Of a stretch of 40,301 bases of DNA, positions 1 through 40,301 are shown in pieces (within the stretch, counting starts at the first letter, position 1; every line of letters begins with the position of its first letter). The notes below the pieces were generated by a model that was not told where the DNA came from, ran no database searches, and was given only the letters and a program-made list of their open reading frames with translations. Source of the DNA: an uncultured Pseudobutyrivibrio sp. (lineage in GTDB: Bacteria; Bacillota; Clostridia; Lachnospirales; Lachnospiraceae); the NCBI GenBank assembly GCA_946548305.1, contig CAMNPQ010000004.1:1-40301 (forward strand). Direction: 5' to 3'. The position numbers and the translations under genes were made by a program.

Positions 1-732
1 AGACATCCTTATGCAGGAGAGCTGGTATTTACAGCTTTTTCTGGCTCTCATCAGGATGCTATCAACAAGGGTGTTGCCGCAATGAGAGAACGTCAGAATT
101 TATATTGGGAGGTACCATATCTTCCAATAGACCCTGCTGATATAGGCAGAAAGTATGAACCGGTAGTTCGAATAAACAGTCAGTCAGGCAAGGGCGGTGT
201 TGCCTTTGTTATGGATTCTGTATATGGATACAAGCTTCCAAAGAAAATGCAGCGTGAATTTGCTGATGTCATTCAGCGTATATCCGAAAAGGATGGTGGC
301 GAGGTTACACCACAGCGCATTATGGAAGCCTTCAAGACTGCATATCTTGAAAACAAGCAGCCACTTACACTTGAGTATGTGGTAATCAAGGACGACAAGG
401 ATACTGATGACACAGTGGCAGTTCTTGATTTCAGCTACAATGGCGAGAAGTTCCATTCTGAAGCAGAAGGAAATGGACCTATTGATGCTGTTAAGCTTGC
501 TATCAAGCAGTGCGTTCCAGAGTTTGATTTCACACTTATCGACTATACAGAGCATACCCTGGCACAGGGACAGGGCTCAGGTGCAAAGGCTGCGGCATAT
601 ATTGAAATGCGTGATGAAAGATATGGCAACACTACATTTGGTGTTGGCGTAAGCTCAAATATTACACGTGCTTCTATTAGGGGCATGTTTAGTGCATACA
701 ATCGTCTCATAGCAAAGGCGAATGATATGTAA
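1..732 (+). CDS. leuA: 2-isopropylmalate synthase, C-terminal part (5' end outside window)
   Basis: The open frame enters from the left edge and gives 243 codons. It begins inside the catalytic TIM barrel: the segment HPYAGELVFTAFSGSHQDAI near visible residues 2-21 is characteristic of the leucine-pathway enzyme that condenses acetyl-CoA with 2-oxoisovalerate. The remainder (about residues 75-243) is the C-terminal regulatory region that binds leucine in this family, ending in a GAKAAAYIEMRD segment. It resembles the longer yeast/actinobacterial-type LeuA rather than the short E. coli form. The first ATG in the window (82) is internal and is not the start. No terminator separates it from the muramidase gene 28 bases downstream, so some read-through into the glycan cluster is possible. 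It is a housekeeping amino-acid gene marking the left border of the glycan locus. Confidence 0.9.
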   Translation, partial: RHPYAGELVFTAFSGSHQDAINKGVAAMRERQNLYWEVPYLPIDPADIGRKYEPVVRINSQSGKGGVAFVMDSVYGYKLPKKMQREFADVIQRISEKDGGEVTPQRIMEAFKTAYLENKQPLTLEYVVIKDDKDTDDTVAVLDFSYNGEKFHSEAEGNGPIDAVKLAIKQCVPEFDFTLIDYTEHTLAQGQGSGAKAAAYIEMRDERYGNTTFGVGVSSNITRASIRGMFSAYNRLIAKANDM

Positions 733-760
733 TACATTTAAACTGTATTTGGGAGAATAT

Positions 761-3604
761 ATGATGAATGAGTTTTTTGAAGGCATAAAGCTGTTTATTG
801 CGGCACACAAGACAGCCAGCTTAGTAGTAGCTGGTGCTGTGGGTGTGTCAGCAGTAGGGGCTGGAAGCTATGGCATTATTAATGCTGCTACAGGACAGGA
901 AGCCGCACCAGAGGAAGCTGTTGTGGTGGAGGAAGTGGAAGTTGCCAAAGAAGCTCCAAAGAAAGAGGATGTATACATTCCTGAGTTTAAAAACGTGGTA
1001 ATTACCAGTGAATCTTTGGAGAAGGATATAACGATATATTTCTCTGATGAGGAAGACAATCCTATAGTGGGTGTTCCTTTCACTGTGAAGCTTCTAAGCA
1101 AAGAAAGTGCAGGGAAGCTTCAGCCTTATGTGGATGCTATCACTGAGCTGGACAATCAGCTGGCTGAATATGCAGTTGAAGGAAAAACCATAGAAGAGGT
1201 ATTGCAGGAGCGTAATGTTGATATAACAGTCACAGATGAAGAAGGCAATGTTGTAGATACAGAGTGGGGCGACATTAGTACAGACCCTCTTTATGCCATT
1301 TATCTTGACAAAGAAACTGCTGTGCAGTCCTATACTGTGGCTTTGAATGAAGCAGAGGGAACCACTTATACTGATGATGACGAAGATGGTGTTATCACTG
1401 AAAAGGATATGGAGCCAGGGGATTATGTGCTATGCCTTGTGAATGATTTGGATTCAAATGTTTGCTACGAGCCTACTTCTTACGAAACAGAGGCAAATGT
1501 AAAGGACAAAGTAGAGTACAAGGTTCAAAAAGAAATAACCAAACAGATTAAGCAGGATGTGGCAGCAGAGGATGGTCAAAAGGTCGAGGAGATACCTGTA
1601 GAGGCAGCTCCTACAAATACAGTGGAATATGTGGATTCTAAAAAAGATGAAAATGGTTCATCCTACAAGGAGACCACAGATGTAGCTACACCTAAGAATA
1701 AAGCAAGTGCCACAGAAAATGGCGGCAAGGCTACTAAAAAAGAGGGTGGAGTTACTTCAGTAAGTCATGAAGTGGCTGCCAAGGTAAAGGAATACACAAT
1801 TACCATTCGCCATATTTACTATATGGAGGATGGTACTACAATAAATTCTTCTAAGGCTGAAGAAAAAACTACAGAGAAAAAAGCAGCTGGAGCAGCATAT
1901 TCATATACAGCCAAGACATTGGATGGATTTGAATGCATCACTAACACCACTGTAAGTGGAACTGTTGCTGACAAAGATATAGAAGTTGTATTTAAATACA
2001 AAAAGGTGAAGACAGCGGCAGAGAAGGAAGCTGAAAAGAAAGCGGCTGAAGAAAAAGCAGCAGCAGAAAAGAAGGCAGCTGAGGAAAAAGCGGCAGCAGA
2101 GAAGAAGGCAGCTGAAGAAAAAGCAGCAGCGGAGAAGAAAGCAGCCGAGGAAGAAGCCCAAAAGAAGGCTGAGGAAGAGGCTAAAAAGAAAGCTGAGGAA
2201 GAGGCTAAGAAAAAAGCTGAGGAAGAGGCTAAGAAAAAAGCTGAGGAAGAGGCTAAAAAGAAGGCTGAAGAAGAGGCAAAGAAAAAAGCCGAGGAAGAGG
2301 CTGCTAAAAAAGCAGCTGAGGAAGCTGAAAAAGAAAAGCAAAATAGTACAGAAGAACAAAAAACTGAAGAAAAGTCAGATGAAGAAGTCATTAATGATAA
2401 CACTGAGGGGCAGACAGACCAGACTTCAAAGCGCGGCATAAAAGCAAATGGTACAGTGGCAGTAGCATTCAACACAAAGGGTACTGCACTTGCTGCAAAG
2501 CTTTATAAAATAGCTACAAACACAACAAAAGAAACTGCAACCCTTGATATGACTTATTCTGGTGGTACATTTACAATCAGCGCATCTGCAAATGTTGGAA
2601 GCGTAAAAGTAAATGGAGCAGAGGTAAGCATATCAGATGGTAAGGGAACTTATAAGGTGACAGCTGATGGAGATTACAAGCTGACTGGTGTGGCAACATT
2701 TTCTGATGGCTATCAAGACAGTAGCTTGAATGTAACCTATACAGTTTCTGGATATGCTGCGGCATCTACTGAAAAGTTGAAGGACTCAAAGGGTAATCAG
2801 CTATACCTTGACTCTGAGGGTAAAAAAGAAGCCACAGCAGCAGACTACGAGAAAGGTAAAACCTACTACTACAAGGATGCTACATACACATACTATGGCT
2901 GGCAGTCAATAGATGGAAATACATATTACTATGATAAAAATGGTAATAAGGTTACTGGTACTCAGACTATTCAGGGTGTTCAATATGATTTCGGCACAGA
3001 TGGGGTACTGGTAAATAAAGGAACTGGTATAGATGTATCAAAATACCAGGGCAAGATTGACTGGAGTCAGGCAAAATCATCCATTTCTTTTGCCATAGTA
3101 AGATGTGGATATAGAGGTATGTATGATGGACAGCTTCATGAGGATCCATACTTCTATAAGAATATGTCAGGAGCAAAGAGTGCTGGTATTAATGTTGGTG
3201 TATACATTTATTCTACTGCATTAAATGAGGCAGAAGCAGTGCAAGAGGCTTCTATGGCTGTAGCAATGGCACAAAAGGCAGGAGGCTGCTCATATCCGAT
3301 TTATCTGGATATGGAGGACACAGTCAGAGGTCAGAGCAGATTGTCTGTAGATCAGAGAATGGCAATAGTTAATGCATTTGTTTCTACAGTACAGTCCTCA
3401 GGATACAAAGCTGGTCTGTATTGCAGTAAAAACTGGATGACTGCGAGAATGAATGCCAGTGCTGTTCCAAGCTCGTGCAGTATTTGGATTGCCCAGTACA
3501 ATACAAGCTGTACATATTCAGGACGAAAGAATATGTGGCAGTATTCTAGCAAGGGCTCTGTTCCAGGAATAAAAGGCAACGTAGATATGAACAAGAGCTT
3601 CTAA
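761..3604 (+). CDS. surface GH25 muramidase with MucBP-like domain and Lys/Glu/Ala coiled coil
   Basis: Predicted 947-residue cell-surface lysozyme. Domains in order: a hydrophobic segment at about residues 15-40 (signal anchor); a Thr/Glu-rich Ig-like stretch containing an acidic loop DDDEDGVITEKDM that looks like a calcium-binding loop; a MucBP-like domain around 344-416; an 11- then 7-residue Lys/Glu/Ala repeat at about 420-520 predicted to form a long coiled coil or helix; a beta-rich stretch; a glucan/choline-binding-type repeat (GWQSIDGNTYYYDKNG) around 713-751; and a C-terminal GH25 domain at about 753-947. The GH25 signatures are GIDVSKYQG, the YLDMED acidic pair and a closing NVDMN. 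GH25 enzymes cleave the MurNAc-GlcNAc bond of peptidoglycan. The start at 761 is chosen for the GGGAG at 751-755; the in-frame ATG at 722 lies inside leuA and lacks a site. The sugar transferase follows 10 bases downstream, implying co-transcription. Wall remodelling for glycan attachment is an inference. Confidence 0.88.
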   Translation: MMNEFFEGIKLFIAAHKTASLVVAGAVGVSAVGAGSYGIINAATGQEAAPEEAVVVEEVEVAKEAPKKEDVYIPEFKNVVITSESLEKDITIYFSDEEDNPIVGVPFTVKLLSKESAGKLQPYVDAITELDNQLAEYAVEGKTIEEVLQERNVDITVTDEEGNVVDTEWGDISTDPLYAIYLDKETAVQSYTVALNEAEGTTYTDDDEDGVITEKDMEPGDYVLCLVNDLDSNVCYEPTSYETEANVKDKVEYKVQKEITKQIKQDVAAEDGQKVEEIPVEAAPTNTVEYVDSKKDENGSSYKETTDVATPKNKASATENGGKATKKEGGVTSVSHEVAAKVKEYTITIRHIYYMEDGTTINSSKAEEKTTEKKAAGAAYSYTAKTLDGFECITNTTVSGTVADKDIEVVFKYKKVKTAAEKEAEKKAAEEKAAAEKKAAEEKAAAEKKAAEEKAAAEKKAAEEEAQKKAEEEAKKKAEEEAKKKAEEEAKKKAEEEAKKKAEEEAKKKAEEEAAKKAAEEAEKEKQNSTEEQKTEEKSDEEVINDNTEGQTDQTSKRGIKANGTVAVAFNTKGTALAAKLYKIATNTTKETATLDMTYSGGTFTISASANVGSVKVNGAEVSISDGKGTYKVTADGDYKLTGVATFSDGYQDSSLNVTYTVSGYAAASTEKLKDSKGNQLYLDSEGKKEATAADYEKGKTYYYKDATYTYYGWQSIDGNTYYYDKNGNKVTGTQTIQGVQYDFGTDGVLVNKGTGIDVSKYQGKIDWSQAKSSISFAIVRCGYRGMYDGQLHEDPYFYKNMSGAKSAGINVGVYIYSTALNEAEAVQEASMAVAMAQKAGGCSYPIYLDMEDTVRGQSRLSVDQRMAIVNAFVSTVQSSGYKAGLYCSKNWMTARMNASAVPSSCSIWIAQYNTSCTYSGRKNMWQYSSKGSVPGIKGNVDMNKSF
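2020..2310 (+). repeat. in-frame tandem repeats encoding an EKKAAEEKAA / KKAEEEA helix
   Basis: Inside the muramidase gene, about four 33-base units (11 residues, of the AEKKAAEEKAA kind) are followed by about six or seven 21-base units (7 residues, KKAEEEA). Nucleotide identity between neighbouring 21-base units is high, differing mostly at AAA/AAG and GAA/GAG wobble positions. A heptad of this composition favours a single alpha-helix or coiled coil that would hold the catalytic domain away from the membrane. Such arrays commonly change copy number by slippage. The minus strand of this stretch is open but Ser/Phe-rich and is a compositional shadow. Confidence 0.8.
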
Positions 3605-3614
3605 TAGGAGTATG

Positions 3615-4997
3615 ATGAATAACAACGTAACAAATATAGAAACAAAAAAAAGGATATTTCGCTTTGTAAGCAGCGTGGCACTAGTAGCAGTACTGTCCAC
3701 GCTCTTTGGCGTTATGTGGTACATGCGTTTTCAGATGCTAATGATGCAAAGATTCCTTAGCGTTGGAAACTATTTAATGATTGGTCTGTATACAGTTTTA
3801 ACAGTGCTAATGATAAATACCTTCAAAGGCTTTAGCATAGGAAGTGGTCGAATATCCATTCTCACAATGTCCCAGGCTATTGCTATGGGGCTTGTGAATA
3901 TGCTTGAATTTATCATTTTGCTTTTAATGACTCGTATAAAGGCCTTGATGTGGATGACACTGGCATATGTTATAGTGTTAACCGTAGCTCAAGCATTTGC
4001 TGTGCTTATGGTCACATATATTACCACAAAAATTTATAGAGCTGTTTTTCCACCATTTTCCATTTTGAATATCTACGGCGAATACGAAAATGATTTAGTT
4101 GTCAAAATGAATCGTAGGGCAGATAAGTATCGAATCACAGGGGAAATGAGCTGTAGAGAGTCTCTTGAAAAGATAACAAAGGAGCTAGAGGGCTATGATG
4201 CAGTACTCATTAATGATGTACCATCGGAAATCAGAAATGATATAGTGAAGGCATGTTTTGCCACAGATAAGCGAGTATATTTTACCCCAAAGATTTCTGA
4301 TATCTTAATCAAGGGTTCTGAGGAGGTTAATCTTTTTGATACACCTCTGTATCTTTGTAAAAATGTGGGAATGGATGGCATATCAGCTGCCATTAAAAGA
4401 ATGGGTGATATCCTGATATCAGGGATAGGCATCATCATTACATCTCCAATTATGATAATTACAGCTATACTTATCCACAAATATGACGGCGGACCGGTCT
4501 TTTATAAACAAACCAGATGTACTATTGGTGGAAAAGAATACAAAATCATGAAATTTCGCTCCATGATTACAGATGCTGAAAAGGATGGAAAAGCACGACT
4601 TGCCAGCGAACATGACGATAGAATCACTCCTATAGGTCATTTTATTCGTGCCACAAGAATTGACGAGCTGCCACAGTTTTTCAACATACTCAAAGGTGAA
4701 ATGTCCGTGGTTGGTCCTCGTCCAGAGCGTCCAGAAATTATAGCTGAGTATGTTAAAGACGTTCCCGAATTTGCATTCCGTACTCATGTTAAAGCAGGGC
4801 TGACAGGCTATGCTCAGGTATATGGCAAATACAATACAACCAGTTACGACAAACTAAAGCTGGATATGATTTACTGCGAAAAATGCTCAGTACTTTTAGA
4901 TATACAGCTTATCCTTATGACTCTTCGCGTAATATTCACAAAGGATGCCACTGAAGGTGTCGCCGAAGGGGAAACTAATGCAAACGTACACAAGTAA
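3615..4997 (+). CDS. polyprenyl-phosphate sugar-1-phosphate transferase (initiating enzyme, copy 1)
   Basis: About 460 residues with the long-form architecture of exopolysaccharide initiating transferases: four to five N-terminal membrane helices (about residues 15-145), a CoA-binding/Rossmann-like cytoplasmic domain (about 150-255), a further membrane helix, and the bacterial sugar transferase domain (about 260-450). The core motifs are FYKQTR, KFRSMITDAE, the catalytic Asp-Glu pair in RIDELPQFFN (D350, E351) and VGPRPERPE. The family transfers sugar-1-phosphate from a nucleotide sugar to undecaprenyl phosphate, starting the lipid-linked repeat; the sugar cannot be told from sequence. AGGAG at 3606-3610 sits one base from ATG 3612 and four from ATG 3615, so 3615 is preferred. 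A paralogue with the same architecture lies at 25214-26578. The gene is tightly coupled to the muramidase upstream and followed by structured element A. Confidence 0.92.
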   Translation: MNNNVTNIETKKRIFRFVSSVALVAVLSTLFGVMWYMRFQMLMMQRFLSVGNYLMIGLYTVLTVLMINTFKGFSIGSGRISILTMSQAIAMGLVNMLEFIILLLMTRIKALMWMTLAYVIVLTVAQAFAVLMVTYITTKIYRAVFPPFSILNIYGEYENDLVVKMNRRADKYRITGEMSCRESLEKITKELEGYDAVLINDVPSEIRNDIVKACFATDKRVYFTPKISDILIKGSEEVNLFDTPLYLCKNVGMDGISAAIKRMGDILISGIGIIITSPIMIITAILIHKYDGGPVFYKQTRCTIGGKEYKIMKFRSMITDAEKDGKARLASEHDDRITPIGHFIRATRIDELPQFFNILKGEMSVVGPRPERPEIIAEYVKDVPEFAFRTHVKAGLTGYAQVYGKYNTTSYDKLKLDMIYCEKCSVLLDIQLILMTLRVIFTKDATEGVAEGETNANVHK

Positions 4998-5010
4998 TGG
5001 GGGGTTATGC

Positions 5011-5124
5011 ATGAAATACAAGTAGCTCGTAGCTAACAAGCTATTATATTTCTGGAGGAGGCATGTTAGCCGAGGAAAGAAATATAATGCTTGTGAGCGT
5101 AACGAGCGGGAGATAATTACTGAT
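5011..5124 (+). promoter_or_regulatory. structured intergenic element A (class 1)
   Basis: A 127-base gap holds a nested stem structure. Outer stem P1: GCTCGT (5025-5030) with ACGAGC (5102-5107). Inner stem P2: 5036-5053 with 5078-5094, 17 base pairs with a single bulged T at 5042 directly after ACAAGC. The linkers are AGCTA on the left and GAGCGTA on the right; the loop is 5054-5077. The same layout with different P1 and P2 bases appears in elements E and F, which is compensatory change and points to a folded RNA. No T-run follows, so it is not a plain terminator. It lies 18 bases before the GT4 start, with GGGAG just after P1. Function unknown: a cis-acting RNA, a processing site or an antitermination element are possible. 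Confidence 0.65.
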
Positions 5125-6294
5125 ATGAGAAAAGCTTTGATGCATGCGCATACGGCGTATATGGTGACACAATTTAATATAGATAATATCAAGATACTGC
5201 AAAACCTGGGATATACTGTGGATGTGGCATGCTGCTGGCAGGATGACGACAGTGCATTGAGTCCAGAGGCTCTGAAAAAACGCAGAAAGATGCTGGATGA
5301 ATTGGGCTGTAGGATTATTGAGACAGCCAGCTTACGAAAGCTGTTTAACATAAGTGAGTTGTCCAAGGCATATAAGCAGTTAAAGAATGAAGTAGAAACC
5401 AATAGATATGAGATAGTCCACACCCAGTCTCCTATCGGAGGAGTGATTTGTAGACTGGCTTGTCGTAAAGCAAGAAAGCTCTATGGGACAAAAGTGATTT
5501 ATGCTGCTCATGGCTTTCATTTTTTTAAGGGAGCACCACTTAAAAACTGGCTTATATACTACAATGTGGAAAAATGGTGCAGCAAATTCACCGACTTGTT
5601 GATAACTATCAATAAAGAAGATTATGAAAATGGTAAAAAGCTTAAGGCGAGGAGAGTAGTTTATGTGCCTGGTGCAGGAGTTGATACTCATAAATTTGCA
5701 GCAAGTGAAGGTGCAAGAACAAAAATAAGAGAAGAGCTGGGAATATCAAATGATGCAACAGTACTGCTATCTGTAGGAGAGCTAATACCAAGAAAAAATC
5801 ATGTGGAAGTGCTTGAAGCACTGAAGCACATGATGGACAATGGAAAGCTTGATAATATCTTTTATCTGATTGCAGGAAGAGGAAAAATAGAAAGTGAACT
5901 AAAAGAAAAGATAACAGCATTAGGGCTTCAAAACCATGTGACAATGCTAGGCTTTAGGTCTGATGTGGCAGATGTATTTGCCGCCAGTGATATTTATGTT
6001 TTTCCATCCCATCAGGAGGGGCTTCCAGTAGCATTGATGGAGGCAATGAGCGTGGGGATACCAGTAGTTTGCAGCAATATTAGAGGAAATATAGATTTGA
6101 TACAGGAGGGAGTTGGGGGATTCCTTTTTGACTCGAAAAATCCTCATTCTCTAGTCACATCACTTGAAAGGATGATGGCACTTCCTGAAAGTGACAGGGC
6201 TGCGATGGGAAAAGCAAATATTGAAACAATGAAGTCCTACGACAAGGACTGTGTAAATGGGGTTATGGGTAAATTATATGAGGAACTGATATGA
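5125..6294 (+). CDS. glycosyltransferase family 4 (GT-B)
   Basis: A 389-residue GT-B fold transferase of the retaining GT4 type. The N-terminal acceptor half contains HTQSPIGGVICRLACRKAR and AAHGFHFFKGAP, typical of EpsD-like capsule transferases. The C-terminal donor half has LLSVGELIPRKNH and the E-x7-E type signature in FPSHQEGLPVALMEAMSVG. It is expected on the cytoplasmic face, adding a sugar from a nucleotide donor to the undecaprenyl-linked intermediate; donor and acceptor are unknown. It starts directly after structured element A and ends with an ATGA overlap onto the next GT4 gene, so the two are translationally coupled. Arginine is coded mainly by AGA/AGG, unlike the legB gene. Confidence 0.9.
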   Translation: MRKALMHAHTAYMVTQFNIDNIKILQNLGYTVDVACCWQDDDSALSPEALKKRRKMLDELGCRIIETASLRKLFNISELSKAYKQLKNEVETNRYEIVHTQSPIGGVICRLACRKARKLYGTKVIYAAHGFHFFKGAPLKNWLIYYNVEKWCSKFTDLLITINKEDYENGKKLKARRVVYVPGAGVDTHKFAASEGARTKIREELGISNDATVLLSVGELIPRKNHVEVLEALKHMMDNGKLDNIFYLIAGRGKIESELKEKITALGLQNHVTMLGFRSDVADVFAASDIYVFPSHQEGLPVALMEAMSVGIPVVCSNIRGNIDLIQEGVGGFLFDSKNPHSLVTSLERMMALPESDRAAMGKANIETMKSYDKDCVNGVMGKLYEELI

Positions 6295-7394
6295 AGGTAT
6301 TGCACATTTCAAAATCAAATACTTACAGTGGAATGGAAAATGTAGCTATAAATATTATTAAGTCCATGCCAGAGGAAATACATAGTGTTTATTTAACAGC
6401 TACAGGCTCGGTAGAAACAAAGCTTCTAGAACATGATATTGAATATATTGCTGAGGAAAAGGTGGATGAGGATGCTATAAAGCGTGCCATTGCCGAGGTG
6501 AAGCCTGATATTATTCATGCCTATGAATATGATTGCAGCCTAATGTGTACAAAGGTCACAGACACCATTCCCATTATTAGTCATATATATTCTGTGCCTA
6601 AATGGGTACAGAAGATTGGTCCTAAATCAGTGATTTACGGAGGAGCATGTAAAAGCTTTGCGAAGATAATAATCCCTGTAAAGGCTGTGGAAGAAAAAGC
6701 ATGGTTTAAAGATAAGATGGCTGGAAAGACAGTAGTGCTAGGTACTCCCTTTAATGCTGCCAGAATTTTTGAAAAGGGGTATGTGGCTGGTACAGAAATG
6801 TCAAAGGACAAGCTTGAGGGCTACAAATCGGATATTCTATTTGTGGGATATCTGACAGATGATAAAAATCCTTATGAATTTGTGAGAATCATAAATGAGG
6901 TGAGAAAAACTCATCCACATGTAAAGGCAATTATTGTAGGCGGTGGTGATTTGGGCAGTGAAAGTCTGGAACTTATTGGAAGGCTTGGGCTGGGCGATAA
7001 TATAAAAATGGTGGGATTGCAGCACAATCCATATGTATATATGAACCAGACCAAAATGATGGTTGCCCCATCCAAATTTGAAGGCTTTGGTATGGCAGCT
7101 GTAGAGGCAATGGCTTTTGGAAAGCCTGTGCTTGCAAGCCGGGTAGGCGGCTTTATGCTTACCGTAAACGACTCCTGTGGAAAGATTTGCGGTACAGATA
7201 AAAAGCCAGTGGACCGCAACGATTTCGTAAATAGTATAATTGAGCTTTTGGATAATGAAGAGGTTTATAAGGCTAAGTCCGATGGAGCCAGAAAACGGGC
7301 CAAAGAGCTCAATAATTATGACCAGTATATGGAAAAGATTGTATCGATATATGAAGATGCTTATAAAACTGAAACAATTAATAAAAAATGCTGA
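6291..7394 (+). CDS. glycosyltransferase family 4 (GT-B)
   Basis: A 367-residue GT4-type transferase. The N-terminus MKVLHISKSNTYSGMENVAI is the usual glycine-containing donor-fold start. The C-terminal half carries ILFVGYLTDDKNPYEFV, IIVGGGDLG and the nucleotide-sugar binding signature APSKFEGFGMAAVEAMAFG. Role: a further sugar addition to the lipid-linked repeat unit in the cytoplasm; specificity cannot be read from the sequence. The start overlaps the preceding GT4 stop by four bases, and its 3' end overlaps the flippase start by about 44 bases, indicating a tightly packed operon. Confidence 0.9.
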   Translation: MKVLHISKSNTYSGMENVAINIIKSMPEEIHSVYLTATGSVETKLLEHDIEYIAEEKVDEDAIKRAIAEVKPDIIHAYEYDCSLMCTKVTDTIPIISHIYSVPKWVQKIGPKSVIYGGACKSFAKIIIPVKAVEEKAWFKDKMAGKTVVLGTPFNAARIFEKGYVAGTEMSKDKLEGYKSDILFVGYLTDDKNPYEFVRIINEVRKTHPHVKAIIVGGGDLGSESLELIGRLGLGDNIKMVGLQHNPYVYMNQTKMMVAPSKFEGFGMAAVEAMAFGKPVLASRVGGFMLTVNDSCGKICGTDKKPVDRNDFVNSIIELLDNEEVYKAKSDGARKRAKELNNYDQYMEKIVSIYEDAYKTETINKKC

Positions 7395-8715
7395 TTTCAT
7401 ATTAGTAACATTGTCCACAGTTGCCTGTTCGGCAATGTCATTTGTATTTAGTGTTTATAACAAGAGAATAGTGGCAACACATCCATTGGGTATATATAGT
7501 ACCTGCCTGCTTGCTCAGACTTATATGAACTATGCCCAGTTTGGTGTGCTTAATGCATATAATCGGGATTATCCCCAGGCTTTGGGCAGAAAGGATTATA
7601 GTGAGGCAAACAAACTAAAAAGCACTGCGATGACATTTATGATTATCGTATATGCGATAGTGTTTGTGGCATTTGAATTGTGGGTAGCTATTTATTATGG
7701 CACAAAAATCGGAAATGATACTGATAGTGCCTACTATGCCTTTGGCTACATGCTTTGTCCTATTATGATTCTGCTAAAAAGCTTTGATGACATGTCAAAT
7801 GCAACAGTTAGAATGAATGGACACTATAATAAATCAGCTGTAATTGGATTTATACGCACCATATTTGCACTTATAATCGGTGTAATAGCTATAAATGTGG
7901 CAGGATATTACGGTCTGTATGCCATGGCTCTTTCGTCAGCAGCATTAGGCATTATCATGTTTGGCAGAGAGGCATTTGAAGGAGCAAAGCTGACCCTTGA
8001 CTGGGCGTTTATGAAAACCATGATAATAGGAGGCTTGCCACTTCTTATTAACAGTTTGATTTGGACCGTGGTTCAGTCTGTGGATAAATTTGTAATACTG
8101 GGATTTTTATCCACCAATGATTTGGGCGTGTATTCAGTACCATTAATGGGCTTTACAACCATGGTACTTGTGCCCCAGACCATATCTCAGGTGTTTTACA
8201 TAAAGATTAGTCATCTGTATGGCAGCAATCATGATGAAAATGAATTGCTGGAAAAAGCAGCATATTTCAGCAGAATTACATCATTCATTTCTGGTGGGGC
8301 ATGCATATTTGTATTTTTTGTAATGCCAATATTTGTGCATTTCTTTATGCCTATGTACACAGAAGGAACGAAAGCTACCCAGATTCTTGTGATTGGTGTG
8401 GCTATCTATGCCACTACAATGCTATATGGAAATATTTTTTCTGTATTAAAGCTTAATAAATCATTGATTTCAAACTCAGTGGCACTTTGCATTTTCAATG
8501 CTATTTTTTCAAGTGCATTGGTTTTATTTGTAGAAAAAAGCATAAATATGGTTGCTATAGGAACAGGTCTTTCCTATGGGCTTTATTCTTTGCTGTTAAT
8601 GATAAAGCTTTCTAGAAGATTTAAATTTTCAATGTGGAAGCTTCTTGTGAATAGTTGGGGACCTGCACTAGGAATAATTGTTCCTGGATTACTGTTGTAT
8701 TCCATGGTGTTTTGA
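7351..8715 (+). CDS. polysaccharide flippase, Wzx/MOP superfamily
   Basis: About 454 residues, almost entirely hydrophobic with 12 or more predicted membrane helices, beginning KQLIKNADFILVTLSTVACS and containing the loop GGLPLLINSLIWTVVQSVDKFVIL. This pattern fits the Wzx/RfbX branch of the MOP exporter superfamily, which flips undecaprenyl-linked oligosaccharides to the outer face of the membrane. The frame is open from 7240, but that region is inside the upstream GT4 gene. ATG 7351 or 7357 is preferred because the flippase-like sequence begins there; the ribosome site is weak, consistent with translational coupling. A second, unrelated MurJ-like flippase lies on the minus strand at 35256-36785. 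Confidence 0.88.
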   Translation: MKMLIKLKQLIKNADFILVTLSTVACSAMSFVFSVYNKRIVATHPLGIYSTCLLAQTYMNYAQFGVLNAYNRDYPQALGRKDYSEANKLKSTAMTFMIIVYAIVFVAFELWVAIYYGTKIGNDTDSAYYAFGYMLCPIMILLKSFDDMSNATVRMNGHYNKSAVIGFIRTIFALIIGVIAINVAGYYGLYAMALSSAALGIIMFGREAFEGAKLTLDWAFMKTMIIGGLPLLINSLIWTVVQSVDKFVILGFLSTNDLGVYSVPLMGFTTMVLVPQTISQVFYIKISHLYGSNHDENELLEKAAYFSRITSFISGGACIFVFFVMPIFVHFFMPMYTEGTKATQILVIGVAIYATTMLYGNIFSVLKLNKSLISNSVALCIFNAIFSSALVLFVEKSINMVAIGTGLSYGLYSLLLMIKLSRRFKFSMWKLLVNSWGPALGIIVPGLLLYSMVF

Positions 8716-8758
8716 TAGGTTTTTGATTTTCATCAGAAAAACAAAAATCTATATGAAA

Positions 8759-8787
8759 TTGACATTGCAGGTATTTGAAACTACAAT
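8759..8787 (+). promoter_or_regulatory. sigma-A type promoter before the formyltransferase gene
   Basis: A perfect -35 box TTGACA at 8759-8764 is followed, after exactly 17 bases, by TACAAT at 8782-8787, one mismatch from the -10 consensus. The expected start of transcription is near 8794, leaving a leader of about 30 bases before the TTG start at 8823. It lies in the 107-base gap after the flippase gene. It is the best promoter match I found in the window and implies that the formyltransferase, deacetylase and capsule-type transferase genes can be expressed independently of the upstream operon. Confidence 0.7.
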
Positions 8788-8822
8788 TAAGGGATGTCTT
8801 AATTAAGAAAAAGAGGTTCGTT

Positions 8823-9710
8823 TTGAAAAAAACATTGTTTATAGGTTGTGTTGAAAGTTCATATGTTTTGCTAAATGCTATGCTAGAAGCTGGCTACAAG
8901 GTGGATGGAATAATCACAATGGAGCAATCGGCAATCAATGCAGATTTTAAATCCTTGGTTCCATTGGCTGAAAAATATGACATACCTTATATATGCACAA
9001 AAAATGTAAACGATGAAGAAACGGTTGGTTTTATAAAAGAAATTAATCCAGAAGTAATTTATTGCTTTGGCTGGTCTAGATTAATTGGTAAGGAAATTTT
9101 ATCCATACCCAAATATGGAGTTGTGGGATTTCATCCAGCTGCATTGCCCTTTAACAAAGGTCGCCATCCGCTTGTATGGGCACTTGTCCTAGGACTTTCA
9201 GAAACTGCATCTACATTTTTCATTATGGATGAAGGGGCTGACACAGGAGATATCATCAGCCAAAGGTCTGTGGCTATATCTGATACAGATGATGCGGCAG
9301 ATTTGTACGCCCATGTGCTTGATGTGGCAAAGGAACAGGTGCTTGAATTTACCAAAGCTTTTGCCGAGGATAATGTCCATCCTAAGAAGCAGGATCCTAC
9401 AGCTGGAAATGCCTGGAGAAAGCGCGGTCGTATGGATGGTCAGATAGACTGGCGCATGTCAGCGCAGGCTATCTATAACCTGGTTAGAGGTCTTACCCAT
9501 CCTTATGTGGGAGCGCATTTTATGGCTGGAGATGCTGAGATAAAGGTGTGGAAATGTCAGGTGATTGACACAGGTGATTATGCTAACATTGAGCCTGGCA
9601 AGATTATAAAGGTTAATTCCAATACAGATTATGTTATAAAAGCTTATGACGGTCTGGTTCACATAGTAGATTCGGACCTGGTTGACTTAAATGAAGGAGA
9701 GTATCTTTAA
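8823..9710 (+). CDS. sugar N-formyltransferase (methionyl-tRNA formyltransferase-like)
   Basis: About 295 residues with a Formyl_trans_N domain followed by a short C-terminal domain. Seen: GFHPAALPFNKGRHPLVWAL at about 102-121 and FFIMDEGADTGDI at about 132-144. These correspond to the His-containing loop and catalytic Asp loop of the folate-dependent formyltransferases (Fmt, ArnA). By position the catalytic triad Asn102/His104/Asp140 of ArnA becomes Gly102/His104/Asp140 here, so the usual Asn is absent. Homologues formylate amino-sugar nucleotides with 10-formyl-tetrahydrofolate. The TTG at 8823 is chosen because AGAGG at 8812-8816 precedes it; the earlier TTG at 8775 lies within the promoter. 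The gene overlaps the PIG-L gene by one base (TAATG). N-formylation of an amino sugar of this glycan is the likely role. Confidence 0.85.
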   Translation: MKKTLFIGCVESSYVLLNAMLEAGYKVDGIITMEQSAINADFKSLVPLAEKYDIPYICTKNVNDEETVGFIKEINPEVIYCFGWSRLIGKEILSIPKYGVVGFHPAALPFNKGRHPLVWALVLGLSETASTFFIMDEGADTGDIISQRSVAISDTDDAADLYAHVLDVAKEQVLEFTKAFAEDNVHPKKQDPTAGNAWRKRGRMDGQIDWRMSAQAIYNLVRGLTHPYVGAHFMAGDAEIKVWKCQVIDTGDYANIEPGKIIKVNSNTDYVIKAYDGLVHIVDSDLVDLNEGEYL

Positions 9711-10378
9711 TGAAAGTACTTGTTATTTCGCCACATCCAGATGATGAGACTTTAGGTGCTGGTGGAACGCTGCTAAAGCTTAAAAATGAAGGTCATAAAA
9801 TATTTTGGCTGAATGTGACCAATATGAAGACAGAATATGGTTACACACCTGAGCGGGTAGCTGAAAGAAATGCAGAAATAGAAAAAGTGGCACAGGCTTA
9901 TCAGGTGGATGGTTTTTATAATATGGAGCTTCAACCAGCTGGTGTAGACGGATATGACTTAGGCGATTTAATACCACAGTTTAAAAATGTATTCGAGGAA
10001 GTAAAGCCAGATGTTTTGCTGATGCCATATCAGTATGATGTTCACTCTGACCACAGGGTGATTTTTGATGCAGTTTATTCTTGCACTAAATCATTCAGGG
10101 CACCATATCTTAAGACTGTGCTTTGCATGGAGATAATATCTGAGACTGACCAGGCAGAACGTTCCCACGGATTTATCCCAAATGTTTTTGTGGATGTAAC
10201 GGACTACCTGGATAAGAAAATAGAAATAATGAAAACCTATAAGAGCGAAATAGATGCCAGTCCATTCCCTCGTAATGAGGAAGCAATAAAAGGCCTTGCA
10301 TCTTATAGGGGAGCAACAGCTCATTATAAATATAGCGAGGCTTTTTATCTGGTAAGAAGTCGCGTGGATAGTTTTTAG
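9710..10378 (+). CDS. PIG-L/LmbE family N-deacetylase
   Basis: A 222-residue metal-dependent deacetylase. The zinc-binding signature is at the N-terminus: VISPHPDDETLGAGGTLLKL, with the PHPDDE box, followed by a second histidine motif YDVHSDHRVIFDAV. PIG-L family members remove N-acetyl groups from GlcNAc-type sugars, for example on nucleotide- or lipid-linked intermediates. It shares a TAATG junction with the formyltransferase and is presumably co-translated. Inference: the deacetylase frees an amine that the formyltransferase then modifies, swapping an acetyl for a formyl group. No signal peptide is visible, so action in the cytoplasm is expected. Confidence 0.88.
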   Translation: MKVLVISPHPDDETLGAGGTLLKLKNEGHKIFWLNVTNMKTEYGYTPERVAERNAEIEKVAQAYQVDGFYNMELQPAGVDGYDLGDLIPQFKNVFEEVKPDVLLMPYQYDVHSDHRVIFDAVYSCTKSFRAPYLKTVLCMEIISETDQAERSHGFIPNVFVDVTDYLDKKIEIMKTYKSEIDASPFPRNEEAIKGLASYRGATAHYKYSEAFYLVRSRVDSF

Positions 10379-10390
10379 GAGAGAAAATAA

Positions 10391-11821
10391 TTGTATACTA
10401 TAGGTTTTATTGCGCGTCGTCCATTTGAGGATTTCTCGCCAGCAGTTTACAAAAAACTAAGGGAAAAACATAATGGCATAAAAGCAGTGTTTATTACCTG
10501 TGATAAGCAGGAGGCTGCTTATGTTAGAGCTAAATTTACAGAAGAAGAAAAGAAAGACATTGAGGTTTGCGTTTTATCCGATTTCATGAATGCCCACTGG
10601 GATGAATTTACCATAGAAAAGCTTTCTGAGATTGAACAAAAGTATGATGCAGACCCTATTTGGAAATACATTTATACAGACAGATATCTTATCAGCAGAG
10701 ATTATGATTACTGCGTACACACAGCAGCAGGATTATTTATGTTCTGGGAGTATGTGTTTAATACATACCATGTGGATTTTTATTATGATGAAGTCATTGC
10801 CACATTGTTTACCTATGCTGCATATCTGGTAGGAAAAAAGACTAATACCAGCTTTTATTCTTTGATGTTTATGAGAGCCTGTGGAATGGATTTGACACAT
10901 CATTACATTTTAAATGATCCATTTGAAAAAATGTATGATTTGCCAGAGGACTATGCCAATGTTGAAGTTACACAGGAGCAGCGTGAATTAGCTGAGGCAT
11001 ATCTCACCCAGTTTGAAGAAAAACATTCAAAGCCTACTTTCATGAAATTCTCAGGTAGAAAGCCAAAATGGAAACCAATCTTTTTTGCACTGCCATTTTT
11101 CTATTTGAGGCAGAGATTTTTCAATCCTCTTACCAGGGATAAGGGCTCATATATATACTACAAATGCTACGAACACACAATGGATCAGCTGGTATTTTAC
11201 CTTAGATATTCAAAGGGAAAGAAATATTTTAAAAAGGCTGATTACAGTAAAAAGTTCGTATATTTTCCACTGCACATGCAGCCTGAGGCAACTACAATTG
11301 TATGTGCTCAGAAATATGAAAAACAGCTTTACTTTATTGATAATTTGGCGAAATCTCTCCCTGCAGACACCATGCTTTATGTAAAAGAGCATTATTCGTT
11401 TTTGGGTATTAGAGAGAACAGTTTTTATGAACAGCTACAGATTTATCCAAACGTGGTTCTTATTGACCCATGGGAGGATTCAATCAAGCTTATAGAAAAG
11501 AGTGAATGCGTAGCCACTCTTACAGGTACTGCAGGTCAGGAAGCAATGATGCTTCGCCATCCTGTATTTATGAGTGGAGACATTATTTATAAAGGTGCTC
11601 CAGGTGTTATGTACCTTGAGGAAGTATTTGGCAACTATGAAAAGATGATGAGTGAATACAAGCGTCCAACCAGAGATGAGGTTATTCAGTACATGGCAGT
11701 CTACATGAGCCACGCAAGGCTCGGTAACACTTACGTCCTAAGCGAAGAGCGTCTATCCGACGAAAACCTGGCAAACGTAGCCGAGTCTATGTATTCGTAT
11801 TTCGTAGAGATGAAATCGTAG
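10391..11821 (+). CDS. capsule-polysaccharide-type glycosyltransferase (KpsS/KpsC-like, distant)
   Basis: A 476-residue soluble protein starting at TTG 10391, with AGGAGAG at 10378-10384 as ribosome site. The C-terminal half has the pattern of capsule polysaccharide synthesis proteins: FVYFPLHMQPEAT at about 295, an LYVKEH loop at 330-334 in the place of the family's K-P-H-P type motif, then a VATLTGTAGQEAM loop (379-383 is GTAGQ) followed by HPVFMSG. That family uses CMP-activated keto sugars such as Kdo in Gram-negatives. A role as a transferase for a CMP-nonulosonate made by the leg genes is plausible but inferred. It is the third gene after the promoter at 8759 and ends just before structured element B. 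A similar protein is encoded at 31544-32953. Confidence 0.65.
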   Translation: MYTIGFIARRPFEDFSPAVYKKLREKHNGIKAVFITCDKQEAAYVRAKFTEEEKKDIEVCVLSDFMNAHWDEFTIEKLSEIEQKYDADPIWKYIYTDRYLISRDYDYCVHTAAGLFMFWEYVFNTYHVDFYYDEVIATLFTYAAYLVGKKTNTSFYSLMFMRACGMDLTHHYILNDPFEKMYDLPEDYANVEVTQEQRELAEAYLTQFEEKHSKPTFMKFSGRKPKWKPIFFALPFFYLRQRFFNPLTRDKGSYIYYKCYEHTMDQLVFYLRYSKGKKYFKKADYSKKFVYFPLHMQPEATTIVCAQKYEKQLYFIDNLAKSLPADTMLYVKEHYSFLGIRENSFYEQLQIYPNVVLIDPWEDSIKLIEKSECVATLTGTAGQEAMMLRHPVFMSGDIIYKGAPGVMYLEEVFGNYEKMMSEYKRPTRDEVIQYMAVYMSHARLGNTYVLSEERLSDENLANVAESMYSYFVEMKS

Positions 11822-11870
11822 GCGGTATGTATTGTTAAGTCTGTTTTTTAGTATATAGAAATATAAGGAT

Positions 11871-11968
11871 TGGAAGAATAATATAAGACTCAAGCAAGAC
11901 TGGTGAGAGTAGAGCGAAAGCGTGTCTGCTGGAGTTTTATATTATTCTGGAAAGCCGTAGGAGGTCAA
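11871..11968 (+). promoter_or_regulatory. structured intergenic element B (class 2), upstream of legB
   Basis: The stem 11875-11891 pairs with 11932-11948 over 17 base pairs, with one G-U. It is extended inward by AGC(A)AGAC with GTCTGCT. The apex is a GC-GAAA-GC hairpin (11914-11921), a GNRA tetraloop. The sequence from the tetraloop through GTGTC is shared with elements C and D. An outer stem like P1 of class 1 is not clear here. GGAGG at 11960-11964 and ATG 11969 follow directly, so folding could influence translation or transcription of legB. The rest of the 147-base gap (11822-11870) is AT-rich with no other recognised signal. Confidence 0.6.
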
Positions 11969-12946
11969 ATGAGTAAAGTATTAGTTACAGGTTCAGATGG
12001 ATTTATTGGTTCTCACTTAGTTGAGGAATTAGTTAAAAAGGGATATGAGGTAAGAGCTTTTGTATATTACAATTCCTTCAATAATTGGGGATGGCTGGAC
12101 ACTCTTCCAAAAGATATTATGGATCACGTAGAGGTATTCGCAGGTGATGTCCGCGACCCTAACGGTGTCCGCGAATCCATGAAGGGTGTAGATGCAGTAT
12201 TCCATCTTGCAGCCCTTATAGCAATCCCATTTAGTTATCATAGCCCGGATGCTTATGTAGATACTAATATCAAGGGAACACTTAACGTGCTTCAGGCTGC
12301 TAGAGACCTTGGCACTCGTGTGCTTGTAACATCTACATCAGAGGTTTATGGTACAGCACAGTATGTACCTATCGATGAGAAGCACCCATATCAGGGACAG
12401 TCACCATATTCAGCTACTAAGATTGGTGCAGACAGATTAGCAGAGTCTTTCTATCGTTCATTCGATTTACCTGTTACAATCGTGCGTCCATTCAACACAT
12501 TCGGACCACGTCAGTCAGCTCGTGCGGTTATTCCTACAATCATCACACAGCTTCTTGCAGGTAAGGAAGAGATTAAGCTTGGTTCATTAACACCAACACG
12601 TGATTTCAACTATGTTAAGGATACAGCCCATGGTTTCATTGCTATGTACGAAAGCGATAAGACTATCGGTCAGGAAATCAATATTGCAACACAGAAGGAA
12701 ATCTCAATCGGACAGCTTGCCGAAGAGCTTATCCGTCAGATTAATCCAAATGCAAAGATTATCTGCGACGAAGACCGTCTCCGCCCAGAAAAGTCCGAGG
12801 TAAATCGCCTCCTTGGCTCTAACCAGAAAATCCTTCAACTCACAGACTGGAAGCCACAGTACACCTTCGAACAAGGACTCGCCGAAACCATCGCCTTCCT
12901 CCGTGAGAACTTGGATAAGTACAAAGTAGATATCTATAATATTTAA
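11969..12946 (+). CDS. legB: NDP-GlcNAc 4,6-dehydratase, LegB type (SDR)
   Basis: A 325-residue extended short-chain dehydrogenase. Seen: the Rossmann motif LVTGSDGFIGSHLVEEL at residues 5-21, the substrate loop SSEVYG-like STSEVYG, and the catalytic YSATK with Y147 and K151. The segments AFVYYNSFNNWGWLD, HLAALIAIPFSYHSPDAYVD and RPFNTFGPRQSARAVIPTII strongly resemble LegB (Cj1319) of the Campylobacter legionaminic acid pathway, a GDP-GlcNAc 4,6-dehydratase. That nucleotide preference fits the PtmE-like gene downstream. ATG 11969 is chosen for GGAGG at 11960-11964; an upstream in-frame ATG at 11903 lies inside element B. Arginine codons are mostly CGT/CGC (about 13 versus 3 AGA), unlike neighbouring glycosyltransferase genes, suggesting high expression or different ancestry. 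Confidence 0.9.
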   Translation: MSKVLVTGSDGFIGSHLVEELVKKGYEVRAFVYYNSFNNWGWLDTLPKDIMDHVEVFAGDVRDPNGVRESMKGVDAVFHLAALIAIPFSYHSPDAYVDTNIKGTLNVLQAARDLGTRVLVTSTSEVYGTAQYVPIDEKHPYQGQSPYSATKIGADRLAESFYRSFDLPVTIVRPFNTFGPRQSARAVIPTIITQLLAGKEEIKLGSLTPTRDFNYVKDTAHGFIAMYESDKTIGQEINIATQKEISIGQLAEELIRQINPNAKIICDEDRLRPEKSEVNRLLGSNQKILQLTDWKPQYTFEQGLAETIAFLRENLDKYKVDIYNI

Positions 12947-12966
12947 TTATTATTTAGTTTAAAGTA

Positions 12967-13139
12967 TTAGATGAGCTGTAGCAAAAGTCATATATACATA
13001 CATAAGACCGTCTTGAGCCGTCGTTACTTAGATGGTCCCAAAGGGAGCATCTTATGTAACGCAACGAGCGAAAGCAGAGCGCGAGCGTGTCGTTGTATGT
13101 GTATATGACTTATGCAGCAGCGGATTAGAGGTGTTTTAT
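12967..13139 (+). promoter_or_regulatory. structured intergenic element C (class 2), upstream of legC
   Basis: It begins with TTAGATGAG (12967-12975). A short outer pairing GCTG (12975-12978) with CAGC (13115-13118) surrounds an 18-base-pair stem, 12985-13002 with 13094-13111, having one U-G. Inside lies an 86-base module (13006-13091) almost identical to one in element D. The module holds a CGTTAC/GTAACG hairpin capped by TCCC-AAA-GGGA, then a GC-GAAA-GC hairpin (13068-13075), then a GC-GCGA-GC hairpin (13079-13086); the last two are GNRA tetraloops. TAGAGG at 13126-13131 is the ribosome site for legC. It occupies nearly the whole 193-base gap. No T-run follows the stems. Confidence 0.65.
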
Positions 13140-14306
13140 ATGTCTGATGAATTTTTAGCATTATCCGTTCCTAATTTAAAGGGAAATGAATTGAAGTACG
13201 TTACCGATGCAGTAGAGACTGAGTGGGTGTCCACAGCAGGCCCTTATGTGTCAGATTTTGAGAAGAAGGTGGCAGAGTACGTTCATACTCCAGCTGCTGT
13301 CAGCACACAGAATGGTACATCAGCACTTCACATTAGCCTTATGCTTTGTGGCGTAAAGCCAGGTGATGCTGTAATTGTTCCTACACTTACATTTATTGCA
13401 GCAGTAAATCCTACAAAGTACGCAGGTGCAGAGCCTGTATTTATGGATTGTGATGATAGCCTGTGCATGGACCCTGTAAAGCTTAAGAGATTCTGTGAAG
13501 AAGAGTGTGATTTCACAGATGGTAGATTGATTGATAAGCAAACAGGACGTCAGATTAAGGCTATGGTAGTAGTCCATGTATTTGGTAACATGGCAGACAT
13601 GGAAGCTATCATGCCTATAGCTGAAAAGTATAATATCAAGGTTGTTGAGGATGCTACAGAGGCGCTTGGAACTTATTATACTGAAGGAAAGTATGCTGGA
13701 AAGTTTGCAGGTACAATCGGTACAATAGGATGCTATTCATTTAATGGAAATAAGATTATCACCACAGGCGGTGGCGGTATGATTGTCTCTAATGATGAGG
13801 CACTCCTTGCTCATGCTAAGCATCTGACTACTCAGGCAAAGGCAGACCAGGCTAATTTCATCCATGATGAAATCGGCTATAATTATAGACTTACAAATCT
13901 TCAGGCTGCACTGGGGCTTGCTCAGATGGAACAGCTGGAGGATTTCATCAAAGTAAAGACAAAGAATTATCATTTGTATAAAGAGGCAATTGATAAGATG
14001 CCAGGTCTTCACGTGCAGGATTTCCGTCCAGGTATCCGCAGCAACTACTGGTTTTACTCAGTTGTATTTGAAAATGACGAAGAGGGTCGCGATAAGCTTA
14101 TCGAAGCCCTTAAGGAAGAGCATATTCAGTCTCGTCCTATCTGGGGTCTTATCTCAGACCAGCTTCCATACGAAGGTGCTCGCACCTATGAACTGACCTG
14201 CGCCCCATGGTACTGGCACCGCGTAGTCAACGTGCCATGCTCAACCAACCTAACCGAGTCTGGCGTAAATCGCGTAATAGACGTTGTAAAAAAAATTGCG
14301 GAGTAA
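13140..14306 (+). CDS. legC: PLP-dependent aminotransferase, LegC type (DegT/DnrJ/EryC1/StrS)
   Basis: A 388-residue aminotransferase of the sugar aminotransferase fold. Seen: TQNGTSALHISLMLCGVKPG near residue 60, VVEDATEALGTYY (pyridine-ring Asp), and SFNGNKIITTGGGGM containing the PLP lysine K205. It would aminate the 4-keto-6-deoxy sugar nucleotide made by LegB to a 4-amino-4,6-dideoxy sugar, the second step of the legionaminic acid route. The start ATG 13140 follows TAGAGG at 13126-13131; the open frame extends back to 13032 only through the repeated element and is not credible there. It sits between elements C and D, directly after legB and before ptmE, the order expected for a leg operon. 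Confidence 0.9.
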   Translation: MSDEFLALSVPNLKGNELKYVTDAVETEWVSTAGPYVSDFEKKVAEYVHTPAAVSTQNGTSALHISLMLCGVKPGDAVIVPTLTFIAAVNPTKYAGAEPVFMDCDDSLCMDPVKLKRFCEEECDFTDGRLIDKQTGRQIKAMVVVHVFGNMADMEAIMPIAEKYNIKVVEDATEALGTYYTEGKYAGKFAGTIGTIGCYSFNGNKIITTGGGGMIVSNDEALLAHAKHLTTQAKADQANFIHDEIGYNYRLTNLQAALGLAQMEQLEDFIKVKTKNYHLYKEAIDKMPGLHVQDFRPGIRSNYWFYSVVFENDEEGRDKLIEALKEEHIQSRPIWGLISDQLPYEGARTYELTCAPWYWHRVVNVPCSTNLTESGVNRVIDVVKKIAE

Positions 14307-14312
14307 AAAAAC

Positions 14313-14363
14313 TTAGATGAGCAAAAAAATTAGATGAGTAAAAATATTAGATGAGCGAAAACA
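14313..14363 (+). repeat. three 17-base tandem repeats TTAGATGAG + A-rich spacer
   Basis: TTAGATGAG occurs at 14313-14321, 14330-14338 and 14347-14355, spaced exactly 17 bases apart with A-rich filler. The last copy forms the left edge of element D. A single copy marks the left edge of element C (12967), and ATAGATGAG marks element E (20417-20425). The triplication therefore looks like local duplication of an element boundary. Confidence 0.75.
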
Positions 14364-14515
14364 AATAATTAATACTAAATAAGGCTGACCGTCTTGAGCC
14401 GTCGTTACTTAGATGGTCCCAAAGGGAGCATCTTATGTAACGCAACGAGCGAAAGTAGAGCGGAAGCGTGTCAGCTGTTTTAGAATTAATTATTTGATTT
14501 TGCGGAGTAGATTTT
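14347..14515 (+). promoter_or_regulatory. structured intergenic element D (class 2), upstream of ptmE
   Basis: A long AT-rich stem pairs 14362-14388 with 14471-14496 (over 20 base pairs with small internal loops). It encloses an 86-base module (14387-14472) that differs from the module in element C at only three positions. All three changes are structure-neutral: GC-GAAA-GC becomes GC-GAAA-GT (G-C to G-U pair, 14449-14456), and the GCGA tetraloop becomes GGAA (14460-14467), still GNRA. The stem bases themselves differ completely from C, so the stem is maintained by compensatory change. GGAG at 14504-14507 and ATG 14516 of ptmE follow. The element fills the 209-base gap together with the 17-base tandem repeats. 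Confidence 0.68.
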
Positions 14516-15562
14516 ATGGATAATGTTTTAGTCAAGGAAGAGGATAGCATTTTACATGCGATGCGCACATTCGACGCATCAAGCCGCCGCACAGTGTTCA
14601 TAGTAGATGACGATAATAAACTTCTTGCAGCTCTTTCAGAAGGGGATGTAAGGAGATATATTTTGTCTGGCGGAGATTTAAACGAGCCTGTAAAAAAAAT
14701 TGCTAATTATACTCCAAGAAGCATAAAAGAATATGAAAAAAATGATGCCAGAGATTTTTTACGGCGTCATAATATAGAAGGACTTCCAATTGTTGATGAT
14801 AACGGTGTTGTGATAGATACCGTCTTTTGGAGCGAAAACCATTATAAAAAGCATTCTACCCTTAGTACCCCAGTTGTAATGATGGCAGGCGGTAAGGGCA
14901 CACGTCTTTATCCATACACAAGAATTCTTCCAAAGCCGCTTATTCCCGTAGGGGAAAAGCCAATTGCAGAGCTTATTATGGATAGCTTTGCTGACTATGG
15001 GATAAACAGAATGATTATGATTGTAAATCATAAAAAAAATATGATTAAGTCCTACTTTGGAGAGACCACCAGACCATATAATATCGAGTTTGTTGATGAG
15101 GATGAGCCACTTGGTACAGGTGGTGGATTGTCGTTGCTTAGAGGTAGGATAGATGAAACATTCATTCTGACAAACTGCGACATCCTTATAGAGGAGGATT
15201 ATTCAAAAATCTACGAGCATCATAAAAAAGAGGGCAATATGATTACAATGGTGTGCTCCCTTAGAAATTTTCAGGTTGCCTATGGTGTAGTAGAATTTGG
15301 AGAACATGGAAATATAATTGATATGAAAGAAAAGCCTGAGTTTAGTTTTTTTACAAACACAGGTATATATATAGTTGAGCCAGAGGTGATAGATTATATT
15401 AAAGATGGTGAATTTATAGGATTTCCTGATATTATCAATAGACTCAAGGATGATGGAAAAAAAGTGGGGGTATATCCAATAAATGAAAACACATGGATGG
15501 ACATGGGACAATTGGATGAACTCAGTAAAATGGAGCGAAGACTTACTGGGAAAATGAGCTAG
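14516..15562 (+). CDS. ptmE: CBS-domain nucleotidyltransferase, PtmE type (GlcN-1-P guanylyltransferase-like)
   Basis: A 348-residue protein with two N-terminal CBS motifs (about residues 1-120, including FIVDDDNKLLAALSEGDVRR and GLPIVDDNGVVIDTV) and a C-terminal sugar nucleotidyltransferase domain (about 122-348). The latter has the signature VVMMAGGKGTRLYPYTRILP, the KPLIP lysine and LTNCDILIEEDY. This order matches PtmE of the Campylobacter legionaminic acid pathway, which makes GDP-glucosamine. It would supply the nucleotide sugar for LegB. GGAG at 14504-14507 supports the ATG. It follows element D. Arginine codons shift from CGC at the 5' end to AGA/AGG further in. The DUF2142 gene follows after a 16-base gap. 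Confidence 0.85.
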   Translation: MDNVLVKEEDSILHAMRTFDASSRRTVFIVDDDNKLLAALSEGDVRRYILSGGDLNEPVKKIANYTPRSIKEYEKNDARDFLRRHNIEGLPIVDDNGVVIDTVFWSENHYKKHSTLSTPVVMMAGGKGTRLYPYTRILPKPLIPVGEKPIAELIMDSFADYGINRMIMIVNHKKNMIKSYFGETTRPYNIEFVDEDEPLGTGGGLSLLRGRIDETFILTNCDILIEEDYSKIYEHHKKEGNMITMVCSLRNFQVAYGVVEFGEHGNIIDMKEKPEFSFFTNTGIYIVEPEVIDYIKDGEFIGFPDIINRLKDDGKKVGVYPINENTWMDMGQLDELSKMERRLTGKMS

Positions 15563-15578
15563 TTTGAAAGGGATTGTA

Positions 15579-17243
15579 GTGGAAAAAATAAAAAGCTATT
15601 TCTTAGACCTGAATAAAGATAAGGCACTTAAAATAGGAGCCGTCCTGCTTGCAGCCATAGGAATCATTTTTGCATTGGCATTTTTCTTTATTAATTGTCT
15701 CAATCTTGCAAACACAAAAAGATATAACTTGTATTTTATATTAATATTTGCAGTGATGATTGGACTAACTGTATATTTGCTTAGGCTATTGCTGTTAGAT
15801 AAAAAATGGAGTTATCCAAGAACTTTTGTGATTTTGTCTATAGGCTGGGCATTTTGTATGCAGCTTGTTATGCCACCTATTTCAGGACCTGATGAGGTAC
15901 AGCATTACTATAGTGCATATCACAGTTCAAATATTATGCTTGGAAAAAAAGACCATAATTTAAGCATGGATACAAGTAAACTTGGAAGCTGGGTTCAGGA
16001 TGAATCCTTCTTTTATATGAGAGCTGAAGATTATTATATGATGCCATACATAGATGTAACCTTTCCCTACCAGTACGCTATTCTTGCTCAGGGAAATTAC
16101 ATAAAAAATGCAGCTGAAATGCAGGATGAAGTGGAGGTATATATAGCTCCTTCAAAAGCATCCCGATACATAGTTTCAGCGGCAGGCATTACCATAGCAA
16201 GGCTACTTGGTTTTGGCTTTGCAGGGGTAATATTTATGGGAAGGTTTTTCAACTCCCTATCGCTAATAATCGCAGGCTATATTGCACTTAAGCTACTGCC
16301 TGTAGGACGGCATCAGCTGTTTACATTTTTGCTGTTTCCAGGAGTGCTTCATTTATGCTCATCATATTCATACGATAATATGAGCATCCTGTTTTCACTG
16401 GCACTGTTTACACTATGCCTTTATTATAGCCAGCCACAGGTCAAGCTTCATGCATGGGATTTGATAATATTAGCAGGCTGCGTTATAGTTTTGATTCCTA
16501 ACAAAACAGTGTACGCGCTGTTTGCAATTTGGATTTTTGCAATCCCTGTGAAAAAGTGGTGGACTGATGTAGCCCTCAGCAAAAAATGGTATGAATACGG
16601 CATTCTTGCAGTACTTGGTGCAGGTGTTGTAGTTGTGGGCAAAAAGCTGATTGTCAAATATTACTATGTAATAATGCAGAACGTTTTCTGGAAGTATGAA
16701 GGTGGTATAGAGACAGACAGCGCACGTGAAGCATTAACCTGGACATATTTTAAGGCTCACAAGCTGGAAACTCTGCAGTTTGCCTGGGAAGGTATAAAGG
16801 TAGATTTCTGGTACAATATAAATCACATTATAGGAAGTCAGGTAGGACATGTTCTTTTAAATGCAGAAGTGCCAATGATTTGTGTGGTACTGATGCTGAT
16901 TTGTCTTCTGGTTGGACTGATTTTTATAAAGGGAAAACGCATCCCCAAATGGCAGATGGTGGTGTTTGGATTAGGTCTGTTTTTGTGTGTACTGGCAATA
17001 TTTATCGGCTGTATGACAAGATTTACACCTGCTGAAGGCAGCCAGCGTATACAGATTTCATTTAGATATCTGATTCCGATTTATATGTGTATGTGCATAG
17101 GGCTGGGTACAGATGCCAAAGAAAACAAACTGGCACTTACACTTATCTATATACAGAACATTGTACTTATTTTTTCTATGTGCAATTTGTTATATTTCTT
17201 ATTCCATTTGAGAGATGGAATGCCAGCACCATTCGCATTTTAA
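15579..17243 (+). CDS. DUF2142 polytopic membrane protein (putative GT-C type enzyme)
   Basis: About 554 residues with roughly 12 membrane helices. After the second or third helix comes the diagnostic loop PPISGPDEVQHYYSAYH, matching the DUF2142 pattern PP-x-x-GPDE-x-H. The acidic residues in that first outer loop suggest a GT-C type transferase using polyprenyl-linked sugars outside the membrane, but the family's reaction is not established. The GTG at 15579 is chosen because AAAGGGA (15567-15573) precedes it; the in-frame TTG at 15564 lacks a site. It lies 16 bases after ptmE and is followed by the hairpin at 17245. Confidence 0.8.
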   Translation: MEKIKSYFLDLNKDKALKIGAVLLAAIGIIFALAFFFINCLNLANTKRYNLYFILIFAVMIGLTVYLLRLLLLDKKWSYPRTFVILSIGWAFCMQLVMPPISGPDEVQHYYSAYHSSNIMLGKKDHNLSMDTSKLGSWVQDESFFYMRAEDYYMMPYIDVTFPYQYAILAQGNYIKNAAEMQDEVEVYIAPSKASRYIVSAAGITIARLLGFGFAGVIFMGRFFNSLSLIIAGYIALKLLPVGRHQLFTFLLFPGVLHLCSSYSYDNMSILFSLALFTLCLYYSQPQVKLHAWDLIILAGCVIVLIPNKTVYALFAIWIFAIPVKKWWTDVALSKKWYEYGILAVLGAGVVVVGKKLIVKYYYVIMQNVFWKYEGGIETDSAREALTWTYFKAHKLETLQFAWEGIKVDFWYNINHIIGSQVGHVLLNAEVPMICVVLMLICLLVGLIFIKGKRIPKWQMVVFGLGLFLCVLAIFIGCMTRFTPAEGSQRIQISFRYLIPIYMCMCIGLGTDAKENKLALTLIYIQNIVLIFSMCNLLYFLFHLRDGMPAPFAF

Positions 17244-17244
17244 T

Positions 17245-17290
17245 AAATATCGCCTGGGATTAGCAGGCGATATTTGCTGTTATTTTGTTT
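17245..17290 (+). terminator. 12-bp hairpin with T-rich tail
   Basis: AAATATCGCCTG (17245-17256) pairs perfectly with CAGGCGATATTT (17264-17275) across a 7-base loop. It is followed by a T-rich but interrupted tail to about 17290. It lies directly after the DUF2142 stop and probably ends or attenuates the transcript from the leg genes; the imperfect T-run suggests partial read-through into the next GT4 gene. Confidence 0.7.
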
Positions 17291-17329
17291 TTGGCTGAAA
17301 AACAATAATATAAAGATTTGAGAGAGTAA

Positions 17330-18526
17330 ATGAGTAAACATATATTGATAATATGCCAGCATTTTTATCCAGAAAACTTTAGGATAAATGATATGGCATT
17401 TGAATGGGTAAAAAGAGGATACAAAGTCACTGCCGTGACGGGACTTCCAAATTATCCAGAAGGGAAAGTATATAAGGGCTATGGTCTGTTTAAAAACAGG
17501 CATGAAGTAAAAGATGGAGTGGAAATTTACAGAATTCCACTGATACCAAGTGGAAACAATAGGTTTTGTCTGGTGTTAAATTACCTTAGCTTTCCGTTTT
17601 TTGGATTTTTCTGGAATCTATTTACAAAAATTAAAGCGGATGAGGTATACATGTTTGAGACCTCACCTATGAATCAGTGCAAAGTTGGGGTGGCATATGC
17701 CAAAAAGCATCATGTGCCTTGTTATTTATATGTCCAGGATTTGTGGCCTGAAAATGTGGAAATGATTACTGGAATACATTCGCCACTTCTTATCAAGCCA
17801 ATCGAGAGAATGGTTAGAAAGATATATAAGGGCTGCACTCATATTTGGGGTACGAGCCCAAGCTTTGTTGATTCTATTCGTAAATATGTGGACAAGGAAG
17901 AATGGGACAAGGTCAGCTTTATGCCTCAGTACGCTGAAGAGTTTTATGAGCCAAAGCCACCTGTGGAGCATAAGGGCTTCAATGTGATTTTTACAGGAAA
18001 TATCGGACAGGCTCAGGGACTGGAAATTCTTCCTAAGGCAGCTGCTGTAATTCGAAATGAAGGGGTAAAGGATATTAGATTTACCATAGTAGGTGATGGT
18101 AGAGCAAGGGAAAGCTTTAAGGAAAGCATCACCGCAGCTGGAGTGTGGGATTTGTTTGAATTTGCAGGAAGAGTTAAGCCTACAGAAGTTCCGTATCTAC
18201 TAGCCAAAGGGGATGTAGCTTTTATATCCTTTGCAGATGACGAATTGTTTGCAAAGACTATTCCCGCAAAGCTTCAGTCTTACATGGCTTGTGCCATGCC
18301 TATAGTGGCTTCGGCAAAGGGTGAGACTGCTAGAGTGATTGAAGAAGCAGAATGTGGTGTGTGCTCTGATATTGGAGATGCAACAGCCCTTGCAATGAAT
18401 ATCATTGCTATGAGAAACATGTCAAAAGAAAAGCTTAAAGCAATGGGGCAAAATGCACTTAATTACAATAAAGAACACTTTTCAAAACAAAAGTTGATGG
18501 ATTATCAGGATACATTTTTAAAATGA
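17330..18526 (+). CDS. glycosyltransferase family 4 (WbuB-like)
   Basis: A 398-residue GT-B enzyme. The N-terminal half reads ICQHFYPENFRINDMAFEWV and TGLPNYPEGKVYKGYG, hallmarks of the WbuB/fucosaminyltransferase-like subgroup. Further motifs are YVQDLWPENVE, the donor-domain VIFTGNIGQAQGLE and KTIPAKLQSYMACAMPIV. Such enzymes often add N-acetylated 6-deoxy sugars, but that specificity is only a family tendency. A GAGAGAG site precedes ATG 17330. It is the first gene after the hairpin at 17245 and overlaps the GT2 gene by four bases (ATGA). Confidence 0.9.
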   Translation: MSKHILIICQHFYPENFRINDMAFEWVKRGYKVTAVTGLPNYPEGKVYKGYGLFKNRHEVKDGVEIYRIPLIPSGNNRFCLVLNYLSFPFFGFFWNLFTKIKADEVYMFETSPMNQCKVGVAYAKKHHVPCYLYVQDLWPENVEMITGIHSPLLIKPIERMVRKIYKGCTHIWGTSPSFVDSIRKYVDKEEWDKVSFMPQYAEEFYEPKPPVEHKGFNVIFTGNIGQAQGLEILPKAAAVIRNEGVKDIRFTIVGDGRARESFKESITAAGVWDLFEFAGRVKPTEVPYLLAKGDVAFISFADDELFAKTIPAKLQSYMACAMPIVASAKGETARVIEEAECGVCSDIGDATALAMNIIAMRNMSKEKLKAMGQNALNYNKEHFSKQKLMDYQDTFLK

Positions 18527-19365
18527 AAACTTTATTAGCAACCGTTATTTACAAACAGGCAAGACCTTATCTTGATAACTTAATTAAATCCATAGCAAAT
18601 CAGACAGATAAAGACTTTAGCATTTTGTTGATTAATGACAATTATGAGAAGGAAGAATTGGCAGAGCTAGAGGGCGAGATAAAAGATGTGCTACATGGTA
18701 TAGAGGTTCATCTTGTTGATATCAGTAAAAAGCATTTATCTATTGCCGAGACCCGTATTGAGATGCTAAAGGAGGCCAAGGCGTTAGGCACTGACTTACT
18801 AATACTTGTGGATGCTGATGATGCAATTTCTTCTAATCGAATTGAAAATTACAAAAAGGCATGTGAGTTAGACAAAGTAAGCGTGTTCTTTTATAATAAT
18901 TTCATTACTGAAGGTGGTGAATATGTATTTAATCAATTGCCTGCTTCAGTTGATAGTATTAGGAGCATTGCTCAAAATAATTTTTTAGGCTTGTCGAATA
19001 CTGGCATAAGAATACAAAAACTAACTGACGATTTTTTAGACAGTTTAAAAGAAGGTGCAGCGGCAGTATTTGATTGGTATTTGTTTAGCCGTATAGTATT
19101 AGATGTGGGCAGTGGCAGATATATAAAAAACGCTGACACGATTTATCGTATATACGATAACAATACTGCAGGAACATCCAGAGATTTGGAAAAGGAATAT
19201 AGGGTAAAGGAAACACACTATAGTAATCTTGCAAAAAGATATAAATATTTTGAATATATGGCAGCTAAGCTAAAGACAATAAATAAAGATAGTCTTCAGC
19301 TTTCAAATAATCACCAGGGATATTGGTGGAGTGATATTAAAATGGAGGATACCTATGAGATTTAA
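18523..19365 (+). CDS. glycosyltransferase family 2-like (GT-A)
   Basis: A 280-residue GT-A type protein. The N-terminus LLATVIYKQARPYLDNLIKS and ANQTDKDFSILLINDN are the usual GT2 opening, followed by LLILVDADDAISSNRI containing the metal-binding D-x-D. The C-terminal part is shorter than in processive enzymes and has no membrane helix, so a single cytoplasmic sugar addition is expected. It overlaps the upstream GT4 by ATGA and the legI gene by 11 bases, since GGAGG for legI lies within this frame. Donor and acceptor unknown. Confidence 0.8.
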   Translation: MKTLLATVIYKQARPYLDNLIKSIANQTDKDFSILLINDNYEKEELAELEGEIKDVLHGIEVHLVDISKKHLSIAETRIEMLKEAKALGTDLLILVDADDAISSNRIENYKKACELDKVSVFFYNNFITEGGEYVFNQLPASVDSIRSIAQNNFLGLSNTGIRIQKLTDDFLDSLKEGAAAVFDWYLFSRIVLDVGSGRYIKNADTIYRIYDNNTAGTSRDLEKEYRVKETHYSNLAKRYKYFEYMAAKLKTINKDSLQLSNNHQGYWWSDIKMEDTYEI

Positions 19366-20407
19366 TTATGCAAATTTAGTAGCAGGTAGACAAAGACCTT
19401 ATGTTATTGCTGAACTTGGGGCAAATCACAATGGTGATATGGATTTGGCAAGAACACTTATAAAGACAGCCAAGGAATGTGGCGCAGATGCAGTAAAGCT
19501 ACAGTCCTGGACGGTGGATGACCTTTTCTCAAAGAAAAAATACGAGGATAATTATTTCCTTGGAGATGATTACAGAAATCGCACAGACTACACATTAAAG
19601 TCAATTATGGAAAAATATGCAGTTTCAAAGGAGCAGCATTTTGAACTTAAAAAGTATTGTGATGAATTGGACATAGATTTTTGCTCTACTCCATTTTCTA
19701 TGGCTGGAGCAGATATGCTGGTGGATGAATTACATGTTCCATTTTTAAAGATAGCATCACTGGATGTGGAAAATATTCCATTTTTGAAGCATGTAGGTGG
19801 CAAGGGTGTACCTGTAGTTATTTCTACAGGATTGACAGGTATGGAAGACGTGTGCGCAGCTATATCTGCTTTGGAGGAAGGCGGTTGTCATCAGATAGCT
19901 ATCCTTCACTGCGTATCAATGTATCCACCAACAGATGAAATTGTAAATCTCAATAACATGGATATGTACAACATGGTATTTGATTATCCTGTTGGTTACT
20001 CTGACCACACAATTGGAACTGTAGCACCAATCATGAGTATTGCAAAGAATGCCTGCATTATTGAAAAACACTTCACTATGGATAAGAACATGGAAGGCTG
20101 GGATCATAAGGTTAGTGCAGACCCGGCAGAGCTAAAGGCAATCTGCGATGCTGCAAGATCAGGCTATGCAATGCTTGGAAGCTACAGAAAAATAGTAGTA
20201 GAAGATGAAAAACGCCGTGAAGAATTCAAGCGTTCAATTGTGGCAAAGCATGATATGCCAGCTGGACATGTGCTTACAATGGATGACCTTGACTACAAGC
20301 GCCCAGGCACAGGCATTTCACCAAAATTCTACGAAATGGTGCTTGGCCGCAGCTTAAAGCACGACGTTAAATACGACGACATCTTCCAGTGGGGAGACTT
20401 ATCGTAG
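19355..20407 (+). CDS. legI: nonulosonate synthase, LegI/NeuB type
   Basis: A 350-residue enzyme of the sialic acid synthase family. The TIM-barrel half begins YVIAELGANHNGDMDLARTL and contains KLQSWTVDDLF, DFCSTPFSM, KIASLDVENIPFL, VVISTGLTGM, HCVSMYPPTDEIVNL, GYSDHTIG and EKHFTMDKNMEGWDH. The C-terminal 60 residues are a SAF (antifreeze-like) domain with RSIVAKHDMPAGHVLTMDDL and KRPGTGISP. It condenses phosphoenolpyruvate with a 6-carbon N-acyl amino sugar to a nine-carbon 2-keto acid. Resemblance to LegI (Cj1327) is by pattern and by the presence of legB, legC and ptmE; sialic or pseudaminic acid cannot be fully excluded. GGAGG (19344-19348) fixes ATG 19355. CGC/CGT arginine codons are frequent, as in legB. 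It is followed by element E and legF. Confidence 0.9.
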   Translation: MRFNYANLVAGRQRPYVIAELGANHNGDMDLARTLIKTAKECGADAVKLQSWTVDDLFSKKKYEDNYFLGDDYRNRTDYTLKSIMEKYAVSKEQHFELKKYCDELDIDFCSTPFSMAGADMLVDELHVPFLKIASLDVENIPFLKHVGGKGVPVVISTGLTGMEDVCAAISALEEGGCHQIAILHCVSMYPPTDEIVNLNNMDMYNMVFDYPVGYSDHTIGTVAPIMSIAKNACIIEKHFTMDKNMEGWDHKVSADPAELKAICDAARSGYAMLGSYRKIVVEDEKRREEFKRSIVAKHDMPAGHVLTMDDLDYKRPGTGISPKFYEMVLGRSLKHDVKYDDIFQWGDLS

Positions 20408-20416
20408 AACAAGCAT

Positions 20417-20525
20417 ATAGATGAGGCTGTAGATAACAAGCTATTATGTTTCTCAAGCGAATAATTTATGAGCGGAGAAATATAATGCTTGTTATTGTAA
20501 CAGCCGGATTAAAGGATAGAGGAAA
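20417..20525 (+). promoter_or_regulatory. structured intergenic element E (class 1), upstream of legF
   Basis: It opens with ATAGATGAG (20417-20425). Outer stem P1: GGCTGT (20425-20430) with ACAGCC (20500-20505). Inner stem P2: 20436-20454 with 20475-20492, 18 base pairs with one G-U and a single bulged T after ACAAGC, exactly as in element A. Linkers AGATA and TATTGTA match those of A in length and pattern (AGCTA, GAGCGTA). P1 differs from A at several pairs while staying complementary. The loop is 20455-20474. AGAGGA just before ATG 20526 is the legF ribosome site. It fills the 118-base gap. Confidence 0.68.
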
Positions 20526-21227
20526 ATGATAGCGTTTATTCCAGCGAGAGGGGGCAGCAAAGGCGTCCCTGGGAAGAATATAAAAGAGCTTTGTGGCAAG
20601 CCTCTTATCGCATATACGATAGAGGCAGCCTTGAAGGCTGAAAAAATTGATAGAGTTATTGTCACTACAGATGACGAAGATATTGCTAAAGTGGCAAGAG
20701 AATATGGAGCAGAAGTTCCGTTCATGAGACCAGACTATTTGGCAAGTGACACTTCATCTGCTGTGGATGTGTATTTGCACGCAGCAGAATTTGTCATGGA
20801 TGAAACTGGTGAAAAGCTAGACAAGTTTATGGTATGCTTGCCCACAGTTCCTTGCAGGGATGCAAGACATATTGATGAGGCAATTGAAAAGTTTGTGGAT
20901 GATAGGGCTACTACCTTGATTTCATTTACAGAGGCTGAAGTGCCGCCAGGATGGTATCATACAGTTGACGAAAAAGGCAGAGTTTCAAATGCAGGCTTTG
21001 GAAAGGCTGGCTCAAACATTGCCAACCGCCAGACAAATGCTACCTATTACATACCAAATGGTGCAATTTACATACTTGATTATGATTTGCTAAAAGAAAA
21101 AAGGACATACTATTGCGATAATACAACCACATATGTAATGTCTAGAGAAGACTCTGTAGATATTGACTATCCAATTGATTTCGAAATCGCAGAGCTTATG
21201 ATGCGCAAGAAATTAGGAAATAATTAA
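20526..21227 (+). CDS. legF: CMP-nonulosonate synthetase, LegF/NeuA type
   Basis: A 233-residue acylneuraminate cytidylyltransferase. The N-terminal IPARGGSKGVPGKNIKELCG is the nucleotide-binding signature of NeuA/KdsB enzymes, followed by GKPLIAYTIEAAL, ATTLISFTEAE and a C-terminal EDSVDIDYPIDFEIAE metal-binding region. It activates the product of LegI with CTP, giving the CMP sugar used by transferases. The stop and the next start share a TAATG junction at 21227, coupling it to the DUF6077 protein. A second, divergent cytidylyltransferase is encoded at 32974-33618, implying two CMP-sugars in the locus. Confidence 0.9.
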   Translation: MIAFIPARGGSKGVPGKNIKELCGKPLIAYTIEAALKAEKIDRVIVTTDDEDIAKVAREYGAEVPFMRPDYLASDTSSAVDVYLHAAEFVMDETGEKLDKFMVCLPTVPCRDARHIDEAIEKFVDDRATTLISFTEAEVPPGWYHTVDEKGRVSNAGFGKAGSNIANRQTNATYYIPNGAIYILDYDLLKEKRTYYCDNTTTYVMSREDSVDIDYPIDFEIAELMMRKKLGNN

Positions 21228-22393
21228 TGATTAGAATAATTGCTTTACTATTGCACTTTACATTGGTGCCAATAATTTTAGGCAGACTAATTACATATAA
21301 AGCAAGCTGCAACTGGCTAGTGAAATATTTGATAGGATATTTCAGTAGCCTTGCTGTGTTCTATATACTATTTTCTTGGGTGGAATGGATTCAAAACTGG
21401 ACAACCTTTTGGGAACCAGTTACAGGGGGCTTTACACTTTTAATAAAGCTGTATACTGCAGTATTGGTTATTTTGGCTGTAATATGGGCTTGGCTCGACA
21501 GGAAAAATCTAAAAGCAGTGCCAGGGTACATAAAAAACACCACCTTGAAGGTTTTAGCTTGTCTTAAAAACGATAAGTTTTTGATTGTTTACAGCTTAAT
21601 ATTTGGTGTTTTGCTGCTGGTGCAAGGGTACATGGCATTTTCATATGAGATTAATGAATGGTCCTATGATGACTACGATTATGTGGTGTCCAGCAAAGAC
21701 ACTATTTCCAGCAACACAATTGCCTATGTAAATTTTATTGATGGTACCATGCCAAATGTGACTGAAAAAAGAGCTGTTGCTTCATGGGGCACTTATGTAG
21801 CCATGCTAGCAAAGGTGTCAGGCTTTGAGGTTACAACAGTTTATCACACATTACTACCGGTGATTTTATTGTTGGTTGCCTATATTAATTTTGCCTACAT
21901 ATCATCTATTTTATTTAAGAGAAATGATGACAGGACGATATTTATGATAATTACGGCTGTGGCATACATGTTTGGCTTGTATTCACATTATTCCATGACA
22001 TTTAGACTTTTAGGAGCTATATGGCAGGGAAAAGCGGTTTTATCAATTATAGCTATTCCATTTTTTATCTTTTATTTATTTGATTTATATGGAAAGAATA
22101 TAGAAAATGCAAATTTGCTACCAATAATTGGCGTTTCCCTTGGAATGAGCTCCCTTACATCGTTATCCATCATGTTTGTGCCAACAGTAGCATTTTTCAT
22201 GTTTATAATGATGTGTATTTACCACAAAAAAATAATTGGAATTAGATATTTGATTGCCTGCATGGCAGGTCCCCTATATTTGGCAATTTTTTATATAATG
22301 ATATGGATGCTCCAAAGTGATATGAAGAGCATAGATTTTAAATTTTTTAAGTTTAGAAAATCAACACATTGGTGGAAACAATGGCTACACTAA
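21227..22393 (+). CDS. DUF6077-type membrane protein, N-terminal part (probably broken gene)
   Basis: 388 residues with about nine or ten membrane helices. The outer loop YDDYDYVVSSKDTISSNTIA resembles the DUF6077 family, whose function is not established but whose topology is GT-C-like. The protein ends abruptly in a non-hydrophobic tail KSTHWWKQWLH just where family members continue with more helices. The continuation is found in the -1 frame immediately after, in the next entry. One extra A in the AAAA run at 22357-22360, or a one-base slip back on AAA at 22358-22360, would join the two frames as RKINTLVETMATLKYF with no gap. The joined product would be about 900 residues. Whether this is a real mutation, a sequencing error or a programmed event is open. 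Confidence 0.75.
   Translation: MIRIIALLLHFTLVPIILGRLITYKASCNWLVKYLIGYFSSLAVFYILFSWVEWIQNWTTFWEPVTGGFTLLIKLYTAVLVILAVIWAWLDRKNLKAVPGYIKNTTLKVLACLKNDKFLIVYSLIFGVLLLVQGYMAFSYEINEWSYDDYDYVVSSKDTISSNTIAYVNFIDGTMPNVTEKRAVASWGTYVAMLAKVSGFEVTTVYHTLLPVILLLVAYINFAYISSILFKRNDDRTIFMIITAVAYMFGLYSHYSMTFRLLGAIWQGKAVLSIIAIPFFIFYLFDLYGKNIENANLLPIIGVSLGMSSLTSLSIMFVPTVAFFMFIMMCIYHKKIIGIRYLIACMAGPLYLAIFYIMIWMLQSDMKSIDFKFFKFRKSTHWWKQWLH
22355..22393 (+). other. candidate frameshift joining the DUF6077 and metallo-hydrolase frames
   Basis: The upstream frame reads ...TTT AGA AAA TCA ACA and stops at 22391-22393. The downstream frame is closed by TAG at 22354-22356 and open from 22357. The shift must therefore occur between 22357 and the upstream stop. 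A single-base change at the A-run 22357-22360 produces a smooth protein. No strong stimulatory hairpin was evident just downstream. Confidence 0.6.
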
Positions 22394-23928
22394 AGTATTT
22401 TTTTAATATGACCAAAGTGTACTGGGGAGGCATTGGCTTTTTACTCCTCTTTATAGCTGCACTTGTAATCATATTTAAATTTGAAAAAGAAAAAATAAAA
22501 CGATATGCCATTTTGTGGTATCCACTGCTGGTGTTAGTTTTCATATATAATCCACTGACCCTGTATGTATGCCGAGGCTTTTTAGAGCAGACTACTTTTG
22601 ACCAATATTATCTTAGATGGTTTAGCCTGCTTCCTGTGATGATTGTGGTAGCATATGGTTTTACACTGCTTGCCAAGAGATTTGCGGGAATAAAAAAGCT
22701 TGCCTTTGTGATAGGAACATGCGCTATGATAGCGGTTTTAGGCAATTGCATTTATACAGAGGACTGGTTTACAAAGGCTGAAAATCGAAACAAGGTGCCC
22801 CAGGACGTAATCACAATATGCGATTTGTTTGCTGATTATAATGGTGATAACATTCGAATAATGGCACCACTTGACATTGCTGTATATTTGCGCCAGATGG
22901 ATAGCAGGTTTTCAATGCCATATTCAAGAGCAATTCCTGATGAAGCCTATGAGCTGACAAATATGGAACCAAAGCCAGAGGTCATCGTGGAGTATGCAGC
23001 AGAAAATGATGTGGATTATGTGGTGGTTTCAGCTATACAAAATATACTAGACACTTATCTGAACTATGGCTTTAAGCTGTATGGGCGCACAGCAAATTAT
23101 GCTGTATTAATGCCGAATTCCCCAACCTGGCTTTTGACAGAATACCCAATGGCATCAGGGGAGCAGGGAATGTGCTATACTATGGAAAATATAAATGATG
23201 GTACATTGATTGTTATAGATGGTGGTGATGCAGAAAATGAGGAAACCCTAAGGTCTGCTATAGAGGAAAAGGGCGGCACAGTGGACGCCTGGATTTTGAC
23301 TCACTATCATCAAGACCATATTGATTCATTTAATGCAATATACGAAGATTTACAGGGAATAAAAATAAAGGATATTTATGTCACAGGGCTTGAGCCAGAG
23401 ACTTTTTACAGCCTGAATCTGCAGGAATGGGATGACATAGAAACCTACGAAAAATTCATGGAAATCACAACAGGTGATGAAAATATACATTATGTTCAAA
23501 GAAATGATGTGCTGGAATTTAGTGATAATCTTACAATAACATTTATAAATGCCTGTGATGAAGTGATATTAGGTAATAACGAGGATATTCCAAACAACGT
23601 ATCTTTGGTATTTAGGATGGAGAGCCCTGAAAGAAGTGCTTTAATATGTGGTGATGCACATAGCAAATATCTAGCGGAATACTTAAGTGAAAATTATGGA
23701 GATAAGATTGATGTAGACATATTGCAATGCGGACATCATGGAAATAATAGCATGCCTATGGAAACCGGGTTTTACGAGGCGGTGAGCCCAGAAGTTGCAA
23801 TATTTGACACCCCGGATAAAATAATGCTTAGTCCTGACTATACAGCAGGTGCGTTGGGAGCATATTTACAGGCTCTTGGCTCTAGGATTGTTTGGTACAG
23901 CAGCGCACCAAATATATTCGGATTTTAA
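22381..23928 (+). CDS. DUF6077 C-terminal part fused to metallo-beta-lactamase-fold hydrolase
   Basis: About 515 residues if started at ATG 22381 (GGTGG at 22371-22375 could serve it); the frame is open from 22357. The first ~130 residues hold four membrane helices (VYWGGIGFLLLFIAALVIIF and others) and a periplasmic-type stretch with SRFSMPYSRAIPDEAYELTN, continuing the upstream protein. The C-terminal ~240 residues are a metallo-beta-lactamase fold: LIVIDGGDAENEE, then the zinc motif LTHYHQDHIDSF about 307-318, SALICGDAHSKY and LQCGHHGNNSMP, resembling the ComEC-type hydrolase domain. The combination suggests a membrane transferase tethered to an extracytoplasmic hydrolase. The substrate is unknown. 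The O-antigen ligase gene follows after 15 bases. Confidence 0.75.
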   Translation: MATLKYFFNMTKVYWGGIGFLLLFIAALVIIFKFEKEKIKRYAILWYPLLVLVFIYNPLTLYVCRGFLEQTTFDQYYLRWFSLLPVMIVVAYGFTLLAKRFAGIKKLAFVIGTCAMIAVLGNCIYTEDWFTKAENRNKVPQDVITICDLFADYNGDNIRIMAPLDIAVYLRQMDSRFSMPYSRAIPDEAYELTNMEPKPEVIVEYAAENDVDYVVVSAIQNILDTYLNYGFKLYGRTANYAVLMPNSPTWLLTEYPMASGEQGMCYTMENINDGTLIVIDGGDAENEETLRSAIEEKGGTVDAWILTHYHQDHIDSFNAIYEDLQGIKIKDIYVTGLEPETFYSLNLQEWDDIETYEKFMEITTGDENIHYVQRNDVLEFSDNLTITFINACDEVILGNNEDIPNNVSLVFRMESPERSALICGDAHSKYLAEYLSENYGDKIDVDILQCGHHGNNSMPMETGFYEAVSPEVAIFDTPDKIMLSPDYTAGALGAYLQALGSRIVWYSSAPNIFGF

Positions 23929-23943
23929 CTTAGGAGAGAATAA

Positions 23944-25203
23944 GTGAAACAGTTTTTAAAAAATTATCAAAAGTTAATATCAATTTTTCTAGTGATTGGA
24001 ATGCTGTTTGCAAGATGCAATTTAGGCTTGGCATTAAACAAGGGCTGTGTTCTTGCAAATCTATTTTTCGATGGTTTGGCATTTCTATACTGCGTACATT
24101 TATTTTTGAGGGATAATAAGACTTTCAAAAAAGCAGTATTAAATCCTGCAATAGGATGGATTATATTTTTTTCAGCTATTGTAATGACATATGGTCACTT
24201 TAGAATAAGATATGGCGCAGACTATTATAGCAGGATGTTTACAGTGCTCACAGTAGTGCCTGCGATATTGCTTTTGATTCTCTTTTATTACAATAAAGAA
24301 GAGCTGCTTGATATTTTATCCATAAGCGGTTCTGTAGTGATTATAACAACCTTAATTACCAGTCTTTGCTACGACTATGTATGGGGGGAGTGGCTGCTTG
24401 GTATGTATTCCAGAGTGGGTGCTACACCGGCAGGCGGGGTAATAGACACAGGAAATCTGGTGCTTATATTATTAATTCCTATTCTTTACCAGCTTATAGT
24501 TTTAAAGAAGGTAAAAAAATATCTGTGGATTACTCTGATAGGCATATTTGAAATAGTTGCTACAGGAGCAAAATCATCAGTGCTTCCAATTGTGTTCGTA
24601 TTTGCGATAATGATAGTGGGAGCCTCAGATGATAAAAGGGTTATCAGAAGAAACCTGATTATACTTGTGATAGCTGCAGCAGTTGCTTTTACAGCCATAA
24701 TGGTAGTTCCGCCATTATACGGAGTGGTGGGTTACAGGATTGCTGAAATGTTTACAGGAGTATCCTCAGAAGAGTTTGATTTGCACACAAGCACAGGGCA
24801 GCGTATGGCGCAAATAGCAGCTTTTAAAGAGCACTTCTTTGAATATCCATTTTTCGGTCATGGATTTTATGCGTTTAAAGAGATGCCATATTCTGCTGTA
24901 GAAGAATTTCGTCAGGGAACAGAAATATCCTATAGAAACGTGCAGCTTCATATGAATTTTTTGGAGTTATTATTCTCCTATGGTATATTTGGTTTGGCAG
25001 CATATTACTGGTTCCCGATTTACATTTTGATAAAAACATTTAAAGCCAATAAAAAAGCAATGATTATCGTATTTTCCATAATGATATCATTTGTGTTCAT
25101 GGATTTAGGTATAGATATGTACTACAAATATTTGTTGCCATATTATTCATATTTTTTAGCATATTATATGGCTACAAATTTTAGAAAAGCTGATAACAGG
25201 TAA
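23944..25203 (+). CDS. O-antigen ligase/polymerase family (Wzy/WaaL-like)
   Basis: 419 residues with about 11 membrane helices and a large extracytoplasmic loop between the late helices containing DLHTSTGQRMAQIAAFKEHF and FFGHGFYAFKE, the usual position of the Wzy_C/O-antigen ligase catalytic loop; a GNLVLILLIPILYQLI helix precedes it. The family either polymerises undecaprenyl-linked repeats or ligates finished chains to an acceptor; sequence alone does not decide. The GTG start at 23944 follows AGGAGAG. It is the only clear polymerase/ligase candidate in the window and sits beside an initiating transferase, as in many Wzx/Wzy loci. Confidence 0.82.
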   Translation: MKQFLKNYQKLISIFLVIGMLFARCNLGLALNKGCVLANLFFDGLAFLYCVHLFLRDNKTFKKAVLNPAIGWIIFFSAIVMTYGHFRIRYGADYYSRMFTVLTVVPAILLLILFYYNKEELLDILSISGSVVIITTLITSLCYDYVWGEWLLGMYSRVGATPAGGVIDTGNLVLILLIPILYQLIVLKKVKKYLWITLIGIFEIVATGAKSSVLPIVFVFAIMIVGASDDKRVIRRNLIILVIAAAVAFTAIMVVPPLYGVVGYRIAEMFTGVSSEEFDLHTSTGQRMAQIAAFKEHFFEYPFFGHGFYAFKEMPYSAVEEFRQGTEISYRNVQLHMNFLELLFSYGIFGLAAYYWFPIYILIKTFKANKKAMIIVFSIMISFVFMDLGIDMYYKYLLPYYSYFLAYYMATNFRKADNR

Positions 25204-25213
25204 GGGTAGAGTA

Positions 25214-26578
25214 GTGAAAAACAAAAATACAGTCAGGAAAATCGAAAGTGTAATAGAGCTAATAGTTCTGGCACTTGTGTATTACTATGTGTGGAGAAAT
25301 TATATTTTTGATAAGGCATATTTTTGGCCTATGATAGGTAGAGGCAAATACGTCCTTATGGGAGTATATTTAATCCTTAGCCTTGTGATAATACACATGT
25401 GTGAGGGATTTAAATACGGCATTTTGAAGATTGCAGATGTGCTGTTTTCCCAGTGGATAGCCATGTTTGTTGTAAACGTGGTGACATATCTGCAGCTTTC
25501 TCTTATGGCTAATGTAATGATAAACCCTCGTGCCATGATTTGTTTAACTCTGGTAGATTTTGTTATCACAAGTATTTTTGTTTACATTTTTTTTGCGATT
25601 TACAACAAGCATTCGAAGGCAAGCAAGCTTTTAATGGTATACGGTGTAAAAGAATCTGTTGGCTTGAAATTAAAAATGGACACTCGTTCAGACAGCTACA
25701 ATATCAAAAAAATTATCAGTATTGAAGAAGGTCTGGATAAGATTTTTTCAGAGCTAAAGAACTACGATGGCATTGTTATATCTGATGTGAGTGCTGAGCA
25801 GAGAAATGATTTACTGAAATATTGTTACATGCATGATATTGAAACCTATATCACACCAAAGATATCAGATGTAATTATATCAGGTGGTGAAGATATACAT
25901 CAGTTTGATACCCCACTTATCATGATAAACACTACTGGTCTTACACCTGAACAGGAATTTGTTAAGAGATTTTTTGATGTGGTACTATGTGTTATTGCAG
26001 CTATTGTGCTTTCTCCTTTAATGCTTATAGTTTCCATAGCAATTAAGCTGGAGGACCATGGTCCTGTTTTTTACAAACAGGCCAGAGTGACAAAAGACGG
26101 CAAGGTATTTGACATATTAAAATTCAGAAGTATGGTGGAGGACGCAGAGCAGCGTCCAGCAACAGATGATGATGACAGGATTACAAAGGTTGGTCATGTT
26201 ATCAGGGCAACCAGAGTGGATGAGCTTCCTCAGATATTCAATATCATAAAAGGGGATATGTCCATTGTGGGACCTCGCCCGGAGCGTACAGAGCATGTGG
26301 AGAAATACACGGAAGCTATTCCTGAGTTTGAATTCAGAAGCAAGGTCAAAGGGGGACTGACTGGATTTGCCCAGATATACGGCAAATACAACACATCAGC
26401 CTATGACAAGATAAAGCTGGATTTGATGTACATAGAAAACTACAGCTTTCTTCTGGATTTGAAGCTTATTCTTATGACAATAAGGATTGTATTCAAGAAG
26501 GAAAGTACAGAGGGCTTTGACAAAGTGGCTACCGCAGAGGAGATTTTGGCATCCCTTGAAGCAGATAAAAAAGATTAA
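25214..26578 (+). CDS. polyprenyl-phosphate sugar-1-phosphate transferase (initiating enzyme, copy 2)
   Basis: 454 residues, a paralogue of the protein at 3615-4997 along its whole length. N-terminal membrane helices (about 10-140) are followed by a Rossmann-like domain with YDGIVISDVSAEQRNDLLKY and YITPKISDVIISGGEDIHQF, a membrane helix (VVLCVIAAIVLSPLMLIVS), then the catalytic domain with FYKQARVTKDGK, FRSMVEDAEQ, RVDELPQIFN (D336, E337) and IVGPRPERTE. It primes undecaprenyl phosphate with a sugar-1-phosphate. GTG 25214 lies 10 bases after the ligase stop. Two full-length initiating enzymes in one locus suggest two glycans or two priming sugars. Confidence 0.92.
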   Translation: MKNKNTVRKIESVIELIVLALVYYYVWRNYIFDKAYFWPMIGRGKYVLMGVYLILSLVIIHMCEGFKYGILKIADVLFSQWIAMFVVNVVTYLQLSLMANVMINPRAMICLTLVDFVITSIFVYIFFAIYNKHSKASKLLMVYGVKESVGLKLKMDTRSDSYNIKKIISIEEGLDKIFSELKNYDGIVISDVSAEQRNDLLKYCYMHDIETYITPKISDVIISGGEDIHQFDTPLIMINTTGLTPEQEFVKRFFDVVLCVIAAIVLSPLMLIVSIAIKLEDHGPVFYKQARVTKDGKVFDILKFRSMVEDAEQRPATDDDDRITKVGHVIRATRVDELPQIFNIIKGDMSIVGPRPERTEHVEKYTEAIPEFEFRSKVKGGLTGFAQIYGKYNTSAYDKIKLDLMYIENYSFLLDLKLILMTIRIVFKKESTEGFDKVATAEEILASLEADKKD

Positions 26579-26593
26579 CTTTGGAGAAAAATA

Positions 26594-27757
26594 ATGAAGA
26601 TACTTCATATTGCACTTGCATCCCATTTCACCATTGGAATGCTTTACCAGGAAAACCAGATGATTAACTGCCAAAGAGCAGATGGTCATGATGTGACTAT
26701 TGTTACAGATGTGTGGCATTACGAGGGAGGAAACCTGGTAAGAGGTCACGAGGAAGACACCATTATGGACAATGGAGCAAGACTCATCAGGTGGGAGCAT
26801 GACAGAGTTTTGTTTAGTGACCTTTGGACAGAAAAAATACAAAAGTGTCGTAGAGTAAAAGGGCTATTGGAAGAACTGGCTCCTGACACCATACTGTTCC
26901 ATGGTATGTGTGGCTATGAAATCATGGATGCAGCAGAGTATTGCAAAAATCATCCAGATTGCCTTTTGTTCATGGATTGCCATGAGGATTACAGTGATTC
27001 CGCCCGCACATTTTTAAGTAAAGCATTTTATAAAATTATCCATGGCCATTACATTTCTAAGGCTATGCCTGAGGTGGATAAGGTGCTTTATATTGGCGCA
27101 GATATGAAGGCGTGGATGAATGATTTATACAGTATTCCAGCTGATAAGCAGGAGTTTTTGGCACCTGGTGGAACTATATATACTTTGGAGCAGCAGAAGG
27201 CAGCTAGACAGGATATTATAAATAAATACAGTCTTCCTAATGATGCCATAATAATGGCACACTCTGGAAAGCTGGCAGCTACGAAGCGTACTCCAGAGCT
27301 GATAGAGGCCTTTTCGAAAGTAAAAGACCCAAGAATGGCACTATTTATTTTCGGTTCTATCCCAGAGGATATGGAAGACAAAATCAGACCTCTAATGGAT
27401 GCTGATTCTAGAATTCATTTTATGGGATGGAAGGTAAATAAGGATATAGAAGAGTTTTTGGCAGGAACAGATATGTACTGTCAGCCTGGAACCCAGTCCT
27501 CTACATTTGAAACAGCTATGTGCTGTGGCTGTGTCAATATGACATATCCTTGGGACAGCTACACGGATGCCACTTACACAGACTGTGATGGACAAAACTA
27601 TTTCTTTGTTGAAACTGTGGAAGACATGGTTTCGGTATTTGAGAGAATCACACAAAACATAAATGTGCTGGAGCAGGCTAAAGCAAAATCATTTTCCTAT
27701 GCAAAAATGGCATTTGACTACCAGGTGATATCTAGAAGAATATATACAAGAGGATAA
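26594..27757 (+). CDS. glycosyltransferase family 4-like (GT-B)
   Basis: 387 residues. The N-terminus MKILHIALASHFTIGMLYQE opens a GT-B Rossmann domain and DCHEDYSDSARTFL lies in the acceptor half. The donor half has MAHSGKLAATKRTPELIEAF, ALFIFGSIPED, HFMGWKVNKDIEEFLA and QPGTQSSTFETAMCCGC in place of the usual E-x7-E segment, keeping one Glu. Expected to add a sugar in the cytoplasm; specificity unknown. GGAG at 26581-26584 precedes ATG 26594. The next gene starts two bases after this stop. Confidence 0.82.
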   Translation: MKILHIALASHFTIGMLYQENQMINCQRADGHDVTIVTDVWHYEGGNLVRGHEEDTIMDNGARLIRWEHDRVLFSDLWTEKIQKCRRVKGLLEELAPDTILFHGMCGYEIMDAAEYCKNHPDCLLFMDCHEDYSDSARTFLSKAFYKIIHGHYISKAMPEVDKVLYIGADMKAWMNDLYSIPADKQEFLAPGGTIYTLEQQKAARQDIINKYSLPNDAIIMAHSGKLAATKRTPELIEAFSKVKDPRMALFIFGSIPEDMEDKIRPLMDADSRIHFMGWKVNKDIEEFLAGTDMYCQPGTQSSTFETAMCCGCVNMTYPWDSYTDATYTDCDGQNYFFVETVEDMVSVFERITQNINVLEQAKAKSFSYAKMAFDYQVISRRIYTRG

Positions 27758-27759
27758 AA

Positions 27760-28833
27760 ATGCAGGAAGCTTTTGAATATAAGGTTGATTTAAAATTAAA
27801 AAATATCCTTATCATCATGCCTAAATTTTACGCATATCAAACTAAGATACATGATGATTTGATAGCAAGAGGGGCTAATGTCACTTTCTATGATGAAGAA
27901 CCTGAAAGAGGAAAGTTTTTAGTTTTAAATCGTTTGTCAAAGATATTTAAAACACAAGATTTTTTTGCAAAATTTAATAAACAGCTGACAGCTAATATTA
28001 TTGCTCAGATGCCAGCTGGAGGATATGACTATTTTTTAGTTATCAGGGGAAATATTCTGTCTGAAGAGACGGTAAACACAATTAAGGAAAAGGCTTTAAA
28101 AAAGGATGCTAAAACAGTGTACTATTCATGGGACTCTCTTAAAAATGTAAAGCATCAGGGAGAGCTTGGAAAACTGTTTGACCACAGGGCTACATTTGAT
28201 TCTGTGGATGCAAAAAACAATCCGGATTTTGAATTGATACCTTTATTTTATTCAGACGAGTTTGATGGGGATAAAGTAGAAAAGCCAGAAGAATACAAAT
28301 ATGATTATGTCAGCGTATCTGCTTTTTTCCCATTTAGATATAGATATTTCAAGGCATTCAAAAAAGCAAATCCAGATAAAAAGCTGGCGTTGAAGCTGTA
28401 TCTTGCCCCCAGCGTATATAGAGGAAAAAAATTTACAGACCCAAAGCTTGTAAAGGATTTGGATATGGACATAGTGAGCTTCACTCCATTTTCCCCAGAA
28501 ACCATCAGGGAAATGTGTATAAGCTCCAAGGCTGTTTTAGATTTGGCAACAGAAAATCAGCCAGGTTTAACAATGCGCACAATGGAGACCCTTGGAATAA
28601 AAAGAAAGCTAGTAACAAATAACATATATTTACGTGACTATGAATTCTATAATGAGAGTAACGAAATAGTGCTGGAGGATTTGTGCGAAAAAGCTGATGC
28701 TGCAGAGGCAAGTGGCGATTATTCAGCCTTTGTGTTACCGGATGCTGCATGGCTGGATAAGCCATACGTGGAAAATGAGGCAGAGCGTAAAAAATACAGT
28801 ATTCATGCTTGGCTGGATAACTTGCTTCGTTAA
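27760..28833 (+). CDS. putative glycosyltransferase, CgeB/RfaS-like GT-B protein
   Basis: 357 residues without membrane helices. The opening KNILIIMPKFYAYQTKIHDD and the YDYFLVIRGNILSEETVN segment match a group of LPS/capsule proteins with a GT-B-like fold; YYSWDSLKN and LDLATENQPGLTMRTMETLG occupy the donor-site region. I recognise the family only broadly and cannot name substrate or sugar. It is translationally coupled to the GT4 upstream (2-base gap, AGAGGA in its 3' end) and is followed by structured element F. Confidence 0.6.
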   Translation: MQEAFEYKVDLKLKNILIIMPKFYAYQTKIHDDLIARGANVTFYDEEPERGKFLVLNRLSKIFKTQDFFAKFNKQLTANIIAQMPAGGYDYFLVIRGNILSEETVNTIKEKALKKDAKTVYYSWDSLKNVKHQGELGKLFDHRATFDSVDAKNNPDFELIPLFYSDEFDGDKVEKPEEYKYDYVSVSAFFPFRYRYFKAFKKANPDKKLALKLYLAPSVYRGKKFTDPKLVKDLDMDIVSFTPFSPETIREMCISSKAVLDLATENQPGLTMRTMETLGIKRKLVTNNIYLRDYEFYNESNEIVLEDLCEKADAAEASGDYSAFVLPDAAWLDKPYVENEAERKKYSIHAWLDNLLR

Positions 28834-28847
28834 GAGGAGCGCAGGTT

Positions 28848-28966
28848 ATTATATGAGCCAGTAGGTGACTAGCTCTAATAGTTCTTAAGTGAGACGTGCT
28901 GTCGAACGTAGAACTATTAGGCTTGTAACCGTAACTGGTGGGCTAGGATATAGATTAGGAGTAGAT
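28848..28966 (+). promoter_or_regulatory. structured intergenic element F (class 1), upstream of the SDR gene
   Basis: Outer stem P1: GCCAGT (28857-28862) with ACTGGT (28934-28939), five canonical pairs and one G-U. Inner stem P2: 28871-28885 with 28910-28923, 14 base pairs with a single bulged T directly after AGC, the same position as in A and E although the stem sequence is different. The loop 28886-28909 contains an ACGT/ACGT hairpin. The right linker ends in GTA before P1', as in A and E. AGGAG just before ATG 28967 is the ribosome site. The region 28834-28847 carries no recognised signal. Confidence 0.65.
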
Positions 28967-29800
28967 ATGAAATATTTAGTGACAGGTGCAAATGGATATA
29001 TTGGTCAGGGCGTAGTAAAGACTATGCTGGATTTAGGTGCAGAGGTTGTTGCTACCGATTTTCATACAGATGAAGTGGATGAAAGAGCAAAGAGACTGGA
29101 CGCAGATTTGTTTGCGTTAGAGGATCCTTATGGATATTTCGAAAAACCAGATGTGGTAATTCATTTGGCATGGCGGGATGGATTTAGGCATGCCTCGGAA
29201 AATCACATGAAGGATTTGCCAAATCACTATAGCTTTTTGGAAAAAATGTGTAGAGCTGGAATAAGAAAGCTGTGTGTAATGGGCACAATGCATGAAGTGG
29301 GCTTTATGGAAGGCTGTATCAAAGCAGACACCCCATGTGCCCCACAGTCACTTTATGGCATAGCAAAAAATGCTCTGAGGCAGGCTTGCATTTTACTGTG
29401 CAAGGAGACAGATGTAAAGCTTCAGTGGATGAGAGGCTATTATATAGTTGGCAATGCTCACAAGGGCTGTAGTATTTTTTCCAAGCTTACAGCTGCTGCC
29501 GAGGCAGGTGACGTCACATTTCCATTTACAACAGGACAGAATCAGTTCGATTTTACGGATTATGATTTGTTTTGCGAGCAGGTGGCAAAAACGGCAATGC
29601 AGGATGAAGTGCTGGGAATAATAGAATGCTGCACGGGAAAGCCTATGAAGCTGGCTGATAGAGTAGAGCAATTTATAGAAGACAACGGTTTTGGAATAAG
29701 CCTGGCATATGGCACATTTCCTGACCGCCCATACGATAGTAAAGCAGTGTGGGGTGACAATACCAAAATTGAAAAGATAATGAAAAGCTATAAAGAGTAG
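28967..29800 (+). CDS. NAD(P)-dependent epimerase/dehydratase (extended SDR, short form)
   Basis: 277 residues. MKYLVTGANGYIGQGVVKTM carries the Rossmann G-x-x-G-x-x-G motif, DVVIHLAWRDG follows the NNAG-like position, and YGIAKN supplies the catalytic Tyr130/Lys134. Length is at the low end for sugar-nucleotide SDRs. It could be a reductase or epimerase acting on a nucleotide-linked deoxy sugar; the exact step is not evident. AGGAG before ATG 28967 fixes the start; the frame is open upstream to 28889 only across element F. Being preceded by the same element class as legF suggests shared regulation with the nonulosonate genes. The GT2 gene follows 21 bases later. Confidence 0.82.
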   Translation: MKYLVTGANGYIGQGVVKTMLDLGAEVVATDFHTDEVDERAKRLDADLFALEDPYGYFEKPDVVIHLAWRDGFRHASENHMKDLPNHYSFLEKMCRAGIRKLCVMGTMHEVGFMEGCIKADTPCAPQSLYGIAKNALRQACILLCKETDVKLQWMRGYYIVGNAHKGCSIFSKLTAAAEAGDVTFPFTTGQNQFDFTDYDLFCEQVAKTAMQDEVLGIIECCTGKPMKLADRVEQFIEDNGFGISLAYGTFPDRPYDSKAVWGDNTKIEKIMKSYKE

Positions 29801-29821
29801 TAAATGAACTGGAGGATAATG

Positions 29822-30769
29822 ATGAAGCCGATACTTTATATTGTAATTCCATGTTACAACGAAGAGCAGGTTCTGCCGATTACTGCACCCATGTTTTTGG
29901 ACAAGATTAATGAACTTGTAAGCTTAGATAAAATAGATGACAAATCCAGGGTCATGTTTGTAAATGATGGTTCAAAGGACAATACCTGGGAAATCATAAA
30001 AGACTTGGCTAAGCAGGATCAGCACTATGTGGGAATCACACAAAGCAGAAATAGAGGTCATCAAAATGCTGTGCTTGCTGGTCTCATGGAGGCAAAGGAA
30101 CTATGTGATATCACCATATCCATAGACTGTGACGGGCAGGACGACATAAATGCCATGAATGAAATGGTAGATGCTTATGCTGATGGTTGCGAGATAGTTT
30201 ACGGTGTTAGAAATAAGCGTGACACTGATACTTTCTTTAAAAGATTCACCGCAGAAAGTTTTTATAAGCTTTTAAATAGTATGGGAGCTGAGGTTGTATT
30301 CAATCATGCTGACTACAGACTGGTTTCCAGCCGTGTGCTGAATGAATTCGCCAATTTCAAGGAGGTAAATATATTTCTTAGAGGAATGTTTCCGCTTGTG
30401 GGCTTCAAGAGCACCAGCGTGTATTATGCAAGAAATGAAAGAATTGCAGGAGAGAGCCATTACCCATTGTCAAAAATGCTGGCACTTGCCTTTGACGGAA
30501 TTACATCACTGAGTATAAAGCCTATCAGAATGATTACAGGCTTTGGAATATTTGTTGCTTTTATTAGTTTGGTGTTGCTGATTTATTCAATAGTCCAGCA
30601 TTTTATGGGAAATACATTAGGGGGATGGACCAGTACTATGGTGGCTGTTTGTTTTCTTGGTGGTATACAGCTTATATCCCTTGGCGTGATAGGTGAGTAT
30701 GTAGGCAAGACATACATGGAGACTAAGCAGAGACCTAGATATATTATTAGTGAAAAGACATACGAATAA
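29822..30769 (+). CDS. GtrB/DPM1-like membrane glycosyltransferase (GT2)
   Basis: 315 residues. GT-A domain: YIVIPCYNEEQVLPITAPMF, VMFVNDGSKDNTW, TQSRNRGHQNAVLAGL and the metal-binding SIDCDGQDD, followed by two C-terminal membrane helices (about 230-300). This is the architecture of polyprenyl-phosphate hexose synthases such as GtrB and ArnC, which make Und-P-sugar donors for GT-C enzymes acting outside the membrane. The window encodes several polytopic GT-C-like proteins that could use such donors. GGAGG at 29811-29815 favours ATG 29822 over 29819 and 29804. It is the last gene before a 140-base leader region. Confidence 0.9.
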   Translation: MKPILYIVIPCYNEEQVLPITAPMFLDKINELVSLDKIDDKSRVMFVNDGSKDNTWEIIKDLAKQDQHYVGITQSRNRGHQNAVLAGLMEAKELCDITISIDCDGQDDINAMNEMVDAYADGCEIVYGVRNKRDTDTFFKRFTAESFYKLLNSMGAEVVFNHADYRLVSSRVLNEFANFKEVNIFLRGMFPLVGFKSTSVYYARNERIAGESHYPLSKMLALAFDGITSLSIKPIRMITGFGIFVAFISLVLLIYSIVQHFMGNTLGGWTSTMVAVCFLGGIQLISLGVIGEYVGKTYMETKQRPRYIISEKTYE

Positions 30770-30909
30770 TTAAAAGTGTATACATTCTGTGATAAAATAG
30801 TATAAAATTTGTTAAATGCCTTGATTTGGGGGTTAGTATCGGATAAACTCAAATTAGGCAAAAAGACGATGAAAATCGTTGTCAATTATACTATAGAAAG
30901 GTGAAGAAT
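30770..30909 (+). promoter_or_regulatory. leader region of the secreted repeat protein
   Basis: The 140-base gap has AT-rich promoter-like boxes (TATAAA at 30801-30806; a weaker TTGATT at 30821 with GATAAA near 30842) but no convincing -35/-10 pair. Closer to the gene is a small hairpin ACGAT-GAAA-ATCGT (30866-30879), a GNRA tetraloop. A ribosome site GAAAGGTGAAG precedes ATG 30910. The secreted protein gene probably has its own promoter here, since it ends in its own terminator. Confidence 0.35.
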
Positions 30910-31440
30910 ATGAAAAAGGTAACAAAAATATTATCAATGGCCATCGCTACCGTATTGGCGATATCTGTTTTTTCTTTTAGCAGTTCTGCAGCAATGTCTG
31001 CAGCAGGGCAGGCTCATCAGAGAGAGTTAACAACAGAAGAAGTTCAAGCAATTTCTACAATGTTTAAAGCTGATGAATATGTTAAGATGTATCCTGACGT
31101 TAAAAATGTTCTTGGTACAGACGAGGCAGTATTATTCGATCACTTTATTCACTTTGGTATCTGGGAGCAGAGACAGCCATCTGTAGCATTTAATGTGGAT
31201 TGCTATGCTTCATTTAATGCAGATTTACAAGAGATTTATGGTGACGATATTGTTTCTTATTATGTGCATTATGCTAATAATAACAAGAGCGAATCATGGA
31301 GAGCAACTCCTACACCATCACATGCATATTGGTATGGAAACACAGTGTATAGTGTATATGATTTTGTGAAAGGTCAGAAAGGACCAAAGGCTGGTGCAGT
31401 TCCAGTATTGAGTGTAAATTATCACCCAAATTATGATTGA
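30910..31440 (+). CDS. small secreted protein with two ~40-residue repeats
   Basis: 176 residues. Residues 1-28 form a typical signal peptide (KKVTKILSMAIATVLAISV then SSSAA). The mature part has two related repeats at about 52-91 and 94-131, each with the pattern Phe-x-Ala/Val-x-x-Tyr ... Asp-x-x-x-x-x-Gly-x-Asp ... His-x-x-x-Gly/Asn, for example YPDVKNVLGTDEAVLFDHF and HFGIWEQR. This repeat is widespread in surface proteins of clostridia, often beside cell-wall hydrolases, but has no defined activity. ATG 30910 is preferred over GTG 30901, which overlaps the ribosome site. The gene is followed by a strong terminator, so it is a transcription unit of its own. A surface or glycan-associated role is a guess. 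Confidence 0.78.
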   Translation: MKKVTKILSMAIATVLAISVFSFSSSAAMSAAGQAHQRELTTEEVQAISTMFKADEYVKMYPDVKNVLGTDEAVLFDHFIHFGIWEQRQPSVAFNVDCYASFNADLQEIYGDDIVSYYVHYANNNKSESWRATPTPSHAYWYGNTVYSVYDFVKGQKGPKAGAVPVLSVNYHPNYD

Positions 31441-31459
31441 GATAAAAATATTTGATTAT

Positions 31460-31489
31460 AAGAGACTGAGCTATTCAGTCTCTTTTTTT
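31460..31489 (+). terminator. strong Rho-independent terminator
   Basis: AAGAGACTGA (31460-31469) pairs perfectly with TCAGTCTCTT (31475-31484) across a 5-base loop and runs straight into a T-tract to 31489. It ends the secreted-protein transcript and insulates the downstream three-gene unit. Confidence 0.9.
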
Positions 31490-31504
31490 ATGATTTAAAT
31501 AGTG

Positions 31505-31510
31505 TATAAT
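31505..31510 (+). promoter_or_regulatory. possible -10 box of the aldolase unit
   Basis: A perfect TATAAT lies 34 bases before GTG 31544 and just after the terminator. No good -35 box is present at the expected distance (the region is the terminator T-tract), so this is suggestive only. A promoter is expected here because the terminator isolates the next three genes. Confidence 0.35.
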
Positions 31511-31543
31511 GTTAATATTCTTGTAAGTATGAGAGGGAATAAA

Positions 31544-32953
31544 GTGAAACAACCAACAATTGATAATTTTCTTGAGTTTGAAAAAAAACACAGCTGTAAT
31601 ACTCTGAGAATAGATGGAATTCCTATATGGACTCTTTATAGATATGAGATTCACAATACTATTAAGAGATATACAGTAGGGCGTGAGGAGGGAAGTCAAA
31701 CAGCTTTCTCTAAAGCCGAATTAATAAAAATGGCTTTAAATGCCATTAAGCCATTACCAAGAAAAAAGGCTGATGTAGTATTTGTGGCAGATGGTCGAAG
31801 AAATAGAAATATAGAAACAGGTGTATATGAAAATATCTTTTTTGACGAATTGGCAAAAAAATATAATTATCTTTTTCTAGAACATCCAGACAATCATACT
31901 CATCTTGAACCTAATGGTATGGAAAATATTTACTATACAGATAGAGTGGCATTTGAGACTAATATTGCTGTAAAAATATCCAAAAAATTTAATTCTAAAA
32001 AAAGATTGCAATATGCTCAAAAGATAAAGAAGGTATTTGGAACAGTTTTTAAAGATGTAAAAGACACATTTGGACCTGATGTCGAAGAGGAACTGACTGA
32101 AGGTTTTATTGACAGGATAATATACTATCAGATTAACAAAAGATTCTGTGGAAAAATCCTAGATAGAGTTCAGCCTAAACTAATAATGGAGCTTTGTTAT
32201 TATTCCATGGAGTGCTTTGCTTATAGTGCTTTAGGAAAAGAACGAGGGATTCCTACAGCTGAATATAGCCATGGCTTTGCCTTTCCAGGACTTACTCCGA
32301 TGCAATTTAATTCAGAAGACAATGTCGAAGTGCTACCAGACCATGAATTAATCTATAGTAGAACCCAGGAAGGAATTGTACATTTGCCTTCAGCTGTAAA
32401 GATGCATACGGTTGGATTTCCTTTTTTTGAAAGAGAAAGAGAAAAATATCAGACTAAGTTTCCTAAAAATGATAAAACAATATGTTTTATATCCACTGAG
32501 CGAGAAGGTATAGAGATAAGTAAAATTGCCGCCGCAGTATCAGAGAAAATAGGAGATTCTTATCATATAATATATAAGCTTCATCCCAAGGAGTTTTCAT
32601 TTTATAAAGAAAGATATCCATGGTTAGAGGGAAAAAGGTTAGAGATAATAGATACTATTGACAATCATATTTTTAGATACTTGGCAGAAAGTAAAATAAC
32701 GATAAGCACATGTTCGGCTTCTGTGTGGGAAAGTATAGGATTTGGTTGTGGAACCATTCTGCTTGATATAAATGATACTGGCTCAAATATGCCATATTTA
32801 GTAGAACAGCAGAAAGTGCCTCTTGTAAATACAGCTGATGAAGTAGTTGATATTATAAAAAATCACAGGGAAGTGTATGTGGATCCAGAGAGTATTTTTG
32901 AACCCAATGCTATGGAAAACATATGTAGCTTTATTGATGAGTTTGTAAAATAA
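31544..32953 (+). CDS. capsule-type glycosyltransferase (KpsS/polysialyltransferase-like GT-B)
   Basis: 469 residues, soluble. GTG 31544 follows AGAGGG (31532-31537); an in-frame GTG at 31502 overlaps the -10 box. The N-terminal region (FLEFEKKHSCNTLRIDGIPI) precedes two Rossmann-like halves. Motifs: AEYSHGFAF (H243), YKLHPKE (H347, P348) and STCSASVWESIGFG (388-401). A basic-HP loop followed by a Ser/Thr-rich loop is the active-site pattern of capsule enzymes that use CMP-Kdo or CMP-sialic acid. With a cytidylyltransferase encoded next, use of a CMP-activated keto acid sugar is a reasonable inference. It is similar in kind to the protein at 10391-11821 but clearly divergent. Confidence 0.65.
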   Translation: MKQPTIDNFLEFEKKHSCNTLRIDGIPIWTLYRYEIHNTIKRYTVGREEGSQTAFSKAELIKMALNAIKPLPRKKADVVFVADGRRNRNIETGVYENIFFDELAKKYNYLFLEHPDNHTHLEPNGMENIYYTDRVAFETNIAVKISKKFNSKKRLQYAQKIKKVFGTVFKDVKDTFGPDVEEELTEGFIDRIIYYQINKRFCGKILDRVQPKLIMELCYYSMECFAYSALGKERGIPTAEYSHGFAFPGLTPMQFNSEDNVEVLPDHELIYSRTQEGIVHLPSAVKMHTVGFPFFEREREKYQTKFPKNDKTICFISTEREGIEISKIAAAVSEKIGDSYHIIYKLHPKEFSFYKERYPWLEGKRLEIIDTIDNHIFRYLAESKITISTCSASVWESIGFGCGTILLDINDTGSNMPYLVEQQKVPLVNTADEVVDIIKNHREVYVDPESIFEPNAMENICSFIDEFVK

Positions 32954-32973
32954 GATAAATGGAGATATTCGAT

Positions 32974-33618
32974 ATGAAAACAGTTGCTATAATGCCTATA
33001 AAACTAAAGAATGAAAGATGTCCAGGAAAAAATACCAGGATATTAGGTGATAAGCCCTTATTGCAGTACGAATTAGATAGTCTAAAGGAAACGGGACTAT
33101 GTGATAGCATAAATGTTTATTGCAGCAGTGAAGAGGTAATTCCATTTCTACCTGAAGGTGTGAATTTTGTTAAGCGTCCTGCTGAGTTGGATTTGCCTAC
33201 ATCTAATTTTTCTCAGATTTTTGAGTGCTTTTCAAATGAGGTAGACGCGGACATCTATGTTTATGCTCACGCAACAGCCCCATTTATTACAAAAGAGACA
33301 ATGGAAAAGTGCATAACTGCTGTTACATCTGGTGAGTATGATTCAGCATTTTGCGCATTAAAGCTACAAGATTATCTATGGCAAGATGGAAAGCCTCTAA
33401 ATTTTGATGCAACAAATATTCCGCGTACACAGGATTTGACACCTATTTATCAAGAAACTTCTGGAGTATATGTATTTACAAAAGAAGTGTTTGAAAAAAA
33501 GCATAGACGTATAGGAGAGCACCCTTTCGTCAGTGAAGTTTCATTTAAGGAAGCGGTTGACATAGATAATCCAGAAGATTTTGTTTTAGCTGAAAAGCTT
33601 GTAGACATTGAGTTGTAA
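32974..33618 (+). CDS. acylneuraminate cytidylyltransferase-like enzyme (divergent NeuA family)
   Basis: 214 residues. The N-terminus AIMPIKLKNERCPGKNTRIL is the nucleotide-binding loop of the NeuA family, but the usual A-R-x-G-S-K-G is replaced by IKLKNER; the PGKN tail is kept. GDKPLLQYELDSL, YAHATAPFITKETMEKCI and the C-terminal EAVDIDNPEDFVLAE metal-site segment match CTP:keto-sugar cytidylyltransferases. ATG 32974 is chosen over 32959, which overlaps the ribosome site TGGAGAT. The product would be a CMP-linked 2-keto acid sugar. It differs clearly from LegF at 20526-21227, so a different substrate is likely, plausibly the product of the aldolase encoded next. Confidence 0.8.
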   Translation: MKTVAIMPIKLKNERCPGKNTRILGDKPLLQYELDSLKETGLCDSINVYCSSEEVIPFLPEGVNFVKRPAELDLPTSNFSQIFECFSNEVDADIYVYAHATAPFITKETMEKCITAVTSGEYDSAFCALKLQDYLWQDGKPLNFDATNIPRTQDLTPIYQETSGVYVFTKEVFEKKHRRIGEHPFVSEVSFKEAVDIDNPEDFVLAEKLVDIEL

Positions 33619-33637
33619 TAGACATGGAGGTGACAAA

Positions 33638-35224
33638 ATGAACAGGATAAAAGTATTAGACGTTACGCTGCGAGACGGTGGATGTGTCAATGATTTTAAT
33701 TTTGGACAGGATTATATGGAAAAAATACTTTCAGCGCAAGAGGCAGCGGGGATAGATATAATCGAAATGGGATACATTGATGACAAAGATGGTTCGAAAT
33801 CTGGTAGAACAAAATTTATAAGTGATACTTCCATAAAAGAAAGTATATTAAAAAATAAACATCCAGGGATAAAATATGTTGCCATGATTGATTATGGCAA
33901 ATATGATGTCAATAATTTGGCACCTAGAAGCGAAGATACTATTGATGGTATTAGAATGGCCTTTCACAAAAAAGATCGCTTTAATATGCTGGAAAAAGCA
34001 AAAATAATCATGGATAAGGGATATGAGTTCTATATTCAACCTATGATTACTATGCGTTATTCAGATGCTGAATTATTAGAGCTTATAGAGACTGTAAACG
34101 AAAAGCTAGCCGATGCCAGTGGGTTTTATATCGTTGATAGTTTCGGCGAGATGCGTCCTAATGATATGGAACGTATGCTAAATTTAGTTGATTACAATCT
34201 TACCAGAAAAATGACACTTGGATTTCATTCTCACAACAATTTACAGCTATCATATTCAAACGCCATAGCCATGCTACAATTTCCTACAACAAGAGAAATA
34301 ATGGTCGATAGTTCAATTATGGGAATGGGAAAAGGTGCTGGAAATCTTAACACCGAATTATTGTTAGAGCATTTAAATCTGTTCTATGGTGGAAATTACA
34401 CTGTACAGCCTTTGCTTGATGTAATAGACAAAGTAATAAATCAATTGCACAACGAGTTTTATTGGGGATATGCACCAGAGTATTATTTGTCATCAGCAAA
34501 TCATTGTACCCCAAGTTATGCCAGCTACTATTTTAATAAACATATGCTGCCAATAGACCAGGTGGGAGAACTGCTTAGCATGCTTGCAGAAGAGAAGAAA
34601 ATATCTTTTGACAAAGCGTATGCCGAAGAAGTTTATCTGGAATACAACCAAAGTAAAACAGTGGATGATACTAGGGTTGTGGACGATTTGAAATCGGAAA
34701 TATCAGGTAAAAAAGTCCTGTTAGTTGCACCTGGAAGAAGCGTAGGCAGCGTTATGGACAGGTTACGTGAACTGATAGACAATCCATCGGTATTTTCTGT
34801 CGGGTTAAATAATGACTTTGGTATGAGTATGAATTATATGCTTACAACCAGAGTAGAGGCATATAATGATGCAGTGAGTGAAGGAAAAAATGTAATAGTG
34901 CCTTCAAATATATCAAAGGGTGGGCGCGGAAACGTAAAAGTGCTTGATTATAGCAAATGGATAGATGTGGATGAGCAAACACATGATTCGGCAGCTGTAA
35001 TAGTATTAAATCTGCTACGAAAGTGCGATGTGAAAGAAATAATGCTTGCTGGATTCGATGGTTTTTCAGTGGATATTAATGAAAACTATTTTGATGCTTC
35101 TATGAGACATCCTTATAATGCAGAAGAAGCACAGAAACGCAATGAATACCATAAGAAACTGTTTTCTAGGGTCAGAGACGAAGGAATAAAACTAGAGTTC
35201 ATAACACCATCAAAGTATGAATAG
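33638..35224 (+). CDS. DRE-TIM aldolase (HOA/HMGL-like) with additional C-terminal Rossmann-like domain
   Basis: 528 residues. Residues 1-~300 form a DRE-TIM metallolyase barrel: LDVTLRDGG (R12, D13), DIIEMGYIDD, GFHSHNN metal-binding histidines (H197, H199) and MGMGKGAGNLNTE. This is closest in pattern to 4-hydroxy-2-oxovalerate aldolase-like proteins of unknown function found in polysaccharide loci. After a helical linker, residues ~357-528 form a second domain opening with KKVLLVAPGRSVG and containing VKEIMLAGFDGFSVDINENY and a closing LEFITPSKYE, reminiscent by eye of DUF115/GT42-type folds. GGAGGTGA before ATG 33638 is an excellent ribosome site. Predicted role: aldol condensation of a 2-oxo acid with an aldehyde to form a ulosonic acid for the neighbouring cytidylyltransferase. 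The reaction is inferred. Confidence 0.75.
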   Translation: MNRIKVLDVTLRDGGCVNDFNFGQDYMEKILSAQEAAGIDIIEMGYIDDKDGSKSGRTKFISDTSIKESILKNKHPGIKYVAMIDYGKYDVNNLAPRSEDTIDGIRMAFHKKDRFNMLEKAKIIMDKGYEFYIQPMITMRYSDAELLELIETVNEKLADASGFYIVDSFGEMRPNDMERMLNLVDYNLTRKMTLGFHSHNNLQLSYSNAIAMLQFPTTREIMVDSSIMGMGKGAGNLNTELLLEHLNLFYGGNYTVQPLLDVIDKVINQLHNEFYWGYAPEYYLSSANHCTPSYASYYFNKHMLPIDQVGELLSMLAEEKKISFDKAYAEEVYLEYNQSKTVDDTRVVDDLKSEISGKKVLLVAPGRSVGSVMDRLRELIDNPSVFSVGLNNDFGMSMNYMLTTRVEAYNDAVSEGKNVIVPSNISKGGRGNVKVLDYSKWIDVDEQTHDSAAVIVLNLLRKCDVKEIMLAGFDGFSVDINENYFDASMRHPYNAEEAQKRNEYHKKLFSRVRDEGIKLEFITPSKYE

Positions 35225-35226
35225 AA

Positions 35227-35267
35227 AAGAAGGAATAAGCCTATAACATAGAGGCTTATTCCTTCTT
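35227..35267. terminator. bidirectional terminator between convergent genes
   Basis: AAGAAGGAATAAGCCT (35227-35242) pairs perfectly over 16 bases with 35252-35267 across a 9-base loop. A T-rich tail follows on the plus strand and an A-run precedes it, giving T's on the minus strand. The right arm overlaps the last codons and stop of the flippase gene. It closes both the aldolase unit and the minus-strand gene. Confidence 0.9.
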
Positions 35268-36785
35268 TATTTTTCTAATGAGTTTTAGCTTCAACATGTC
35301 TATTTCTTCAATTTTCATTAGAGTAAGAATTAGGGCATAAACTATAAGGCCCAAACCTGCTGATAAAATAAAAATTAAAATACTGCTATTAAAAATATGC
35401 TTGATTCCTAAAACTATTATTACAAGGGCAAAAATGCCAGGAAGCTGTTTAACCAGAGTCGGAACAAATTGCTTTACAGTATATTCTGGCATATGTTTTT
35501 TTAACATATGAGAGTTGATAAGAAAATTAACTGTAAGACATATTGAACTAGCAATAGAAACTCCCATTATACCAATATATTTAGATAAGATAATGCTGCT
35601 AATTATGTTGATAGCAACGGCAAAAAAACCGGTAATCATAGGTCCTTTAGTGTCTTTAAAAGAATAGAGGACTCTAATCAGAATATCTCTGACTCCTGAG
35701 CTTGTGAAGCCTACCGCGTAGCCTATTAGTGCAGCACTGGTCATAACAAGGGATTCATGGTTAAAATTACCTCTATAATATGCAATTGATACGATTTCTT
35801 TAGAACACATACACGTAATTATCGTTATAGGTATCATCAAACATATCATAGAATTAATGGCGAAACACATAGTAGAACCTAGCTTTTCCTTATTGTCTTC
35901 AGCAATGTAATTTGAAAAATTAACATATAAGATATCTACCACATTATTTATAAGAATAATACAGACTACATCTTCAAGTGAGACTGCGTATGAAAGAGCG
36001 GTAGCACTACCATGAGCCAGTCCAGTTGAAATAGAGTTGTCTACTATTTTATTAATTTGAGAAACAGAGCCACCGATGAATATGGGCAGCGCCGTAAAAA
36101 GCACCGTTTTCACTTCTGGCACATCAGAAATACGAACAAATGAGAAAGTGAAATATCGTCGACCTCTTATTATTAGTAAAGCAGCAAAGAAAATATAGCT
36201 TAAATACTGTGCAAGAACTAATGAACCAACAGATAAAGTTGTATAAAAAAGTATGCAACAAAAAATGGTTATGCTGCTTGTGATAAAAGATTCCGTTCTG
36301 CTAACGACAAAGTCTTTATTTGAATCCATTAAAGATGTCCATATTAAAGTTATAACAGCAAAAAGAAAGAACGGATAACATATTTGTAAATAATGCATCA
36401 GTAAAGCTGTTTCTGTGGGATTATAAGTAGGTGCCAACATTTTGGCAATGAATGGTGTCAGCATGTAAACAATTAATAATACGAAAAGAACTATTGGTAA
36501 AAGTATCTCCAAACATGCTGAAATTATTTTTGATGCAGCGTCTCTTCCCTTTTGTACAAGGGTATGGGTATATATACTGACAATGGACAAGGTGATCGAT
36601 TTGATAAATGCAGAAGAAAGCATTCCTACAAAATTGAATGCAACATTGTATATATCAGTTTCAAAAGTGGTGCCAAAATAGTATGCAATTACAGCTTGTT
36701 TGACGAAGCCTAAAGCTTTAAAACAAAGAGTCAACACAGTGAGTATGGCGGTAGTAGCCATAATACTTCTAGTTTGCTTTGCCAT
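35256..36785 (-). CDS. MurJ/MviN-like lipid-linked oligosaccharide flippase
   Basis: 509 residues, 13-14 predicted membrane helices. The N-terminus RSIMATTAILTVLTLCFKAL followed by GFVKQAVIAYYFGTTFETDI is the characteristic opening of MurJ/MviN proteins of the MOP superfamily (R-E/K-x-x-x-A-x-x-FG pattern). GGAGG lies upstream of the ATG on the minus strand. The family flips lipid II or related undecaprenyl-linked glycans. In a glycan cluster that already has a Wzx-type flippase, this copy more likely serves a second glycan than peptidoglycan synthesis. It is the only minus-strand gene in the window and is transcribed toward the bidirectional terminator, so it is regulated separately from its neighbours. 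Confidence 0.88.
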   Translation of the reverse strand: MAKQTRSIMATTAILTVLTLCFKALGFVKQAVIAYYFGTTFETDIYNVAFNFVGMLSSAFIKSITLSIVSIYTHTLVQKGRDAASKIISACLEILLPIVLFVLLIVYMLTPFIAKMLAPTYNPTETALLMHYLQICYPFFLFAVITLIWTSLMDSNKDFVVSRTESFITSSITIFCCILFYTTLSVGSLVLAQYLSYIFFAALLIIRGRRYFTFSFVRISDVPEVKTVLFTALPIFIGGSVSQINKIVDNSISTGLAHGSATALSYAVSLEDVVCIILINNVVDILYVNFSNYIAEDNKEKLGSTMCFAINSMICLMIPITIITCMCSKEIVSIAYYRGNFNHESLVMTSAALIGYAVGFTSSGVRDILIRVLYSFKDTKGPMITGFFAVAINIISSIILSKYIGIMGVSIASSICLTVNFLINSHMLKKHMPEYTVKQFVPTLVKQLPGIFALVIIVLGIKHIFNSSILIFILSAGLGLIVYALILTLMKIEEIDMLKLKLIRKIKKE

Positions 36786-36822
36786 GAATGCCTCCTGAAT
36801 AAGTCTTTACTAAATATATGAT

Positions 36823-36848
36823 TAATCTCCGACCCTACGGGTAGATTA
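36823..36848. promoter_or_regulatory. inverted repeat in the divergent promoter region
   Basis: TAATCT (36823-36828) and AGATTA (36843-36848) flank an ACCC-TAC-GGGT core, a nearly continuous palindrome of 26 bases. It lies in the 146-base gap between the divergently read flippase and membrane-protein genes, close to where both promoters must be. It could be an operator or a hairpin in the flippase leader. A TATAAAAT box at 36888-36895 may be the -10 for the plus-strand gene, without a clear -35. Confidence 0.45.
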
Positions 36849-36931
36849 AATTATATAACATCATACTAGCATAAGCAAAGATAATAGTATAAAATGAAAA
36901 TATCTATGAGTAAAAATATAAGAGGTGCAAA

Positions 36932-38635
36932 ATGTACGAATACACAGAAAAAACAAATGTGTTCAAATATATAATAGCAATAGTTTTAGTGATATGGTCT
37001 TTTGCCACTATAAGGTATGGGTTTTATGTTGACGAAAATGGTTTGCTGACTATTTACAAGGGTATATATCAAGGGCAGCGCATGTTTGTGGATAGCTGGG
37101 AGGCATTGCAAACAGGAGGAATACTGGCTTATCCCTTGATGGCGCTTTACTACAATGTTTTACAGCCGTTGTTTGATACCTATTCCATAAATGTTGGACT
37201 GGTCTTATATATGCGGTACTGTTACTTAATAGTAAAGCTTATTGTTGCAGTTTATTTATATTTGACACTCAAGGACAGTGAATACGAAAAGGGTGCTTTT
37301 TTAGCAGCAGCTTTTTACTACATGTATGTAGTGGACTGGAAAAATTTTTCATACAAATCATATTGTGATATAGCAATGACTCTTATTGTATGTTTTATAT
37401 TTAGATTTTATCAGACCAGAAAAAGCTATTATGCCATTCTGACAGCCGTGGCTGTATGCATTTCAGTTTTAGCATATCCTACCATGATTATTATGGCTGT
37501 GTTTATTGGAGCGTTCTGGCTGTATATGGCAATCAAGGATGAAGCCTCTAAGTGGACGATAATATCCTATACAATTGCTTGTCTGGTTATAGGACTGGCT
37601 GTAGTGATTTTTTTACAGCTTAACAGTGGTTGGGATAATATACTGGCTCAAATTTCAAATTTAGGGGATCAGGATTATGATGCTCCTATGTATATTAGAC
37701 TTGGTGAAATGCTTTTGCAGTATGTTGCGTTTGCAGCAATTTCATATATCCCAATAGGTCTGACCTGGTTGATAAATAAGGTCAAAGGATACGAAGATGA
37801 ATATATAGAACGAGCTGTATTATCCATTTATTTTGTGGCATTTATAATTGCCATATGTGCTCTTAGATGGGAGAGTATCAGCGTATCAAGATTTGTGTAT
37901 GGCAATTTGATTATTTTTTTCTGGTTTCCATATTTTATGAGAAATAAAGAAAGTGGCAATTATGTAAGAATTGGTGCTTATGGAAACAGGCAGGATGAGA
38001 ACAAAAAGATTCTTTGGACTGTATTTATATTCTCATGTGTTGCTCAGTTTGTATGGTCTATTTCTACCAATCAGGGCATTTCAGTGCCAGGGCACATGGC
38101 ACTATATGTAGTGCTGATTATGATTTTGCTGTTTTCAGATGAAGATATAGCTTATCCAATAATACGAGGCACACTGGCTATACTAGCAATCTTTTTTATG
38201 GGAATTTGGGTGGCTGACAGCAATGGAGGCTTTTGCAGTGCTTTTGACCACATGGTTTATGTGGAACGAGGAGCGTTAAAAGGAGTTGCTGTGCCTGAAG
38301 AAGAATATTATCTCAATGAATCAGTGATGAATCTTTTAGATGAGTATGTTACCGAAGAAGATACATTGCTTGTGGCATTCGGTGCTAACAGTGCAGGCTA
38401 TTTAAACAGCGATGCATGGCAGGGCACATATTCTGTATACGCAAGAACTCAGTTGAACACAAAGCTGATTGACTACTATGAGATAAATCCAGATAATATG
38501 GCAGACTACATGCTACTTGATACTGGACATGACAAATATCAGTATTTTTTAGAAAATGAAACAGGGCAATATCTGCTAAACTTATACCCTAATGAGGTGG
38601 CACAGGAGGGAGATTGTATACTTCTATCAAGATAA
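36932..38635 (+). CDS. polytopic membrane protein, putative GT-C type (unassigned)
   Basis: 567 residues with about 12 membrane helices and a soluble C-terminal tail of about 130 residues (from roughly EEEYYLNESVMNLLDEYV). The first outer loop FYVDENGLLTIYKGIYQGQR contains acidic residues in the position where GT-C enzymes keep a catalytic Asp/Glu. I do not recognise a precise family. The layout (many helices, one acidic first loop, C-terminal globular domain) fits lipid-linked sugar transferases acting outside the membrane. AGAGGTG lies just upstream of ATG 36932. The next, similar-sized membrane protein starts 15 bases after the stop, so the two are probably co-transcribed. Confidence 0.7.
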   Translation: MYEYTEKTNVFKYIIAIVLVIWSFATIRYGFYVDENGLLTIYKGIYQGQRMFVDSWEALQTGGILAYPLMALYYNVLQPLFDTYSINVGLVLYMRYCYLIVKLIVAVYLYLTLKDSEYEKGAFLAAAFYYMYVVDWKNFSYKSYCDIAMTLIVCFIFRFYQTRKSYYAILTAVAVCISVLAYPTMIIMAVFIGAFWLYMAIKDEASKWTIISYTIACLVIGLAVVIFLQLNSGWDNILAQISNLGDQDYDAPMYIRLGEMLLQYVAFAAISYIPIGLTWLINKVKGYEDEYIERAVLSIYFVAFIIAICALRWESISVSRFVYGNLIIFFWFPYFMRNKESGNYVRIGAYGNRQDENKKILWTVFIFSCVAQFVWSISTNQGISVPGHMALYVVLIMILLFSDEDIAYPIIRGTLAILAIFFMGIWVADSNGGFCSAFDHMVYVERGALKGVAVPEEEYYLNESVMNLLDEYVTEEDTLLVAFGANSAGYLNSDAWQGTYSVYARTQLNTKLIDYYEINPDNMADYMLLDTGHDKYQYFLENETGQYLLNLYPNEVAQEGDCILLSR

Positions 38636-38650
38636 TGGGTGAGGGATGAT

Positions 38651-40301
38651 TTGAACAACATTAAAGACAAAATAGTGAATTTAATACAGAATAAATGGGT
38701 TGTATCATTGATGTTACTGATGATTTTTGTGGTTGCAACCTTGCCGGCCTTTAGAAATGCTGTGTATGAAGGACACGATTTGAAATTCCATTTAGGAAGG
38801 ATTCAATCAATTGGAGAAGCGTTAAAGGCTAACGAAATACCAGTCAGATACGAGCAGAACGCTTGGTATGGTCATGGCTATGTGAGTTCACTTTTTTATG
38901 GAAATATATTTCTGTATTTTCCGGCGATATTATTTAATCTAGGAATGCCTTTGTATAGAGCCTACAATATCTATGTGATTGTGACAGGCTTTTCAACGGT
39001 GTTGATAGCATATTACAGCTTTTCAAGGTTATTGGATGACAGAGTACTTGGAGTTTTGGCGACAGTGCTTTATGTGCTATCGGGGTATAGGCTGTCAAAT
39101 TTGTTTGTTAGAGCAGCTGTTGGAGAATATACGGCTATGGCTTTTGTGCCCCTTTGCGTATACGGATTTTACAGGATATATAGGGAAAAAGAGCATTCTA
39201 TACTCAACCAGGTTCTTCCCTTTGTTTTAGGAGTAAGTGGCCTGATTCAAAGCCATATCCTAATGACAGAGATGGTAGGAATGTTTTTAATTCTGTTTGC
39301 TATATTGCAGTATAGATTAACAATTGCCGTTATTAAGCCCCTGCTTATCTCCTTGGCATGCATTTTGGGGATTAATGCATTTTTTCTTGTGCCCTTTTTG
39401 ATGTCTTATAGCAGTATGGAGCTAATGGCGACTACGATGGTAGCTGCAGGTGATGATTTAAAAGGTAATGGCCTATATTTGAGTCAGTTGTTTGGGCTTA
39501 TTACAGAAGGTAAAGGGTACAATTCAACGTGGAGTGCCGAGCATGAAGGCTGCTATAACGTAGGAATGCTCATTATTATTTGCGAGATAATTGCATTTAT
39601 AAACGTCATTGTCTTATTAATAAAAAGAATTAAGTCACAAAACATCACATCGTCTGAGCCACAAGAAAATAGGGTGTGGATAGTGATTATGACATTCATG
39701 GGAGCTTTGGCAATGTGGCTCTCATCGATATATTTTCCTTGGCAGATATTCAAGGGCAAATCTTTTATATCGAAACTTTTTACAACGGTTCAATATCCAT
39801 GGAGATATCAATCGATTTTAGTTATTTGCTTTGTGATTGCAGCAGTGTCTGTAGTGAAGTGTGTAGTTAAAGATGGATTAAAAAGAATAGTTATATTAAT
39901 AGTTATATCAGCCATAGCACTCATCAGTACAGCAATATTTGATTATCAATTGTCCTTTTCATTGAATAGGTATGATGAGATTGCGGCAGTTGATTGGGCT
40001 GATAAGCTATATCTTCCAGTAGGCACAGATATAAAGAAATTGGAAGGAACAAGCATTGTTTATGGTGAGAATGAAATAATACTGCCAGTTTTAGCTTATG
40101 ATAATGTAGCTGTCCTGGATGAAAATGGGCAGAAAATTGTATCTTGGGCAGGGGATAATAATTGTATAGCAATCCCGAGTGACGTGGACACAGCCAACAT
40201 CACTGTGAAATATTTAGAGCCTATACTTTGGAGATTAAGTGAAATGGTATCAATTATAACCATTTTATTTTTGATAGCAATTTGGATTAAAGAGGGAAAA
40301 A
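38651..40301 (+). CDS. YfhO/PTPS-related family membrane protein (3' end outside window)
   Basis: The frame is open from TTG 38651 to the window end (550 codons) with no stop. GAGGGATGAT directly upstream provides the ribosome site. After one helix the sequence reads YEGHDLKFHLGRIQSIGEAL, then RYEQNAWYGHGYVSSLFYGN and YFPAILFNLG, the typical opening of the 6-pyruvoyl-tetrahydropterin-synthase-related membrane domain, which belongs with YfhO-like GT-C proteins. YfhO of Bacillus is linked to glycosylation of lipoteichoic acid. About ten further helices follow, then a beta-rich extracytoplasmic part (VYGENEIILPVLAYDNVAVL) and another helix near the window edge. The usual family length suggests only a small part is missing. 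Confidence 0.8.
   Translation, partial: MNNIKDKIVNLIQNKWVVSLMLLMIFVVATLPAFRNAVYEGHDLKFHLGRIQSIGEALKANEIPVRYEQNAWYGHGYVSSLFYGNIFLYFPAILFNLGMPLYRAYNIYVIVTGFSTVLIAYYSFSRLLDDRVLGVLATVLYVLSGYRLSNLFVRAAVGEYTAMAFVPLCVYGFYRIYREKEHSILNQVLPFVLGVSGLIQSHILMTEMVGMFLILFAILQYRLTIAVIKPLLISLACILGINAFFLVPFLMSYSSMELMATTMVAAGDDLKGNGLYLSQLFGLITEGKGYNSTWSAEHEGCYNVGMLIIICEIIAFINVIVLLIKRIKSQNITSSEPQENRVWIVIMTFMGALAMWLSSIYFPWQIFKGKSFISKLFTTVQYPWRYQSILVICFVIAAVSVVKCVVKDGLKRIVILIVISAIALISTAIFDYQLSFSLNRYDEIAAVDWADKLYLPVGTDIKKLEGTSIVYGENEIILPVLAYDNVAVLDENGQKIVSWAGDNNCIAIPSDVDTANITVKYLEPILWRLSEMVSIITILFLIAIWIKEGK

Follow-up and report, generated by a model that had tools for sequence, protein, structure and literature searches.

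Organization of the locus

The window, that is the whole stretch of 40,301 nucleotides analysed here from an uncultured Pseudobutyrivibrio sp., carries at 31544-35224 three ORFs, found intact and in one direction by an ORF check, for a GT-B transferase (GT), a CMP-sugar synthetase (CT) and an aldolase (ALD).

31460-31484, plus strand: intrinsic terminator 5′ of the three genes (11-bp stem, 3-nt loop, T-run)
31544-32953, plus strand: GT, GT-B transferase (GTG start at 31544 after GAGAGGG; stop at 32953)
32959-33618, plus strand: CT, CMP-sugar synthetase of divergent CTP_transf_3 type (PF02348 match)
33638-35224, plus strand: ALD, two-domain aldolase (ATG at 33638 after GGAGGTG; stop at 35222-35224)
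33641-34640 (end approximate), plus strand: N-terminal DRE-TIM/HMGL-like barrel of ALD (invariant motif residues)
34646-35221, plus strand: C-terminal domain of ALD, distantly MptE/DUF115-like (profile-level similarity)
35229-35265, no strand assigned: terminator 3′ of ALD (perfect 14-bp stem, read by eye)

The start of CT is likelier to be the ATG at 32974 than position 32959 since homologues start at that point. The arms of the 3′ hairpin (35229-35242 with 35252-35265) form an inverted repeat followed by TTTATTTTTCT, and its loop of 9 exceeds the maximum of 8 in the terminator scan, which therefore does not contain it. This terminator is probably bidirectional and overlaps the 3′ terminus of MurJ, a convergent gene (35256-36785, minus strand). 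The sequence-only reading had described a self-contained unit of three genes between two terminators. The flanking hairpins and the intact ORFs bear out the layout; self-contained the unit is not, with no phosphatase gene inside it and the KdsC-type phosphatase gene of the genome lying elsewhere. Also present in the window are NeuB (19331-20407) and another CTP_transf_3 gene, called LegF in the sequence-only reading (20526-21229). As a source of the three genes, phages gave two partial matches and plasmids 67 records, one of them covering at least 80% of the query, and neither explains the window.

The cytidylyltransferase and the transferase

CT matches PF02348 with 58.8 bits (cut-off 22.6) and is assigned at this level to the CMP-ulosonate synthetases (CTP_transf_3), but it scores 60.1 bits against the PseF equivalog TIGR03584 (cut-off 205.7) and so falls far outside PseF, for which reasons its earlier description as a divergent member of the NeuA family is correct. 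R20, K24, N25, D201 and D207, presumably the catalytic residues, each show 95% or higher conservation across 44 rows of the 47-row alignment (L076, L128 and LegF, divergent, were left out). In the family sample, five NeuB-linked cytidylyltransferases score 62-71 bits against the window CT and those linked to ALD or KdsA 187-370. KdsA adjoins three CTs related to that of the window, which form one clade (99/92) with ALD-KdsC-linked sisters (100/99); the window CT lies in a separate clade of 10 rows (100/100), set apart at eight fixed positions from both the KdsA-linked CTs and their two ALD-linked sisters, in a tree with 14 of 44 forks open. Among window-type CTs (at least 129 bits, 14 genomes) ALD adjoins 11 and KdsA two (L126 and L127), with one at a contig end.

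The predicted structure of GT has the GT-B fold, and K345, H347, P348 and E350 (K-x-H-P-x-E) are invariant in all 11 rows of the alignment, in keeping with the earlier claim of a GT-B transferase with a basic-HP motif, while no known GT family in Pfam or NCBIfam scores above its cut-off. According to two reports, the HP motif of CMP-sugar-using GT-B enzymes binds the CMP donor (PMC2169525; PMC10148158). GT is a putative CMP-ulosonate transferase; NeuB occurs in five of eight loci of its distant homologues.

The two domains of the aldolase

The N-terminal barrel, probably the catalytic part of ALD judging from its residues, identifies the protein as a DRE-TIM (HMGL-like) metal aldolase through its PF00682 fold and its RD, HxH and GN motifs. 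R11 D12 G13, H196, H198, N200, G228-G230, G234 and N235 (residue 1 being the one after Met) are invariant in all 30 aligned rows, the window included, and the DRE-TIM motifs are intact as first read. Pfam gives HMGL-like only, with no homology to KdsA or NeuB, and NCBIfam only DRE-TIM enzymes and one weak SteA match. Against the 4-hydroxy-2-oxovalerate aldolase equivalog (TIGR03217) ALD scores 83.2 bits, below the cut-off of 286. DmpG, an enzyme of that activity (PDB 1nvm), has the fold and the RDG, HxH and GN motifs in common with ALD, but the window ALD lacks the His two residues past RDG and carries an additional domain of about 190 residues. The proton relay would differ from that of DmpG because the position of DmpG His21 is Cys15 in the window ALD (Tyr, Phe, Arg or His in relatives); in further contrast to DmpG, no aldehyde dehydrogenase was found among the 20 window proteins scanned. 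A related structure, BVU_2661 of Bacteroides vulgatus (PDB 3dxi, N-terminal domain), is titled 'putative aldolase' only and a search under that name found no paper. Relatives of ALD are annotated in records as 'aldolase catalytic domain-containing protein' or 'hypothetical protein'. The ALD tree carries long-branch warnings. A single-domain paralogue (L002/L090) lies elsewhere in the genome of the window; the eight loci of such paralogues (L084-L091), having neither CT nor a thiamine-diphosphate enzyme near, were set aside.

The second domain (residues 335-527 approximately) is absent from the sequence-only reading. It aligns with an MptE-like cluster (c12) by hhalign at 84.5% (55.4% in the reverse direction) against at most 12.3% for eight control families, and its match to PF01973 (E 0.036, 14.3 bits, cut-off 34.6) leaves it outside MptE-like/DUF115 proper. 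MptE-like viral models are among the matches of the whole ALD model. Fold searches with that model are little informative on this domain because the barrel fills the PDB lists.

Gene neighbourhoods of the aldolase family

A cytidylyltransferase directly adjoins 23 of 46 two-domain ALDs of relatives, the window included, and in 19 a thiamine-diphosphate (ALS/YerE-like) enzyme is nearby instead, marking a sister branch of ALD. This survey drew on 60 stretches from among the family matches, higher-scoring first, leaving out ORFs of 420 residues or fewer and L067 (by eye, an ALD fused to a LicD-like part). In the best 80 of 577 matches, a cytidylyltransferase is adjacent in 46 of 80 named loci, and 12 of the 80 have neither partner, including L141 and L142 with ALDs 55% and 54% identical to that of the window. 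With L200 (no ORF) left out of the same 80, a CT-type gene occupies the −1 position of ALD in 44 of 79 loci, other positions holding at most two each, and 29 of 79 have no CT within five genes. The neighbourhood survey proposed in the sequence-only reading is positive, the link being frequent and not universal. Neighbour HMMs were built from family clusters and loci, and their matches to these source loci are therefore to some extent built in; the family and genome-contig samples overlap and are not independent (G021:C1/L165, G105:C100/L166, G194:C10/L184, G106:C11/L207 and G179:C14/L215). CT-linked ALDs occur in records titled Bacillota, Bacteroidota, Gastranaerophilales/Cyanobacteria and Fusobacterium. 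A Leisingera plasmid carries three consecutive genes, for ALD, a KdsB-like protein and a protein annotated as HAD hydrolase; on checking, the KdsB-like gene was confirmed and the HAD gene had no NCBIfam match.

Phosphatase genes are also frequent. Again in the best 80 of 577 matches, KdsC or HAD genes stand at +1 of ALD in 32 of 75 loci, and 22 of the 46 CT-adjacent loci have a KdsC-type or HAD phosphatase gene no more than two genes from ALD, the other 24 having none at that distance. Above cut-off, 10 of 15 KdsC genes adjoin ALD and one is one gene off. KdsB-like genes occur in 18 family genomes (E ≤ 1e-20; 13 of 18 above cut-off), adjoining ALD in 12, within 7 kb in three, at 16 kb in one and one gene from KdsA in two.

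A proposed route to CMP-ulosonates

To our knowledge, all CMP-ulosonate pathways (sialic, legionaminic, pseudaminic and Kdo) use a PEP-dependent synthase for the carbon skeleton, and a literature search for an aldolase-cytidylyltransferase pathway found no paper. From linkage and family assignment it is likely that GT, CT and ALD are the central genes of a CMP-ulosonate pathway, with ALD, as a divalent-metal pyruvate aldolase, in the role of KdsA or NeuB. Pyruvate, as its enolate, would be added by ALD to a phosphorylated aldose, yielding a 2-keto-3-deoxy-ulosonate phosphate, from which a KdsC-type or other HAD phosphatase would take the phosphate; CT, a family member whose activity is predicted, would form the CMP-ulosonate and the HP-motif GT-B enzyme would move the ulosonate into a surface polysaccharide. 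The product would be a Kdo-type ulosonate, Kdo or an analogue. The candidate pathway first read from the sequence is thereby supported, its linkage to CT surviving and CT-ALD pairs without NeuB existing. The Kdo pathway, with ALD in the slot of KdsA, is a closer parallel than the sialic acid chemistry suggested there. Beside or near window-type CTs and KdsB-like genes this slot is taken by ALD in most genomes and by KdsA in two of each set, which favours the replacement. Counting against the pathway are the rarity of KdsD in CT-ALD genomes, the two systems of L138 described below, the altered DmpG His21 position, the 19 of 46 relatives linked to a thiamine-diphosphate enzyme, the 12 of 80 loci with neither partner (best 80 of 577 matches) and the 24 of 46 CT-adjacent loci with no phosphatase close to ALD. 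As in the Kdo pathway, the synthase gene, here ALD, is surrounded by KdsC and by KdsB-like genes or a related CT, joined by KdsD in two loci; unlike it, a DRE-TIM aldolase stands in place of KdsA, which scores above cut-off in only one of 26 CT-ALD genomes, and KdsD is mostly missing. The gap left by KdsA is plain in G153 (99% complete), which has KdsD adjoining ALD (308 bits), KdsC (149 bits), CT and GT, with no KdsA (best 19.9 bits). The proposed route would share with the sialic, legionaminic and pseudaminic pathways (NeuB with NeuA, LegF or PseF) a CTP_transf_3 enzyme that converts a 2-keto-3-deoxy acid to its CMP derivative, but NeuB is not the partner of CT-ALD and CT is distant from PseF.

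In the two loci with KdsD adjoining ALD (L083 and L264, from the genus of the window and in the order GT-CT-ALD-KdsD) ALD would take D-arabinose 5-phosphate as its aldehyde and yield Kdo 8-phosphate. It is possible, if doubtful, that this narrower reading applies everywhere, with ALD an alternative Kdo 8-phosphate synthase using D-arabinose 5-phosphate and pyruvate, and CMP-Kdo the product in the window also. It would be consistent with the KdsB-like and KdsC genes around many ALDs, with the nesting of KdsA-linked CTs among ALD-linked ones and with GTs 77-80% identical preceding cassettes with KdsD (L083 and L264) and without it (L266 and L267). Against this, the window CT clade stands apart from the KdsA-linked one by its fixed differences, KdsD scores above cut-off in one of the 26 CT-ALD genomes and L138 holds CT-ALD side by side with CT-KdsA-KdsD-KdsC. 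The last two observations weaken the view that every CT-ALD unit makes Kdo, and L138 suggests that the products of the two systems differ. Since KdsD adjoins KdsA in five of six KdsA loci inspected (L126, L127, L138, L277 and L278; not L135) and is so rare with CT-ALD, most ALDs probably use another aldehyde. KdsA was named by NCBIfam in L126 and L127 and by HMMs built in the analysis in L138, L277 and L278 (G116 and G184 also by separate search); a phylum-level scan for it gave 36 of 398 genomes. The genome of the window (G000, 78% complete, which makes absences weak) has neither KdsA nor KdsD above cut-off and lacks KdsB matches at E ≤ 1e-20, and its KdsC lies outside the three genes, so that the full Kdo pathway (KdsD, KdsA, KdsC and KdsB) was not found there.

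Of the 19 relatives with ALS/YerE-like enzymes 14 also have RfbF-/RfbH-cluster genes, resembling YerE/ErwE branched-sugar pathways, and the substrates of ErwE are reported to include 4-hydroxy-2-oxo acids (PMC12247030). ALD in the CT branch might likewise send its hydroxylated 2-keto acid elsewhere while CT activates something else, which is improbable because CT and a thiamine-diphosphate enzyme occur together in none of 46 loci and in one of 79 (best 80 of 577 matches), YerE/ErwE-linked ALDs lacking a directly adjacent CMP-ulosonate-type cytidylyltransferase, and because 25 of the 26 CT-ALD genomes have no KdsA above cut-off to supply CT or KdsB.

It is still harder to accept that CT serves the legionaminic pathway, activating the LegI product, with an unrelated or catabolic ALD in the operon by chance, as the NeuB and LegF genes of the window might suggest. 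NeuB scores above 100 bits in 16 of the 26 CT-ALD genomes, but CT-ALD is kept in the 10 where it is missing, CT prefers the −1 position of ALD, another cytidylyltransferase already adjoins NeuB in the window and the NeuB-linked enzymes are the more distant from CT. At the Pfam cut-off (22.1 bits) 24 of 26 match NeuB and two do not; in eight of the 10 genomes, 28-42-bit matches coincide with sub-cut-off matches to the KdsA model and are read from this as DAHP synthases, for which reason NeuB was counted above 100 bits only. G175, whose CT is 76% identical to that of the window, and G158 have CT-ALD and no NeuB or KdsA match at E ≤ 0.001. CT thus need not depend on LegI, the dependence that would have spoken against the original proposal.

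Pyruvate aldolases can run in either direction, and some of them, sialic acid lyase for one, serve catabolism, but a role for ALD as a lyase degrading or editing the ulosonate of another enzyme is very improbable, G175 and G158 having no known ulosonate source.

A possible two-output module

Beyond the favoured CMP-ulosonate pathway, ALD and a phosphatase could, tentatively and with the odds against it, constitute a widespread and undescribed module forming 2-keto-3-deoxy sugar acids from pyruvate, with two interchangeable outputs: in the CT branch the acids would be activated with CMP, and in the thiamine-diphosphate branch they would be grafted, with decarboxylation, onto CDP-4-keto sugars. 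In this speculative scheme the C-terminal domain of ALD would replace KdsD, supplying or handing over the aldose phosphate as KdsD does for KdsA. The idea arises because, within one genus and behind orthologous GTs, a one-domain ALD precedes KdsD in two loci (L083 and L264) while a two-domain ALD has no adjacent KdsD in four (the window, L265, L266 and L267). It is made less likely by the one-domain CT- or KdsB-linked ALDs of L270, L271 and L273 (first ALD), which have no KdsD in the fetched stretch.

Implications

The proposed aldolase route is represented in numerous Bacillota and also in records from other phyla. If the pathway proposed here is correct, ulosonates would have been overlooked by genome surveys keyed to NeuB or KdsA, KdsB-like and KdsC genes without KdsA would be explained and the relatives of ALD that carry such generic annotations in records would gain a function. 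It would also offer new aldolases for preparing Kdo- and sialic-acid-like sugars and would link two branches of rare-sugar chemistry.

Organization of the Unit and the Proposed Pathway

The GT-B transferase (GT), the CTP_transf_3 cytidylyltransferase (CT) and the DRE-TIM aldolase (ALD) of the window are encoded by three intact genes in the same direction, with intergenic gaps of 5 and 19 bases and a plausible ribosome-binding site before each gene, the unit being bounded on both sides as follows:

31460-31484, upstream terminator (terminator scan)
31544-35224, three-gene unit GT-CT-ALD
35229-35265, downstream 14-bp inverted repeat with a T-run (read by eye)

The assembly holding the window is 78% complete. 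Flanking the unit are a secreted-looking protein of 179 residues (30901-31440) and a protein of 567 residues (36932-38635), both without a Pfam match, and relatives of both also adjoin the GT-CT-ALD unit at a locus from the same genus (L083).

From gene order, protein families, motifs and distributions we infer a pathway in which ALD would join pyruvate to an aldose phosphate, yielding an ulosonate phosphate that would be dephosphorylated by a KdsC/HAD phosphatase, activated with CMP by CT and transferred by GT. The best explanation is that ALD would stand in for the PEP-using ulosonate synthases KdsA and NeuB.

The Aldolase as a Probable Stand-In for KdsA

KdsB-like genes (E ≤ 1e-20) were found in 18 of the 200 family genomes, 13 of these over the cut-off. 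By coordinates, 12 of the 18 directly adjoin ALD, three lie within 7 kb of it (genomes G028, G090, G179), one is on the same contig 16 kb from an ALD-LicD-like fusion (G129) and two (G116, G184) lie a gene away from KdsA, which is flanked by KdsD on the far side. In the G129 fusion (L067, 5780-8017, and L279) the ALD barrel is joined to a LicD-like part, recognized by eye, in place of the usual C-terminal domain. Window-type CT genes scoring at least 129 bits occur in 14 genomes, 11 with ALD, two with KdsA-KdsD (loci L126 and L127; KdsA 396-397 bits, cut-off 314) and one, the divergent CT of L128 (G098), near a contig end with its partner out of view. Thus every KdsB-like or window-type cytidylyltransferase with readable surroundings in this sample shares its contig with KdsA or ALD. 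In the CT tree all three CTs linked to KdsA group in a single clade, and the sister CTs are linked to ALD-KdsC.

KdsA was over the cut-off in one of the 26 genomes with a CT-ALD pair (G052), at a separate locus (L135) where the adjacent gene is cytidylyltransferase-like by eye, yet gave no BLAST match to the CT queries. NeuB scored above 100 bits in 16 of the 26. Of the other ten, G175 and G158 gave no match and eight gave weak matches only (28-42 bits), at the places of the DAHP-synthase-like matches from the KdsA search. Pfam's low NeuB cut-off would count 24 of 26. In G175 the gene order is CT-ALD-KdsC, with CT 76% and ALD 56% identical to those of the window. NeuB would not be needed for CT-ALD.

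Phosphatase and KdsD Genes

Among the best 80 of 577 loci, a HAD/KdsC phosphatase occupies position +1 of ALD in 32 of 75, and lies at most two genes away in 22 of 46 CT-adjacent loci, with none that close in 24. KdsC was over the cut-off in 15 of 30 genomes searched, directly adjoining ALD in 10 and one gene off in another; in the window's genome it sits on another contig, in a place conserved in G153. The frequency of phosphatase genes near ALD points to a phosphorylated aldehyde substrate.

ALD could simply be an alternative Kdo 8-phosphate synthase. This reading is a special case of the best explanation, and the confidences of the competing readings therefore need not sum to one. Arabinose 5-phosphate as the aldehyde, and therefore Kdo as the product, fits the loci with KdsD. 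KdsD was over the cut-off in one of the 26 CT-ALD genomes, G153 of the same genus, directly after ALD; this genome has KdsD, KdsC, CT and GT but KdsA is absent (best 19.9 bits), and three NeuB genes are present as well. The order GT-CT-ALD-KdsD recurs at another locus from this genus (L264), and three others (L265, L266, L267) have GT-CT-ALD with no adjoining KdsD. In both KdsD loci ALD is one-domain (336-337 residues, no match to the C-terminal domain), and the ALDs of the same-genus loci without adjoining KdsD carry this domain (136-139 bits). KdsD was not found in the fetched stretches of three loci with one-domain CT- or KdsB-linked ALDs (L270, L271, L273). It adjoins KdsA in five KdsA loci (L126, L127, L138, L277, L278), not in the sixth, L135. 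At L138 (5335-13469) a CT-ALD unit and a CT-KdsA-KdsD-KdsC unit lie 3 kb apart, which speaks for a product of window-type ALD that differs from that of KdsA. Given how rare KdsD is, the window type may use an aldehyde other than arabinose 5-phosphate.

Partners of the Aldolase

ALD relatives (E ≤ 1e-15, single-domain paralogues counted) are present in 87 of the 200 family genomes. Among 46 two-domain ALDs placed in their neighborhoods, that of the window included, CT directly adjoins 23, none of which has a thiamine-diphosphate enzyme within five genes; another 19 have such an enzyme and no adjoining CT, and four have neither partner by the adjacency rule. Of these four, L048 and L064 have CT further along, L050 has KdsC and L047 shows none of these genes. 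Another sample, which shares some members with the first, comprises 80 named loci, the best-scoring of 577; here CT adjoins ALD in 46 (one of which, L140 of Lacrimispora algidixylanolytica, also has a thiamine-diphosphate enzyme), is further off in four and is lacking in 17 with a thiamine-diphosphate enzyme; 12 have neither and one has no ORF. The 12 include L141 and L142, with ALDs 54-55% identical to that of the window. A CT-type gene stands at -1 of ALD in 44 of 79 loci of this sample and in at most two at any other position. The starred branches of the ALD tree, which carries long-branch warnings, force at least six changes of the CT label, suggesting that partners have probably been exchanged repeatedly.

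Single loci show further arrangements. In L173, from a Candidatus Gastranaerophilales MAG, a pair of KdsB-like genes precedes two CT-ALD pairs in tandem, an arrangement that would suit the parallel synthesis of several ulosonates. L174 and L201, on contigs titled as archaeal MAGs with mis-binning possible, have ALD with a HAD phosphatase, L201 also with a KdsB-like gene.

Relation to Known Systems

Of the 19 ALDs linked to a thiamine-diphosphate enzyme, 11 have a cluster c6 HAD gene within five genes, and 14 have an RfbF- or RfbH-cluster gene within that distance. ErwE joins hydroxylated 2-oxo acids such as 4-hydroxy-2-oxobutanoate to a CDP-4-keto-3,6-dideoxyglucose acceptor, the coupling having been demonstrated in vitro using an acceptor analogue (PMC12247030), and is a fitting precedent for this branch. 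An aldolase would naturally supply such acids, a link not found in the literature searched. Outside Bacillota, a unit of this branch is seen on a Desulfobaculum bizertense plasmid (L092), where RfbH is followed by two genes of transketolase type and then by an ALD relative.

No account of a route combining an aldolase with a cytidylyltransferase was found in the literature searched, which covers a minority of subscription journals and no bioRxiv preprints. CMP-ulosonate synthesis is known; the new element would be a synthase non-homologous to the usual ones.
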